Assembly (NCBI RefSeq): GCF_900243075.1
Contig: NZ_OEZH01000074.1
Span: 1-57,380 of the forward strand
From: Clostridioides difficile
GTDB lineage: Bacteria; Bacillota; Clostridia; Peptostreptococcales; Peptostreptococcaceae
Direction of reading: 5' to 3'
DNA: 57,380 nucleotides
The notes under the pieces were generated by a model, which was not told the DNA's origin, searched no databases, and worked only from the letters and a program-made list of their open reading frames with translations. The position numbers and the translations under genes are program-made. Every line of letters starts with the position of its first letter. Position 1 is the first letter of the stretch. Below, piece after piece: positions 1 through 57,380 of this stretch.

Positions 1-6
1 TCACCA
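1..6 (+). tRNA. 3' end of an upstream tRNA (CCA tail only), partial
   Basis: The window opens with a CCA in the context TCACCA, 9 bases before the first complete tRNA. In a tandem tRNA cluster this is most simply the encoded CCA tail of a preceding tRNA lying outside the window. Too little is present to identify it. Confidence 0.4.
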
Positions 7-15
7 ATTAAATAT

Positions 16-89
16 GCGGGTGTAGCTCAATGGTAGAGTTCTGGCCTTCCAAGCCAGCTGTGAGGGTTCGATCCCCTTCACCCGCTCCA
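16..89 (+). tRNA. tRNA-Gly (anticodon TCC)
   Basis: A full cloverleaf of 74 bases including an encoded CCA at 87-89. The acceptor stem GCGGGTG pairs with CACCCGC, the D-arm contains AGCTCAATGGTAGAG, and the anticodon TCC is at 48-50 in a CTTCCAA loop. The T-loop is GTTCGATCC. It is the first complete member of a five-tRNA cluster read in one direction. Confidence 0.96.
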
Positions 90-94
90 AAAAT

Positions 95-170
95 GGGACC
101 ATAGCTCAGCTGGGAGAGCACCTGCCTTACAAGCAGGGGGTCACAGGTTCGAGCCCTGTTGGTCCCACCA
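95..170 (+). tRNA. tRNA-Val (anticodon TAC)
   Basis: A 76-base cloverleaf with encoded CCA. The acceptor stem GGGACCA pairs with TGGTCCC, and the anticodon TAC at 128-130 sits in loop CTTACAA. The T-arm contains GGTTCGAGCC. It lies 5 bases after tRNA-Gly and is co-transcribed with it. Confidence 0.96.
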
Positions 171-175
171 TTCGC

Positions 176-252
176 GGCCTGGTAGTTCAGTTGGTTAGAA
201 TGCCAGCCTGTCACGCTGGAGGTCGAGGGTTCGAACCCCTTCCAGGTCGCCA
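176..252 (+). tRNA. tRNA-Asp (anticodon GTC)
   Basis: A 77-base cloverleaf with encoded CCA at 250-252. The acceptor GGCCTGG pairs with CCAGGTC, including one G-T pair. The anticodon GTC is at 210-212 and the T-arm contains GGTTCGAACC. The body closely follows the usual Firmicutes tRNA-Asp. Confidence 0.96.
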
Positions 253-262
253 AATTAAATAA

Positions 263-337
263 GCGGGAATAGTTCAGTGGTAGAGCGCAACCTTGCCAAG
301 GTTGAAGTCGCGAGTTCGAATCTCGTTTCCCGCTCCA
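263..337 (+). tRNA. tRNA-Gly (anticodon GCC)
   Basis: A 75-base cloverleaf with encoded CCA at 335-337. The acceptor GCGGGAA pairs with TTCCCGC, and anticodon GCC is at 295-297. It is a second glycine isoacceptor in the same cluster, so the cluster covers both GGA/GGG (TCC) and GGC/GGT (GCC) codons. Confidence 0.96.
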
Positions 338-346
338 TAATAATTT

Positions 347-420
<74 letters not shown>

Positions 421-425
421 TTAAG

Positions 426-460
426 AAAAGTTTACTATAAAATATAGTAAACTTTTATAT
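426..460 (+). terminator. terminator of the tRNA cluster
   Basis: A perfect 14-bp inverted repeat, 426-439 with 443-456, with a 3-base loop and a 3' run of T. It starts 5 bases after tRNA-Arg. Confidence 0.8.
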
Positions 461-465
461 TGTTT

Positions 466-508
466 AAAAAGACACAGGATACATGTATATTACCTGTGTC
501 TTTTTCTT
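466..508. terminator. second, bidirectional terminator hairpin
   Basis: A perfect 13-bp stem (466-478 with 493-505) starts with a run of A and ends with a run of T, so it could work in either direction. It follows the first terminator directly, giving tandem termination after the highly transcribed tRNA cluster. Confidence 0.75.
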
Positions 509-1290
509 TATAAACTTTAAACTATGTAAGAGTTACAGTATATTCATTAATATTGTAAACGTATGAAGGCTAATGTATAATAGTCTACAAGAAGTTTATG
601 AAGGTATCAGTTATATGAAGTCTCAATTAGATAGGAGCTATATACATTATACTGTATAGTATTAATATATTTAAATAGCTTATGAATTTATTTATAAAGA
701 GATTCATTTTACCTAAATAATAAGTATAAGTAATTATAAAAGAAAATTAGATACTATAAAGAATTGACAATTTAATGTAATATTTATAAGTTATGCTAAA
801 TGAATTATTATACTATGGATAATAGATATATGACTTTGAAAATATATGTGTTATTTTGGTTATAGAACAACTTACTTAGGTATAGAAGATAAATTTTGAT
901 GGTGATTTATAGTAAGACTATTAAAATAAATTTATCTAAACTAAATATCAAATAAATTACTACTTCAATATAAAAATGATATTAATAGGATAATGTTGAT
1001 AATAGATAATATTTAAATTTTGCAGTTGTTTGTAGTTGATAAGTAGATTATCAAATTTTTAGTAATGAATATATATTAAGTAAAGATATATTAAAGATAT
1101 TTTATAGCATAAAATTGCATTAAGGCGCGAGTACTATTTTGTATTCGCGCCTTGATGGTTTGAATTATTTGAGTAAAAACTAACTTTAATAAAAATATAT
1201 ATTTATTGAATTGATATTTTTGATGTGTTTAGAGATTATTTAACAATCTCTGAATATAAAACTAGAATTATTTACACAAAAGTTAAATAG
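509..1290. other. gene-free AT-rich spacer
   Basis: About 780 bases with stop codons in all frames and no open frame that has both a ribosome binding site and a plausible length. The only clear structure is a GC-rich hairpin at 1122-1153. I see no repeat or mobile-element end. Confidence 0.6.
1122..1153. other. isolated GC-rich hairpin
   Basis: A 12-bp stem (1122-1133 with 1142-1153, one G-T pair), core GGCGCGA/TCGCGCC, with an 8-base loop. It stands out from very AT-rich flanks and has no T-run, so it is not an ordinary intrinsic terminator. It could be a structured part of an unannotated transcript or a protein-binding palindrome. Confidence 0.5.
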
Positions 1291-1291
1291 T

Positions 1292-1321
1292 TTGTATAGA
1301 GTTAGATTTATATAGTATAAT
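1292..1321 (+). promoter_or_regulatory. probable sigma-A promoter of cdaA
   Basis: TTGTAT (1292-1297), an 18-base spacer and a perfect TATAAT (1316-1321), 46 bases before the cdaA start. The -10 is consensus and the -35 matches 4 of 6 bases. Confidence 0.5.
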
Positions 1322-1367
1322 ACTTAGTGTAAATAATTAAGAAGTTATCAAACAGGAGGATAAAACT

Positions 1368-2207
1368 GTGTTAGATATAAATTCTTTTTTAAATGGATTT
1401 TTTAATATAATATTAAGAATGAGTATATATGATTTAATTGACATATCTATAGTAGCGTATATTTTTTACAAAATATTTATGTTTATAAAAGATACAAGAG
1501 CAGAACAAGTATTTAAAGGGATAATATTTCTTTTGTTAGCAACTCAACTTAGTAACACCTTTAAATTGCATACCGTTTATTGGATATCTCTTAAAGCTTT
1601 AGATTATGGAGTTATAGCTGCTCTTATAATTTTTCAACCAGAATTTAGAGCAGGGCTTGAGCATATAGGAAGAGCAAAGTTTAATTTATTTGGAAAGAAT
1701 GTAAATACTTCTGAAGAAACTCTTAATAGAAATATAGAAGAAATTGTAGAAGCTTTATATTCACTTTCTAGACAAAAAATAGGAGCCCTTATCATAATGG
1801 AGAGAGAAACTAGAATAAGTGATATAATAAATACAGGAACTATTATTGATGCTGAAATTTCTAGACAACTATTAATAAATATATTTATACCAAATACACC
1901 ATTACATGATGGAGCAGTTGTAATTAGAGATTCTAAGGTAAAAGCAGCTGCATGTTTCTTGCCATTGACAGAAAGTAAGGACTTAAGTAAAGATTTAGGT
2001 ACTAGACATAGAGCAGGAATAGGTGTAAGTGAGGTGTCTGACTGTATAACACTGATTGTATCAGAGGAAACAGGAGGCGTATCAATTGCTAAAGCAGGTA
2101 AGTTATATAGAGATATTTCTAGAGAAAGAATGATGAATATATTACGTAGTAATTTAAAAACAAATACAGAAACAAGAAGTTTTTTCAAAGGTGGTATATT
2201 TAAATGA
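1368..2207 (+). CDS. cdaA: diadenylate cyclase CdaA (c-di-AMP synthase)
   Basis: Membrane-bound enzyme that joins two ATP into the second messenger c-di-AMP, which controls potassium and osmolyte uptake and cell wall homeostasis. The 279-residue product has about three N-terminal membrane segments (near residues 20-40, 49-61 and 78-91) followed by a DAC domain. The two DAC signatures are visible: DGA at 181-183 in LHDGAV and RHR at 213-215 in GTRHRAG. The start is GTG, with AGGAGGA at 1354-1360 as ribosome binding site. The downstream YbbR-type gene overlaps it by 4 bases, matching the conserved cdaA-cdaR pair. Length and order agree with the CdaA (YbbP) family rather than DisA or CdaS. Confidence 0.95.
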   Translation: MLDINSFLNGFFNIILRMSIYDLIDISIVAYIFYKIFMFIKDTRAEQVFKGIIFLLLATQLSNTFKLHTVYWISLKALDYGVIAALIIFQPEFRAGLEHIGRAKFNLFGKNVNTSEETLNRNIEEIVEALYSLSRQKIGALIIMERETRISDIINTGTIIDAEISRQLLINIFIPNTPLHDGAVVIRDSKVKAAACFLPLTESKDLSKDLGTRHRAGIGVSEVSDCITLIVSEETGGVSIAKAGKLYRDISRERMMNILRSNLKTNTETRSFFKGGIFK

Positions 2208-3385
2208 TAAATAGACTAAAAAATAATACCAAAATAAAAATAATATCATTTTTAAGTGCGATTGCATTATGGATGTATGTTATGGCTGTAGTTGACCCTG
2301 AAGAAACTAAAGGGTTTGAAGATATACCTGTATCTATAAGTAATATAAGTGATTTAAAAGATAAAAATCTTGTTATATATCCAGACGAAAAATTAACAGC
2401 AGATGTATATATAAAAGGTAGTCTATCAAAAGTACAAAGTGTTAAGAAAGAGGACATACATGTATATGGAACTATTGAAGATCCAATACAAGGACAAAAG
2501 GAAGTTTATTTAAAAGCAAACATTCCTCAAGGTGTCACTATAGAATTTAAGCATGATGTCTTAGTAGTAAACCTTGAAAAGAATATAAAAGAAAAAAGAG
2601 ATATAAAGGTAGAAGTAAGTGGAAATTCAAAAAGAAATATAAATAAAATTGAACTTAATAAGGATTTTGTCGACGTATCGGGTCCAAGAACTCTAGTTAA
2701 AGAAGTAAAAAGTGTAAGAGCTAATTTAGATGTTGGCAATGAAACAGAAGATTTCTCTAAAAAATTGGAATTAATACCATTAAATAGCGATGGAACTAAA
2801 GTTGAAGGTGTAAAATTAAGTTCATCTTTTGTAACTGCGAAAATAGAATTATTAAAGGAAAAAACTGTACCAATAAGAGTAAATTTAAGTGATAATAAAG
2901 ATAATGATACATTGAAAAATTATAAATTAAGTAAGGAACAAGTTACAATAAAAGGTAAAAAAGAAAATATAGACAAAATAAATTATATTAAGACAAAACC
3001 TGTTGATTTAGCTGATTTAGCTAATGGAGAAGAAAAAGAAGTGAGCTTAGATGTTCCAGAAGGGATAACTCTCGAGGATAGCTCTATAACAATAAAATTG
3101 AATGAGACAAAACAATTGAGTGCAGATTTTCTATATAATGCAGGTGATATTGAGTTAAGGAATATACCAGCAAATATGGATAATCCAAGTATAATTTCTG
3201 ATATAGATATAAAAGTTGTCGTAGAATCGACAGAAGATTTGAGTAAGTTAAATAAAAAAGATATTTCATTGTATATTGATTTATCACAAAGCCCTGAGGA
3301 AGATAGTAAATATAAAATAAAATATGAAACAACATATCAATTTAAAAAAATAAATATAGAACCTAATATTGTTGAAGTGGAATGA
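2204..3385 (+). CDS. cdaR: CdaR, YbbR-domain regulator of CdaA
   Basis: CdaR proteins bind CdaA and tune c-di-AMP production from the outer face of the membrane. The 393-residue product has one N-terminal membrane anchor (about residues 9-28, SFLSAIALWMYVMAVV) and then an extracytoplasmic region of beta-rich YbbR-type repeats. Repeat openings such as VYIKGS, VDVSGP and VTIKGK recur at roughly 80-90 residue spacing. The ATG overlaps the cdaA stop (ATGA), which implies translational coupling. A strong terminator follows. In most Firmicutes glmM comes next; here it lies 5.8 kb downstream. Confidence 0.92.
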   Translation: MINRLKNNTKIKIISFLSAIALWMYVMAVVDPEETKGFEDIPVSISNISDLKDKNLVIYPDEKLTADVYIKGSLSKVQSVKKEDIHVYGTIEDPIQGQKEVYLKANIPQGVTIEFKHDVLVVNLEKNIKEKRDIKVEVSGNSKRNINKIELNKDFVDVSGPRTLVKEVKSVRANLDVGNETEDFSKKLELIPLNSDGTKVEGVKLSSSFVTAKIELLKEKTVPIRVNLSDNKDNDTLKNYKLSKEQVTIKGKKENIDKINYIKTKPVDLADLANGEEKEVSLDVPEGITLEDSSITIKLNETKQLSADFLYNAGDIELRNIPANMDNPSIISDIDIKVVVESTEDLSKLNKKDISLYIDLSQSPEEDSKYKIKYETTYQFKKINIEPNIVEVE

Positions 3386-3411
3386 ACAAATATTTCGAAT
3401 ATTTAGTTGTT

Positions 3412-3480
3412 ACAAGATGCGACAAAAAAACCTATAAAATTAAGTTTGTTAATTTTATGTTTTTGTTGCATCTTGTTTAT
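3412..3480 (+). terminator. terminator after cdaA-cdaR
   Basis: A long, nearly perfect stem: ACAAGATGC near 3412-3420 pairs with GCATCTTGT at 3468-3476, and the inner arm extends through the A-run/T-run and AAAATTAA/TTAATTTT segments. A T-rich tail follows. It separates the c-di-AMP genes from ptb. Confidence 0.75.
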
Positions 3481-3689
3481 TTTAGTTATATTATAAAATA
3501 AGGACAATGAGATATTTGTTAAATCTAAAAAGCACTAAATATATGAAAAAAGACTGCTAAATAGATTTAAATAAATATTTTTGAATTAAATATTTCAATT
3601 ATATCTAGGAAAACGTTGTTAAACGAGTTATAATTTAATTGAGATATAAAAAGTTCTATTTCAAAAAATTCAAGATGAGGTGGAAATGC
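3481..3689 (+). promoter_or_regulatory. leader region of the ptb-buk-VOR operon
   Basis: About 210 non-coding bases between the cdaR terminator and ptb. A consensus TATAAT is at 3629-3634 but I find no convincing -35 at the right distance. An activator-dependent promoter is one reading; no operator could be identified by eye. Confidence 0.35.
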
Positions 3690-4592
3690 ATGAGAAGTTT
3701 TGAAGAAGTAATTAAGTTTGCAAAAGAAAGAGGTCCTAAAACTATATCAGTAGCATGTTGTCAAGATAAAGAAGTTTTAATGGCAGTTGAAATGGCTAGA
3801 AAAGAAAAAATAGCAAATGCTATTTTAGTAGGTGATATAGAAAAGACTAAAGAAATTGCAAAAAGCATAGACATGGATATCGAAAATTATGAACTGATAG
3901 ATATAAAAGATTTAGCAGAGGCATCTCTAAAATCTGTTGAATTAGTTTCACAAGGAAAAGCCGACATGGTAATGAAAGGCTTAGTAGACACATCAATAAT
4001 ACTAAAAGCAGTTTTAAACAAAGAAGTAGGTCTTAGAACTGGAAATGTATTAAGTCATGTAGCAGTATTTGATGTAGAGGGATATGACAGATTATTTTTC
4101 GTAACTGACGCAGCTATGAACTTAGCTCCTGATACAAATACTAAAAAGCAAATCATAGAAAATGCTTGCACAGTAGCACATTCATTAGATATAAAAGAAC
4201 CAAAAGTTGCTGCAATATGCGCAAAAGAAAAAGTAAATCCAAAAATGAAAGATACAGTTGAAGCGAAAGAGTTAGAAGAAATGTATGAAAGAGGAGAAAT
4301 CAAAGGTTGTATGGTTGGTGGACCTTTTGCAATTGATAATGCAGTGTCTTTAGAAGCTGCTAAACATAAAGGTATAAATCATCCTGTAGCAGGAAGAGCT
4401 GATATATTGTTAGCTCCAGATATAGAAGGTGGTAATATATTATATAAAGCTTTGGTATTCTTCTCAAAATCAAAAAATGCAGGAGTTATAGTTGGGGCTA
4501 AAGCGCCAATAATATTAACTTCTAGAGCAGACAGTGAAGAAACTAAACTTAACTCAATAGCTTTAGGTGTTTTAATGGCAGCGAAGGCTTAA
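3690..4592 (+). CDS. ptb: phosphate butyryltransferase (Ptb family)
   Basis: Converts butyryl-CoA or branched acyl-CoA plus phosphate to acyl phosphate and CoA. The 300-residue product is full length for the PTA/PTB family, with the typical central GKADMVMKGLVDTS and C-terminal GGNILYKALVFFSKSKNAG segments. The ATG at 3690 is preferred because GAGGTGG lies 6 bases upstream; the frame stays open to 3639, but that upstream ATG has no ribosome binding site. buk follows after 21 bases. Because 2-oxoacid:ferredoxin oxidoreductase genes lie in the same run, the likely substrates are acyl-CoAs from valine, leucine, isoleucine or related oxoacids as well as butyryl-CoA. Substrate choice is inferred from context. 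Confidence 0.9.
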   Translation: MRSFEEVIKFAKERGPKTISVACCQDKEVLMAVEMARKEKIANAILVGDIEKTKEIAKSIDMDIENYELIDIKDLAEASLKSVELVSQGKADMVMKGLVDTSIILKAVLNKEVGLRTGNVLSHVAVFDVEGYDRLFFVTDAAMNLAPDTNTKKQIIENACTVAHSLDIKEPKVAAICAKEKVNPKMKDTVEAKELEEMYERGEIKGCMVGGPFAIDNAVSLEAAKHKGINHPVAGRADILLAPDIEGGNILYKALVFFSKSKNAGVIVGAKAPIILTSRADSEETKLNSIALGVLMAAKA

Positions 4593-4613
4593 TTTTAAGG
4601 GGGAAATAGGCAA

Positions 4614-5693
4614 ATGAGCAAAATATTTAAAATCTTAACAATAAATCCTGGTTCAACATCAACTAAAATAGCTGTATTTGATAATGAGGATTTAGTATTT
4701 GAAAAAACTTTGAGACATTCTTCAGAAGAAATAGGAAAATATGAGAAGGTGTCAGACCAATTTGAATTCCGTAAACAAGTAATAGAAGAAGCTCTAAAAG
4801 AAGGTGGAGTAAAAATATCTGAATTAGATGCTGTAGTAGGTAGAGGAGGACTTCTTAAACCTATAAAAGGTGGTACTTATTCAGTAAGTGCTGCTATGAT
4901 TGAAGATTTAAAAGTAGGAGTTTTAGGAGAACATGCTTCAAACTTAGGTGGAATAATAGCAAAACAAATAGGTGAAGAAGTAAATGTTCCTTCATACATA
5001 GTAGACCCTGTTGTTGTGGATGAATTAGAAGATGTTGCTAGAATTTCTGGTATGCCTGAAATAAGTAGAGCAAGTGTAGTGCATGCTTTAAATCAAAAGG
5101 CAATAGCAAGAAGATATGCTAGAGAAATAAACGAGAAATATGAAGATATAAATCTTATAGTTGCCCACATGGGTGGAGGAGTTTCTGTTGGAGCTCATAA
5201 AAATGGTAGAATAGTAGATGTTGCAAACGCATTAGATGGGGAAGGACCTTTCTCTCCAGAAAGAAGTGGTGGATTACCAGTAGGTGCATTAGTAAAAATG
5301 TGCTTTAGTGGAAAATATACTCAAGATGAAATCAAAAAGAAAATAAAAGGTAATGGTGGATTAGTTGCATACTTAAATACTAATGACGCTAGAGAAGTTG
5401 AAGAAAGAATAGAAGCTGGTGATGAAAAAGCTAAATTAGTATATGAAGCTATGGCATATCAAATCTCTAAAGAAATAGGCTCTAGTGCAGCAGTTCTTAA
5501 GGGAGATGTAAAAGCAATACTATTAACTGGTGGAATCGCATATTCAAAAATGTTTACAGAAATGATTGCAGATAGAGTTAAATTTATAGCAGATGTAAAA
5601 GTTTATCCAGGTGAAGATGAAATGATTGCATTAGCTCAAGGTGGACTTAGAGTTTTAACTGGTGAAGAAGAGGCTCAAGTTTATGATAACTAA
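4614..5693 (+). CDS. buk: butyrate (branched-chain fatty acid) kinase
   Basis: Acetate/sugar kinase/Hsp70-superfamily enzyme that transfers phosphate from acyl phosphate to ADP, giving ATP and free acid. At 359 residues it matches Buk rather than AckA (about 400). The N-terminal phosphate loop [12 protein letters not shown] and the central [11 protein letters not shown] motif are present. AAGGGGGA at 4597-4604 precedes the ATG. It forms the second half of the Ptb-Buk substrate-level phosphorylation pair. Its last 11 bases overlap the next gene, indicating a tight operon. Confidence 0.92.
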
Positions 5694-6360
5694 TGATAAA
5701 AGAATAAGAATCATAACTGGTCACTATGGAAGTGGTAAAAGTGAATTTGCGATGAACTATGTTGTTAAGTTAAGAGATATGGTTTCTGGCAAAGTTGCTA
5801 TAGCCGATTTAGATGTGGTAAATGTGTACTTTAGAACTAGAGAAAAGAAAGAGTTAATGAAATCTTTAGGTATACAACCAATAGATAGCTCAATTAATGC
5901 TCCAACATTAGATTTGCCAGCAGTATCAGCAGAAGTAATGTCTCCTATGGTGGATCATTCATACAATTCTGTTATAGATTTAGGTGGAGATAATGTGGGT
6001 GCTAGAGTTATAGGAAGATTTAGTCATTTGTTAAAAGAAGGCGACTATGATATGCTTTTTGTAATAAATGCAAATAGGGAGAAAACTCAAACTTCTGAAG
6101 AAGTTATCCAATATATAAAAGAAATAGAAAAATCTTCTAAATTAAAGGTAACAGGTCTAATTAATAATACTCATCTTATTAGATTTACTACTATTGATGA
6201 TGTTTTAAGAGGTCAAAAAGTTGCAAAAGAAGTTTCTGAAAAATGTAATATACCTATAAGATATGTTGCATGTTTAGAAAATCTTGTTGAACAGTTACCA
6301 AAAGATTTAGAAGGAGAAATTTTTCCTATAAAATTATATATGAGAGAAGACTGGATGTAG
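5683..6360 (+). CDS. P-loop ATPase, MinD/CobQ-like, of unknown role
   Basis: A 225-residue soluble protein with a Walker A motif GHYGSGKSE near residues 12-20, then [14 protein letters not shown] and a later VIDLGGDN segment typical of SIMIBI-class NTPases (MinD/CobQ/ArsA group). The ATG at 5683 overlaps the end of buk by 11 bases and has GAAGAGG 9 bases upstream; a GTG at 5662 is the alternative. It lies between buk and the ferredoxin subunit in the same run of genes, so a role in iron-sulfur or cofactor insertion into the oxidoreductase is plausible, but that is inference. I do not recognise a named family member. Confidence 0.75.
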
Positions 6361-6402
6361 TTTGAGCTCAAATATATAGAAAGTTTAAGGAGGCTTAGGT
6401 AA

Positions 6403-6618
6403 ATGGCTAAAGGAAAAGTATCTTTTAATCAAGAACGTTGTAAAGGTTGTGGATTATGTGTTGAAGCATGTCCAGTAAAAATCATACAATTAGACTCAAA
6501 TGTAATAAACAAAAAAGGGTATAACCCAGCAACTGTTTTTGAAATGGAAAAATGCATAGGATGTGCAAGTTGCGCAACTATGTGTCCAGATGTAGTTATA
6601 ACAGTAGAAAGAGATTAA
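6403..6618 (+). CDS. 2-oxoacid:ferredoxin oxidoreductase, delta (ferredoxin) subunit
   Basis: A 71-residue 2[4Fe-4S] ferredoxin with two classical cluster motifs, CKGCGLCVEACP and CIGCASCATMCP. It passes electrons from the thiamine enzyme to external ferredoxin. AAGGAGG lies upstream of the ATG. It is followed by alpha, beta and gamma subunits, a delta-alpha-beta-gamma order typical of the four-subunit 2-oxoisovalerate/2-oxoglutarate type enzymes. Confidence 0.92.
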   Translation: MAKGKVSFNQERCKGCGLCVEACPVKIIQLDSNVINKKGYNPATVFEMEKCIGCASCATMCPDVVITVERD

Positions 6619-6646
6619 TTTAATTAATATTTAAGGGGGAATTTTA

Positions 6647-7726
6647 ATGGCTAAGATACTTATGAAAGGTAACGAAGCATTTGGAAAAGCAGCTATAGAA
6701 GCTGGCTGCAAGTATTTCTTCGGTTACCCAATAACTCCACAAAGTGAATTACCAGAATATTTATCAAGAGAGTTACCTAAAATAGGTGGAGCGTTCGTTC
6801 AAGCTGAATCAGAAGTTTCTGCGATAAACATGGTTTATGGTGGAGCAGGTGCAGGAGCAAGAGTTATGACTTCTTCATCTTCACCAGGAGTTGCTTTAAA
6901 ACAAGAAGGTATAACATATGCAGTAGGAGCAGAAGTTCCTTGTGTTGTACTTAACGTAATGAGAGGTGGTCCAGGACTTGGAAGTATACAACCTTCACAA
7001 GCTGACTACTTCATGTCTACAAGAGGTGGAGGAAATGGAGACTACAGAACTCCAGTATTCGCACCAGCTACAGTTCAAGAAGCTGTTGATATGATAATGG
7101 AAGCTTTTGATGTTGCAGACTATTATAGATCACCAGTTATGGTAGTTGCAGATGGTATGATAGGTCAAATGATGGAGCCAGTTGAATTTAAAGCTCCTGA
7201 AAAGAAAAGAGAATTGCCTCCTAAAGATTGGGCAACTGTTGGAACTAAAGGAAAAAGAAAACCTAATGTAATAAACTCTCTATACTTAGAGCCAGAAGTA
7301 CTAGAAGACCATTGCTGGCATTTACAAGAAAAATTTGATGCAATGGAAAAAAATGAAGTACAATACGAAATGTACAAAACAGAAGATGCTGAATTTGTAT
7401 TTGCAGCTTATGGGACTACTTCAAGAGTAGTAAAAAGCGCAATTGATATATTAAGAGAAGAAGGAATAAAAGCAGGTCTTATAAGACCTAAAGTATTATG
7501 GCCATTCCCATTCGAAGCATTTAACCAAATTCCTAATGCTAGAAACATATTAACTGTTGAAATGAGTATGGGACAAATGGTGGAAGATGTTAAAATGGCA
7601 GTAGAAGGTAAATTACCAGTTTACTTCCATGGAAGACCAGGAGGAATGACTCCAACACCAGCAGAAATAGTTGAAAAAGCTAAAAAAATTATTGCCGGAG
7701 AATTGGTTGCAGGAGGTGCTAGATAA
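6647..7726 (+). CDS. 2-oxoacid:ferredoxin oxidoreductase, alpha subunit (VOR/KOR type)
   Basis: A 359-residue subunit carrying the pyrimidine-binding half of the thiamine-enzyme fold: GYPITPQSELPEYL near residues 25-38, SEVSAINMVYGGAGAGAR, and the C-terminal transketolase-like domain ending with HGRPGGMTPTPAEI. The enzyme oxidises 2-oxoacids with CoA to acyl-CoA, CO2 and reduced ferredoxin. The stop codon overlaps the beta-subunit start by one base. Because ptb-buk lies upstream, branched-chain 2-oxoacids from Stickland amino acid oxidation are likely substrates, although the fold alone cannot separate VOR from KOR. Confidence 0.9.
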   Translation: MAKILMKGNEAFGKAAIEAGCKYFFGYPITPQSELPEYLSRELPKIGGAFVQAESEVSAINMVYGGAGAGARVMTSSSSPGVALKQEGITYAVGAEVPCVVLNVMRGGPGLGSIQPSQADYFMSTRGGGNGDYRTPVFAPATVQEAVDMIMEAFDVADYYRSPVMVVADGMIGQMMEPVEFKAPEKKRELPPKDWATVGTKGKRKPNVINSLYLEPEVLEDHCWHLQEKFDAMEKNEVQYEMYKTEDAEFVFAAYGTTSRVVKSAIDILREEGIKAGLIRPKVLWPFPFEAFNQIPNARNILTVEMSMGQMVEDVKMAVEGKLPVYFHGRPGGMTPTPAEIVEKAKKIIAGELVAGGAR

Positions 7727-8478
7727 TGGCTGTTGTATTTAAGAAAACTGAAGGATTACAAGATACTCAAACTCACTACTGTCCAGGATGTACACATGGT
7801 ATAATCCATAGATTAGTTGGTGAAGTATTAGAAGAATTAGGAGTATTAGGTGATGCTGTAGGTGTTGTTCCAGTTGGATGTTCAGTTTTAGGATATAAAT
7901 ATTTTAACTGTGATACTCAAGAAGCTGCTCATGGTAGAGCACCAGCTGCAGCTACAGGAATAAAAAGAGTTCATCCTGAAAATACAGTATTCACTTATCA
8001 AGGTGATGGAGATTTAGCTTCAATCGGTACTGCTGAAATAGTTCATGCAGCTGCTAGAGGAGAGAAAATAACTACTATATTTGTAAACAATACAACTTAT
8101 GGTATGACTGGTGGACAAATGGCTCCAACTACATTAGTTGGACAAAGAGCTACTACTGCTCAATCAGGAAGAAATGCTGAAACTCAAGGTTATCCAATAA
8201 GAGTAAGTGAAATGTTAGCTACATTAACAGGAGCTGTATTTGTAGAAAGAGTAGCAGTTGATACTCCAGCCCATGTTAGACAAGCTAAAAAAGCTATAAA
8301 GAAAGCATTCCAAGTTCAACAAGCAGGATTAGGATTTGGAATAGTAGAAGTATTATCTACTTGTCCTACAAACTGGGGACTAGCTCCAAACGATGCTTTA
8401 CAATGGTTAAGAGACAATATGATACCATACTATCCATTAGGAAATTTCAAAAATGTTGAAGTTGAGGAGGTGAAGTAA
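7726..8478 (+). CDS. 2-oxoacid:ferredoxin oxidoreductase, beta (thiamine diphosphate) subunit
   Basis: A 250-residue subunit that binds the diphosphate of ThDP and Mg through GDGDLASIGT and the NNTTYGMTGGQ segment. The N-terminal CPGCTHG motif is typical of this branch. The stop is directly followed by the gamma start without spacing (8478/8479), so the subunits are translationally coupled. AGGAGGTG for the next gene lies inside its 3' end. Confidence 0.92.
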   Translation: MAVVFKKTEGLQDTQTHYCPGCTHGIIHRLVGEVLEELGVLGDAVGVVPVGCSVLGYKYFNCDTQEAAHGRAPAAATGIKRVHPENTVFTYQGDGDLASIGTAEIVHAAARGEKITTIFVNNTTYGMTGGQMAPTTLVGQRATTAQSGRNAETQGYPIRVSEMLATLTGAVFVERVAVDTPAHVRQAKKAIKKAFQVQQAGLGFGIVEVLSTCPTNWGLAPNDALQWLRDNMIPYYPLGNFKNVEVEEVK

Positions 8479-9036
8479 ATGTCTACAGCTAGAGTAATAT
8501 GTGCAGGCTTCGGAGGCCAAGGTGTTATGTCTATGGGACAATTACTTACTTATGCAGGAATGCTAGAAGGAAAAGAAGTTTCTTGGTTACCATCTTATGG
8601 ACCAGAAATGCGTGGAGGTACAGCAAACTGTGCAGTAACTGTATCTAATGAGCCAGTTGGTTCTCCACTTATAACAGATGATGCAACTGCAGCTATATTA
8701 TTAAATATACCAGCATTTGAAAAATTCAAAGATGATGTTGTTCCTGGTGGAAAAATAATAGTAAATAGTTCTTTAATAAAAGAAAAAGTTGATAGAACAG
8801 ATGTAGATGTTTATTATATACCAGCAAATGAATTAGCAGCTGAATTAGGAAATGACAAAGTTGCTAATATGATAATGTTAGGAGCTTACTTAAAAGTATC
8901 TGATACTGTAGATATAGAATCTGTATTAGAAGCATTTAAAAAAGTTTTCGGACCTAGAAAAGAAAAATTCGTTCCATTAAATAGAGAAGCTTTACAAAAA
9001 GGTATGGATGCTACATGTTCTGGAGCAACTAACTAA
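8479..9036 (+). CDS. 2-oxoacid:ferredoxin oxidoreductase, gamma subunit
   Basis: A 185-residue protein with the family signature GFGGQGVMSMGQLL near the N-terminus and SYGPEMRGGTANC. The gamma domain helps form the CoA-binding site. It is the last gene of the operon and is followed after 17 bases by a clear terminator, so the transcription unit is ptb-buk-ATPase-delta-alpha-beta-gamma. Confidence 0.92.
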   Translation: MSTARVICAGFGGQGVMSMGQLLTYAGMLEGKEVSWLPSYGPEMRGGTANCAVTVSNEPVGSPLITDDATAAILLNIPAFEKFKDDVVPGGKIIVNSSLIKEKVDRTDVDVYYIPANELAAELGNDKVANMIMLGAYLKVSDTVDIESVLEAFKKVFGPRKEKFVPLNREALQKGMDATCSGATN

Positions 9037-9053
9037 TAAAGAAAAAAGATGTC

Positions 9054-9091
9054 AAAAAAAAGACAATAGAATTATTTCTATTGTCTTTTTT
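9054..9091 (+). terminator. terminator of the ptb-buk-VOR operon
   Basis: A stem of about 15 bp, 9056-9070 with 9076-9090 (GACAATAGAA/TTCTATTGTC core flanked by A- and T-runs), with a 5-base loop. Confidence 0.85.
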
Positions 9092-9206
9092 GCTGATAAG
9101 TATTAAAATGTTTTTATGACTGAAATTAAGAATATAATGATATTTTATGGACTATAAAAATATAATACGAATTGCAAGCTTTTCAATTATGAAAGGAGAA
9201 TCTTTA

Positions 9207-10553
9207 GTGAGAAAGTATTTTGGAACAGATGGAGTTAGGGGAGTAGCAAATACAGAATTAACATGTGATTTAGCATATAAACTTGGTAGAGCTGGTGGGT
9301 TTGTATTGGCTCAAGGAGACCACAGAGTAAAAGTAGTAGTAGGTAAAGATACTAGAATATCAGGAGATATGTTAGAAGCATCTTTAATAGCAGGGCTTAT
9401 GTCTGTTGGATGTGATGTTATTACTGTTGGAATAATACCAACACCTGCAGTGGCATATTTAACTAGAAAATATGGTGCTGATTGTGGTGTGGTTATATCT
9501 GCATCTCATAATCCTGTTGAATATAATGGAATCAAATTCTTTAATAAGAATGGATATAAATTAGATGATGAAATTGAATTGAAAATAGAAGAATATATAG
9601 ATGATATAGATAAAATTGATTGTCTACCAATTGGTGAAAATGTAGGAAGAAAATTACATGAACATTGTGCACAAAGAGACTATGTAGACTACTTAAAATC
9701 AATAATCAGTACTGATTTTAAAGGATTAAAAGTAGTGTTAGACTGTGCTAATGGTGCATCATATAAAGTAGCACCAATAGTGTTTGACGAATTAGGAGCA
9801 AGTGTAATTTCAATAAATAGTTCACCAGATGGAAATAATATAAATTATAAATGTGGTTCTACACATCCAGAACAACTTCAAAAAGCTGTTTTAGAACATA
9901 ATGCTGACTTAGGTCTTGCATATGATGGAGATGCTGATAGATTAATTGCAGTAAATGAAAAGGGTCAAATTGTTGATGGAGACCATATAATGATATTGAG
10001 TGCTTTAAATTTAAAGAAAAATAATAAATTAGCACAAGACACTTTAGTAGTTACAGTTATGAGTAATATAGGATTGACAATAGCTGCTAAAGAAAATGGA
10101 ATAAATTTATCTACTACAGCAGTTGGAGATAGATATGTTTTAGAAGATATGGTTAAGAATGGATATAATCTTGGTGGAGAGCAATCTGGACACATGATAT
10201 TTTTAGATTACAATACCACTGGAGATGGAGTGCTTAGTTCTCTAATACTTGCAAATATAATCTTGCAAGAAAAGAAACCTTTATCAGAACTTGCATCAAT
10301 AATGAGTCAATATCCACAAGTATTAGTAAATGCAACAATAAAAAATGAAAATAAGAACAAATATATGGAATATCCAGAAATAAAAACTGAGATAGAAAGA
10401 ATAGAATCTATTTTAGATGGAAATGGTAGAGTTTTGATAAGACCATCAGGAACTGAGCCATTAGTTAGAGTTATGTTAGAGGGTAAAGAGGAAGGTCAAA
10501 TAAAAGAATTAGCAACAAATTTAGCTAATCTTATACAAGAAAAATTATCGTAA
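9207..10553 (+). CDS. glmM: phosphoglucosamine mutase GlmM
   Basis: Interconverts glucosamine-6-phosphate and glucosamine-1-phosphate for UDP-GlcNAc synthesis. The 448-residue length is normal for the family. The product begins (M)[11 protein letters not shown]; the phosphoserine loop [13 protein letters not shown] places the catalytic serine at residue 100. The metal loop DGDADRL and the C-terminal phosphate loop [12 protein letters not shown] are also present. The GTG start at 9207 is chosen because AAAGGAGA lies 7 bases upstream and the protein then starts where family members do. A TATAAT at 9133-9138 may belong to its promoter. It is separated from cdaA-cdaR by the VOR operon. Confidence 0.95.
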
Positions 10554-10558
10554 TTTAC

Positions 10559-10594
10559 AAGGGTATTCTCAGACATAAAGACTGAGGACACCTT
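10559..10594 (+). terminator. imperfect hairpin between glmM and the glmS ribozyme
   Basis: AAGGGTATTCTCAG pairs with CTGAGGACACCTT around an 8-base loop, followed by a short TTT, ending 5 bases before the ribozyme cleavage site. It may be a weak glmM terminator or a 5' helix of the ribozyme leader. Confidence 0.5.
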
Positions 10595-10598
10595 TCTA

Positions 10599-10778
10599 AG
10601 CGCCAGAACTTAGTTATAGACATAATTATTAAGTAATATAGGAAACTAAGTTGACGAGGTCAGAGTTAATCGAATTGTCGGCGGATGCTCTGCGGTGTGT
10701 TTACCATCGAAAGACTTCTTTAAATAATAGGAGTAATCCTATGGACAAAGGGAAGCCAAAGTAAACTTATATGACCTA
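10599..10778 (+). ncRNA. glmS ribozyme (GlcN6P-activated self-cleaving riboswitch)
   Basis: The conserved core is recognisable: AGCGCCAGAACT at 10599-10610 with cleavage expected between A10599 and G10600. It is followed by GACGAGGTCAGAGTTAATCGA (10655-10675), GTCGGCGGATGCTCTG, and the 3' pseudoknot/P4 region with ATGGACAAAGG near 10741. It lies directly upstream of glmS. In the known class, glucosamine-6-phosphate acts as cofactor for cleavage and the processed mRNA is degraded, lowering GlmS. Confidence 0.95.
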
Positions 10779-10821
10779 ACTCTTAAAATATATAAATAAT
10801 ATTTTTAGGAGGACACAAATA

Positions 10822-12654
10822 ATGTGTGGAATAGTTGGATATTTAGGAAGTAGAAAGGCAGCAGAAGTTATAGTAGAAGGGCTTTCTAAGTTAGAGTACA
10901 GAGGTTATGACTCAGCAGGAGTAGCAGTTAATAGTTCTAATGGAGAAGAGCTTAATATTAGAAAGTTTAAAGGTAGACTTTCTGTACTGGCAGAAGATTT
11001 AGAAAAGAATCCTATTGATGGAAATTTAGGAATAGGGCATACAAGATGGGCAACTCATGGAGAACCATCTGATGTAAACTCACACCCTCATTTTAATCAA
11101 GCTAAAACAATAGCAGTTGTTCACAATGGGATAATAGAAAACTATATGGAAATAAAAGAAGAACTAATTGCTGAAGGTGTTAAGTTTGAATCTCAAACAG
11201 ATACAGAAGTAATAGCACATTTAGTAGATAAATACTATGAGGGTAATTTATTAGATGCTGTATACAAAACTATATCAAAATTAAGAGGAGCTTATGCATT
11301 AGGTGTTATATGTAAAGAACATGGAAATGAATTAGTTGCAGTAAGAAAAGATAGTCCTCTTGTAGTTGGTGTTGGTGATGGTGAAAACTTTGTAGCATCA
11401 GATATACCTGCTTTATTAAAATATACTAGAGATGTTTATTTCTTAGAAAATGGAGAAGTAGTTCATCTAAAAAATGAAAATGTAACAGTTTATGACTCTA
11501 ATAGAAATCTTGTAGAAAAAGAAGTATTTCATGTAACTTGGGATGTAGAGGCTGCATCTAAAGGTGGATATGATTACTTTATGTCAAAAGAAATTCATGA
11601 GCAGCCAACAGGAGTTAGAGAAACTCTAGAAAGAAGACTTGATGATAATGGAAATATAATCTTAGATAGTATAAATATTTCTAAGGAAGATTTAGAAAAA
11701 ATAAATAAAGTTTATATTGTGGCTTGTGGAACAGCATATAATGCTGGTTTACTTGGCAAGTATGCTATAGAAAAATTGGTAAATATACCAGTAATAACTG
11801 ATATAGCATCAGAATTTAGATATAGTGACCCATTTGTAGATGAAAATTCATTAGTAATATTAGTTAGCCAATCTGGTGAGACAGCAGATACTTTAGCAGT
11901 ATTGAGAGATTCAAAGGCTAAAGGAGCAAGAATACTTTCAATAACTAATGTTGTAGGTTCATCTATAGCAAGAGAATCAGATGATGTATTCTATACTTGG
12001 GCAGGACCTGAAGTAGCAGTTGCATCGACTAAGGCATATACTACTCAAATAACTTCTTTATATATGATAGCTTTAGACTTTGCTATCAAAAAAGGAACAA
12101 TAACTAGAGAATCTTATGATAGTATGATTTCTAAGATGAAAGAAATACCATCAAAAATACAAGAGATACTGGACAATGAAGAATATATAAAAGATGTTGC
12201 TAAAACAGTTGTTAGTTCTGACCATGCATTCTATTTAGGAAGAGGAATAGACTATAGTTTAGCAATGGAAGGTTCATTAAAATTAAAAGAGATTTCATAT
12301 ATACATGCAGAAGCTTTTGCAGCAGGAGAGTTAAAGCATGGAACAATAGCTCTAATAGAAAAAGGAACTCCTGTAATTGCTATAGCGACTCAAGAGAAAT
12401 TATTTGAAAAAATGGTTTCTAATATGGAAGAAGTGAGAGCAAGAGGAGCTTATGTTGTAGCAATCGCTCAAAGTCATAATAAAGATGTCGAGAAAGCTGC
12501 TGATAAAATAATCTATATACCAAATTCAGATGATATTTTATCTCCTATATTGGCTGTTGTACCAATGCAATTACTTGCTTACCATATTTCTGTATTAAGA
12601 GGATGCGATGTTGATAAACCAAGAAATCTAGCAAAGTCAGTAACAGTTGAATAA
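10822..12654 (+). CDS. glmS: glutamine--fructose-6-phosphate aminotransferase GlmS
   Basis: Makes glucosamine-6-phosphate from fructose-6-phosphate and glutamine, the first step of amino-sugar synthesis for peptidoglycan and other glycans. The 610-residue protein starts MCGIVGYLG with Cys2 as the N-terminal glutaminase nucleophile, then GHTRWATHGEP; two SIS isomerase domains follow (VACGTAYNAG, SQSGETADT, LGRGIDYSLAMEGSLKLKE). It ends with the conserved DVDKPRNLAKSVTVE. AGGAGGA at 10807-10813 precedes the ATG. Expression is under the ribozyme directly upstream. Confidence 0.97.
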   Translation: MCGIVGYLGSRKAAEVIVEGLSKLEYRGYDSAGVAVNSSNGEELNIRKFKGRLSVLAEDLEKNPIDGNLGIGHTRWATHGEPSDVNSHPHFNQAKTIAVVHNGIIENYMEIKEELIAEGVKFESQTDTEVIAHLVDKYYEGNLLDAVYKTISKLRGAYALGVICKEHGNELVAVRKDSPLVVGVGDGENFVASDIPALLKYTRDVYFLENGEVVHLKNENVTVYDSNRNLVEKEVFHVTWDVEAASKGGYDYFMSKEIHEQPTGVRETLERRLDDNGNIILDSINISKEDLEKINKVYIVACGTAYNAGLLGKYAIEKLVNIPVITDIASEFRYSDPFVDENSLVILVSQSGETADTLAVLRDSKAKGARILSITNVVGSSIARESDDVFYTWAGPEVAVASTKAYTTQITSLYMIALDFAIKKGTITRESYDSMISKMKEIPSKIQEILDNEEYIKDVAKTVVSSDHAFYLGRGIDYSLAMEGSLKLKEISYIHAEAFAAGELKHGTIALIEKGTPVIAIATQEKLFEKMVSNMEEVRARGAYVVAIAQSHNKDVEKAADKIIYIPNSDDILSPILAVVPMQLLAYHISVLRGCDVDKPRNLAKSVTVE

Positions 12655-12686
12655 AGATATATTAAGAATTAAATAGATAATATTTG

Positions 12687-12736
12687 TTAAAAAAGCTCAT
12701 TCTATTATTTGTATTTTATAGGGTGAGTTTTTTTAT
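12687..12736 (+). terminator. terminator after glmS
   Basis: AAAAAAGCTCATTCTAT pairs imperfectly with ATAGGGTGAGTTTTTTT across an AT-rich loop, with a seven-T tail. Confidence 0.65.
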
Positions 12737-12851
12737 AAGCTTTAAATCTGTTTTGCTTCTGCTATAATAAATCTTATAAAAATATTGCTATTAAAGCATT
12801 TTTAAGAATAATAAATATTAATGTATATATATCAGATGTAAGGAATAATAA

Positions 12852-12941
12852 ATGACTGTGAGAAAGCTTAGAAGGCATAATATGAACATATTAGGAACCA
12901 TGTTAAAAAACAAATTAAACAATTTAAAAAAGGAGTTATAA
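12852..12941 (+). CDS. possible 29-residue basic peptide
   Basis: In the 396-base gap between glmS and the rhodanese gene, an ATG preceded 8 bases upstream by AAGGA opens a 29-codon frame ending in TAA. The product begins MTVRKLRRHN, ends NNLKKEL and carries about nine Lys/Arg. No homology is recognised and the frame could be chance. The rest of the gap holds only a stray TATAAT (12763-12768). Confidence 0.25.
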   Translation: MTVRKLRRHNMNILGTMLKNKLNNLKKEL

Positions 12942-13050
12942 GAAACTACTTATAAAAGAACATAAAGAAGTTGATATTTTATAAGGAAATTATTTTATCT
13001 TAGAGAAATAGTTTTAAATAAAAAATTTATTATAAATAGGAGTATAAATT

Positions 13051-14352
13051 ATGGATGATGATTTTAAAAAAGAAAAGAAAGAAGATTTTTTTGTTAATAT
13101 TAAAACAATATCTACTGAAACTTTACAAGAAAAAGTACAAGATAAATCTTGGATTGTAGTTGATACTCGCTTGAATGATGCATATAATGGATGGAAATTA
13201 GATGGAGTAAAAAGAGGCGGACATATAAAAGGAGCAGTAGATTTTTCTGCTAATTGGTTAAGTGTATACTCAGATAAAAAAGATGAAGTGCTAGAACAAG
13301 CACTAAAAACTAAAAGAATTGATTTAGATAAAAATATAGTATTATATGATGCAAATGGAAAAGATGCTTTGATTGTAGCAGATTACTTATCTAAAAAAGG
13401 ATATAAACACCTATATAAATATGACATTAAACAATGGGCAGAGGACGAAAATCTTCCAATGGAAAGATATAAGAATTATCAAATGATAGTTCCTGCTTTT
13501 ATAATAAAAGATATACTAAATGGAAAAATACCTGAGACATTTGAAAATTCCAAGAATATAAAAATGATTGAAGCAAGCTGGGGAGAAGAAGAGGAATCGT
13601 ATACAAAAGGACACATACCTACAAGTGTTCATGTAAATACCGATATTATAGAGCCTCCTCCAACATGGATGCTTGATAATGATGATAACTTAGCTAAGTT
13701 TGCTTTGGATTATGGATTCACAAAGGATGATACTGTAATAGTTTCAAGTAGTGTATCTATGGCATCTTATAGACTAGCTGTTATATTGAGATATATAGGA
13801 TTAAAAGATGTAAGAGTTTTGAATGGTGGAATAAATTCATGGATATCAGCAGGATACGAATTAGAATTTACCAGTAACCCAAAGAATTCATGTACTAAAT
13901 TTGGAGCAGATATACCAGTTAACCCACAATTAGTTGTTACTACATCTGAATTAAGACAAAAACTAAAAGAAAAAAATAAGTTTATACTAGTAGATAATCG
14001 TACTTGGGATGAACATATAGGTAAAGTGTCTGGATATACGTATTATGATAAAAGAGGGCGTATACCAGGAGCTTTATATGGACATTCAGGTAGTGATAGT
14101 GTTTCACTAGAAGAATACCGTAATATTGATAACACAATGAGAAATAAATATGAGATTTTAGAAATGTGGAATAAAGAAAATATAGATGTTAATAAACATC
14201 TTATATTTATGTGTGGAAGTGGGTGGCGTGCTGCTGAGGTATTAACATATGCAAATGTCATGGGGGTTGAAGAGACCTCTCTTTATAGTGATGGATGGAT
14301 GGGATGGAGCATTGATAGTTCAAATTCAATTGAAGTGGGAGAATACAAATAG
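13051..14352 (+). CDS. three-domain rhodanese-like sulfurtransferase
   Basis: A 433-residue cytoplasmic protein made of three consecutive rhodanese domains (about 15-140, 165-280, 300-420). Each has a DTR/EASWGE/DNRTWDEH-type entry and a GHIKGA, GHIPTS or GRIPGA CH2-type motif. Only the third domain has an active-site cysteine, Cys388 in MCGSGWRA; the equivalent positions are YDANGKD in domain 1 and SSSVSMAS in domain 2, so those domains are probably structural or regulatory. The family moves sulfane sulfur from thiosulfate or persulfides. AGGAG precedes the ATG by 8 bases. The next gene is a sirohaem-type reductase, suggesting linked inorganic sulfur metabolism. Confidence 0.85.
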   Translation: MDDDFKKEKKEDFFVNIKTISTETLQEKVQDKSWIVVDTRLNDAYNGWKLDGVKRGGHIKGAVDFSANWLSVYSDKKDEVLEQALKTKRIDLDKNIVLYDANGKDALIVADYLSKKGYKHLYKYDIKQWAEDENLPMERYKNYQMIVPAFIIKDILNGKIPETFENSKNIKMIEASWGEEEESYTKGHIPTSVHVNTDIIEPPPTWMLDNDDNLAKFALDYGFTKDDTVIVSSSVSMASYRLAVILRYIGLKDVRVLNGGINSWISAGYELEFTSNPKNSCTKFGADIPVNPQLVVTTSELRQKLKEKNKFILVDNRTWDEHIGKVSGYTYYDKRGRIPGALYGHSGSDSVSLEEYRNIDNTMRNKYEILEMWNKENIDVNKHLIFMCGSGWRAAEVLTYANVMGVEETSLYSDGWMGWSIDSSNSIEVGEYK

Positions 14353-14532
14353 AGTCTTTGAAAGTACAATAGAGTTGTTTATACAAAGGTATATTCACTT
14401 TATTAAGTTGAATATATGTTTATTATACTTTAAAATATAAACGTAGTTAGAATATGATTATATAAATATGAACTTATTTAAACATATTATTAGCAACATA
14501 GAATTATAAATTTGTATTATGAGGTGTGAGAT

Positions 14533-15402
14533 ATGATTAGCAAAGAAAAAAAAGTAAAGTTAAAAGCGGAAGGTATATTGGCTCAAAGCCAGGAGGGATA
14601 TTTCTCAATAAGAATATTGAGTAGAGCTGGAAACTTTACAGCAGAACAACTTATCAATTTATCAAAGTTATCTGAAAAATACGGCAGAGGTTATTTAGGT
14701 GTTACAACTAGATTAGCTGTTGAAATACCATGGATAAAGTATGAAGATATAGATTCAATAAAAGAAGATTTGAAAGCAGTAGGTTTAAAACATGGTGGTA
14801 CAGGAAAAAAAGTAAGACCATTAGTTGCATGTAAAGGCACTGTATGTCAACATGGAATCTATGATACACAAGAACTATGTGGAAAGTTACATGATTCATA
14901 TTTTGGGTATGATTTGCCATCTAAAACTAAGATTACTTTAGTTGGATGTCCAAACAATTGTGCAAAGGCTAATACTAATGATGTGGGTATTGTAGGACAA
15001 GTATATGTAAAATTTAATGAAGATAAATGTAAGAATTGTGGATTGTGTACATCATCTTGTAGACAAAAATCAGTTTATATGAAAAACAAAAAATTAGTGT
15101 GGAACGAAGAAGAGTGTGTAAATTGCGGTAAATGTGCTCAAGTATGTCCATTTGGAGCTATGGAAGTTGATAAAAAAGGGTTAGCCGTTTATCTTGGTGG
15201 TAGAATGGGAAGAGGTTATAGATTTGGGGATAGACTTAGCAATTTATATACAGAAGAAAATATAGAAGAATTAGTGCAAGACATATTTAATACATATAAA
15301 AAATTAGCAATCCCAGGAGAAAGAATAAGTAAAGTGTTAGAGAGAATTGGTATTGAAGAGTTTGAAAGACATTTAATAAATATAAAATCCCAAAGTGCAT
15401 AA
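14533..15402 (+). CDS. sirohaem/[4Fe-4S] sulfite or nitrite reductase-like protein with ferredoxin domain
   Basis: A 289-residue protein. The first half has a reductase ferredoxin-like domain (FSIRILSRAGNFTAEQL). Next is a sirohaem/4Fe-4S signature with cysteines at about 100, 105, 139 and 143 (ACKGTVCQHG and VGCPNNCAKA). A 2[4Fe-4S] ferredoxin insert follows (CKNCGLCTSSC and CVNCGKCAQVCP). The layout resembles AsrC, the catalytic subunit of anaerobic sulfite reductase, but no AsrA or AsrB genes are adjacent. It may therefore reduce sulfite or another small oxyanion with ferredoxin. GAGGTG precedes the ATG. The 180-base gap after the rhodanese gene means co-transcription is possible but not shown. 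Confidence 0.8.
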   Translation: MISKEKKVKLKAEGILAQSQEGYFSIRILSRAGNFTAEQLINLSKLSEKYGRGYLGVTTRLAVEIPWIKYEDIDSIKEDLKAVGLKHGGTGKKVRPLVACKGTVCQHGIYDTQELCGKLHDSYFGYDLPSKTKITLVGCPNNCAKANTNDVGIVGQVYVKFNEDKCKNCGLCTSSCRQKSVYMKNKKLVWNEEECVNCGKCAQVCPFGAMEVDKKGLAVYLGGRMGRGYRFGDRLSNLYTEENIEELVQDIFNTYKKLAIPGERISKVLERIGIEEFERHLINIKSQSA

Positions 15403-15488
15403 AAATATATATTGAGAAAGTATATCTCTCTTAAATTTGTTAATAATTCTGTTATACAGAAAAACATATTTAAGGGGGATTTTTTATT

Positions 15489-16226
15489 ATGAAAAGAATA
15501 AAATTAGCTATAAGCTTTTTTATATTAATGATTATAGGAGTAACAATATCTTATGCAGATACAAGTATAAATACTAGATATAATAGATTAACTAATGCTC
15601 TTGAAATTTCAGAAGCAGATTTCAAATTTTATAATGTCAAAATTAATTCTGTTATAAATTACAATTTATCAAATCAGGAATTTTATAATATTTTTATAGA
15701 AATAATTAACAATCTAAAGTTAGATGAAAAAGGAATAAATTGGAACAAAAAAGGGTCTGGCGATAAAATGCAATTGTGTGCTACTATAAAAGGTAGCGAT
15801 AAAGAAATTTCTATAAAAGGAATAAACAAAAATAATAAAGAAAGTTACATAATAGTTGACATATTGGATAACAAAGTATATAAACATAAAGAGGATATTT
15901 GTAATAACGTAGAAAATGTGTTAAATAAATATTCATATCAAGTAGATGTGTCTGCTTGTATTGTTGGAGAATACACAAAAAGGTTACAAAACAACAAATA
16001 TGATGATATTTTACAAAAAATATTATATAATATGAGTGCTAAGCAAATAGATAAAGTGAAGGACGTAAACTTTTTATCTATAACAGCATATAGTAAAGTA
16101 TTAAATGATGATGATTTAGAATATTTAGGGGAAAAAATTAATTTAAATATAGGAATCAAATATAATGAGGATGATGAAAAAACACTCATATATATTGCCA
16201 CACCAATTATAAAATTAGATTATTAA
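15489..16226 (+). CDS. ywmB: YwmB-family (TATA-box-binding-like) exported protein
   Basis: A 245-residue protein with an N-terminal signal segment (about residues 5-23, ending ISYA) and a charged, mostly extracytoplasmic remainder. Identification rests on position and general character: in Bacillus, ywmB lies directly upstream of murAB and spoIID, exactly as here. Function is unknown, and a cell envelope role during growth or sporulation is inferred from its neighbours. Strong AAGGGGGA ribosome binding site. murA follows after 20 bases. Confidence 0.65.
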
Positions 16227-16246
16227 TTATGAGGAGATCAAAAAAT

Positions 16247-17500
16247 ATGGCTAAGATAATAGTAAAAAAGAGTAATCCACTTAAAGGTAGTGTTAAAATA
16301 GATGGTGCAAAAAATGCAGTTTTACCAATAATAGCAGCGACTTTATTAGCAAACGGAAAATCAACATTAAATGGAGTACCAAATTTAAGAGATGTTCATG
16401 TTATATCAGATTTATTGAGACATATAGGAGCAGAAGTTGAATATAAAGAAAATACACTTACTGTTGATGCAAGTAATATAAAAACTTGTGAAGCTCCATA
16501 TGAGCTTGTAAGAAAAATGAGGGCTTCTTTTTTGGTTATGGGACCATTACTTGCTAGATTTAATAGTACAAAAATTTCTATGCCAGGAGGATGTGCTATA
16601 GGAACAAGACCTATAGACTTACATCTAAAAGGATTTAAAGCTTTAGGAGCAAAGATAGAGATGGACCATGGTTTTGTTGAAGCAGCAACAGAAAAATTAG
16701 TAGGAAATAAATTATATTTAGACTTTCCATCTGTTGGAGCAACTGAAAACATAATGATGGCAGCTTCTTTAGCAGAAGGTACTACAATAATAGAGAATGC
16801 AGCAGAGGAGCCAGAAATAGTAGATTTAGCAAATTTCTTGAATGAAATGGGAGCAGATGTTAAAGGCGCAGGTACTAACACTATAAAGATAAAAGGTGTT
16901 AAAGAGTTAAAAGGAGCAGAGCATAATGTAATTCCAGACAGAATAGAAGCAGCAACTTATATGGTTGCAGCAGCTATGACAAAAGGTGATATAACTGTTG
17001 AAAATGTTTTAATGGAGCATTTAAAACCAGTCGTAGCTAAATTAAGAGAAGCTGGTTGTGAAATTACAGAAATGGACAATTCTGTAAGAGTAGTAGGTCC
17101 TAAAGTATTAAAACCAATAGATATAAAAACTTTACCACATCCAGGATTTCCTACAGATGTTCAAGCACAATTTATGGCTATGCTTACTGTAGCTAATGGA
17201 ACTGGTGTAGTTATAGAAACTGTTTTTGAAAATAGATTTATGCATGTTGCTGAGTTCAATAGAATGGGTGCTAATATAAAAATAGATGGAAGAAGTGCGG
17301 TTGTTAATGGTGTAGATGAGCTACATGGTGCAGCAGTAAATGCTACTGATTTAAGAGCAGGGGCAGCACTTATTTTATGCGGTCTTATAGCAGAAGGAGA
17401 AACTCAAATAGGAGAAATATACCATATTCAAAGAGGCTATGTTGATATAGATAAGAAGATAACAGCATTAGGTGGTCAAATCGAAATAGTAGAAGATTAA
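16247..17500 (+). CDS. murA: UDP-N-acetylglucosamine 1-carboxyvinyltransferase MurA
   Basis: Catalyses the first committed step of peptidoglycan synthesis, adding enolpyruvate from PEP to UDP-GlcNAc. The 417-residue length is normal. [11 protein letters not shown] sits near residues 17-27, and the catalytic loop [14 protein letters not shown] has Cys116 (Cys115 in E. coli numbering), so it is the fosfomycin-sensitive Cys type. The start at 16247 is chosen because GAGGAG lies 11 bases upstream; the earlier ATG at 16229 lies just before that element and would add six residues not typical of MurA. It sits in a ywmB-murA-spoIID order, matching Bacillus murAB. Confidence 0.95.
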
Positions 17501-17523
17501 TAATTGGTTTAGAGAAGAAAGTT

Positions 17524-17550
17524 ATAAATTAATAGGGTTGTTCATATACT
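17524..17550 (+). promoter_or_regulatory. candidate sigma-E-type promoter of spoIID
   Basis: An ATAA element at 17524-17527 and CATATACT at 17543-17550, separated by 15 bases, resemble the mother-cell sigma-E consensus (ATA ... CATAnnnT). It lies 37 bases before spoIID. Assigned by eye from the Bacillus consensus. Confidence 0.35.
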
Positions 17551-17586
17551 TAAATACAAGGTTTTAAAAGCTAAGGAGGAGAGTAT

Positions 17587-18651
17587 ATGAAGAACCCATT
17601 GGTTGTTTTGTTAGGATTTGTGACTTGCTCTGTGTTAGTTCCATCACTTATAACTTTAGTGTCTTATAAAAATATAGAATTAACTGAAAAACCAGAGAGA
17701 CCAGTATCTATAAACAAAACTATTAAAAAAAGTGATATTAAGGACAAAAGGAATAAAGAAGAAAAAAAAATAGTGAACTATGAAACTGTAAATAAAAAAA
17801 CACCAGTCATCAACGTTTATAATCATATAACAGGAAAAACTGAAAAAATGGACATGGAGAACTATTTATGTGGCGTACTAGCTGGTGAGATGTCATCAGA
17901 GTTTGATATAGAAGCTTTAAAAGCTCAATCTGTAGCAGCTAGAACATATGTAGTATATAAACAGGAACATGGTAAATCAAGTAAACATAAAAATGCAGTA
18001 GTATGTACTGATTATAAACACTGTCAAGAATATAAGAGTTATGATACTCTTAAAAAGCTGAATGGTGAAGAATGGATTAAAAATAAATATTCTAAAATCC
18101 AAGAAGCAGTTAGAGAAACTAAAGGGCAGATAATAACTTATAATGATAAGGCAATACTTCCTCTTTATTTTTCTACATCTTCAGGGAAAACTGAAAATAG
18201 TGAAGAAGTATTTTCTGCAAAATATCCTTATCTAAAGTCTGTAGAAAGCCCTTATGATAAGTATTCTCCTAAATTTGCATCAACTCTTAAAATAAGTAAT
18301 ACTGATTTTGTTAAGAGTCTTAGAAGAGCATATAGCACTATTGTTATAGATGTGAATAATTTAAGCAAACAAGTTTTAATAACTAAAAGAAGTGATGCTG
18401 GAACTGTAGAAAAAATAAAATTAGGAAATAAAGAATTGACTGGAAAAGAAATTAGAACTGTTTTTAAGTTGAACTCTGCAAACTTTGACATAAAATTTGG
18501 AGAAGGATACATAGATTTTGTAGTAAAAGGATATGGTCATGGCGTTGGAATGAGCCAGTGGGGAGCAGAAGGAATGGCAGAAGAAGGCTATAAATATTAT
18601 GATATATTATCACATTACTACACAGATACAAAAATAAAAGATATATACTAA
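17587..18651 (+). CDS. spoIID: stage II sporulation protein D (SpoIID), lytic transglycosylase
   Basis: Mother-cell membrane enzyme that cleaves septal and forespore-proximal peptidoglycan during engulfment. The 354-residue protein has one N-terminal membrane segment (about residues 4-22) and a SpoIID domain. The catalytic glutamate is likely Glu101 in LAGEMSSEF, followed by ALKAQSVAARTY. The C-terminal GYGHGVGMSQWGAEGMA motif is intact. AAGGAGGAG lies just before the ATG. spoIIQ, coding for a forespore partner, follows 65 bases later, and together they form the engulfment machinery. Confidence 0.95.
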   Translation: MKNPLVVLLGFVTCSVLVPSLITLVSYKNIELTEKPERPVSINKTIKKSDIKDKRNKEEKKIVNYETVNKKTPVINVYNHITGKTEKMDMENYLCGVLAGEMSSEFDIEALKAQSVAARTYVVYKQEHGKSSKHKNAVVCTDYKHCQEYKSYDTLKKLNGEEWIKNKYSKIQEAVRETKGQIITYNDKAILPLYFSTSSGKTENSEEVFSAKYPYLKSVESPYDKYSPKFASTLKISNTDFVKSLRRAYSTIVIDVNNLSKQVLITKRSDAGTVEKIKLGNKELTGKEIRTVFKLNSANFDIKFGEGYIDFVVKGYGHGVGMSQWGAEGMAEEGYKYYDILSHYYTDTKIKDIY

Positions 18652-18656
18652 TAATT

Positions 18657-18685
18657 GTATAAAATGCTAAAAACACGTCAATAAT
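18657..18685 (+). promoter_or_regulatory. candidate sigma-F-type promoter of spoIIQ
   Basis: GTATA (18657-18661), a 15-base spacer and GTCAATAAT (18677-18685) match the forespore consensus GyATA-N15-GGnnAnAnT except for one base. It lies 31 bases before spoIIQ, a known sigma-F target in spore formers. Confidence 0.45.
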
Positions 18686-18716
18686 CCAAATGTAGAAATA
18701 TATTTGGAGGTGCAAA

Positions 18717-19385
18717 ATGAAGAAAAAGCTGTTAGAAAAAGATGGTTTTTATTTATCTTTATTTGTATGTGTTTGTTTATTAGCAGTAGGTGGAGTTTGG
18801 TTTACAAATAATAATGTAGATAAATTGGCTTCTAATAAAGGCATGATAGAAAATGCTAATAAAGATAGTGAAGAGGAAATACATTTAATTGAAAAAGATA
18901 AGAAAGATGCTATTCCTACTGCAACGGATTCAAAACAAAACTTAGAAAAAGCTAAGGCAAAAGAGGAAAATAAGTCAAGTGCAACAAAATTAAATTACAT
19001 TGGAGATAAAGTAATAAGAGGCTATTCAGAAAAAGAACCTAGTTATTCTAAAACACTTGATGTTTGGGAAACTCATAAAGGTGTAGATATTAGTTGTACT
19101 AAAGGTAAAGAAATAAAATCTCTATTAAACGGAATAGTAGTAGATGTATTTAACGATGAAGAATATGGAGAATCAGTAAAAATAAAAAGTGACAATAATA
19201 TTGTAGTAGTATATTCAAATCTAGATAAAAATGTTAGTGTTAAAAAAGATCAGAAAATAACAGAAGGACAATCTCTAGGTACTGTAGGAAGTACTTCACA
19301 GGTAGAAAGTGAAGAAGGTATACATGTACATTTGGAGGCATATAATGGAGATAAATCTATAGACCCAATGAGTCTAATTAAGTAA
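18717..19385 (+). CDS. spoIIQ: SpoIIQ, forespore M23 (LytM) endopeptidase and channel protein
   Basis: Forespore membrane protein that pairs with SpoIIIAH across the intermembrane space during engulfment. The 222-residue product has one N-terminal membrane segment (about residues 12-32), a charged linker and an M23 domain from about residue 100. The metal ligands of an active LytM enzyme are all present: His120 and Asp124 in HKGVD, and His203 and His205 in IHVHLEAY. The Bacillus homologue is degenerate at this site, so this copy looks enzymatically competent. GGAGGTG precedes the ATG. Confidence 0.92.
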   Translation: MKKKLLEKDGFYLSLFVCVCLLAVGGVWFTNNNVDKLASNKGMIENANKDSEEEIHLIEKDKKDAIPTATDSKQNLEKAKAKEENKSSATKLNYIGDKVIRGYSEKEPSYSKTLDVWETHKGVDISCTKGKEIKSLLNGIVVDVFNDEEYGESVKIKSDNNIVVVYSNLDKNVSVKKDQKITEGQSLGTVGSTSQVESEEGIHVHLEAYNGDKSIDPMSLIK

Positions 19386-19388
19386 AAG

Positions 19389-19432
19389 TATAACAAGTTT
19401 AATCATATTTGGTTAAGCTTGTTATATTTTTT
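19389..19432 (+). terminator. terminator between spoIIQ and spoIIID
   Basis: TATAACAAG-TTTAA pairs with TTAAG-CTTGTTATA and is followed by a T-run. Confidence 0.75.
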
Positions 19433-19482
19433 GGTGTTTTTACATATATATCATTAAAGCTATTATGTGAGGGGGGTAATCT

Positions 19483-19743
19483 TTGAGATCTCATATAGAG
19501 GAAAGGGCCATAGTGGTAGCAAAATATATACTTGAAAAAAACACTACAGTAAGACAAACCGCTAAGACATTTGGAGTAAGTAAAAGTACAATTCATAAGG
19601 ATGTTACAGAAAGATTGAAGGAAATAAATCCATCCCTTGCCAAAGAAGTTAAAAATGTGCTGGACAAAAATAAATCAGAGAGACATATTAGAGGGGGATT
19701 AGCAACGAAATTAAAATATGAGAAGGAACATAAAAAAATGTAG
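19483..19743 (+). CDS. spoIIID: SpoIIID, mother-cell sporulation transcription factor
   Basis: Small DNA-binding protein that activates or represses sigma-E genes in the mother cell. The 86-residue product has a helix-turn-helix at about residues 22-44 (TVRQTAKTFGVSKSTIHKDV) and a basic C-terminus, as in Bacillus SpoIIID. Start is TTG, chosen because AGGGGGG lies 6 bases upstream and the protein then begins (M)RSHIEERAIVVAKYIL as in the family. A strong terminator overlaps the stop. The next gene is mbl, the same order as in Bacillus. Confidence 0.95.
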   Translation: MRSHIEERAIVVAKYILEKNTTVRQTAKTFGVSKSTIHKDVTERLKEINPSLAKEVKNVLDKNKSERHIRGGLATKLKYEKEHKKM

Positions 19744-19763
19744 GTTAAAAACCTACTTTTTTT
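19733..19763 (+). terminator. terminator of spoIIID
   Basis: GTAGGTT pairs with AACCTAC around a 3-base loop, flanked by A-run and T-run (seven T). It overlaps the last codons of spoIIID. Confidence 0.85.
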
Positions 19764-19938
19764 ATTGAATTAAATTATAGAAAGAAATATATTAAGTAAT
19801 TATAAATAGTAAAATAATAATACTCTCAAAACATTTATTTTCTCTTGATTAAAGCGAGTTTTTTGTATATGCTTTATTATAGGAGTATTAAAATAGGCTT
19901 ATAATATAACCTAATATAGAAATGAAGGAGTTGAAAAA

Positions 19939-20958
19939 ATGGCTGGAGCTGATATAGGCATAGATTTAGGTACTGCAAATGTACTTGTTTATGTTAGTGG
20001 TAAAGGAATCGTTTTAGAAGAACCATCTGTTGTGGCGATAGACAACAGAACAGATTCTGTTTTAGCTGTAGGAGAAGAAGCTAAAAAAATGATAGGGAGA
20101 ACACCAGGTAACATAGTTGCTATAAGACCTTTAAGGGATGGTGTAATTTCAGATTATGATGTAACTGAGAAGATGTTAAAATCTTTTATAGATAAGATAG
20201 TTGATAAAAAAGGATTTGGAAGATTTTTTATGCCAAGAATTATGGTATGTGTACCAACAGGTGTTACAGAAGTAGAAAAAAGAGCAGTAGAAGATGCAAC
20301 TAGACAAGCTGGAGCTAGAGAAGTATATATCATAGAAGAGCCAATAGCAGCAGCTATAGGAGCTGGTGTAGACATATCACAACCTAATGGTAATATGATT
20401 ATAGATATTGGTGGAGGTACTGTAGATATAGCTGTAATATCTTTAGGAGGAGCTGTTGTAAGTGAATCTATAAAAGTTGGTGGAGATAGATTTGACGATG
20501 CTATAGTCAAATACATGAAAAAACAACACAATCTTCTTATAGGAGAAAGAACAGCAGAAAAAATCAAGTTTGAAATAGGTTCTGCATTTAAGAGAGAAGA
20601 AGAAAAATATATGAAGATAACAGGAAGAAATTTAATTACAGGGCTTCCTAGTTCTATAACTATAAATTCAACAGAAATGTTAGAAGCACTTAGAGAATGT
20701 GTTGAGCAAATAGTAGTGGCTACTCATGCTGTTTTAGAAAAAACACCTCCCGAGCTAGCAGCAGATATAGGAGATGTTGGTATAATAATGACTGGGGGAG
20801 GTTCATTATTATATGGATTAGATAAAATAATAGAACAAAGAACAGGAATAACTGTTACAATAGCAGATGAACCATTATCTTGTGTTGCAAAAGGTACAGG
20901 AATAGCTTTAGGTTCAATAGACTTACTTGAAACTGGTGGGTCTTTTAAAAGAAAATAA
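19939..20958 (+). CDS. mbl: MreB/Mbl-family actin-like cell shape protein
   Basis: Bacterial actin that forms membrane-bound filaments directing side-wall synthesis. The 339-residue length fits MreB/Mbl. The actin ATPase motifs are clear: phosphate 1 GIDLGTANVLVYV near residues 6-18, phosphate 2 IDIGGGTVDIAVISLGG, and GVGIIMTGGGSLL for the adenosine site. Position right after spoIIID is the Bacillus mbl arrangement, so Mbl is preferred over MreB (which usually sits with mreCD). A TATAAT at 19900-19905 may be its -10. GAAGGAG precedes the ATG. Confidence 0.88.
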   Translation: MAGADIGIDLGTANVLVYVSGKGIVLEEPSVVAIDNRTDSVLAVGEEAKKMIGRTPGNIVAIRPLRDGVISDYDVTEKMLKSFIDKIVDKKGFGRFFMPRIMVCVPTGVTEVEKRAVEDATRQAGAREVYIIEEPIAAAIGAGVDISQPNGNMIIDIGGGTVDIAVISLGGAVVSESIKVGGDRFDDAIVKYMKKQHNLLIGERTAEKIKFEIGSAFKREEEKYMKITGRNLITGLPSSITINSTEMLEALRECVEQIVVATHAVLEKTPPELAADIGDVGIIMTGGGSLLYGLDKIIEQRTGITVTIADEPLSCVAKGTGIALGSIDLLETGGSFKRK

Positions 20959-20974
20959 TTAGGAGAGTTTTAGG

Positions 20975-21403
20975 ATGCTAAATATAGATGAAATAAAAAA
21001 ATTAATACCACATAGATATCCATTTTTATTGGTAGACAAGATTATAGAGTTAGAAGTTGGAAAAAGAGCTGTTGGCATAAAAAATGTAACAGTTAATGAG
21101 CCATTTTTTCAAGGTCACTTTCCAGAATATCCTTTAATGCCAGGAGTGTTAATAGTAGAAGCTCTAGCACAAGTATGTGGAGTGGCAATGATGTCTGTAG
21201 AGGAAAATAAAGGAAAATTAGGTGTATTTGCAGGTATAGATAAAGTTAGAATTAAGAGAGAAGTAAGACCAGGAGATACATTAACTATGGAAGTTGAAAT
21301 GACAACTCTTAGAAGAAATATAGCTAAGGCAGATGCTAAGGCATATGTCGGCGAAGAACTTGTCTGTAAAGGTGAATTAATGTTTGCTTTAGTAGAAAAG
21401 TAA
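20975..21403 (+). CDS. fabZ: 3-hydroxyacyl-[ACP] dehydratase FabZ
   Basis: Dehydrates beta-hydroxyacyl-ACP in type II fatty acid synthesis. The 142-residue hotdog-fold protein contains [11 protein letters not shown] at the N-terminus and the catalytic pair His48 ([12 protein letters not shown]) and Glu62 (LIVEALAQ). It starts 16 bases after mbl with TAGGAGAG as ribosome binding site, so it is probably co-transcribed. Here it is away from a fab cluster. Confidence 0.95.
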
Positions 21404-21423
21404 AAACTCAAAATATAAAAGTA

Positions 21424-21480
21424 AAAAGGTAGATAATTTAGAGTATTTAATCAGATGCTCTAAAATATCTACCTTTTTAT
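21424..21480. terminator. convergent terminator between fabZ and yyaC
   Basis: AAAAAGGTAGATAATTTAGAGTA at 21424-21446 pairs with the mirrored segment ending at 21478 (CTCTAAAATATCTACCTTTTT). A-run and T-run on opposite ends allow termination of fabZ and of the facing yyaC. Confidence 0.8.
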
Positions 21481-21513
21481 ATAAAGAATTTTATCAGTTA
21501 GTTTATATTGGGA

Positions 21514-22023
21514 TTAAGTGGATACCAATAAAGCTAAGGCTATTGTTTCAGCTAAGTCCAATATAAAGCTAAGACGTATATTATTAAATGAAAGTCTATT
21601 ATTTTCATCAATTTTATCTACAATTCCTACTATAGAATAATTTCCTATTTGAGGTAGTTTTTTGCCAACACCTTTTCCTGGCAGGATAGGTCCTTCTCTA
21701 ATCTGTATATTACCTATGTTACTTTGCGACCCCAAGCAAGCATCTATAGCTAAGAAGTTACCTTGCATATGTGTATTTTTTATAGTATCTAAAGACTCAT
21801 ATATATTTAAGGCGTGAATAGGGTTATCTAGTGTACCGTAAACGGGGTATTTAAATTTACTGTTTTTAAGTATTGTTCCAACTAAAGGGCCCAAAGTATC
21901 ACCTATAGCCCTGTCTGTTCCTATGCAAACAACAATCGTATTTTCATTAATTATAGTTTTTAGAACTGAACTTAGCTTCTGTATAACATCATCATCGCTG
22001 TAATTTACTTTAGCTAAATACAA
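21514..22023 (-). CDS. yyaC: YyaC family (DUF1256) spore protein
   Basis: A 169-residue protein of the YyaC family, found only in endospore formers and structurally related to the germination protease. Recognisable segments are CIGTDRAIGDTLGPLVG near the N-terminus, the YGTLDNPIHALN stretch and FLAIDACLGS. The TTG at 22023 is chosen because AAGGGGG lies 8 bases upstream; an in-frame TTG at 22041 precedes that element. It is the only gene on the minus strand until the end of the window. Biochemical function is not established. Confidence 0.85.
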   Translation of the reverse strand: MYLAKVNYSDDDVIQKLSSVLKTIINENTIVVCIGTDRAIGDTLGPLVGTILKNSKFKYPVYGTLDNPIHALNIYESLDTIKNTHMQGNFLAIDACLGSQSNIGNIQIREGPILPGKGVGKKLPQIGNYSIVGIVDKIDENNRLSFNNIRLSFILDLAETIALALLVST

Positions 22024-22151
22024 TAGGAACACCCCCTTCAAAAAAATATATGAATAAAAAGCATTAAAAAGACCTAACTTTGAATTTCAGATAGATAGAA
22101 TATTTTATTTGTCTTACAAAAAAAGGAATAAAAAAAATATGACTAAAAATC

Positions 22152-22180
22152 TTGACAAAATTTTAAAAAAATAGTAAGCT
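22152..22180 (+). promoter_or_regulatory. promoter of the S-box/metK unit
   Basis: A perfect TTGACA (22152-22157), 17-base spacer and TAAGCT (22175-22180) as a weak -10, about 30 bases before the riboswitch. Confidence 0.6.
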
Positions 22181-22211
22181 GATAAAGTAAAACAAAACTT
22201 AAATCTTGATT

Positions 22212-22376
22212 ACCTTATCAAGAGAGGCTGAGGGATAGGCCCTGTGAAGCCCAGCAACCACCCAAATGGGAAAAGGTGCTAATTCCTACAAGACAAAAGT
22301 CTTGAAAGATGAGGTCAGTTAATTAGTATGTAATTACGATTATTAACCTCTTCTTATTAAGGAGAGGTTTTTTATT
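22212..22376 (+). promoter_or_regulatory. SAM-I (S-box) riboswitch with terminator
   Basis: Conserved S-box elements in order: CTTATCAAGAGAGGCTGAGGGA (first half 22214-22224), GGCCCTGTGAAGCCCAGCAACC, AAGGTGCTAATTCC, and the closing GAAAGATGAG at 22303-22312. An expression-platform terminator follows at 22345-22376 (AACCTCT...AGAGGTT plus T-run). With S-adenosylmethionine bound, the aptamer favours termination, so metK is off when SAM is plentiful. Confidence 0.96.
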
Positions 22377-22451
22377 TTGAGTAAAATTTCTAAAATTAAA
22401 AATAAGGTAAAACCTATAATAAAAATTAAGAATGAATAAGGGGGAATAAAA

Positions 22452-23645
22452 ATGGCAAGACATTTATTTACGTCAGAATCAGTTACAGAAGGACATCCTG
22501 ATAAGATATGTGACCAAATATCAGATTCAATATTAGATGCATTATTAGAAAAAGACCCACAATCCAGAGTAGCTTGTGAAACTACAGTTACAACTGGTTT
22601 AGTTTTAGTAGCAGGAGAAATAAGTACATCTGCTTATGTAGACATTCCTAAGTTAGTAAGAGAAACAGTAAGAGAAATTGGATATACAAGAGCAAAATAT
22701 GGATTTGATTGTGATACTTGTGCAGTTATAACTTCTATTGACGAGCAATCTGGAGATATAGCTATGGGAGTTGATGAAGGTCTAGAAAGTAAGACTGGAG
22801 AAGAGATGGAAGAAGAAATAGAAAAGGTTGGAGCTGGAGACCAAGGTATAATGTTTGGATTTGCATGTAATGAAACTCCAGAGTTAATGCCACTTCCAAT
22901 ATCTTTAGCACATAAATTATCAAGAAGACTTACAGAAGTTAGAAAGACAGGTCTAGTTGATTATTTAAGACCAGATGGAAAAACTCAAGTTACTGTTGAA
23001 TATGAAGGAAGTAAAGCTGTAAGAGTACATACAGTTCTTATATCAGCTCAACATTGTGAAACAATATCAAATGATAAAATAAGAGAAGATTTAATTAATC
23101 ATGTTATTAAAGAAGTTATACCATCAGAATTACTTGATGAAGAAACTAAAATTTATATAAATCCAACTGGAAGATTTGTTATAGGAGGACCTCAAGGAGA
23201 TACAGGTCTTACAGGAAGAAAAATAATAATAGATACTTATGGTGGATATTCTAGACATGGTGGAGGAGCTTTCTCAGGAAAAGACCCTACAAAAGTTGAT
23301 AGATCTGCTGCTTATGCAGCTAGATATGTTGCAAAAAATATTGTTGCAGCTGGTCTTGCAGATAAATGTGAGATAGAACTTGCATATGCTATAGGTATAG
23401 CTAGACCATTATCTATATTTATAGATACTTTTGGGACAGGTAAAGTTTCAGAAGAAAAACTTGTTGAATTAGTAAATAAACACTTTGATTTAAGACCAGG
23501 AGCTATAATAAGAGACTTAGATTTAAGAAAGCCTCTTTATAAAAAAGTTGCTGCTTATGGTCACTTTGGTAGAACTGATATAGATTTACCTTGGGAAAGA
23601 ACTGACAAAGTTGAACAGTTAAGAAAAGATGCTTTAGGTGAATAA
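22452..23645 (+). CDS. metK: S-adenosylmethionine synthase MetK
   Basis: Makes S-adenosylmethionine from methionine and ATP. The 397-residue protein is full length with [21 protein letters not shown] at the N-terminus (catalytic His15 and Mg-binding Asp17), [10 protein letters not shown], and the phosphate loop [25 protein letters not shown] precedes the ATG by 6 bases. It is directly controlled by the upstream S-box and terminated by its own hairpin, a single-gene unit. Confidence 0.97.
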
Positions 23646-23655
23646 TTTTTAACTA

Positions 23656-23705
23656 AAAAGCTGTTAGAATGTAATTTTATGATTACTTTCTAACAGCTTT
23701 TTTAT
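23656..23705 (+). terminator. terminator of metK
   Basis: AAAAGCTGTTAGAA pairs with TTTCTAACAGCTTTT around a loop containing GTAA/TTAC; six T follow. The following 258 bases before the transporter gene are AT-rich with no feature I can support. Confidence 0.85.
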
Positions 23706-23963
23706 TATGAGTTAAATATTTTTAATAAATATTAATTTCTCATCATATAATAAATTAAACAATATTTAATTAGATTAGTACATTTTGTTTTACAATACTA
23801 TACTAAATTTATACATATTATAGGATATATGTTAAAAACTAGTTAAGATTGTGTTAACTGATGTTAAATAATTAAAAATATATTGAAACATAACAATAAT
23901 GAGTCTAATATAATCTTAATAAACTTACACTTTAAAAATAATTTTAATTAGGGGGAGTAGTGT

Positions 23964-25061
23964 ATGTCAGGTAAAGTAAATATTAAAACTGTTATAAGCT
24001 TTGCTGGAGCTTATGTAGCTACTGTAATAGGTTCTGGATTTGCAACTGGTCAAGAAATACTGCAATTTTTTACGTTTTATGGATATGCTGGTATTATAGG
24101 AGGAATCATATCTATGATACTATTTTCATGGTTTGGAGCAGAAGTTATAGAGAAGGGAAGAGAATTGAAGCTTAAAGAACCAATAAAGATTTATCAAGTA
24201 TATTGTGGAAAGTATCTTGGAACATTCTTTGAATGGTTTGGACCATTGTTTTTATTTGGAACATTAGTAATAATGATTGCAGGAGCAGGAGCTACATTAT
24301 CAGAATACTATGGATTAAATTCATATGTAGGTAGGATTGGTATGGCAATCGTTTCTCTAATAACTGTTTCATTAGGTTTGACAAGACTTTCTAAGATACT
24401 AGGTAATATAGGTCCTATAATAATAATATTTACACTTTTAGTAGGAGCAATTAGTTTATTTAGTAATATTGATGCTTTATCAAATGCAGGAACTATGGTC
24501 GATAGCTTAAACATTAAAACTGCTACATCAAATGGATATTTCTCAGGAGTGCTTTATACATGTTATAATGTAATAATAGTAATAACATTCCTGACAGGAA
24601 TGGGAGCTTCTGCAGTAAATAAGAAAGACGCTGTGTGGGGTGGTATAGTAGGTGGAGTAGCACTTATGGCAGCAGCTATAATGATGAATTTAGCATTACT
24701 TTCAGACATAGGAAATATATATACAAAAGAGATACCAGCACTTTACTTAGCTGATAAGATATCTCCAATAATAGGTATTTTATTCTCAGTAGTACTTTTG
24801 TTAGGAATATATACTACAGCTGTACCATTACTATGGTCAGTAACTAACAGATTTGTAGAAGATGACCACCCTAAATTTAAAATTATAACAATAGTAGTAA
24901 GTATATTAGCTTGTATAGGAGGTCTACTGCCATTTGATAAATTAGTAGGTACACTATATCCGTATACAGGTTATATGGGAATTTTAATTTTATTATGCAT
25001 GCTTTATAGAAGAATCACTAAAACCGAGGGGTACAAAGAAAATAAATCTGAAATAAGTTAG
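23964..25061 (+). CDS. YkvI-type membrane protein (LeuT-fold transporter-like)
   Basis: A 365-residue integral membrane protein with about ten or eleven hydrophobic helices. The first carries FAGAYVATVIGSGFATGQE, a glycine-rich broken helix typical of LeuT-fold carriers, and YkvI-family proteins share this layout. The substrate is unknown; family relatives suggest amino acids or other small solutes. GGGGGAG precedes the ATG. Stands alone, flanked by terminators on both sides. Confidence 0.75.
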   Translation: MSGKVNIKTVISFAGAYVATVIGSGFATGQEILQFFTFYGYAGIIGGIISMILFSWFGAEVIEKGRELKLKEPIKIYQVYCGKYLGTFFEWFGPLFLFGTLVIMIAGAGATLSEYYGLNSYVGRIGMAIVSLITVSLGLTRLSKILGNIGPIIIIFTLLVGAISLFSNIDALSNAGTMVDSLNIKTATSNGYFSGVLYTCYNVIIVITFLTGMGASAVNKKDAVWGGIVGGVALMAAAIMMNLALLSDIGNIYTKEIPALYLADKISPIIGILFSVVLLLGIYTTAVPLLWSVTNRFVEDDHPKFKIITIVVSILACIGGLLPFDKLVGTLYPYTGYMGILILLCMLYRRITKTEGYKENKSEIS

Positions 25062-25135
25062 TATTATGAATACATTTATGAAATCTAATTTGTACGCTAA
25101 ACATAGAGTAATTAAAATAAAATAGCTATTTAAAC

Positions 25136-25168
25136 ATGGTACCTGTATCTTATGGTACCATATTTTTT
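25136..25168 (+). terminator. terminator after the YkvI-type gene
   Basis: ATGGTACC pairs perfectly with GGTACCAT around a 10-base loop, followed by ATTTTTT. Confidence 0.8.
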
Positions 25169-25324
25169 GGATGCAGATTTTTTTTGTTTCTGATAAAATG
25201 TATAATAGTTGGAAATTACGTTAAGTATAAAAATATAAAACTTTTCTAGGACTATCATAGTTTTAACAGATAAGGTATACTAACGTTTAAACAGAGCGAT
25301 TATTAGTATTTTTAGGAGATAAAA

Positions 25325-27544
25325 ATGGAAAAATTAGAAGGAATGATAAGTGAAATAGTCTTTAAAAATGAAGATAATGGCTATACAATAGCTCATCTGG
25401 TAAATGAAAGTGATGAAATTGTCGTTGTAGGATGTATGCCTACTTTGGCAATTGGAGAAAGTATAGAAGTTGAAGGAAAGTGGGTAAACCATAAGATTTA
25501 TGGGACTCAATTTGAAGTTAATAGTTTTATGCCAGTGACACCATCATCCTTAGAAGGAATTTATGTTTACTTATCTTCTGGAATGATACATGGTATTGGT
25601 GAAAAAATGGCTAAGAGAATAATTGATAAATTTGGTGTAGATACATTAAATGTGATACAAAATTCACCAGAAAAGCTACAAGAAGTAGAGGGGATAGGAA
25701 GTAAAAAAGTAAAACAAATAGTAAAAAGTTATGAAGAAGATAGAGAATTGAGAAATATAATAATAGAGTTGTCTCCTTTTGGAATAACACCAAATTACTG
25801 TCTAAAAATATATAAGAAATATAAAAGTAGTGCAATAGAAATTATAAATAAAAACCCATATCAACTTGCTGAAGATATAAGAGGAATTGGATTTAAGGTA
25901 GCTGATAGTATAGCAAATAAAATTGGTATAGATAAAAATTCTAAAGATAGAGTTTGTCAGGGCATATTATATACTTTAAATAAATCTCTAAGTAACGGAC
26001 ATACATATTTACCAGAGCATGTTCTAATACAAGATTCAGAAAAGTTATTAGAGTTAAATGGAGAAATAATAAAAGAGTGTATAATGATGCTAGTTTATAA
26101 CCAAAAAATACATATAGAGAGAGTAAACAATGAAAATCTTATATATCTTATGCCTTACTATTTAGCTGAAAATGGAGTATGTAGCCAAATAGTAAAATTA
26201 TCACAGTATGAATTTGAAGACTTAAAAATAGATATAGATAGTGAGATTAATGCTTTAGAAGAAGATAAAAAAATTAAGTTAGCAGAAAAACAAATTTTAG
26301 CAGTCAAAGAATCTGTTAACAGTGGAGTATTAATTATAACTGGTGGTCCAGGAACTGGTAAAACAACTACTATTAATGCTATTATAGATATATTTGAAAA
26401 TAATGGGAAAAATGTAACTTTGGCAGCTCCAACGGGAAGAGCAGCTAAGAGAATGAGTGAAACTTCTGATAAAGAGGCGAAAACTATACATAGGTTATTA
26501 GAAATGGGGTTCTCAACAGACGATGATTTAACTTTTTTTAAGGATGAAGAAGACCCAATAAATTCAGATGTAATAATTGTTGATGAGGTATCAATGGTAG
26601 ATATTATCTTAATGTACAATTTGCTTAGAGCTATAAAGCTAGGAACAAGAGTAATTTTGGTTGGAGATAGTGACCAATTGCCTTCTGTAGGTGCTGGAAA
26701 TGTACTTAAAGATATGATTGATTCTAATATTATAAATGTAGTTAAATTAAATGAAATATTTAGACAAGCACAAGAGAGCATGATAATTGTAAATGCCCAT
26801 AAGATAAACAATGGAGAGCCCCTTTATTTAAATACAAAAGGTAAAGATTTCTTTTTTATAAGAAAGTCTACCAATGAAGAAATTTTAAATGAAATAATAG
26901 GATTAGTTAATGAAAGATTACCTAAATTTTATAAAGTTGATAAATTAAAAGATATACAAGTTTTATCTTCAATGAGAAAAGGTGAGTTAGGAGTTACTAA
27001 TCTCAACATAGAGTTACAGAAGTATCTTAACAAAAAAGAAAAATTTAAAGTTGAAGAAAGTTTTTCTAAAAGATTATTTAGAGTTGGCGATAAGGTAATG
27101 CAAGTAAAAAATAATTATACAAAAAAATGGGAAACAGAAGACCAAAAAGAAAGTGGAGAAGGTATATACAATGGAGATATAGGATATGTTTATCACATAG
27201 ATAAAGATAAGAAAACTATTTATGTATTATTTGACCAAACTAAAATTGTATCATATTTATATGATGAATTAGATGAAATTGACCATAGTTTCTGTACAAC
27301 GATACATAAAAGTCAAGGAAGTGAATTTCCAGTTGTAGTATTGCCAATAACTTGGGCTCCTCCTATGCTACTTAGCCGTAATTTGTTATATACAGCAGTA
27401 ACAAGAGCAAAAAAATTAGTTGTATTAGTTGGAGATGTGAAATATCTTGAATATATGATAAAAAATAACAGAGTGAATCAAAGGTATTCAAATTTAGGAT
27501 ATAAGCTGAATAAATTCAAGCGAGAAGGGCTGTTGATAGAATAA
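25325..27544 (+). CDS. recD2: RecD2 (YrrC) 5'-3' DNA helicase
   Basis: Stand-alone SF1B helicase for DNA repair and replication fork maintenance in bacteria that use AddAB. The 739-residue protein has an N-terminal OB-like region (1-80), helix-hairpin-helix repeats (about 85-210, GIGEKMAKRI, VEGIGSKKVKQI, IRGIGFKVADSI), and the helicase core. Walker A is GGPGTGKTTT with Lys346, Walker B is VDEVSMVD, and motif V/VI is CTTIHKSQGSEF and YTAVTRAKK. AGGAGAT precedes the ATG. comFC starts 2 bases after the stop. Confidence 0.93.
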   Translation: MEKLEGMISEIVFKNEDNGYTIAHLVNESDEIVVVGCMPTLAIGESIEVEGKWVNHKIYGTQFEVNSFMPVTPSSLEGIYVYLSSGMIHGIGEKMAKRIIDKFGVDTLNVIQNSPEKLQEVEGIGSKKVKQIVKSYEEDRELRNIIIELSPFGITPNYCLKIYKKYKSSAIEIINKNPYQLAEDIRGIGFKVADSIANKIGIDKNSKDRVCQGILYTLNKSLSNGHTYLPEHVLIQDSEKLLELNGEIIKECIMMLVYNQKIHIERVNNENLIYLMPYYLAENGVCSQIVKLSQYEFEDLKIDIDSEINALEEDKKIKLAEKQILAVKESVNSGVLIITGGPGTGKTTTINAIIDIFENNGKNVTLAAPTGRAAKRMSETSDKEAKTIHRLLEMGFSTDDDLTFFKDEEDPINSDVIIVDEVSMVDIILMYNLLRAIKLGTRVILVGDSDQLPSVGAGNVLKDMIDSNIINVVKLNEIFRQAQESMIIVNAHKINNGEPLYLNTKGKDFFFIRKSTNEEILNEIIGLVNERLPKFYKVDKLKDIQVLSSMRKGELGVTNLNIELQKYLNKKEKFKVEESFSKRLFRVGDKVMQVKNNYTKKWETEDQKESGEGIYNGDIGYVYHIDKDKKTIYVLFDQTKIVSYLYDELDEIDHSFCTTIHKSQGSEFPVVVLPITWAPPMLLSRNLLYTAVTRAKKLVVLVGDVKYLEYMIKNNRVNQRYSNLGYKLNKFKREGLLIE

Positions 27545-27546
27545 AT

Positions 27547-28329
27547 ATGAAAATATGCAATGATAACTTTATTAAGAGTTTTAAAAATATGATTAATAAA
27601 TGTCTGGATTTTATATATCCTGAGAATATAAGTTGCATAATTTGTGATAAATCTATAAAGAAAACAAATACTTATTCAATATGTAAAAGCTGTTTTAAAG
27701 AGATGAATTTTATACAGGATGGTTGCATGAAGTGTGGAAAGCCAATAATACGTCATTCAATTGAAAAAGAGTTTGTTGAAGAGTGTAGCTATTGTTTTAA
27801 TAAAGATTTTTATTTTGACAAATCAATATCCTGCATTGAATACAATGATGTAACTAAAAAGATAGTATTAGGGCTAAAGTATAATCAAAAAACATTTATG
27901 GCTAAATATATAGCTCAGATAATGAAAGAAAAATTGTATTTAGAAAATATAAAATTTGATTATATATTATTTGTTCCACTTCATAAAAAAAGGCTAAATA
28001 AAAGAGGCTTTAATCAGGCACAAAAAATAGCATTTAATTTAAGTAAAATGGTAAATATTCCATTATTGGATTGTATAAGTAGAAAAAAATATACAAGAAT
28101 GTTATATAAATTAAACAAGAAGGAACGAAAAGAAGAACTAAAAAATGTATTTGTCGTTAAAGAAAATATCAAATTAATAAATAATAAAAATATACTTTTA
28201 ATAGATGATATATTTACTACTGGTTTGACAACAAATGAAATTTCTAAACTTTTAAAATTATCTGGTGTTAATAAGGTCTTTGTATTGACTTTACTCACAA
28301 AAGCAAATGATAATTATGTTATGGAATAA
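27547..28329 (+). CDS. comFC: ComFC-like phosphoribosyltransferase-domain protein
   Basis: A 260-residue protein with an N-terminal zinc-binding region containing four CxxC-type pairs (CIICDKS, CKSCF, CMKCGKP, CSYC) and a C-terminal phosphoribosyltransferase domain with the PRPP loop LLIDDIFTTGLTT. Segments KRGFNQAQKIAF and RKKYTRMLYKLNKKERKEEL are typical of ComFC, which helps DNA uptake in transformable relatives. It follows recD2 by 2 bases with no clear ribosome binding site of its own, so it is probably coupled. In clostridia comFC is often followed by the raiA RNA and hpf; here only the RNA follows directly. Confidence 0.85.
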   Translation: MKICNDNFIKSFKNMINKCLDFIYPENISCIICDKSIKKTNTYSICKSCFKEMNFIQDGCMKCGKPIIRHSIEKEFVEECSYCFNKDFYFDKSISCIEYNDVTKKIVLGLKYNQKTFMAKYIAQIMKEKLYLENIKFDYILFVPLHKKRLNKRGFNQAQKIAFNLSKMVNIPLLDCISRKKYTRMLYKLNKKERKEELKNVFVVKENIKLINNKNILLIDDIFTTGLTTNEISKLLKLSGVNKVFVLTLLTKANDNYVME

Positions 28330-28338
28330 TCTTATATA

Positions 28339-28367
28339 TTGACAATTTTAATTTAAAATATTAAAAT
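28339..28367 (+). promoter_or_regulatory. strong sigma-A promoter of the raiA-like RNA
   Basis: Perfect TTGACA (28339-28344), exactly 17 bases, and TAAAAT (28362-28367). It starts 10 bases after comFC ends, and the expected start (about 28374) falls at the base of the RNA's closing helix. One of the best promoters in the window. Confidence 0.8.
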
Positions 28368-28373
28368 GGATAA

Positions 28374-28632
28374 GTGATATTTAGGTCTGTGGTTGAAAGT
28401 CCAAGCCAGTCGCAGGCAAAGGGATCCACGTAAGTTAACACTAAAAATTGGGTTAATGATCATGGTGCGGCTTAGAAGTAAGACCTACCGATAATAAAAT
28501 CGAGAGAGAGTAGTAGTGCGGCGAACCCAAGCGAACCCTCCAGTAGGCGAGTGTGGGGTCAAAAACCAGGTCAGCTAAATATCATATTAAAAGAGAGCTA
28601 GCATAATACTTTTATGTGTAGCTCTTTTTTAT
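28374..28632 (+). ncRNA. structured non-coding RNA, probable raiA motif, with terminator
   Basis: About 250 bases with no open frame and unusually high GC (stretches such as GTGCGGCTTAGAAG and GTGCGGCGAACCC) in an AT-rich chromosome. The ends are closed by a perfect 10-bp helix, TGATATTTAG (28375-28384) with CTAAATATCA (28575-28584). A strong terminator follows at 28590-28632 (AAGAGAGCTA ... TAGCTCTTTTTT). It has its own promoter. Assignment to the raiA motif is based on size, layout and its place directly after comFC, where this RNA class is commonly found in clostridia upstream of hpf/raiA. I could not test the covariance model. It is not RNase P, tmRNA or SRP RNA by their signatures. Confidence 0.65.
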
Positions 28633-28672
28633 ATATAATAAATTCAGGTTGAGTCATAAAGAGGTGATATGT

Positions 28673-30577
28673 TTGAATAAAAGACAAGAAAATTTATTGA
28701 CAACATTGCTATTAAAAGAAGAATTTATAAATGTCAGTGAGATTGCTAATGATTTTGAATGTTCAGAAAGGACAATAAGAAATGATTGCAAATATATTGA
28801 TGAATGGTTATCCACTTTTTGTAATGCTTATATAAAAAGAAAACCTAATATAGGAATTAAATTTAGTGGAGATGGTACAGATAAGATACTGGTAAATCAG
28901 AAGTTACGAGGTGAAGTTAAAAGAGTAAATAGTGAGCTTCATAAGCAAGTTGAGATATTAAATTTATTGCTTTGTAACAATAAAAAAGTCACTTTGAATG
29001 ATTTATCTAATAAATTGTATATAAATAAAAATATTGTCAGAGAAGAAATAAGTAAATTATCAGTGGCATTAAATAATTATAACTTAAATGTCTCAACCAA
29101 AAAAGGTAGTGGTATATATATCGAAGGGGATGAGAAAGACATAAGAATAATGCTAGTATCATTCTTATTTAAATACATAGATAAATACAGGTTAAATATA
29201 GATGAAATAGAATATTTCCATATAGTAGATATAATAATTGTAAAAAACATAATGTCCACTATAGAGGATAATATGGATATAAGGCTTACAGATATATCAT
29301 TTAAGCAATTGATGTTATTTTTACTTATAAACATAATACGAATAAGGCTAGGAAATTCTTTAAAAATATCAAATGCAAAGAAAGAACTTAAGCTAAAAAT
29401 GCTTATCTTAGGTATAGAAGATGAGCTAAAATCTAATTTATCTATAGCATTAAATTATGAAGAAAAATTGTTTATAGAATCCCTAATATTTGGTATGAAT
29501 AAACAAATAAATAGTAGTAATACTAAAAAATCACTATATCTAAATGAAGAATTAGTAAATTATACAAAAAAAATTATAAATTTAGTATCAGAAGAATCAG
29601 GAATAAATTTCAATAATGATAGATTACTTTATGAGCAATTAATATGTCATTTGAATGTTACAATGCACCAAATGAAAAGTAATGTTTACTTAGAAAATCC
29701 ACTTTTAGATAATATAAAGACTAAATTTTGTTTTTTATTTACAGTAATATCAAGTTCAATAGAAATTGAATTAAAAGGAAAACAAATAACTGAAGATGAA
29801 ATCGGTTATCTTACACTTCACTTTCAAACCTCTCTGGAAAGAAAATACAATAAAAAGGAACCAGATAAAAAAGCAAGTATTGTATGTCCATTTAGTTTTG
29901 GAGTAAGTATGTTATTAAAAGTAAAGATAGAAAAGAGATTTGATAACATAGAAATTGTTGAAACATTAAGAGAGGAAGATTTAAAAAGAGATAACTTTAA
30001 TAAGACAATAGATTTTATAATTGCATTTCAAGAGTATGAGAATATTCAAAAGCCAATTTTTATAACAACACCATTATTTACTGATGAGGATGAAAACAAA
30101 CTCAAAGAGTTTACAAACAAAATAAAAGAAAAAGATACTTCATATAAGCTTATGAACAGATTAATGATGTCTGATTATTTAATAAGGGAGTTAGAGCATG
30201 ATGATATTTATGAAGCTATAACATATTTAACTAATTTATTAATTGAAAAACATTATGCAGAAAAAGAGTATTTACAATCTATTATAACAAGAGAAAAGTC
30301 ATACCCAACCAATGTTGGGAAAGGAATATTATTCCCTCATGGAGATATGAAATATATAAAGCAATCTGTTCTATGTTTTGCAAGGTTAAAAACACCAATA
30401 AAAATTAGAAATGGAAAGGATATAAAAATTATACTTTTATTAGCTTATAAAAAGGATGATGATAGAAAAGTATTTAGAGAATTATTTAAAGAAATATCTA
30501 ATTTAACAGAAGATGAAAATATGCTAGATATTCTAAGTAAATGTGATATTGAAAAAGTAAAAGATATTCTTATATAA
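28673..30577 (+). CDS. PRD-containing PTS transcriptional activator (BglG/MtlR/LicR family)
   Basis: A 634-residue regulator. Order: N-terminal winged HTH (about 1-65, SEIANDFECSERTIRNDCKYI), two PTS regulation domains (about 180-400), an EIIB-like domain with Cys in IVCPFSFGVSML, and a C-terminal fructose-type EIIA domain with its phosphorylatable His in GILFPHGDM. Start is TTG with GAGGTG 6 bases upstream; an earlier TTG at 28649 lies before that element. It is followed by a terminator and then by the PTS genes it most likely activates. Phosphorylation by the PTS at PRD and EIIA histidines would report substrate supply. Confidence 0.88.
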   Translation: MNKRQENLLTTLLLKEEFINVSEIANDFECSERTIRNDCKYIDEWLSTFCNAYIKRKPNIGIKFSGDGTDKILVNQKLRGEVKRVNSELHKQVEILNLLLCNNKKVTLNDLSNKLYINKNIVREEISKLSVALNNYNLNVSTKKGSGIYIEGDEKDIRIMLVSFLFKYIDKYRLNIDEIEYFHIVDIIIVKNIMSTIEDNMDIRLTDISFKQLMLFLLINIIRIRLGNSLKISNAKKELKLKMLILGIEDELKSNLSIALNYEEKLFIESLIFGMNKQINSSNTKKSLYLNEELVNYTKKIINLVSEESGINFNNDRLLYEQLICHLNVTMHQMKSNVYLENPLLDNIKTKFCFLFTVISSSIEIELKGKQITEDEIGYLTLHFQTSLERKYNKKEPDKKASIVCPFSFGVSMLLKVKIEKRFDNIEIVETLREEDLKRDNFNKTIDFIIAFQEYENIQKPIFITTPLFTDEDENKLKEFTNKIKEKDTSYKLMNRLMMSDYLIRELEHDDIYEAITYLTNLLIEKHYAEKEYLQSIITREKSYPTNVGKGILFPHGDMKYIKQSVLCFARLKTPIKIRNGKDIKIILLLAYKKDDDRKVFRELFKEISNLTEDENMLDILSKCDIEKVKDILI

Positions 30578-30600
30578 AATTCATAGTGAAATATGGATAA

Positions 30601-30646
30601 GCACAAAATTTTCCATGTTATGGAAAAAGTTGTGCATGTTTTTTTG
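30601..30646 (+). terminator. terminator between the PRD regulator and the PTS operon
   Basis: GCACAA...TTTTCCAT pairs with ATGGAAAA...TTGTGC (30601-30635), followed by seven T. Regulator and PTS operon are therefore separate transcription units. Confidence 0.75.
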
Positions 30647-30717
30647 TTTTTATGCGATATTATATGTTTGTAAGATATAAATAAGCTAAAAGCAGATAAG
30701 CAACTTAGGAGGAAAAA

Positions 30718-31026
30718 ATGGAAGAAATAGTTTTAAAAATTATAATTCATGCTGGTAATGCAAAATCTATGCTTTATGAAGCACTTGACTATGCAAAGGA
30801 AAACGATTTTAAAAAAGCGGATGAATTAATAGAAAGTGCGAATGAAGAAATCTTAAAAGCACATAAAGTACAAACTGAACTTATACAAAGGGAAGCTGGA
30901 GGAGATAAGTCAGATATATCTATCTTATTGATTCACTCTCAAGACCATTTAATGACTTGCATGAGTGAGAGAAATCTTATAAAAGAAATGATTATATTAA
31001 GAAAAGAAATTCAAAAATTAAAATAA
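30718..31026 (+). CDS. PTS system, lactose/cellobiose-type IIA component
   Basis: A 102-residue all-helical IIA protein. The phosphorylated histidine is His73 in LLIHSQDHLMT, the family signature. It takes phosphate from HPr and passes it to IIB. TAGGAGGA precedes the ATG by 6 bases. It is the first gene of an operon continuing through IIB, IIC, a GrdB-like protein, glycosylasparaginase, an M20 peptidase and CutC. Family knowledge points to beta-linked di- or amino-sugar substrates. Confidence 0.93.
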   Translation: MEEIVLKIIIHAGNAKSMLYEALDYAKENDFKKADELIESANEEILKAHKVQTELIQREAGGDKSDISILLIHSQDHLMTCMSERNLIKEMIILRKEIQKLK

Positions 31027-31050
31027 AAAAATTAAGGGGGATTTAAAAGA

Positions 31051-31377
31051 ATGAAAAGAAAAGTATATTTATTTTGTAGCTTTGGGATGTCAACAAGTTT
31101 ACTTGCAGAGAAAATGCAAAAGGTAGCAGATGAACACAATTTACCAATAGAAGTAGAGGCATTTCCAATAGCAGAGATTGATAAAATAGTAGGAGAAAAA
31201 AATCCAGATTGTATATTATTAGGACCACAAGTTAAATACATGCTAAAGGAATTAAAACCAAAGTTTGAAGCTCAAGGTAAACTTATAGACATAATCAATG
31301 AAGTTGATTATGGAACTATGAATGGGGAAAAAGTACTAAAGCTCGCTATAAAGCTAATAAAATCTAAACAAGCATAG
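31051..31377 (+). CDS. PTS system, lactose/cellobiose-type IIB component
   Basis: A 108-residue cytoplasmic IIB protein with the active cysteine at Cys9 in LFCSFGMSTSLLAEKM. It receives phosphate from IIA and passes it to the sugar held by IIC. AAGGGGGA precedes the ATG. Lies between IIA and IIC with short gaps. Confidence 0.93.
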   Translation: MKRKVYLFCSFGMSTSLLAEKMQKVADEHNLPIEVEAFPIAEIDKIVGEKNPDCILLGPQVKYMLKELKPKFEAQGKLIDIINEVDYGTMNGEKVLKLAIKLIKSKQA

Positions 31378-31415
31378 AATTACAATAAAAAATAATGAGA
31401 AATGAGGGTGGATAG

Positions 31416-32750
31416 ATGAATAGATTGGAAAGAATACTTATGCCATTGGCTGAAAAAATAGGTAAAAACAAGTTATTAATTGCAATTAGAGATGGTTTTT
31501 TAATATCATCACCATTATTAATAATAGGTTCATTATTTTTATTAGTATCAAATTTCCCAATAAAAGGATGGAATGAATTTGTAGGTCAAATTTTTGGTCC
31601 AGATTGGGCTGTAAAATTGCAACAACCAACTGTAGCAACATTTGAAGTAATGACATTACTAGCAGTTTTAGGGATTGGATATTCTTATGCAAAGCAAATA
31701 GATGTAGACCCAATAGCATCAGCAGCAGTTGCAATAGTTGCTTTTTTTATAGTAACACCATTTGTAATACCATATACACCAGAGGGAACAGAATCAGTCT
31801 ACATGGTAACAGGTATACCACTAGGATGGATGGGTTCTAAGGGAATGTTTGTAGGTATGATAACAGCAATAACTTCTGTAAAATTATTTGCTGCAGTTGT
31901 AAAAAAAGGATGGACATTGAAAATGCCAGATGGAGTTCCTCCAACTGTATCAAAATCATTTGCAGCATTAATACCAAGTGCAATAGTTATGATAGTTTTC
32001 TTTTTAGTTAAGATAGCTTTTGAAGCTACACCATATGGAAGCATACATGAATTTATATTTAAATTTTTACAAATACCATTATTAAAATTAGGAAATACTT
32101 TAAGTGCTACAGCAATCGCTTATGTATTCTTACATCTATTCTGGTTCTTTGGAATAAATGGAAGTAGTGTTGTTGGGGCTGTGTATAATCCTATATTAAA
32201 AATTCTATCAGCTGAAAATTTAGCTGCTTTTCAAGCTGGTACAAAACTACCAAACATAATAACTGCTCAATTTCAAGACATGTTTGCAACATTTGGTGGA
32301 GCAGGTAGTACATTATCATTAATTATAGCTATGTTATTAATATGTAAAAGTAAACGTATAAAGTCAATAGGAAAATTATCAATTTTACCAGGAATATTTG
32401 GTATAAATGAGCCATTGATATTTGGTCTACCAATAATGCTTAATCCAATACTATTGATACCATTTGCACTAGTTCCAACAGTAAATATAATAATAGCTTA
32501 TTTCTGTATGTCAACAGGATTAGTGCCACTTACAAATGGAGTTCAGTTACCGTGGACAACTCCAATTATATTCTCTGGTTTTCTAACAACAGGATGGCAA
32601 GGTGCAATTTTACAAGTAGTACTTCTTATACTAGGAATATTTATGTATATACCATTTATAAAAATGCTAGACAAACAATATTTGAAAGACGAAAAATCAA
32701 ATGTTGAAGAGGAAGATGATGATATATCTTTTGATGATTTAGTATTATAG
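31416..32750 (+). CDS. PTS system, cellobiose-type IIC permease
   Basis: A 444-residue membrane permease with about ten helices, of the ChbC/CelB type. Typical segments include the N-terminal IRDGFLISSPLLIIGSLF, the LFWFFGINGSSVVGAVYNP loop and GIFGINEPLIFGLPIMLNP, which lie near the sugar-binding pocket. GAGGGTGG precedes the ATG. Relatives carry chitobiose, cellobiose or lichenan fragments; with the downstream glycosylasparaginase, an N-acetylglucosaminyl compound is the likely substrate (inference). Confidence 0.92.
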   Translation: MNRLERILMPLAEKIGKNKLLIAIRDGFLISSPLLIIGSLFLLVSNFPIKGWNEFVGQIFGPDWAVKLQQPTVATFEVMTLLAVLGIGYSYAKQIDVDPIASAAVAIVAFFIVTPFVIPYTPEGTESVYMVTGIPLGWMGSKGMFVGMITAITSVKLFAAVVKKGWTLKMPDGVPPTVSKSFAALIPSAIVMIVFFLVKIAFEATPYGSIHEFIFKFLQIPLLKLGNTLSATAIAYVFLHLFWFFGINGSSVVGAVYNPILKILSAENLAAFQAGTKLPNIITAQFQDMFATFGGAGSTLSLIIAMLLICKSKRIKSIGKLSILPGIFGINEPLIFGLPIMLNPILLIPFALVPTVNIIIAYFCMSTGLVPLTNGVQLPWTTPIIFSGFLTTGWQGAILQVVLLILGIFMYIPFIKMLDKQYLKDEKSNVEEEDDDISFDDLVL

Positions 32751-32760
32751 GAGGAAGATT

Positions 32761-33279
32761 ATGAAGAAAATAGTTATGATATTGGACCAAATACAAGCTG
32801 GAGCTGGAGGAAAAGAGAAAAGTAATATACCTCCTGCTGGAAAATCAAGCCCATTAGGACCAGGTATAATGATGGAACCATTTTTAAATGAATCTAAGGT
32901 AATAGCTACATTGTTTTGTGGAGATGAATTTTTTGTAAATAACGAAGAAGAAGTAACAAACAAGATGATAGCTATGGTAAAAAAATTAAACCCTGATGTA
33001 GTAATTTGTGGGCCAAGTTTTAATTATGAAAACTTTTCTAAGATGTCGGCAATACTATCTAGAAACATAAATGATAAGACTGATATACCAGCTTTTGCAG
33101 CTATGTCAGAAGAAAATGTAGATGTTATAAACGAATATAAAAACGATATATGTATAGTTAAGACTCCAAAAAAAGGCGGAATTGGGCTTAACGATTCATT
33201 AAATAACATATGTAAGTTAGCGAAAGCAATGGCAAATGAAGAAGATATAATTATGATGAAAGAAGAATTTTGTTATTAA
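32761..33279 (+). CDS. GrdB-like protein, half-length, without selenocysteine region
   Basis: A 172-residue protein that resembles the N-terminal half of GrdB-type subunits of glycine/sarcosine/betaine reductase. Matching features are the PAGKSSPLGPGIMMEP stretch, VIATLFCGDEFFVNNEEE, the PDVVICGPSFNYENFS segment and TDIPAFAAMSEEN. GrdB is about 430 residues with an in-frame TGA (Sec) in its second half; here a TAA stop ends the gene and no Sec part follows. AGGAGGA precedes the ATG. Placed between the permease and glycosylasparaginase, it is probably a dedicated pathway component, not a decayed reductase: the frame is intact and the start signals are strong. Function unknown. Confidence 0.7.
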   Translation: MKKIVMILDQIQAGAGGKEKSNIPPAGKSSPLGPGIMMEPFLNESKVIATLFCGDEFFVNNEEEVTNKMIAMVKKLNPDVVICGPSFNYENFSKMSAILSRNINDKTDIPAFAAMSEENVDVINEYKNDICIVKTPKKGGIGLNDSLNNICKLAKAMANEEDIIMMKEEFCY

Positions 33280-33372
33280 TTAAAGTATCAATAATTAACA
33301 AGTTTGAATATTATACTATTTACAATAAACATACATTAGTAGAATCTATATAATAAGGAGGGGAATTTTAAC

Positions 33373-34332
33373 ATGTGGGGTATGATAGCGACATGGAGAA
33401 TGGCCCTAGAAGGGATAACTGAGGCATCAGAACATTTAGAAAAAGGCATGGAAGCAGGTGATGCTGTAGAGCTTGCTGTAAGAAGAGTTGAAGATTATCC
33501 ATTCTATAAATCGGTTGGATATGGTGGACTTCCAAATGAAAACTGTGAGGTAGAACTTGATGCTGCATTTATGGATGGTAACACATTAGATATTGGAGCG
33601 GTTGCAGGTATAAGAGATTATTCTAATCCTGTCAGCATAGCTAGGAAGTTAAGCTATGAGAAGGTAAATAATTTCTTAGTTGGAATAGGTGCTGAAGAAT
33701 ATGCTCATAAAAATGGATTTGAAAGAAAAAATATGTTGACTGATAGAGCAAAGTTACATTATAAGAAGAGAAAAAAAGAAACCTTAGATAAGGGATTAAG
33801 TCCATATGCTGGTCATGATACTGTGGGTATGATATCTTTAGATAAAAATGGAAAGATGTGTGCAGCTACATCAACAAGTGGATTGTTCATGAAGAAAAGA
33901 GGTAGAATAGGAGATTCTGCACTATCTGGTTCGGGATTTTTTGTTGATAGTAGTGTAGGAGGAGCTACAGCTACTGGTCTGGGAGAAGATTTGATGAAGG
34001 GATGTATATCTTATGAGATAGTTAGACTTATGAAAGAAGGAAAACATCCACAAGAAGCGTGTGATATAGCAGTAAATGAACTTGACAAACAGCTTATCAA
34101 AAGAAGAGGAAAAGCTGGTGATTTATCATTAGTTGCCATGAATAATAAAGGTGAATGGGGAGTAGCTACAAATATAGCGGATTTTACTTTTTCAGTAGTA
34201 ACTAAAGAGGAACCCCCTACTGTATATATTTCAAATAGAGTAGATGGAAAGACTATACATAAGGTTATATCAAATGAGTGGATGGAAGCATATGAAGCTA
34301 GAATAAAAGCACCAATAGAAGTAAGTGAATAA
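33373..34332 (+). CDS. N4-(beta-N-acetylglucosaminyl)-L-asparaginase (glycosylasparaginase)
   Basis: Ntn-hydrolase that splits the GlcNAc-Asn bond to aspartate and an aminosugar. The 319-residue precursor should cleave itself before Thr150 in GHDTVGMISLD, exposing the catalytic threonine. DSALSGSGFFVDSSVGGATATGLGED contains the substrate-binding part of the beta chain. No signal peptide, so it acts in the cytoplasm, as does the Flavobacterium/human fold family core. AGGAGGG lies upstream of the ATG, and 93 non-coding bases separate it from the GrdB-like gene. With a phosphotransferase system upstream, the substrate may be a phosphorylated GlcNAc-Asn; that point is inference. Confidence 0.9.
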   Translation: MWGMIATWRMALEGITEASEHLEKGMEAGDAVELAVRRVEDYPFYKSVGYGGLPNENCEVELDAAFMDGNTLDIGAVAGIRDYSNPVSIARKLSYEKVNNFLVGIGAEEYAHKNGFERKNMLTDRAKLHYKKRKKETLDKGLSPYAGHDTVGMISLDKNGKMCAATSTSGLFMKKRGRIGDSALSGSGFFVDSSVGGATATGLGEDLMKGCISYEIVRLMKEGKHPQEACDIAVNELDKQLIKRRGKAGDLSLVAMNNKGEWGVATNIADFTFSVVTKEEPPTVYISNRVDGKTIHKVISNEWMEAYEARIKAPIEVSE

Positions 34333-34377
34333 AGTAGCTACATAATAAAGTAGAGTTTTTATAATAAGGAGATTTTT

Positions 34378-35430
34378 ATGAATATCATAAGTAATAAAAT
34401 AGATGAATTAAAAGAAGATTTATTAAGTGATATTATAGATATTGTAAAAATACCTAGTGTTAAAGGGGAGTCAGAAAATGGCTTCCCTTTTGGCGAAAAA
34501 GTAGGGGAAGCACTTAATAAAGCATTAGAAATTTCAGAAAAATTGGGATTTAAGATTAGAAATTTAGATAATTATATTGGTTATGCAGAATATGGAGATA
34601 GCGAAGAATATGTCTGTGTAATTGGGCATGTAGATGTTGTACATGAAGGAGAAGGTTGGAAGTATCAGCCTTATGAAGGAAAAGAAATTAAAGGAAGAAT
34701 TTATGGCAGGGGAGTATTAGATAATAAAGGTCCTATAATGTCTGCTTTATATGGATTATATGCTATTAAAGAATTAAACCTAAAATTAGATAAAAAAATT
34801 AGGATAATATTTGGTACAAATGAAGAAAGTGGATTTGAAGATATACCATATTACTTGAAAAAAGAAAAAGCACCTATTATGGGATTTACACCAGATTGTA
34901 AGTATCCTGTTGTGTATGGTGAAAAAGGTATGGCTAAGATTAGAATCAAAAGTGAAAACAATTATGAAGAAGATACATTCTTAGGTTTTATAGAAAGTAT
35001 GTCTGAAAATGTGCTTGTTACATATAAAGAGCTACATAAAGAAAATAGTAATATTATATTGGATATAAAGGTAAAATACGATTTTAGTTATAAGCTAAAA
35101 GATGTGTTAGATGAGATAAAATGTAGTTTTCCAAGTAGTATTGAGATAGAGGTAATCTCTAATTTTAATCCTGTATACTTTGATAAAGAAAGTAAGCTTA
35201 TTAAAAAACTTCAGCTAGCTTATGAAAGGATAACATCATTAGATGGAACTCCAGTAACGACTAATGGAGGGACATATGCAAAAGTAATGCCAAATATAGT
35301 TCCATTTGGGCCTTCATTTCCAGGGCAAAAAGGAATAGCTCATAATCCTGATGAATACATGGACATAGAAGATATAATATTAAATGCAAAGATATTTGCA
35401 AATGCAATATATGAATTGGCAAAGGAGTAG
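34378..35430 (+). CDS. M20-family dipeptidase (PepV/carnosinase-like)
   Basis: A 350-residue di-zinc peptidase. Metal ligands are visible: His84 and Asp86 in IGHVDVVHEG, Asp in GRGVLDNKGP, the catalytic Glu pair in TNEESGFED, and the last His in GIAHNPDEYMD. PepV-type proteins are usually about 470 residues, so this is a shorter member with a compact lid domain. AAGGAG precedes the ATG. In this operon it would free amino acids from short glycopeptides or dipeptides after or before the glycosylasparaginase step. Confidence 0.85.
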   Translation: MNIISNKIDELKEDLLSDIIDIVKIPSVKGESENGFPFGEKVGEALNKALEISEKLGFKIRNLDNYIGYAEYGDSEEYVCVIGHVDVVHEGEGWKYQPYEGKEIKGRIYGRGVLDNKGPIMSALYGLYAIKELNLKLDKKIRIIFGTNEESGFEDIPYYLKKEKAPIMGFTPDCKYPVVYGEKGMAKIRIKSENNYEEDTFLGFIESMSENVLVTYKELHKENSNIILDIKVKYDFSYKLKDVLDEIKCSFPSSIEIEVISNFNPVYFDKESKLIKKLQLAYERITSLDGTPVTTNGGTYAKVMPNIVPFGPSFPGQKGIAHNPDEYMDIEDIILNAKIFANAIYELAKE

Positions 35431-35432
35431 TT

Positions 35433-36107
35433 ATGTTAGAGATAATAGGAATGACAGTAGAAGATGCTAAAATTATAGAAGATTGTGGTGCAGATAGAAT
35501 AGAGTTAGTTAGTGCCTTAACTGAAGGTGGGTTGACACCAAGTTTTGGTCTTATAGAAAGAGTTGTTAACAGTGTAAAGATACCTGTGAACGTAATGGTA
35601 AGACATCATGCGAAAAGTTTTGTATATAGCAAAGAAGATATAAGTATAATGCAAAAAGATATAAGCGTAATTAAAGAGATTGGTGCTAATGGAGTTGTGT
35701 TTGGGGTATTGGATAAAAACAACAATATAGATGAGAAAAATCTAAATATTTTATTGAAATGTTGTGATAATCTTGATGTTACATTTCATAGAGCTATAGA
35801 CGAATCAAATACAATGGATAGTGTTAAAACTTTGAAGGATTATGATAAAATTACAAACATACTAACGTCAGGGGGTAAAGGAAGTATAGTTGATAACATA
35901 CAGATAATAAAGAATATGATGCTTAGTTCTAATCACATAAAAATTCTTTTAGGTGGAGGACTTAATTTTAATAATATAGAAAGAATAAAGGAATCAACTA
36001 AAGCAAGTAATTTTCACTTTGGTACAGCTATTAGAATAAATAACAGTCCTTTTGAAGATATAGATAGACAAAAGCTTAAACAGCTCGTAAATATAATTTC
36101 AAGATAG
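35433..36107 (+). CDS. cutC: CutC-family TIM-barrel protein
   Basis: A 224-residue protein of the CutC ("copper homeostasis") family: LEIIGMTVEDAKIIEDCGADRIELVSALTEGGLTPS at the N-terminus is diagnostic, and VMVRHHAKSF and VTFHRAID follow in the barrel. The family's copper role is doubtful, and CutC genes often lie near glycoside or sugar-acid catabolism. It begins 2 bases after the M20 gene with AAGGAG upstream, as last gene of the PTS operon. No clear terminator follows. An enzymatic role in sugar breakdown is the more natural reading of this context. Confidence 0.88.
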   Translation: MLEIIGMTVEDAKIIEDCGADRIELVSALTEGGLTPSFGLIERVVNSVKIPVNVMVRHHAKSFVYSKEDISIMQKDISVIKEIGANGVVFGVLDKNNNIDEKNLNILLKCCDNLDVTFHRAIDESNTMDSVKTLKDYDKITNILTSGGKGSIVDNIQIIKNMMLSSNHIKILLGGGLNFNNIERIKESTKASNFHFGTAIRINNSPFEDIDRQKLKQLVNIISR

Positions 36108-36660
36108 TTATAGATAAAAATATAAAATACTTAGTTTAAATAAAGAGTGTGAGTTAATTATAATTTGGGTATATGAATGTTAATAGGTATCAAATATGAA
36201 ATTATTGTTGAGGATGCTTTATCACTTTTGGATAGTATTAAATATAAATAATGAAAGAAAAGATAGAATATGGAGGTTTTAGAGGGTTTATATTTATAAA
36301 AAATTTATAAAAGTTAAATGGCATATAATACATATAATTTCCTAAAATTACCAACTTATGACATGAATTCACATATTAATAAACAATTAATGGAGATTTT
36401 TGTGGATAGAAATGGATATAAGTAGTAGTAAAAATAGCTTTAAATAAACAAAAACAAGAGTTATTAACAATTTTATCCACATTATCCACAGGTATTTGTA
36501 ATAATATTAATCCACATGAGTATTAAGATAACTAAAAATAATAAATAATTCTATCAATTGAATAGAAAAAATCATAAAAGTCAATAATAAAAAGAGGATT
36601 ATGAGAGTTCGTGTAGAATATATTATTTAAAGTATAAATTTTCTTATACTGGCATAATTG
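36108..36660. other. intergenic region upstream of hpf containing a DnaA-box cluster
   Basis: About 550 bases with no gene. The notable content is a group of DnaA-box-like 9-mers between 36401 and 36516; the rest is AT-rich without a frame that I can support. Confidence 0.6.
36401..36516. promoter_or_regulatory. DnaA-box cluster
   Basis: Two perfect consensus boxes TTATCCACA sit head to tail without spacing at 36473-36481 and 36482-36490. One-mismatch boxes lie at 36508-36516 (TAATCCACA, same strand) and 36401-36409 (TGTGGATAG, opposite strand). No dnaA or dnaN gene is nearby, so it is not oriC. It may titrate DnaA or let DnaA regulate hpf. Confidence 0.6.
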
Positions 36661-36675
36661 AAGGGAGATGTACTT

Positions 36676-37227
36676 ATGAACATAATTATATCTGGAAAAC
36701 AAATCGAATTAACTGATGCAATAAAAAATAAAATCGAAAGCAAACTAAGTAAGTTAGATAATTACATTCATCCAGACACTGATGTAAAAGTTACAGTAAG
36801 TGCTAGAAAAGCAAGACAAAAAATAGAAGTAACAATAGCTACTGTAAATGGACCTATAATTAGAGCAGAAGATATGCAGGAAAATTTATACACAGCTATA
36901 GATGTGGTATACGATAAATTAAGTAAACAATTAAAAAAATATAAAAAGAGATTACAAGATAAACATAAAGATAACAAGAGTATAAGATTCCAAGATGCAG
37001 AGATAAATCTAGCTGATGAACAAGAGGATTATGGAGATGAAAATCAAGAGTTAGTAATTCAAAGACGTAAAAAATTTAGTGTTAAGCCAATGAGTGAAGA
37101 AGAAGCTGTATTACAGATGGAGTTAATAGGACATGATTTTTATATGTTCAAGAACATAGATTCAGATGAAATAGCAGTAGTTTATAAGCGTCATAATGGT
37201 GGATATGGTATAATAGAACATGAATAA
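36676..37227 (+). CDS. hpf: long-form ribosome hibernation promoting factor HPF (RaiA/YvyD)
   Basis: Binds the small subunit and dimerises 70S ribosomes to inactive 100S particles in stationary phase or stress. The 183-residue product has the N-terminal S30AE domain (about 1-100, MNIIISGKQIELTDAIKNKIESKLSKL) and the C-terminal dimerisation domain (about 125-180, RRKKFSVKPMSEEEAVLQMELIGHDFYMFKN), so it is the long form. ATG at 36676 is chosen because AAGGGAG lies 8 bases upstream; the TTG at 36658 precedes that element. secA follows, the common clostridial order. Confidence 0.95.
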   Translation: MNIIISGKQIELTDAIKNKIESKLSKLDNYIHPDTDVKVTVSARKARQKIEVTIATVNGPIIRAEDMQENLYTAIDVVYDKLSKQLKKYKKRLQDKHKDNKSIRFQDAEINLADEQEDYGDENQELVIQRRKKFSVKPMSEEEAVLQMELIGHDFYMFKNIDSDEIAVVYKRHNGGYGIIEHE

Positions 37228-37250
37228 AGCAATTTAGATTTAATCATATT

Positions 37251-37284
37251 AGCTATCGATAAATAAATTATCGATAGCTTTTTA
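37251..37284 (+). terminator. terminator of hpf
   Basis: AGCTATCGATA pairs perfectly with TATCGATAGCT around a 7-base loop, followed by five T. Confidence 0.85.
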
Positions 37285-37358
37285 AATTAATATTAAAAGT
37301 ATAGTTTTTATGGTAAAATGAATAATAGTACAATAAAGAACGAGGAGAGATGTAAAAT

Positions 37359-40034
37359 ATGAGCTTTATGGATAATTTATTCAACATGGCAGATAAAAAA
37401 GAATTAAAAAAGTTCAATAAAACTGTTGATATAATAGATTCATTAGAACCTAAGTTTGAATCTATGGCAGACTTGGAACTTAAAAATATGACAAATATAT
37501 TTAAAGAGAGATTAGCAAATGGTGAAAGTATAGATGATATACTTCCAGAAGCTTTTGCAGTAGTTAGAGAAGTTTCTAAGAGAGTGTTAGGACTTAGACA
37601 CTACAGAGTTCAAATGATTGGAGGTATAGTTCTACATCAAGGAAGAATAGCAGAAATGAAAACAGGTGAAGGCAAAACTTTGGTTGCAACTGCCCCTGTT
37701 TATTTGAATGCGCTTACTGGAAAAGGGGTACATGTTGTAACAGTAAATGATTACCTTGCAAAACGTGATAGAGACCAAATGGCAAAAATCTATGAGTTTT
37801 TAGGAATGAGTGTAGGTGTTATTATACATGGTCAAAATCCAAAAGTTAGAAAAGAGCAATATGATTGTGATATAACTTATGGTACAAATAATGAGTATGG
37901 ATTTGACTACTTAAAGGACAATATGGTAATACACAAAGAGCAAAGAGTTCAAAGAGGATTAAATTATGCTATAGTGGATGAGGTTGACTCTATACTAATA
38001 GATGAGGCTAGAACACCACTTATAATATCTGGACCTGGAGACAAATCAACTCACTTATATTCAGATGCAAATACATTTGTTTTAACTTTAAAACCAGATG
38101 ATTATGAATTAGAAGAAAAAGATAAGGCTGTATCTCTAACAGCGTCAGGTATACAAAAAGCAGAAGTATATTTTAATGTTGATAATATAACAGATATATC
38201 TCATACAGAATTATATCATCATATAAATCAAGCTTTAAGAGCACATGTAATAATGAAGAAAGATGTTGATTATGTTGCTAAAGATGGAGAAATAGTAATA
38301 GTAGATGAATTCACAGGTAGACTTATGTTTGGTAGAAGATATTCAGAAGGTTTACATCAAGCAATAGAAGCTAAAGAAGGTCTTAAAATACAAAGAGAGT
38401 CCAAAACATTAGCTACTGTAACATTCCAAAATTACTTTAGAATGTACAAAAAACTTTCTGGTATGACTGGTACAGCAAAAACAGAAGAAGAAGAATTTAA
38501 AGCAATCTATAAAATGGATGTTTTCCAAGTGCCTACTAATAAACTTATGGTAAGAGAAGATTTACCAGATTGTGTATACAAAAGTGAAGCAGGTAAGTTT
38601 AATGCTGTAGCTCAAGAAATAATTGAAAGACATAAGGTTAATCAACCAATACTTGTAGGTACAGTATCAATAGAAAAGTCAGAGTTATTGTCACAAATAC
38701 TAAAGAAAAAAGGTATTAAACATGAAGTATTAAACGCTAAACATCATGATAAAGAGGCAGAAATAATAGCACAAGCTGGTAGACTTGGAGCTGTTACAAT
38801 AGCCACTAATATGGCTGGCCGTGGTACCGATATAGTTCTAGGTGGGAACCCAGATTTCTTAACTAAGAGAGAAATGAGAAGAAATGGATTTAAAGAGGAA
38901 ATAGTAAATAGGGTAGATACTCCAATAGAAGGAATACCTGTAAAAGGAAATGAGATTCTATTTGAAGCTAGAGCAGAGTATGAAAAACTATTTGAAAAGT
39001 TTAAGCAACAAACACAAGAAGAACAAAAACAAGTTATAGAAGCAGGTGGACTTGCTATAATTGGTACAGAAAGACACGAATCTCGAAGAATAGATAACCA
39101 GTTGAGAGGTCGTGCTGGTCGTCAAGGTGACCCGGGTAGTTCAAGATTTTATATAGGTCTTGATGATGACCTTATGAGATTGTTTGGAAGTGATAGAATA
39201 TCTGGAATCGTAGATAAAATCGGTCTTGAAGAAGATATGCCTATAGAACATAGAATATTGTCTAAATCTATTGAAGGAGCACAAAAGAAAGTCGAAGGTA
39301 AAAACTTTGGAATAAGAAAGCATGTACTTCAATACGATGATGTTATGAATAAACAAAGAGAAATAATATATGCAGAGAGAAAGCGTGTACTAGAAGGTGA
39401 AGATTTACAAGAACAAGTACAATCAATGACTCATTCTATAATAGAAGAAGCGGTTACTCTTTATACGCAAGATAAAGGATTTGATGAAGAAGGATTTAAA
39501 GAACATATGTATAATCTGTTCTTACCAAAAGGTAGTATAGAAATCCCAGAAATAGAAAAACTTAATCCAGTTGAAATAACAGAAAAAGTTTATGAAATAG
39601 CTATGAAGATATATACTTCAAAAGAAGAACAAGTTGGATATGAGAGAATGAGAGAGGTTGAGAGAGTAATCTTACTTCAAGCTGTTGATAACCATTGGAT
39701 AGACCATATAGATGCTATGGACCAATTACGTCAAGGTATAGGTCTTCGTGCTGTAGGTCAACAAGACCCAGTTATTGCCTATAAAATGGAAGGTTTCGAC
39801 ATGTTTGATGAAATGAATAAACATATCAAGGAAGATACTGTAAGATATTTATTTAATATAACAATAGAAACTCCAGTGGAAAGAAAAGCAGTTGTAGATG
39901 TTGAAAATCTATCTTCTCCATCAGATGGAACACTTCCAACAAGTAAAACAGTTAAAAAAGATGAAAAAGTTGGAAGAAATGACTTATGCCCTTGTGGAAG
40001 TGGTAAGAAATATAAAAACTGTTGTGGAAGATAA
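37359..40034 (+). CDS. secA: preprotein translocase ATPase SecA
   Basis: Motor ATPase that drives unfolded preproteins through SecYEG. The 891-residue protein has the full SecA layout: Walker A in [11 protein letters not shown] near residues 102-112, [12 protein letters not shown] as motif II, the preprotein cross-linking domain, motif [18 protein letters not shown], the helical scaffold and a C-terminal SEC-C zinc motif [13 protein letters not shown]. The zinc motif and length mark it as housekeeping SecA1, not an accessory SecA2. An extended -10 (TGGTAAAAT, 37311-37319) lies upstream. prfB starts 14 bases after the stop. Confidence 0.97.
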
Positions 40035-40048
40035 TCTCGGAGGATTAA

Positions 40049-41156
40049 ATGTTAAAGTTACAAGAGTATAGACATAGTATGGAGCATATAGCTTCAAATT
40101 TAGAAGAATTGAGGGTTTCTCTTTGACATAGCTTCGTTGATAGAAAAAATACAAATCAATGAAGAAAAGATTAATAAACAAGACTTCTGGAACGATAATG
40201 AGGTCGCTCAAAGAGTACTTCAAGAAAATAAATCTTTAAAAGAGACATTAGAAGAATATGAAAGCTTAAAAAATTTATTAGAAGATATAGAAGTATTGAT
40301 TGAAATAGGCATAGAAGAAGAGGATGATTCTGTAGAAAGAGACATAGAAAAGTCCATAGAGTCAATAGAAGAAAAATTATCTGAAATAAAAATAAAAACT
40401 CTTCTAAATGGAGAGTATGATAAAAATAATGCTATATTATCTATAAACGCTGGTACTGGTGGTTTGGATGCTCAAGATTGGGCTCAAATGCTTTTGAGAA
40501 TGTATATAAGATGGTCAGAAAGTAAAGGTTATAAAGTTAAACTCTTAGATATAATATCAGACCCTGAGGCTGGAATAAAGACAGCTACAATTCTTGTAGA
40601 AGGAACAAATGCTTATGGATATTTAAAGAGTGAAAAGGGAGTTCATAGGTTGGTAAGAATATCTCCATTTGACCCATCAGGAAAAAGGCATACTTCATTT
40701 GCATCTATAGATGTAACACCAGAGCTAGATGAAAATATCGAAGTGGAAATTAATCCATCAGATTTGAAGATAGACACATATAGAGCATCTGGTGCTGGAG
40801 GTCAACATGTAAATACAACTGATTCAGCAGTTAGAATAACACATATCCCTACAGGTGTAGTAGTTCAGTGTCAAAATGAAAGGTCTCAACATCTGAACAA
40901 AGATAGAGCTATGAGACTTTTAATGGCAAAGTTGATAGAATTAAAAGAGTTAGAACAAAAAGAAAAAATAGAAGATATACAAGGAAAATACTCACAAATA
41001 ACTTGGGGTAGTCAAATTAGGTCATATGTTTTTCAACCATATAAGCTGGTTAAAGACCATAGGACAAATGCTGAGTTTGGAAATGTAGATAGTGTAATGA
41101 ATGGAAATATAGACTTGTTTATTAATGAATACTTAAAAATGAATAAAACAGTTTAA
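40049..41156 (+). CDS. prfB: peptide chain release factor 2 (RF2), with programmed +1 frameshift
   Basis: Recognises UGA and UAA stops and triggers peptide release. The gene starts ATG at 40049 with CGGAGG upstream, reads 25 codons to an in-frame TGA at 40124-40126 and continues in the +1 frame, giving about 368 residues. The shift site CTT TGA C is canonical and has a Shine-Dalgarno-like GAGGG a few bases upstream. Low RF2 lets ribosomes slip, so the protein regulates itself. The downstream frame contains the peptide anticodon region SPFDPSGKRHTSFAS and catalytic GGQ in GAGGQHVNTTDSAVR. Position after secA is the usual Firmicutes order. Confidence 0.96.
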
Positions 41157-41221
41157 TAAATATGCACTGTAATAAAGATATACGTATAGGAAGGTTAGTG
41201 TTTAATATGCACTTACAGCAC

Positions 41222-41262
41222 TTAGGCTGAGGACTACAACCCTCAGCCTTCGTTCTGTCTTG
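41222..41262 (+). terminator. terminator after prfB
   Basis: TAGGCTGAGG pairs with CCCTCAGCCTT around a short loop, followed by a T-rich CGTTCTGTCTTGTT rather than a pure T-run. Confidence 0.6.
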
Positions 41263-41300
41263 TTATACTTATGAAAAAACTAACATTAGGAGTGAATAAA

Positions 41301-43442
41301 TTGGATATAAATCAAATCTTAAAAAAAGAATTTAATCTTAGAGATGAACAAATAAATAATACATTAAAACTTATTGATGAAGGAAATACAATACCATTTA
41401 TAGCTAGATACAGAAAAGAAATGACTGGCGAAATGAGTGATGTTACATTAAGAGAATTCTATGAAAAATTGATGTATTTGAGAAACCTTCAAAGTAGAAA
41501 AGATGATGTAGTTAGACTAATAGATGAACAAGGTAAGTTAACAGATGAAATAACACAAAATATAGAAAAAGCAAAAACATTGCAAGAAGTAGAAGATATA
41601 TATGCTCCATATAAGCAAAAGAAAAGAACTAGAGCAACAATAGCAAAAGAAAAAGGACTAGAAAACTTAGCATTGTCAATACTAGAGAATAATTTAGATA
41701 GTATAGAAATAGAGGCAAAGAATTATGTAGATGAGGAGAAAGAAGTTCTTTCTGTTGAAGATGCTTTAAAAGGTGCTAGAGATATAATTGCAGAATTAGT
41801 ATCAGATGATGCTAAGGTTAGAAAGTATATAAGAGAATTAGCTTTAAGAGAAGGCATGATAGTTAGCAAAAACTCTACTGATGAGAAATCAGTTTATGAT
41901 ATGTATTATGATTATAGTGAAGCAGTAAAAAGCATGGCTCCACACAGAGTTTTGGCAATAAATAGAGGAGAAAAAGAGAATTTTTTAAAGGTTAAGTTAG
42001 AAATAAATAATGATAAAGTTTTAAATTACATAATAAATGAATATGTAAATGATAAAAATTTTAAAAATAAAGAAGAAATCGTAAGTTCAATAGAAGATTC
42101 TTATAAAAGATTAATTTTTCCATCAATAGAAAGGGAAATAAGAAATCATTTAACAGAAATAGCTCAAGAAAGAGCTATAAGTGTATTTGGAAAAAATGTT
42201 AAAAGTTTATTACTTCAACCACCAGTTAAAGACAAAGTTGTTATGGGATTTGACCCTGCTTTTAGAACTGGATGTAAAATAGCTGTAGTAGATAAAAATG
42301 GTAAACTACTAGATTATACAACCGTATATCCAACAGACCCTCAAAATGATGTAGAAGGAGCAAAGAAAGTTTTAAAAGGATTGATTGAAAAATACGATAT
42401 AGATATAATTTCAATTGGCAATGGGACTGCATCCAGAGAATCAGAGACTTTTGTATCAGAAATGATAAAAGAGATAGATAGAGAAGTGCAGTATGTTATA
42501 GTTAGTGAAGCTGGAGCATCTGTTTATTCAGCATCTGAACTTGCAAATGAAGAACATCCAGATATAAATGTATCAATAAGGGGAGCTATATCTATAGCTA
42601 GAAGATTACAAGACCCATTAGCAGAACTTGTAAAAATAGACCCTAAAAGTATTGGTGTGGGTCAATATCAGCATGACTTAAATAAAAAGAGACTAGAAGA
42701 AGTACTAGATGGAGTTGTTGAAGATTCTGTAAATAGTGTTGGAGTAGATTTAAACACAGCATCATACTCTTTGCTAGAACATATTGCAGGAATAAGCAAG
42801 ACCATTGCAAAAAATATAATAGCATATAGAGAAGAAAATGGAGATTTTACATCAAGAGCACAACTGAAAAAAGTAAAAAGACTGGGACCTCAAGCATTTA
42901 CTCAATGTGCTGGATTTATGAGAATTTTAGAGGGCAAAAATCCACTAGATAATACAGGTGTGCATCCTGAAAGTTATGACATATGTAAAAAAATGATTGA
43001 GATAATTGGGTACTCTTTAGATGATGTAAAGAATAAAAATATAGAAGAAATAGATGAAAAAATAAAAGAGATTGGCTTGAAAGAATTAAGTGAAAAACTA
43101 GAAGTAGGACAAGTTACTTTAAAAGATATCATAGCTGAAATCAAGAAGCCAGGAAGAGACCCAAGAGAAGAAGGTATAAAACCTATACTTAGAACAGATG
43201 TCTTAAAAATTGAAGATATACAAGAAGGTATGACTTTAAAAGGTACAATAAGGAATGTTGTAGATTTTGGTGCATTTGTAGATATTGGAATAAAAAATGA
43301 TGGATTAGTTCATAAATCAGAAATGAGTAATAGCTTTGTAAAAGACCCTATGAGTATTGTTACAGTAGGTGATATAGTAGATGTAAAAGTCATTGGAATT
43401 GACTTAAATAAAAAAAGAGTCGCCTTATCAATGAAAAAGTAG
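41301..43442 (+). CDS. tex: Tex-family RNA-binding transcription accessory protein
   Basis: A 713-residue Tex protein: N-terminal helical HTH region, a YqgF/RNase H-like domain (MGFDPAFRTGCKIAVVD, about 315-440), helix-hairpin-helix DNA-binding motifs (AGISKTIAKNIIAYREENG and LKKVKRLGPQAFTQCAGF), and a C-terminal S1 RNA-binding domain (GMTLKGTIRNVVDFGAFVDIG). The TTG at 41301 is preferred since AGGAG lies 8 bases upstream and the product begins (M)DINQILKKEF; an ATG at 41271 is possible. Tex supports transcription and toxin expression in several bacteria. Confidence 0.93.
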   Translation: MDINQILKKEFNLRDEQINNTLKLIDEGNTIPFIARYRKEMTGEMSDVTLREFYEKLMYLRNLQSRKDDVVRLIDEQGKLTDEITQNIEKAKTLQEVEDIYAPYKQKKRTRATIAKEKGLENLALSILENNLDSIEIEAKNYVDEEKEVLSVEDALKGARDIIAELVSDDAKVRKYIRELALREGMIVSKNSTDEKSVYDMYYDYSEAVKSMAPHRVLAINRGEKENFLKVKLEINNDKVLNYIINEYVNDKNFKNKEEIVSSIEDSYKRLIFPSIEREIRNHLTEIAQERAISVFGKNVKSLLLQPPVKDKVVMGFDPAFRTGCKIAVVDKNGKLLDYTTVYPTDPQNDVEGAKKVLKGLIEKYDIDIISIGNGTASRESETFVSEMIKEIDREVQYVIVSEAGASVYSASELANEEHPDINVSIRGAISIARRLQDPLAELVKIDPKSIGVGQYQHDLNKKRLEEVLDGVVEDSVNSVGVDLNTASYSLLEHIAGISKTIAKNIIAYREENGDFTSRAQLKKVKRLGPQAFTQCAGFMRILEGKNPLDNTGVHPESYDICKKMIEIIGYSLDDVKNKNIEEIDEKIKEIGLKELSEKLEVGQVTLKDIIAEIKKPGRDPREEGIKPILRTDVLKIEDIQEGMTLKGTIRNVVDFGAFVDIGIKNDGLVHKSEMSNSFVKDPMSIVTVGDIVDVKVIGIDLNKKRVALSMKK

Positions 43443-43590
43443 ATAAGTTTATGTATGATTATAATGCCCAAACTCTATGTCTGTAAACACGATTCATAGA
43501 ATATATAAATATTAAAAAATGTAAAAGTATTTTGTAAGAAAATAGTGTTAAAAAGAAGTACGATAGTCTTGAAAATCAGGAGGAAAATGA

Positions 43591-44757
43591 ATGGTTTTTA
43601 TAAAAAATGGTAAAATAAATACCATAACAAATGGGATAATTCATGGAGATATCCTTATAGAAGAAGGAAAAATAATAGAAATAGGAAAAGATTTGATAGC
43701 ACCTTTGGATGTGGATGTAATAGATGCTAGTGATAAACTTGTGTTTCCTGGATTTATAGATGCTCATACTCATTTAGGTTTGTGGGAAGATGGTATAGGG
43801 TTTGAAGGAGCAGATGGAAATGAAGAAACTGACCCAATAACACCACAACTAAATCCTATAGATGGAATCAATCCAATGGATAGGACTTTTAAAGAAGCCT
43901 TTGAAGGTGGAATAACTTCTGTTTGTACAACTCCTGGAAGTGCAAATGTTATGGGTGGTCAATGTATAGCTATAAAAACATATGGAAAAAGAATTGATAA
44001 AATGGTAATAAAAAATCCAGTTGCATCTAAAATAGCATTTGGAGAAAATCCAAAGAGTTGTTATGGTCAGGATGATAAATCTCCTCAAACTAGAATGGCT
44101 ATAGCAGCATTGATTAGAGAAAATTTAAAAAAAGCAGAAGAATATCTAGAAGATATTGATATGTATGAAAGTAATGATGACGAAGATTGTGAAAAGCCTG
44201 AATACGATATAAAAATGGAAAGTTTAATACCTGTTTTAAGAAGAGAAATTCCTTTCAAGGCGCATGCTCATAGAGCAGATGACATGTTTACAGCAATAAG
44301 AATTGCAAAAGAATTCAATTTAAAGCTTACATTAGACCATTGTACAGAAGGTCATCTTATTGTAGATGAATTAATGGAGGAAGGATTTCCTGTAATAGTA
44401 GGTCCATCTTTATCAGAAAGGTCTAAATTTGAACTTAGAAATTTGACATTTAATACAGCTGGAATACTTTCAAATGCAGGTCTTAATGTATGTATAATGA
44501 CAGACCATCCAGTAATACCAGTTCAATATCTTCCAATCTGTGCAGGTATTGCAGTCAAGCATGGTATGAAAGAAGAAAAAGCAATAGAATCAATTACAAT
44601 AAATCCAGCTAAGATTTTAGGGATAGAAGATAGAGTAGGCTCTATAGAAGTTGGTAAAGATGCAGACATAGTAATTTGGGATAATTCTCCACTGGAGATT
44701 CAAAGTAATGTACTTTACACTATAATAAATGGCAAAGTAGTATATGAGAAAAAATAA
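43591..44757 (+). CDS. amidohydrolase (imidazolonepropionase/dihydroorotase-like)
   Basis: A 388-residue metal-dependent hydrolase of the amidohydrolase superfamily. The N-terminal beta-sandwich is followed by FPGFIDAHTHLGLWEDG with the HxH zinc site, then PFKAHAHRADDM and LTLDHCTEGH for the later metal ligands, MTDHP for the catalytic Asp, and the closing sandwich with VGSIEVGKDADIVIWDNSPLE. The substrate cannot be fixed from sequence. AGGAGGA precedes the ATG by 4 bases. Its stop lies 1 base before the FMN riboswitch promoter, so it is a separate unit. Confidence 0.87.
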   Translation: MVFIKNGKINTITNGIIHGDILIEEGKIIEIGKDLIAPLDVDVIDASDKLVFPGFIDAHTHLGLWEDGIGFEGADGNEETDPITPQLNPIDGINPMDRTFKEAFEGGITSVCTTPGSANVMGGQCIAIKTYGKRIDKMVIKNPVASKIAFGENPKSCYGQDDKSPQTRMAIAALIRENLKKAEEYLEDIDMYESNDDEDCEKPEYDIKMESLIPVLRREIPFKAHAHRADDMFTAIRIAKEFNLKLTLDHCTEGHLIVDELMEEGFPVIVGPSLSERSKFELRNLTFNTAGILSNAGLNVCIMTDHPVIPVQYLPICAGIAVKHGMKEEKAIESITINPAKILGIEDRVGSIEVGKDADIVIWDNSPLEIQSNVLYTIINGKVVYEKK

Positions 44758-44758
44758 C

Positions 44759-44787
44759 TTGACAATTATTAAAAAATTAACTAATAT
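44759..44787 (+). promoter_or_regulatory. sigma-A promoter of the FMN riboswitch/ribU unit
   Basis: TTGACA (44759-44764), 17-base spacer, TAATAT (44782-44787). It starts 1 base after the amidohydrolase stop. Confidence 0.75.
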
Positions 44788-44816
44788 AAGAGTGTAAGGA
44801 AAATTAAAAAATCAAA

Positions 44817-45016
44817 GAAGATCTTCGGGGCAGGGTGAAATTCCCTACCGGCGGTATAGCCCGCGAACTACTTAGGTGGTTGATTTGGTGAGATTCCAAA
44901 GCCGACAGTAAAGTCTGGATGAGAGAAGATATTTATGGAAGATAAATAAGTTTATTTTAGTTTGTTTAAACTATATCCATAAAAACTCGAAGATAGGGTC
45001 TTCGAGTTTTTTGTTT
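44817..45016 (+). promoter_or_regulatory. FMN riboswitch (RFN element) with terminator
   Basis: The RFN core is unmistakable: ATCTTCGGGGCAGGGTGAAA from 44821, TTCCCTACCGGCGGTA, AGCCCGCGA, GGTGAGATTCC and the closing GCCGACAGTAAAGTCTGGATGAGAGAAGAT to 44930. A terminator follows at 44981-45016 (AAAACTCGAAGA...TCTTCGAGTTTT). Bound FMN would favour termination and shut off the riboflavin transporter. Confidence 0.96.
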
Positions 45017-45058
45017 TTCCTAAAAAATATAAACATATTGATTAGGGGGAAAATAATT

Positions 45059-45667
45059 ATGCAAAACACAGCAAAAAGAGGAAATATGATTTCAACAAGA
45101 ACTTTAGTAGTAATGTCAATTTTATCTGCAATATCTTATTTATTAATGTTTATTCAAGCACCAATACCAGGTATATTTCCAGATTTCTTAAAAATAGACT
45201 TATCAGATATTCCAGCAATATTTGGAGGAATGTCTCTAGGACCATTAGTTGGATTTGGAATAGTTGTAGTAAAAAATGTGCTACAAGCGATAACAGCAAC
45301 AACAACTGGAGGAATAGGAGAATTTGCAAACATATTAATTGGTGGTTCTTATGTAATGATACTTTGTTATTCATATAAGAGAAGCAGAGACTTAAAAGGT
45401 GTGTTGATTGGTTTTGTATTAGGAACAATAGCTATGACTATAATTGGTTCATTAGTAAATTATTTTGTAATGTTGCCACTTTATGGTCAACTTATGGGAC
45501 TAAACGCTATAATAGGTTTAGGTTCAGCTATAAATCCTCAAGTTCATGATTTATTCACTTTTGTAATTTGGATTATAGCTCCATTTAATGTCTTGAAGGC
45601 TGTTATAATATCTTTAGTAACATTACCACTTTATAAAAAAATGGGAAATATAATAAAAAATAATTAG
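45059..45667 (+). CDS. ribU: riboflavin ECF transporter S component RibU
   Basis: Membrane substrate-binding subunit for riboflavin import; it works with a shared energising module (EcfA-A'-T) coded elsewhere. The 202-residue product has about five or six hydrophobic helices. Family motifs are FPDFLKIDLSDIPAIFGGMSLGPLVG and GGIGEFANILIGGSYV. ATG at 45059 is chosen because AGGGGGA lies 8 bases upstream; the frame is open further up but overlaps the riboswitch terminator. Direct control by the FMN riboswitch supports the substrate. Confidence 0.95.
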   Translation: MQNTAKRGNMISTRTLVVMSILSAISYLLMFIQAPIPGIFPDFLKIDLSDIPAIFGGMSLGPLVGFGIVVVKNVLQAITATTTGGIGEFANILIGGSYVMILCYSYKRSRDLKGVLIGFVLGTIAMTIIGSLVNYFVMLPLYGQLMGLNAIIGLGSAINPQVHDLFTFVIWIIAPFNVLKAVIISLVTLPLYKKMGNIIKNN

Positions 45668-45999
45668 ACAAGAAAATATAAAATTTCAAAATTAAATGTA
45701 TTGAATAGCCATAATTTATTTGTAACTTCAGTCCTATATTGTGATTGATATATTAAATATATTATGGCTTTATTAATTTATCAAAAAATGTATATAAAAT
45801 AAGAAATATTTAGACAAATTTAATTTTTAAAATAAAGGAAGAATTAAAACGATTAACTATTAAAATATGAAAAAGGTATCTACAATATACAGAGCGAATT
45901 CATAATAAACAAAAAATAAAGCTATTATTAAAAATATATAAAGATTAGTAATCAAATTTTTAATAGTAACTAATTTAATAATGATGGGAGTGTATATTC
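45668..45999. other. intergenic region with a possible terminator
   Basis: About 330 bases without a gene. AGCCATAAT at 45707-45715 pairs with ATTATGGCT at 45761-45769, followed by a T-rich stretch; with its long loop it is a plausible but imperfect ribU terminator. Nothing else is clear. Confidence 0.4.
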
Positions 46000-47040
46000 A
46001 TGAGCTTATCTAAAAAAATAAAAAAACTATTTTTAGATGATAAAGGGTATTATTTTAATAGTAATTGGGAAAATATTCATATTGGTATTTATGATACAAA
46101 ATTAGGAGATTCTTTAAAGTATATCACTAATGAATATATTGAAAATATGGAAAGGGTAAAGTACGATTATCGTGAATTAAAAAATATAAAAAATCAAACT
46201 GATGGTATGTGTATTTTAGCTATAAGGCAGAGTTATAAGGCATTAGAGTATGTAAAAAATCAAACAGAAGAAATATGTTTAGAAGCTATAAAGTACAACT
46301 ATAGAGCACTTGAATATGTAAAAGAACAAACAGAGTATCTATGTCTTGAAGCTATAAAAAAGGATTGTAATGCACTTAAGTATGTACGAAATAAAACAGA
46401 GGAGCTTATTATAAAAGCAATAAGACACTCTTCCAATATAGATGTTGTAAGCATATTAAAGGCTTTAGATATTCAAACAAGAGGTATATGTTTAGAAGCA
46501 ATTAAAAAAGATGGCAGGTGTCTTGCATATGTTAGAGAGCAGAGTGAAGAATTATGTATAGAAGCCATTAAGCAAAATTATAAAGCATTAAAATATGTAC
46601 AAAATCAAACGGAAAAAATGTGTATAGAATCTGTAAGCCAAAATGGTATGGCATTACAATATGTAAATAAACAAACTGACAAAATATGTATGGAAGCTGT
46701 CAAACAAGATGGCAGGAGTCTACAATTTGTTAATAATAAGACAGAAGAAATATGTATAAATGCGATAAGATATTTAAATAAAAGATACAATATTAAAGAT
46801 GTATTATGTTACATAGATAACTATACAGAGGATATATGTATAGAAATTGTAAGACAAAATGGAAAGATGCTCATGTATATAAAAAATCAAACAGAAAGAA
46901 TGTGTATTGAAGCAGTAAAAGAGAATTATAAGTCTCTTAAGTATGTAAAAGAGCAATCTGAGAAAATATGTAGAGAAGCATTAAAGCAAAGTTATAAAGC
47001 AAAAGAGTACGTAAAAATTGCTATTGACGATTGTATATAA
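46000..47040 (+). CDS. DUF4116-type tandem repeat protein
   Basis: A 346-residue cytoplasmic protein built almost entirely from about 13 copies of a 22-residue helical unit, roughly NYKALEYVKNQTEEICLEAI with small variations, from about residue 55 to the end. Two units are interrupted by longer inserts (near residues 145-155 and 260-270). It has no signal peptide or membrane segment. The repeats match the DUF4116 type, predicted to stack as helical pairs like other solenoid repeats and likely to bind protein. A conserved Cys occurs in most units. GGGAG precedes the ATG. It stands alone between ribU and the tsaE operon; function unknown. Confidence 0.8.
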   Translation: MSLSKKIKKLFLDDKGYYFNSNWENIHIGIYDTKLGDSLKYITNEYIENMERVKYDYRELKNIKNQTDGMCILAIRQSYKALEYVKNQTEEICLEAIKYNYRALEYVKEQTEYLCLEAIKKDCNALKYVRNKTEELIIKAIRHSSNIDVVSILKALDIQTRGICLEAIKKDGRCLAYVREQSEELCIEAIKQNYKALKYVQNQTEKMCIESVSQNGMALQYVNKQTDKICMEAVKQDGRSLQFVNNKTEEICINAIRYLNKRYNIKDVLCYIDNYTEDICIEIVRQNGKMLMYIKNQTERMCIEAVKENYKSLKYVKEQSEKICREALKQSYKAKEYVKIAIDDCI

Positions 47041-47093
47041 GGTGTAGATAAAGCCATCAATAGTAAAAGATAAAAAAAGATAAATACAAGTAC

Positions 47094-47122
47094 TTTATAA
47101 TAATCTAGGCTTATACTATAAT
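47094..47122 (+). promoter_or_regulatory. probable promoter of the tsaE operon
   Basis: TTTATA (47094-47099), 17-base spacer and perfect TATAAT (47117-47122), 57 bases before tsaE. Confidence 0.5.
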
Positions 47123-47178
47123 TAATTAAGCAGTGATATAAATTCACATGACGATTATATCAAAATGGAGATGAATTG

Positions 47179-47631
47179 ATGGTAAAAATATACTTAGAAA
47201 ATGAAAATAAAACTAGAGAAATAGGATATAAATTAGGTAAACTTTTAAAAGAAGGTAGTGTTATCTGTTTAGTAGGAGATTTAGGGGCTGGCAAAACTAC
47301 AATGACACAAAGTTTGGCAGATTCATTAGGTATAAAAGATTATATAACAAGTCCTACTTTTACTATAATAAATGAATATGAAGGGAAAATACCTTTGTAT
47401 CATTTTGATGTTTATAGAATAGGCAGTAGTGATGAAATGTATGATATTGGATATGATGAATATATAAATTCAAATGGAATTTGTATAATAGAATGGGCTA
47501 ATCTAATAGAGGATATACTTCCAAAAGAATATTTAAATATAGAATTGAGATATAAAGATGAAGGAAGAGAAATGATATTAACTCCAAAAGGAGAGTTTTA
47601 TAAAGAGATAGTTGAGGAGCTGACTAAATAA
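47179..47631 (+). CDS. tsaE: TsaE, ATPase of tRNA t6A37 synthesis
   Basis: P-loop ATPase that works with TsaB and TsaD to put threonylcarbamoyl on A37 of ANN-decoding tRNAs. The 150-residue protein has Walker A GDLGAGKTTMTQSLA near residues 33-47, SPTFTIINEYEG, and HFDVYRI followed by the acidic EWANLIEDILP. GGAG at 47167-47170 lies 8 bases before the ATG. The stop overlaps the tsaB ATG by one base (TAATG). Confidence 0.95.
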   Translation: MVKIYLENENKTREIGYKLGKLLKEGSVICLVGDLGAGKTTMTQSLADSLGIKDYITSPTFTIINEYEGKIPLYHFDVYRIGSSDEMYDIGYDEYINSNGICIIEWANLIEDILPKEYLNIELRYKDEGREMILTPKGEFYKEIVEELTK

Positions 47632-48347
47632 TGAAAATACTAGGTATGGATACATCTTCTATGGCAGCAAGTGTGGCAGTTGTTGAAGATGATAACTTAA
47701 TATGTGAGTTTACAGTGAACACTAAAAAAACTCATTCGCAAAAGCTTATGCCAATGATAGAAAATATGTTGAGCATGAGTGATTTAAGTATAAAAGATAT
47801 GGATTTATTAGCTGTATGTATAGGGCCAGGTTCATTTACAGGTCTTAGAATAGGTATGGCTACAGTAAAAGCTATGGCTCATGTAAATAATATACCAATA
47901 ATAGCTGTGAATTCTTTAGAATCCCTAGCAAATAACATGAATTTCTGTGATAGAAAGATATGTTGTATATTAGATGCACAAAAAAATCAAGTTTATTCAG
48001 CTAAATACAAGTTTGAAAATGGAGAGCTGATAGAATTAGATGGTGTTGATGTTGTAGAATTTGATACTTTAGTAGATGAAATTGTATCAAGTAACGAAGA
48101 ATTTATAATAGTTGGAGAAGCTGTATACAAATATAAAGATAAGCTAGAGAATATAAAAAATATAAAAATACCTTCACAAGCTCATAATGTATCTAATGCA
48201 GGAAGCTTATGTTCTCTAGCACTAAATAAATATAATAAAAATATAGATGTACATACTTGTTATACAATAAATCCTATGTATATCAGAAAATCTCAAGCTG
48301 AAGTACAATATGATGAAAAAATGAAGAGGCTAAATAATGAAAGATAA
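47631..48347 (+). CDS. tsaB: TsaB, scaffold subunit of the t6A37 threonylcarbamoyltransferase complex
   Basis: Inactive TsaD paralogue that dimerises with TsaD. The 238-residue product starts MKILGMDTSSMAASVAVVED, contains the family signature GPGSFTGLRIGMATVKAMAH (about residues 63-82) and INPMYIRKSQAE near its end. It overlaps tsaE by 1 base and rimI by 11 bases, so the operon is translated as a coupled unit. Confidence 0.95.
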   Translation: MKILGMDTSSMAASVAVVEDDNLICEFTVNTKKTHSQKLMPMIENMLSMSDLSIKDMDLLAVCIGPGSFTGLRIGMATVKAMAHVNNIPIIAVNSLESLANNMNFCDRKICCILDAQKNQVYSAKYKFENGELIELDGVDVVEFDTLVDEIVSSNEEFIIVGEAVYKYKDKLENIKNIKIPSQAHNVSNAGSLCSLALNKYNKNIDVHTCYTINPMYIRKSQAEVQYDEKMKRLNNER

Positions 48348-48813
48348 TACAAAATTAATAGCAGATGATATAAAAATAGAAGAAATGACCATTAAAGATA
48401 TAGATGAAGTTTTTGAAGTAGAAAAAAATTGTTTTGAAGATTACTGGTCAAAAGAGTCTTTTAGAAAAGAGTTGTCTAATGAAGTCGCAAGGTATATAGT
48501 AGCTAAGTTAGATGGAAAAATTGTTGGATATGTGGGAATTTGGCTTATACTTGATGAAGGTCATATAAATAATGTGGCTGTTCATAGTGACTATAGAGGT
48601 AAAAAAATAGGGGACAAGTTAATAAAAGGCATAGTTGATTTATGTAAAGATAATAATATTGCATCTATGACATTAGAAGTTAGAGCATCAAATAAAATAG
48701 CACAAAATTTATATAGAAAATATGGATTTAAAATGGGTGGAATAAGAAAAGAATACTACAGTGATAATAAAGAAGATGCAATTATAATGTGGAACCAATT
48801 AAAAGAGGTGTAG
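48337..48813 (+). CDS. rimI: RimI-type ribosomal protein N-acetyltransferase
   Basis: GNAT-fold acetyltransferase of 158 residues; the Bacillus/E. coli homologue modifies the N-terminus of ribosomal protein S18. The acetyl-CoA motif is [20 protein letters not shown], and [36 protein letters not shown] is the typical C-terminal part. Sits between tsaB and tsaD, an arrangement common in Firmicutes, with an 11-base overlap with tsaB. Confidence 0.92.
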
Positions 48814-48818
48814 AGTTT

Positions 48819-49835
48819 ATGAGTGATATAATAACATTAGCTATAGAAAGTAGTTGTGATGAAACAGCTGCATCAGTTTTAAAAAATGGTAGAGAAGTAC
48901 TTTCAAACATAATCTCTACTCAAATAGAGACACATAAAAAATTTGGTGGTGTAGTTCCTGAGGTAGCTTCAAGAAAACATGTGGAGAATATTGATATAGT
49001 TGTTCAAGAAGCTTTAGACAAAGCAAATATAGGATTTAGTGATATAGACCATATTGCAGTTACATATGGACCTGGATTAGTAGGAGCTTTATTAGTAGGT
49101 CTATCTTATGCTAAGGCACTTGCATATACCTTGAACATTCCACTTGTAGGAGTGAATCATATAGAAGGCCATCTAAGTGCAAATTATATAGAGCATAAGG
49201 ACTTGAAACCTCCTTTTATAACATTGATAGTATCTGGAGGTCATACTCATTTAGTAGAAGTTAAAGATTATGGTAAATATGAAATTTTAGGAAAGACAAG
49301 AGATGATGCGTCTGGAGAAGCCTTCGATAAGATTTCAAGAGCTATGAATTTGGGTTACCCAGGAGGGCCTATTATTGATAATTTAGCTAAAAAGGGAAAT
49401 AAGTATGCTATAGAATTTCCAAGAGCTTATTTAGAAGAGGATAGCTATGACTTTAGTTTTAGTGGTCTAAAATCTTCTGTATTAAATTATCTAAATGGAA
49501 AAAGGATGAAAAATGAAGAAATAGTAGTTGAAGATGTTGCTGCATCTTTTCAAGAGGCTGTAGTTGAAGTTTTAACTACTAAAGCATTAAAAGCAGTAAA
49601 AGATAAAGGCTATAATATCATAACTCTTTCTGGTGGAGTTGCTTCTAATTCAGGTCTTAGAGCTAAAATAACAGAGCTTGCAAAAGAGAGTGGTATTGTT
49701 GTTAAATATCCTCCTCTAATTTTATGCACAGATAATGCAGCTATGATAGGGTGTGCAGGATATTATAATTTTATAAATGGTAAAACACATGATATGAGTC
49801 TAAATGCAGTTCCAAATTTAAAGATAAATCAGTAA
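48819..49835 (+). CDS. tsaD: TsaD, tRNA N6-threonylcarbamoyladenosine transferase
   Basis: Catalytic subunit that transfers the threonylcarbamoyl group to A37. The 338-residue protein has the ASKHA fold with [13 protein letters not shown] at the N-terminus, the metal site [10 protein letters not shown] (two His), the [14 protein letters not shown] loop and the nucleotide site [15 protein letters not shown] at 48819 is chosen because AGAGGTG lies 8 bases upstream; an open extension to 48789 overlaps rimI. Last gene of the operon. Confidence 0.95.
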
Positions 49836-50131
49836 TATGAACCAAATTTATAAATATATTAAGAAATTGTTTTAAAACAATAAATAAAAGTAAAATTAAA
49901 TATAATAAAAATAAGTTCAACATATATTAAAACTTGAAGTAAAACTATATATAACCTTTATATTCTGATGAATTGCAATGTGTTTAGGATATAAATATTA
50001 TTTATGGTTTGAATTTGCTTCAAGTTTAATTTTTTTGTAGAAAGATTATTTTAAAAAGTGGGTAATGTACCCTTTTTTTTCATTGTAAAAAAGTTTTATA
50101 CTAATTATAGAAATATTAAGGAGGGGAAGAA
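49836..50131. other. tsaD-hpdB intergenic region
   Basis: 296 bases with no gene. AAACTTGAAGTAAA at about 49930 can pair with TTTGCTTCAAGTTT at about 50013-50027, followed by seven T, with a loop of about 70 bases. A compact terminator then follows at 50052-50080. A TATACT at 50097-50102 may be the hpdB -10, but no good -35 is seen. Confidence 0.45.
50052..50080 (+). terminator. terminator directly upstream of hpdB
   Basis: GGGTA pairs with TACCC around ATG, extended by A-run/T-run pairing, with eight T. It ends 52 bases before the hpdB start. It may end tsaD transcription or attenuate the hpd operon. Confidence 0.65.
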
Positions 50132-52840
50132 ATGAGTCAAAGTAAAGAAGACAAAATAAGAAGTATTTTGGAAGCAAAAAATATTAAGTCAAATTTTCAG
50201 AATAAAGAAAATTTAAATGAATTTAATGAAAAAAAAGCAAGTAAAAGAGCTGACGATTTATTAAATGTATACTACAATACATTATCTACAGCTGATATGG
50301 AATTTCCATATTGGTATAATAGAGAATATAGAAAATCAGATGGTGATATACCAGTAGTTAGAAGAGCTAAAGCTCTTAAAGCTGCTTTTTCCCATATGAC
50401 TCCAAATATAATACCAGGTGAAAAGATAGTAATGCAAAAAACACGACATTATAGAGGGTCATTCCCAATGCCTTGGGTAAGTGAAAGTTTCTTCGTGGCT
50501 CAAGGAGAACAAATGAAGGAAGAAGCGAAGAAGTTAGCTAGTAACACAGCAGATGAACTTACAAAATTTGGTTCTGGTGGGGGAAATGTAACTGAAAGCT
50601 TTGGAAATGTTGTTTCAATAGCTGGTAAATTTGGAATGAGAAAAGAAGAAGTACCTGTACTTGTAAAAATGGCTAAGGAATGGGTTGGAAAATCCGTTGA
50701 AGATTTAGGTTTTCACTATGAAAAAATGATGCCAGATTATGATTTGAAAGAAAATTTAATGAGTACACTTATTTGTATGTTCGATTCAGGGTATACACTT
50801 CCTCAAGGTAGAGAAGTTATAAATTATTTTTATCCTTTAAATTATGGATTAGATGGAATTATAGAAATGGCAATGGACTGTAAAAAAGCAGTTGCAGGAA
50901 ATGCATCTGGAGATGGGCTTATTGGAATGGACCGTCTATATTTTTATGAGGCTGTTATTCAAGTTATTGAAGGATTACAAACTTGGATTTTAAACTATGC
51001 AAAGCATGCAAAATATTTAGAAAGTATAGAGACGGATTTAGAAGCTAAAAAAGAATATTCAGATTTAGTGGAAATATTAGAACATATTGCACATAAACAA
51101 CCTCGTACATTTAGAGAAGCCCTTCAATTGACTTATACAATTCATATAGCATCAGTAAATGAGGATGCTATATCTGGTATGTCTATAGGTCGTTTTGGTC
51201 AAATTTTATATCCTTGGTATGAACAAGATATAGAAAAAGGAATAATTACAAAAGAAGAGGTTATAGAATTATTGGAGCTTTATAGGATAAAAATCACTTG
51301 TATTGACTGTTTTGCTTCAGCAGGTGTAAATGGGGGAGTATTATCAGGAAATACATTTAATACTTTATCTATAGGTGGATTAAGAGAAGATGGTTCTACA
51401 GGAGCTAACGAATTAGAAGAGTTATTATTAGAAGCAAGTATGAGATGTAGAACTCCTCAACCTAGTTTAACTATGTTATATGATGAAAAGCTTCCAGAAG
51501 ATTTCTTAATGAAAGCTGCTGAATGTACAAAGCTTGGTTCTGGTTATCCAGCATGGGTGAATAACTCAAATGGAACAACATTTATGATGAAACAATTTGC
51601 TGAGGAAGGTATGACTGTTGAGGAAGCAAGAGCATTTGCATTAGGCGGATGTTTGGAAACATCTCCAGGATGTTGGAAACAATTGACTTTAAATGGAAAA
51701 ACATACTCTATTGCAGGTGGAGCAGGACAATCTGCTGGCTCTGGAGTCCATTTTATAGCTAATCCTAAAATCTTAGAACTTGTTCTTATGAATGGTAAAG
51801 ACCATCGTATGAATATACAAGTATTTGAACCTCATAATAAGCCATTAGATACTTATGAAGAAGTTATAGAAGTATTTAAAGATTATTATAAACAAGCAAT
51901 AAATGTTTTAGAAAGAGCAAACAATATTGAGTTAGATATATGGAGAAAATTTGATACTTCTATAATAAATTCACTATTAAAACCAGACTGTTTAGACAAA
52001 GGTCAACATATAGGAAATATGGGGTATCGCTATAATGCAACATTAAATGTAGAAACTTGTGGTACTGTTACTATGGTTAATTCATTTGCAGCGCTTAAAA
52101 AACTTGTATATGATGACAAAGCGTTTACAATAGAGGAAATGAAGGATGCTATATTAAATAACTTTGGATTTAAAGATGCATTAGAAGTTGGAAATTATTC
52201 TATGGCAGACCAAGTAAAAGTAGATAAAACTGGTAAGTATGATGTTATTTACAAGGCCTGTCTTGATGCACCTAAATATGGAAATAATGATTTGTATGCA
52301 GATAATATTCTTAAAAACTATGAGGTATGGTTATCAAAAGTATGTGAAGAAGCACAATCTTTATATGCTAAGAAGATGTATCCTTGCCAAATATCTGTTT
52401 CTACACATGGACCACAAGGAGCTGCTACTTTGGCTACTCCAGATGGTAGACTAAGTGGAACAACATATTCAGATGGTTCAGTTTCTGCATATGCAGGAAC
52501 AGATAAAAATGGTGTATATGCATTATTTGAGTCTGCAACTATTTGGGACCAAGCAGTAGTTCAAAATTCTCAGATGAATTTAAAACTTCATCCGACAACT
52601 ATAAAAGGACAACAAGGTACTAAAAAATTATTAGATTTAACAAGAAGTTATTTAAGAAAAGGTGGATTCCATATTCAATATAATGTTGTAGATTCAGAAA
52701 CATTGAAAGATGCACAAAAAAATCCTGACAATTATCGCCAATTAATGGTACGTGTTGCTGGATTTACTCAATATTGGTGTGAATTAGGTAAACCAATACA
52801 AGATGAAGTAATTGCTAGAACAGAGTATGAAGGGGTGTAA
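50132..52840 (+). CDS. hpdB: p-hydroxyphenylacetate decarboxylase, catalytic (glycyl radical) subunit
   Basis: Glycyl radical enzyme that decarboxylates p-hydroxyphenylacetate, from tyrosine, to p-cresol. The 902-residue protein has the PFL-type barrel. The thiyl radical site is Cys507 with Glu509 two residues on (GGCLETSPG), the Cys-x-Glu pair typical of this decarboxylase, and the glycyl radical loop is RVAGFTQYW with Gly877. AAGGAGGGG precedes the ATG by 6 bases. The next genes are the small subunit and the activating enzyme, giving the known hpdBCA order. This operon is a marker of C. difficile among gut clostridia, and p-cresol inhibits competitors. Confidence 0.97.
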
Positions 52841-52843
52841 AAT

Positions 52844-53101
52844 ATGAGAAAGCATAGTGATTGTATGAATTTTTGTGCAGTAGATGCAACCAAAGGAATT
52901 TGTAGATTATCAAAACAAATGATTAATTTAGATGATGAAGCATGTCCAGAAATAAAAGCAATGCCAAAATGTAAAAATTGTAAAAATTTTGTTGATGCTA
53001 ATGATGAAGGCATAGGTAAATGTGTTGGGTTAGAAAAGGAAGATTGGGTATATTCAACATTGAATGCAATTACCTGTGAAGGACATGTGTTTAATGAGTA
53101 A
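52844..53101 (+). CDS. hpdC: p-hydroxyphenylacetate decarboxylase, small Fe-S subunit
   Basis: An 85-residue subunit that distinguishes this enzyme from other glycyl radical enzymes. It has eight cysteines at 7, 11, 20, 34, 43, 46, 60 and 78 plus His4, enough for two [4Fe-4S] clusters as known for the family. Begins 3 bases after hpdB; its end overlaps hpdA by 8 bases. Confidence 0.95.
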   Translation: MRKHSDCMNFCAVDATKGICRLSKQMINLDDEACPEIKAMPKCKNCKNFVDANDEGIGKCVGLEKEDWVYSTLNAITCEGHVFNE

Positions 53102-54044
53102 TCAAAATAAACTAGAGGGTATGATTTTTGATGTACAAAGCTTTTCAGTCCATGATGGACCAGGTTGTAGAACAACTGTATTTTTAAATGGGTGTCCACT
53201 TAGTTGTAAATGGTGTGCAAATCCAGAAAGTTGGACTATTAGACCACATATGATGTTTAGTGAGTTATCTTGTCAATACGAAAATGGATGTACTGTATGT
53301 CATGGTAAATGTAGAAATGGTGCATTGAGTTTTAATCTTGATAATAAGCCAATTATAGACTGGAACATATGTAAGGACTGTGAAAGTTTTGAATGTGTCA
53401 ACTCATGTTATTATAATGCGTTTAAATTATGTGCAAAACCTTATACTGTAGATGAACTTGTACAGGTAATTAAACGTGATTCTAATAATTGGAGAAGTAA
53501 CGGAGGAGTAACATTTAGTGGAGGTGAGCCACTACTTCAACATGAATTTTTACATGAAGTATTATTGAAGTGTCATGAGGTAAATATACACACTGCCATT
53601 GAAACGAGTGCATGTGTATCAAATGAAGTTTTTAATAAAATATTTAAAGATATTGATTTTGCATTTATTGATATAAAGCACATGGATAGAGAAAAGCATA
53701 AAGAACAAACAGGTGTATATAATGATTTAATACTAGAAAATATATCAAACCTTGTGAATTCTGACTGGAATGGAAGATTAGTACTTAGGGTACCAGTTAT
53801 CTCTGGGTTTAATGATAGCACTGAAAATATAAATGATATTATATCTTTTATGCACAAAAATAATTTAGTAGAGATTAACCTATTACCATTTCACAGATTA
53901 GGAGAATCAAAGTGGATTCAATTAGGCAAGGAATACGAGTATTCTGATAAGGGAGATGTTGATGAAGAACATCTTGAAGAATTACAAGATATATTTTTGG
54001 ATAATGGTATAGCTTGTTATGTTGGTCATGAGACAGCGTTTTAA
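53094..54044 (+). CDS. hpdA: p-hydroxyphenylacetate decarboxylase activating enzyme (radical SAM)
   Basis: Radical SAM enzyme that makes the glycyl radical on HpdB. The 316-residue protein has the SAM cluster motif CPLSCKWC near residue 40, VTFSGGEPLLQ for SAM binding and an inserted ferredoxin-like region with eight cysteines (CQYENGCTVCHGKC and CKDCESFECVNSC). ATG at 53094 is chosen since GAAGGA lies 10 bases upstream and the protein begins MSNQNKLEGMIFDVQSFS, as expected for glycyl radical activases. It overlaps hpdC by 8 bases. Confidence 0.96.
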   Translation: MSNQNKLEGMIFDVQSFSVHDGPGCRTTVFLNGCPLSCKWCANPESWTIRPHMMFSELSCQYENGCTVCHGKCRNGALSFNLDNKPIIDWNICKDCESFECVNSCYYNAFKLCAKPYTVDELVQVIKRDSNNWRSNGGVTFSGGEPLLQHEFLHEVLLKCHEVNIHTAIETSACVSNEVFNKIFKDIDFAFIDIKHMDREKHKEQTGVYNDLILENISNLVNSDWNGRLVLRVPVISGFNDSTENINDIISFMHKNNLVEINLLPFHRLGESKWIQLGKEYEYSDKGDVDEEHLEELQDIFLDNGIACYVGHETAF

Positions 54045-54069
54045 AAGCAAGTATTATAAGAATTAATTT

Positions 54070-54114
54070 AAAAGAGGATGTTACACTAAAAGCTAGAGTG
54101 ACATCCTTTTTCGA
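54070..54114 (+). terminator. terminator of the hpdBCA operon
   Basis: AAGAGGATGTTACACT pairs with GAGTGACATCCTTTTT around a short loop, with a five-T tail. The remaining 200 bases before the next gene show no feature I can support. Confidence 0.8.
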
Positions 54115-54319
54115 GTGAAAAATAATTATTACATCATAGTCATAAAGATTGATTTAAATTTATACATTAGTATCTCTTTTTTATAGCTTAAATTATGACT
54201 AGAAAGTATACTACGTTTATCTTGTAGTAGAAGGTTTATGGTAAAATATTACTATAAAAAAATTAAGAGAATCTGTCTTAGAAATAAACAAAAATAACCA
54301 TTAGGAGGAAGACATCTAT

Positions 54320-55282
54320 ATGAATAAGTTATGGAACAACTTGATTATTAAGAACAAAGACAAAAAAGTACGTTCAGGGTGGATTATTATAGCTGTTATG
54401 GCTACCTTTTACATACTTGAGTATTATTCAGGATTTATACTTATAGAAGTATTACGAAAGATTTTGATTGCTACAGGAGATATTAATCCAAAAACAAACT
54501 ATTTTTCAGAATATGCCAATTGGCTAAATGATGTTGGCTTACCAATTATACTTCAAATTTTAACAGATGCACTTATGATTATCATACCTATAATCACATG
54601 GAGATTTATTATGAAAAATCCGATTAGCGAAATGGGATTACATTCTTTTAAGGTTAAGAAAAAAGACAGCTATGTAGGAATGTTATTAGGAATATTTAAT
54701 TGTACAGTAATCTTTATTATAACAATAACAGTTGGTGGTGGGCATGTTGTTTCATGGGTACCAAAAATTTCATCTTTAACAGTTTCCTGGATAGTTGTCT
54801 TTGTTGTAGTTGCTTTTGCAGAAGAAATTTTAAATCGCGGTTTTTTTATGGCAGTTTTACGAAGATGTAAAAATGTTTATTTTATAATGATTGTTCCATC
54901 TGTTATTTTTGGACTGATTCATATATGGAATCCCGATGTGACATTTTTGTCTGTAGTTAATATTATAATTATTGGAATTCTTTTTTCATATATGTTTATA
55001 AAATCTTCGAATATTTGGATGTGTATAGGTTATCATTTTACATGGAATGTATTTCAAGGGATTATATATGGTATGCCCGTTAGTGGGCTTCAAGTACCAG
55101 GTATTATAACTACACAAATAAATCATAGCAATCTATTAAATGGTGGGATGTTTGGTATTGAAGGTGGAATTTTGACTACTTTTGTTAATCTGCTTAGTTT
55201 TATATTTGTATGGTATTATTATAGAGATTCTAAGTATGATTTTGTTAGTAACAAAGTAAATGTACACAATATTAAGAATTAG
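54320..55282 (+). CDS. CPBP family (CAAX-type) intramembrane metalloprotease
   Basis: A 320-residue integral membrane protein with about eight hydrophobic segments. CPBP motif 1 is AFAEEILNRGFFMAVLRR (EExxxR), motif 2 is FGLIHIWNP and motif 3 is IGYHFTWNVFQG, so the catalytic Glu and His residues are intact. The family covers prenyl protein processing in eukaryotes and bacteriocin immunity or peptide maturation in bacteria. TTAGGAGGA lies upstream of the ATG. No bacteriocin precursor is seen next to it. Its terminator is a palindrome at 55404-55439. Confidence 0.85.
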   Translation: MNKLWNNLIIKNKDKKVRSGWIIIAVMATFYILEYYSGFILIEVLRKILIATGDINPKTNYFSEYANWLNDVGLPIILQILTDALMIIIPIITWRFIMKNPISEMGLHSFKVKKKDSYVGMLLGIFNCTVIFIITITVGGGHVVSWVPKISSLTVSWIVVFVVVAFAEEILNRGFFMAVLRRCKNVYFIMIVPSVIFGLIHIWNPDVTFLSVVNIIIIGILFSYMFIKSSNIWMCIGYHFTWNVFQGIIYGMPVSGLQVPGIITTQINHSNLLNGGMFGIEGGILTTFVNLLSFIFVWYYYRDSKYDFVSNKVNVHNIKN

Positions 55283-55403
55283 TTAATTATAATAAATTTT
55301 AATAATATCTTCTAGGCTTCAAGTATTCTGTAGGGTTATTTGAAATTTACAAAATATAATCATTCAGAATATTGCATGTTGTTAAATTTTAATATAAATA
55401 TAA

Positions 55404-55441
55404 AAATAACTTGGAGATTCTATTTATTCCAAGTTATTTAA
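55404..55441. terminator. terminator after the CPBP gene
   Basis: AAATAACTTGG pairs perfectly with CCAAGTTATTT around a 14-base loop. The T-run is short. Confidence 0.6.
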
Positions 55442-55486
55442 TAAACTAGTATTTATGTATAAAGAATTATAATATATTTTACTAAT

Positions 55487-55723
55487 TTAAGATAAAAATA
55501 ATAATTTTTTATAGGTGGAATCTTTGCTTAATATAGAAATTAATGATAAGGTCATTCCACCTGTTTCCTCTAAAAAAGATGTGTTTTCTATTGTTTCTAA
55601 ATCATTAAATGTTTTAAAGCCGTATCTTAATTATGAATCAAACAATTGAAATATTTCATCTAAAGTTTTTTCAAGGTTGTATAGATAAATAATATCATTT
55701 GTTTCTTTGTACACTGATGTCAT
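55487..55723 (-). pseudogene. degenerate reading frame with one internal stop
   Basis: On the minus strand an ATG at 55723 opens a frame of 79 codons interrupted by a single TAA after 30 residues and then read on to a TAA at 55487. The first part begins MTSVYKETND and the second part contains FNDLETIENTSFLEE. Composition looks protein-like, but no ribosome binding site is visible. It starts 20 bases after the end of the second CPBP gene, so it may be the decayed remnant of a gene co-transcribed with it. Weak call. Confidence 0.3.
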
Positions 55724-55742
55724 TATAGAAAAAATTTAATAA

Positions 55743-56714
55743 CTATCCTTTATATTCTTTTGTAAATAGAAATGGAACATAAAAAATTAAAACAACTATA
55801 GATACTATTAATATATCATGATAAGTAATAGTTGATTCTTTAGAATTTGAGATGAGAAAAGCACTATTATTTAAAATATGAATTATAGCGCAAAACCAGA
55901 TGTTCTTAGTTTTTATATAAAGATATCCTAAAAATATTGAAATTCCAACTATATGTATTGAACGTAATATTAATCCTAATATTGGTGTTTCAGGTGTATA
56001 TAATGTAAATATTAGTGGTAAGTGCCACAAACTCCAACACATACCTAATATTATAACTCCTAATTTTTTACCAAATTTATCAAAAAAAATATTCTGTAAA
56101 AAACCTCTCCAAGCATATTCTTCACTAAAAAAAATATAAATAGTAGTTAATGATGTTATTGGAGTAAATATAAATTTTATGATACCACTATAACTAGGTT
56201 GAGTTCCTTGTAGTATTAAGATAAATGATGTTGGAACAATTACAGAAATCATAAAGTAAATAATTAACAAAGAACCTAGTTTAATATTTTTTATTGGATA
56301 TAGATTTTTTGTATTTGATGAATAAATTATAATTGATAAACTACTTATAAAAGTTAATATTAGGTTTATAATTATAAATTCATTATTATTTATTAGATTT
56401 AGTAACTTAAGAATAATTAATAATGAATAAATAAGAAAAAATAATATGATTAGTGAATAAAATTCATACATATCATTGGTTAATCCTTCAGTATAAAATT
56501 TTGCAATAGCAACTGAAGATAGAGGTAATATCATCATGAATGATCCAAAATTTTCTGGATTAATAAATTTATTATAATACAATAGTAAACCTAATGAATA
56601 AGTTAAACCAAAGTTTATAAAGAAAAATATAATAATTTGTACTTTTTTTCTTTTTATTTCATCTTTAATAAATATTGGATTTAGAATATTTATCCACATT
56701 AATTTTAAGTTCAT
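55743..56714 (-). CDS. second CPBP family (CAAX-type) membrane protease, minus strand
   Basis: A 323-residue membrane protein with about eight hydrophobic segments. The CPBP motif is SEEYAWRGFLQNIFF, followed by GMCWSLWHLPLIF and CAIIHILNNSAF, so all three catalytic motifs are present. It is clearly distinct in sequence from the CPBP gene 460 bases away on the other strand. Very AT-rich codon use. AAGGAG lies just upstream of the ATG on its strand. Role unknown; self-immunity to peptides is one family function. Confidence 0.82.
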   Translation of the reverse strand: MNLKLMWINILNPIFIKDEIKRKKVQIIIFFFINFGLTYSLGLLLYYNKFINPENFGSFMMILPLSSVAIAKFYTEGLTNDMYEFYSLIILFFLIYSLLIILKLLNLINNNEFIIINLILTFISSLSIIIYSSNTKNLYPIKNIKLGSLLIIYFMISVIVPTSFILILQGTQPSYSGIIKFIFTPITSLTTIYIFFSEEYAWRGFLQNIFFDKFGKKLGVIILGMCWSLWHLPLIFTLYTPETPILGLILRSIHIVGISIFLGYLYIKTKNIWFCAIIHILNNSAFLISNSKESTITYHDILIVSIVVLIFYVPFLFTKEYKG

Positions 56715-57380
56715 TAATTTAATACTCCTTTACAATATAGATTCTTAACTAAATTAAAATATTTTATTGAATATTATAAATTTATGACATTCAATATTAT
56801 TAAAAAGTAATTTATAAAATTATATATAAATAATAAAACTAATTTTACTATCTACTCATATATTTAGTTATATTACAGTCAGAACTTAGTTTGCCATCAT
56901 CAAAAGGACAATAAAAAATATTTTTTATATATTTTTATTACCTTTTTACAAAAAATTTATTATTTATTGCATTAAATTAATAGGAAGTAGAGGTATTGTC
57001 GATAAAATTAATGAAGAGATTAAGCTTATGAATGTAAATTTTTATCGGTTTTTAATATTACATTTATTATTCTCTTTGATTCTAATATTTTATCTTTAAT
57101 AATTATCACATCCATCCATTTAATAAATAATAATTAAAATAAGACTGAACTACTGTTAAAGAAAAAGTTAGATAATCTAAAATAGATATTTCTAGTAAAT
57201 ATTTTATAATTCTAAAAATATAATAAAATATTAATACTATAATGAATATTTATTTAATTAATGATATATATCATTAATTAAATAAATTAAATGATTTTAA
57301 TTCACTATATGATTATAATATAGTGTTGATTTTTTAGGATTTCAATAATTTCTTATATACAAAATAATACAAAAAATTTA
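56715..57380. other. gene-poor AT-rich end of the window
   Basis: About 665 bases with very high AT content and stops in all frames. It should hold the promoter of the minus-strand CPBP gene. The only clear structure is a 40-base perfect palindrome at 57248-57287. Confidence 0.55.
57248..57287. repeat. 40-base perfect palindrome
   Basis: Positions 57248-57267 are the exact reverse complement of 57268-57287 (core TAATGATATATATCATTA). Because it is almost all A and T, it could be a bidirectional terminator, an operator or simple low-complexity sequence. Confidence 0.5.

Follow-up and report, generated by a model that had tools for sequence, protein, structure and literature searches.

The window analysed here, a stretch of 57,380 nt of Clostridioides difficile DNA, carries a GC-rich unit directly after comFC, in a position where related RNAs are commonly followed by hpf. 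In the window, an island of catabolic genes lies between the two, which raises the question of whether the unit is an independent transcript or the leader of a neighbouring gene, and of how it came to be parted from hpf.

The unit was matched by the Rfam model RF03072 (raiA) at positions 28376-28583 of the plus strand, with 184.3 bits (E 4.8e-47; model 1-209, all 209 positions) against a gathering cut-off of 101.3 bits, and its copy number in the genome is one, no second RF03072 match being found. The covariance search thus upheld the original prediction of a raiA-type RNA after comFC (27547..28329, +; identified by Pfam DZR_2 and Pribosyltran plus position), and the feature is the modT gene of C. 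difficile, that is, the gene of the ModT (raiA-motif) RNA. Its long form spans 28375..28634 (+) around the Rfam core, the exact ends being estimates. A SigA-type promoter was recognized at 28339..28367 (+), where TTGACA-17-TAAAAT agrees with 11 of 12 consensus positions. A single match of this kind proves little, since promoter-like sites were not enriched in the surrounding 10 kb (65, versus a shuffle mean of 71.4, sd 6.7), and conservation was therefore tested. A promoter with 10-12 of 12 positions was found in the 60 bases 5′ of the RNA in 64/65 loci of the family, versus 72 of 1300 shuffled stretches reaching 10 or more, and the –10 box ended 6-11 nt before the RNA in 64/65, with the RNA itself 79-100% identical to the window copy among the 65 loci. 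The predicted fold (z –3.0) closes with a helix of 10 pairs from 28375, and the long form ends in an intrinsic terminator hairpin with T-run at 28588..28631 (+; –19.8 kcal/mol, z –6.3), which was revealed by folding and was not listed by a simple terminator scan. With a G+C content of 0.46 versus 0.29 for the window, the GC-rich unit with near-consensus promoter, 10-bp closing helix and strong terminator proved to be as it had been described. As separate observations, the raiA RNA of one relative (L108, G031) fell short of the cut-off at 95.8 bits, has a Mutator transposase immediately 3′ of it and is perhaps a decaying copy; and in 18/18 genomes with both genes on one contig, raiA lies ~105-302 kb from dnaA, on either arm, and is transcribed away from the origin (computed by hand, circular contigs assumed).

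The RNA and its unusual PTS neighbour in C. difficile are already known from PMC11706538 and PMC11477304. In the portion of PMC11706538 devoted to ModT, the RNA was characterized as abundant and trans-acting, with a SigA promoter, one start site and isoforms of ~215 and ~260 nt. It was demonstrated there that modT deletion raises c-di-GMP and harms sporulation, and that complementation of modT works in trans. The same portion records that in C. difficile a PTS antiterminator gene takes the place of raiA 3′ of ModT, and that 74% of raiA RNAs have comFC 5′ and 66% a raiA/hpf gene 3′, which makes the context common, not obligatory; a passage of PMC11477304 gives the same PTS neighbour and names the upstream gene ComFC-like. 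According to that portion of PMC11706538, ModT is also an exponential-phase RNA, which declines in stationary phase if no sugar is supplied, and ModT(L) is retained on glucose or fructose. For this reason, stationary-phase RNA-seq, initially proposed as a check for a discrete transcript, is not the best test. A portion of PMC11751092 presents the cryo-EM structure of the raiA RNA of Clostridium acetobutylicum, a tertiary fold with pseudoknots pk-1 and pk-2. The raiA RNA is among the most abundant and least understood RNAs of clostridia. A knockout of it in Clostridium acetobutylicum was reportedly described by Soares in 2024. Among the matches listed in a search for ModT literature from 2025 on, none contained the word ModT.

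On the 3′ side of the RNA, the first gene of the island (28673..30577, +) encodes a PRD/Mga-type PTS operon regulator by its Pfam domains (PRD, Mga and PTS_EIIA_2), with a predicted start codon inside the longest frame, which opens at 28649. The remainder of the island (30718..36107, +) encodes, also by Pfam, PTS IIA, IIB and IIC, a GrdB-like protein, asparaginase-2, an M20 peptidase and CutC. The GrdB-like product (frame 32761-33279, 172 aa) matches only the first half of its Pfam model. At ~8.3 kb from the RNA begins hpf, the raiA protein gene (36676..37227, +; PF02482 at 36682-36957, start codon predicted, longest frame from 36658), followed by secA (37359-40034, +) and prfB (from 40137, +). 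The resumption of hpf-secA-prfB at 36.7 kb had been correctly called, and so had the presence and PTS content of the catabolic island; its length is ~7.5 kb and not the 8 kb first given.

With a terminator between the RNA and an operon on the same strand, it could be asked whether the RNA is a cis leader or riboswitch of the PTS operon, in which a ligand decides between termination and read-through into the PRD regulator. Rfam types RF03072 as cis-regulatory/riboswitch, which favours such a leader, as does the persistence of ModT(L) on glucose or fructose in the ModT results of PMC11706538; in one of its passages, one review also groups the RNA with the following operon CD0134-8. However, what follows the RNA and its similar promoter differs among relatives (hpf, secA, a ribose-type operon, ThiC, or transposase, pyruvate-formate-lyase-like or MATE genes, some of them on the opposite strand), the PTS operon was seen at the raiA locus only in Clostridioides, and complementation in trans is in print (PMC11706538, ModT portion), which together make a PTS leader very improbable. 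Comparison of these loci demonstrates that the predicted promoter and the RNA persist in relatives whatever lies 3′, and this varying 3′ gene, together with the published action in trans, speaks indirectly against the cis control of an adjoining gene that characterizes a riboswitch.

The origin of the present arrangement was addressed in 71 genomes of the family, 65 of which carry the raiA RNA (8 Clostridioides, including that of the window, and 57 others); raiA searches that spanned more than 40 genomes were run with stricter filters. On 64 stretches round raiA plus the window, 16 window proteins were placed. Island genes were found at the raiA locus in 8/8 Clostridioides (split over two contigs in G006) versus seen in 0/57 others, a comparison that covers the raiA locus only; in 4/57 (G059, G048, G068 and G024) the contig ends before hpf, too early to show absence. 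Among the 65 RNA-bearing genomes, hpf was in view in 51 and started less than 1.4 kb from the RNA in 35 of these, 29 of which have comFC directly 5′ of the RNA. Otherwise, the distance was ~8.3 kb in 7 Clostridioides and 2.0-12.3 kb in 9 further genomes, while the remaining 14 comprise 9 g13 genomes, in which secA and not hpf comes next, and 5 in which the contig ended first. In the nine other long-interval genomes, no match to the island proteins of the window was found. Instead, all four g5 genomes (L077, L084, L088 and L090) carry a second sugar island in this interval, a ribose-type operon with further genes between raiA and hpf, the operon being named by recognition of translations with one LacI-type regulator confirmed by Pfam, and the inserts in one genome each were a pyruvate-formate-lyase-like gene, ThiC, an integrase-type transposase, a Mutator transposase and a MATE gene. 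Several long intervals holding different genes indicate that other genes came in after the RNA on several occasions, of which the Clostridioides island seems to be one.

An insertion scar or compositional mark was also sought as evidence for the island and was rejected: direct repeats between the two island junctions did not exceed chance (longest shared k-mer 9, shuffle mean 9.5), and the G+C of the island (0.289) gave no sign of foreign base composition versus the flank (0.293). Insertion and its polarity therefore rest on the comparison with relatives. The alternative history, in which hpf-secA-prfB moved away from comFC-raiA, would likewise part RNA and hpf, and the neighbourhood is rearranged in several relatives; yet the window order, metK-recD2-comFC-raiA, then the island, then hpf-secA-prfB, keeps the order and strand of island-less relatives, so that simple insertion needs one step, and relocation of hpf has only a slight chance of being the correct account. 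From these comparisons, the PTS/asparaginase/peptidase/CutC island very probably parted the RNA from hpf by insertion in Clostridioides, which agrees with the original prediction.

A second natural separation was found in genus g13, where the raiA RNA is kept in 9/9 genomes (L071, L086, L092, L093, L096, L099, L102, L106 and L107) and is followed 0.4-2.8 kb further by secA, hpf being absent from the interval; three of these promoters, examined singly, scored 11/12. Some hpf is present in 71/71 family genomes, and two are present in the genome of the window (PF02482). A midpoint-rooted tree of 67 Hpf pieces, in which the g13 branch is long, placed the 8 g13 proteins included (of 9) with that Hpf of the window genome which is encoded away from raiA (support 100/97), so that the linked hpf appears to have been lost while the RNA stayed. 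Conversely, no RNA match was obtained in six family genomes. In the four of these where comFC was found, recD2-comFC is kept, and hpf is either 30-44 kb away or on a different contig; their Hpf falls with the linked-type copies of other genera.

Taken together, the best explanation, which we consider almost certainly correct, is that modT is a self-contained transcription unit and that the island is an ancestral insertion. On this account, modT would have its own SigA promoter and intrinsic terminator and produce a structured raiA-motif RNA, and in the ancestor of Clostridioides the island would have entered between the RNA terminator and the control region of hpf (the DnaA-box triad and SigH promoter considered below), leaving both units, RNA and hpf, intact. 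The independence claimed at the outset is thus supported by the conserved promoter, the own terminator, retention of the RNA in all nine g13 genomes that have no linked hpf and the published trans-complementation. The natural separations, by the Clostridioides island and in g13, are evolutionary arguments against an hpf leader and agree with that complementation. Most likely, the RNA functions through its fold, binding a protein or ligand and relaying growth status; action as a base-pairing sRNA, an hpf leader or a PTS leader is less likely. The published 66% linkage to the hpf/raiA gene hints at a shared selective reason, which independence leaves unexplained.

Ahead of hpf, a predicted DnaA-box triad, TTATTAACA-3nt-TTATCCACA-TTATCCACA, lies at 36461..36490 (+), called by the box consensus with 0 mismatches to the triad pattern (boxes at 0, +12 and +21). 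The box starts are 12 and 9 nt apart, with two perfect boxes abutting at 36473 and 36482 and TTATTAACA placed 12 nt before them; the consensus scan also gave two DnaA-box-like 9-mers nearby, CTATCCACA (36401..36409, –) and TAATCCACA (36508..36516, +). When the family loci were scanned at up to 3 mismatches, the triad stood in the raiA-hpf interval, in the orientation of both, in 50/51 genomes with hpf in view, the miss being G018; it was absent from 9/9 g13 loci (best 6-7 mismatches), and none occurred in those 9 genomes. Scanning whole genomes at up to 2 mismatches recovered it in 57/71 family genomes, versus 0 in 71 for a backward-pattern control, and as the only match in the 4.2-Mb genome of the window. 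At 15 hpf loci away from raiA and secA, the 450 nt upstream held no perfect box and 0 (11 loci), 1 (3 loci) or 2 (1 locus) one-mismatch boxes; a sixteenth control locus (L120, G017), beside secA and with ~213 nt of upstream DNA and no box, was left out. As a side observation, a zinc-ribbon-like protein of ~90 aa, named by recognition, is encoded just 5′ of the triad in several loci of the class (L170, L171, L172, L174, L178, L179, L183 and L185).

The class-wide scan gave 88 triads, in 76/196 genomes, versus 3 in 2 genomes for the backward control. At least 28/196 genomes have the triad less than 1 kb upstream of hpf and on its strand, at least 13 with raiA and at least 15 without; at least 9 further triads adjoin ABC-transporter-like genes (named by recognition of translations), and 51/88 are unplaced. 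Such genes stand between the triad and a same-strand hpf in G112, G168, G073, G192, G107 and G163, and between the triad and an hpf on the other strand in G089, while in G140 and G106 these genes or their start come after the triad and hpf is on another contig. Among class genomes with raiA, the triad was present in 19/35 and absent in 16/35, including 3/3 of the nearest family, f2; in G142 and G216 it lies hundreds of kb from raiA, and two genomes with no raiA (G035 and G036) have a one-mismatch triad (L186 6471, L187 6781) that precedes hpf by ~9 kb and is not close to any other gene of the window. Three simple rules were accordingly rejected: a strict tie to hpf, given the ABC-transporter-like genes intervening in several class genomes; a tie to raiA, given that at least 15 of at least 28 class genomes with the triad less than 1 kb upstream of hpf show no raiA match; and presence wherever raiA is, given its absence in g13 (9/9) and in 16/35 raiA-bearing class genomes. 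The pattern also matches the dnaA-dnaN side of dnaA in G026 (C1:1469; the dnaA domain ends at 1257). Two other sites of the window genome hold two close perfect boxes in the same orientation (gene names by recognition of translations), one between spoIIE-like and pepF-like genes (G000:C147:66121-66151; L132 ~4122-4152) and one ~500 nt past the 3′ end of nrdDG-like genes (G000:C149; L133 ~221-304).

The triad ends 104 nt upstream of a SigH promoter of hpf (36595..36620, +), which shares 38/39 letters with the CD0142 SigH promoter in Table 3 of PMC7438776, only the last letter differing; the expression given there in the sigH mutant is 0.14. By position and by these letters, CD0142 is hpf. Among named records, Hpf proteins 97-98% identical to that of the window come from C. 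difficile, which points to C. difficile or a close sister as the source of the window. That hpf has a SigH-like promoter throughout the family was rejected, since the strict pattern was found at 22/51 triad loci (shuffles 1.3%) and 29/51 were without it. According to a portion of PMC7561715, a DnaA-box cluster consists of at least three boxes with a mean distance below 100 bp, a definition that covers the triad; the DnaA-trio of an origin, counted as at least three trios within 35 nt after the triad, was seen in 3/51 loci, and the triad thus does not resemble a replication origin.

It could be argued that the triad arose by chance in AT-rich DNA or serves another regulator. The region is AT-rich and the boxes are predicted by consensus only, the DnaA-trio of oriC2 is lacking at all but the 3/51 loci just mentioned, 51/88 class matches fall outside those placed near hpf or ABC genes, and 16/35 raiA-bearing class genomes are without the triad. 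These points are countered by the fixed spacing in 50/51, by the backward control (0 in 71 family genomes; 3 versus 88 in 196 class genomes), by the 15 hpf loci away from raiA/secA with no perfect box in 450 nt upstream and by the match beside dnaA in G026, which render coincidence or a different regulator unlikely. Our own reading, that of an old, position-bound predicted DnaA assembly site before hpf in many Clostridia, often just after the raiA RNA, is put forward tentatively and may well prove wrong. DnaA bound there would tie initiation to SigH-driven hpf or buffer free DnaA, and the locus would join ModT RNA, DnaA and SigH as controls of growth transition. As part of the same tentative reading, other genes could have entered beside the predicted site, between RNA and site in Clostridioides and between site and hpf (ABC transporter) in other families, and left it intact. 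Control of the hpf promoter and DnaA titration are both candidates for what the triad may do. If it binds DnaA, chromosome replication would be directly linked to ribosome hibernation as cells enter stationary phase. No literature joining the DnaA box with hibernation promoting factor or ribosome hibernation was found, in a search whose coverage left subscription papers mostly outside, and among the matches listed for DnaA boxes, Clostridium, hpf and secA, none contained both DnaA boxes and hpf.

Among known systems, a portion of PMC5295017 reports that the DnaA-box clusters of B. subtilis outside oriC jointly restrain initiation, and these clusters, as well as E. coli datA, share with the triad several DnaA boxes outside oriC. 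The fixed 12/9 spacing before hpf is what distinguishes the predicted triad from both. The neighbours of the B. subtilis clusters are not known to include hpf. In C. difficile oriC2, as treated in a portion of PMC7561715, boxes likewise stand in close tandem, and the 12/9 spacing before a trio run was found in 6/18 family oriC2 stretches, with weaker boxes, whereas the hpf triad has near-perfect boxes and mostly no DnaA-trio (3/51); identity of the triad with oriC2 was rejected. As for the RNA, that of C. acetobutylicum belongs to the same family by name, with the long isoform unreported in the portion of PMC11751092 concerned, unlike ModT. ModT of C. difficile 630 (CDIF630nc_001), as presented in the ModT portion of PMC11706538, shares with the window RNA the family, SigA promoter, terminator, expected isoform lengths and downstream PTS antiterminator gene, and no difference of substance was seen. 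In that source, the portion covering the ModT results and early discussion contains no family-wide insertion history; this history across the family is an addition of the present analysis, as is the conserved predicted DnaA-box triad before hpf, which was less expected than the RNA.
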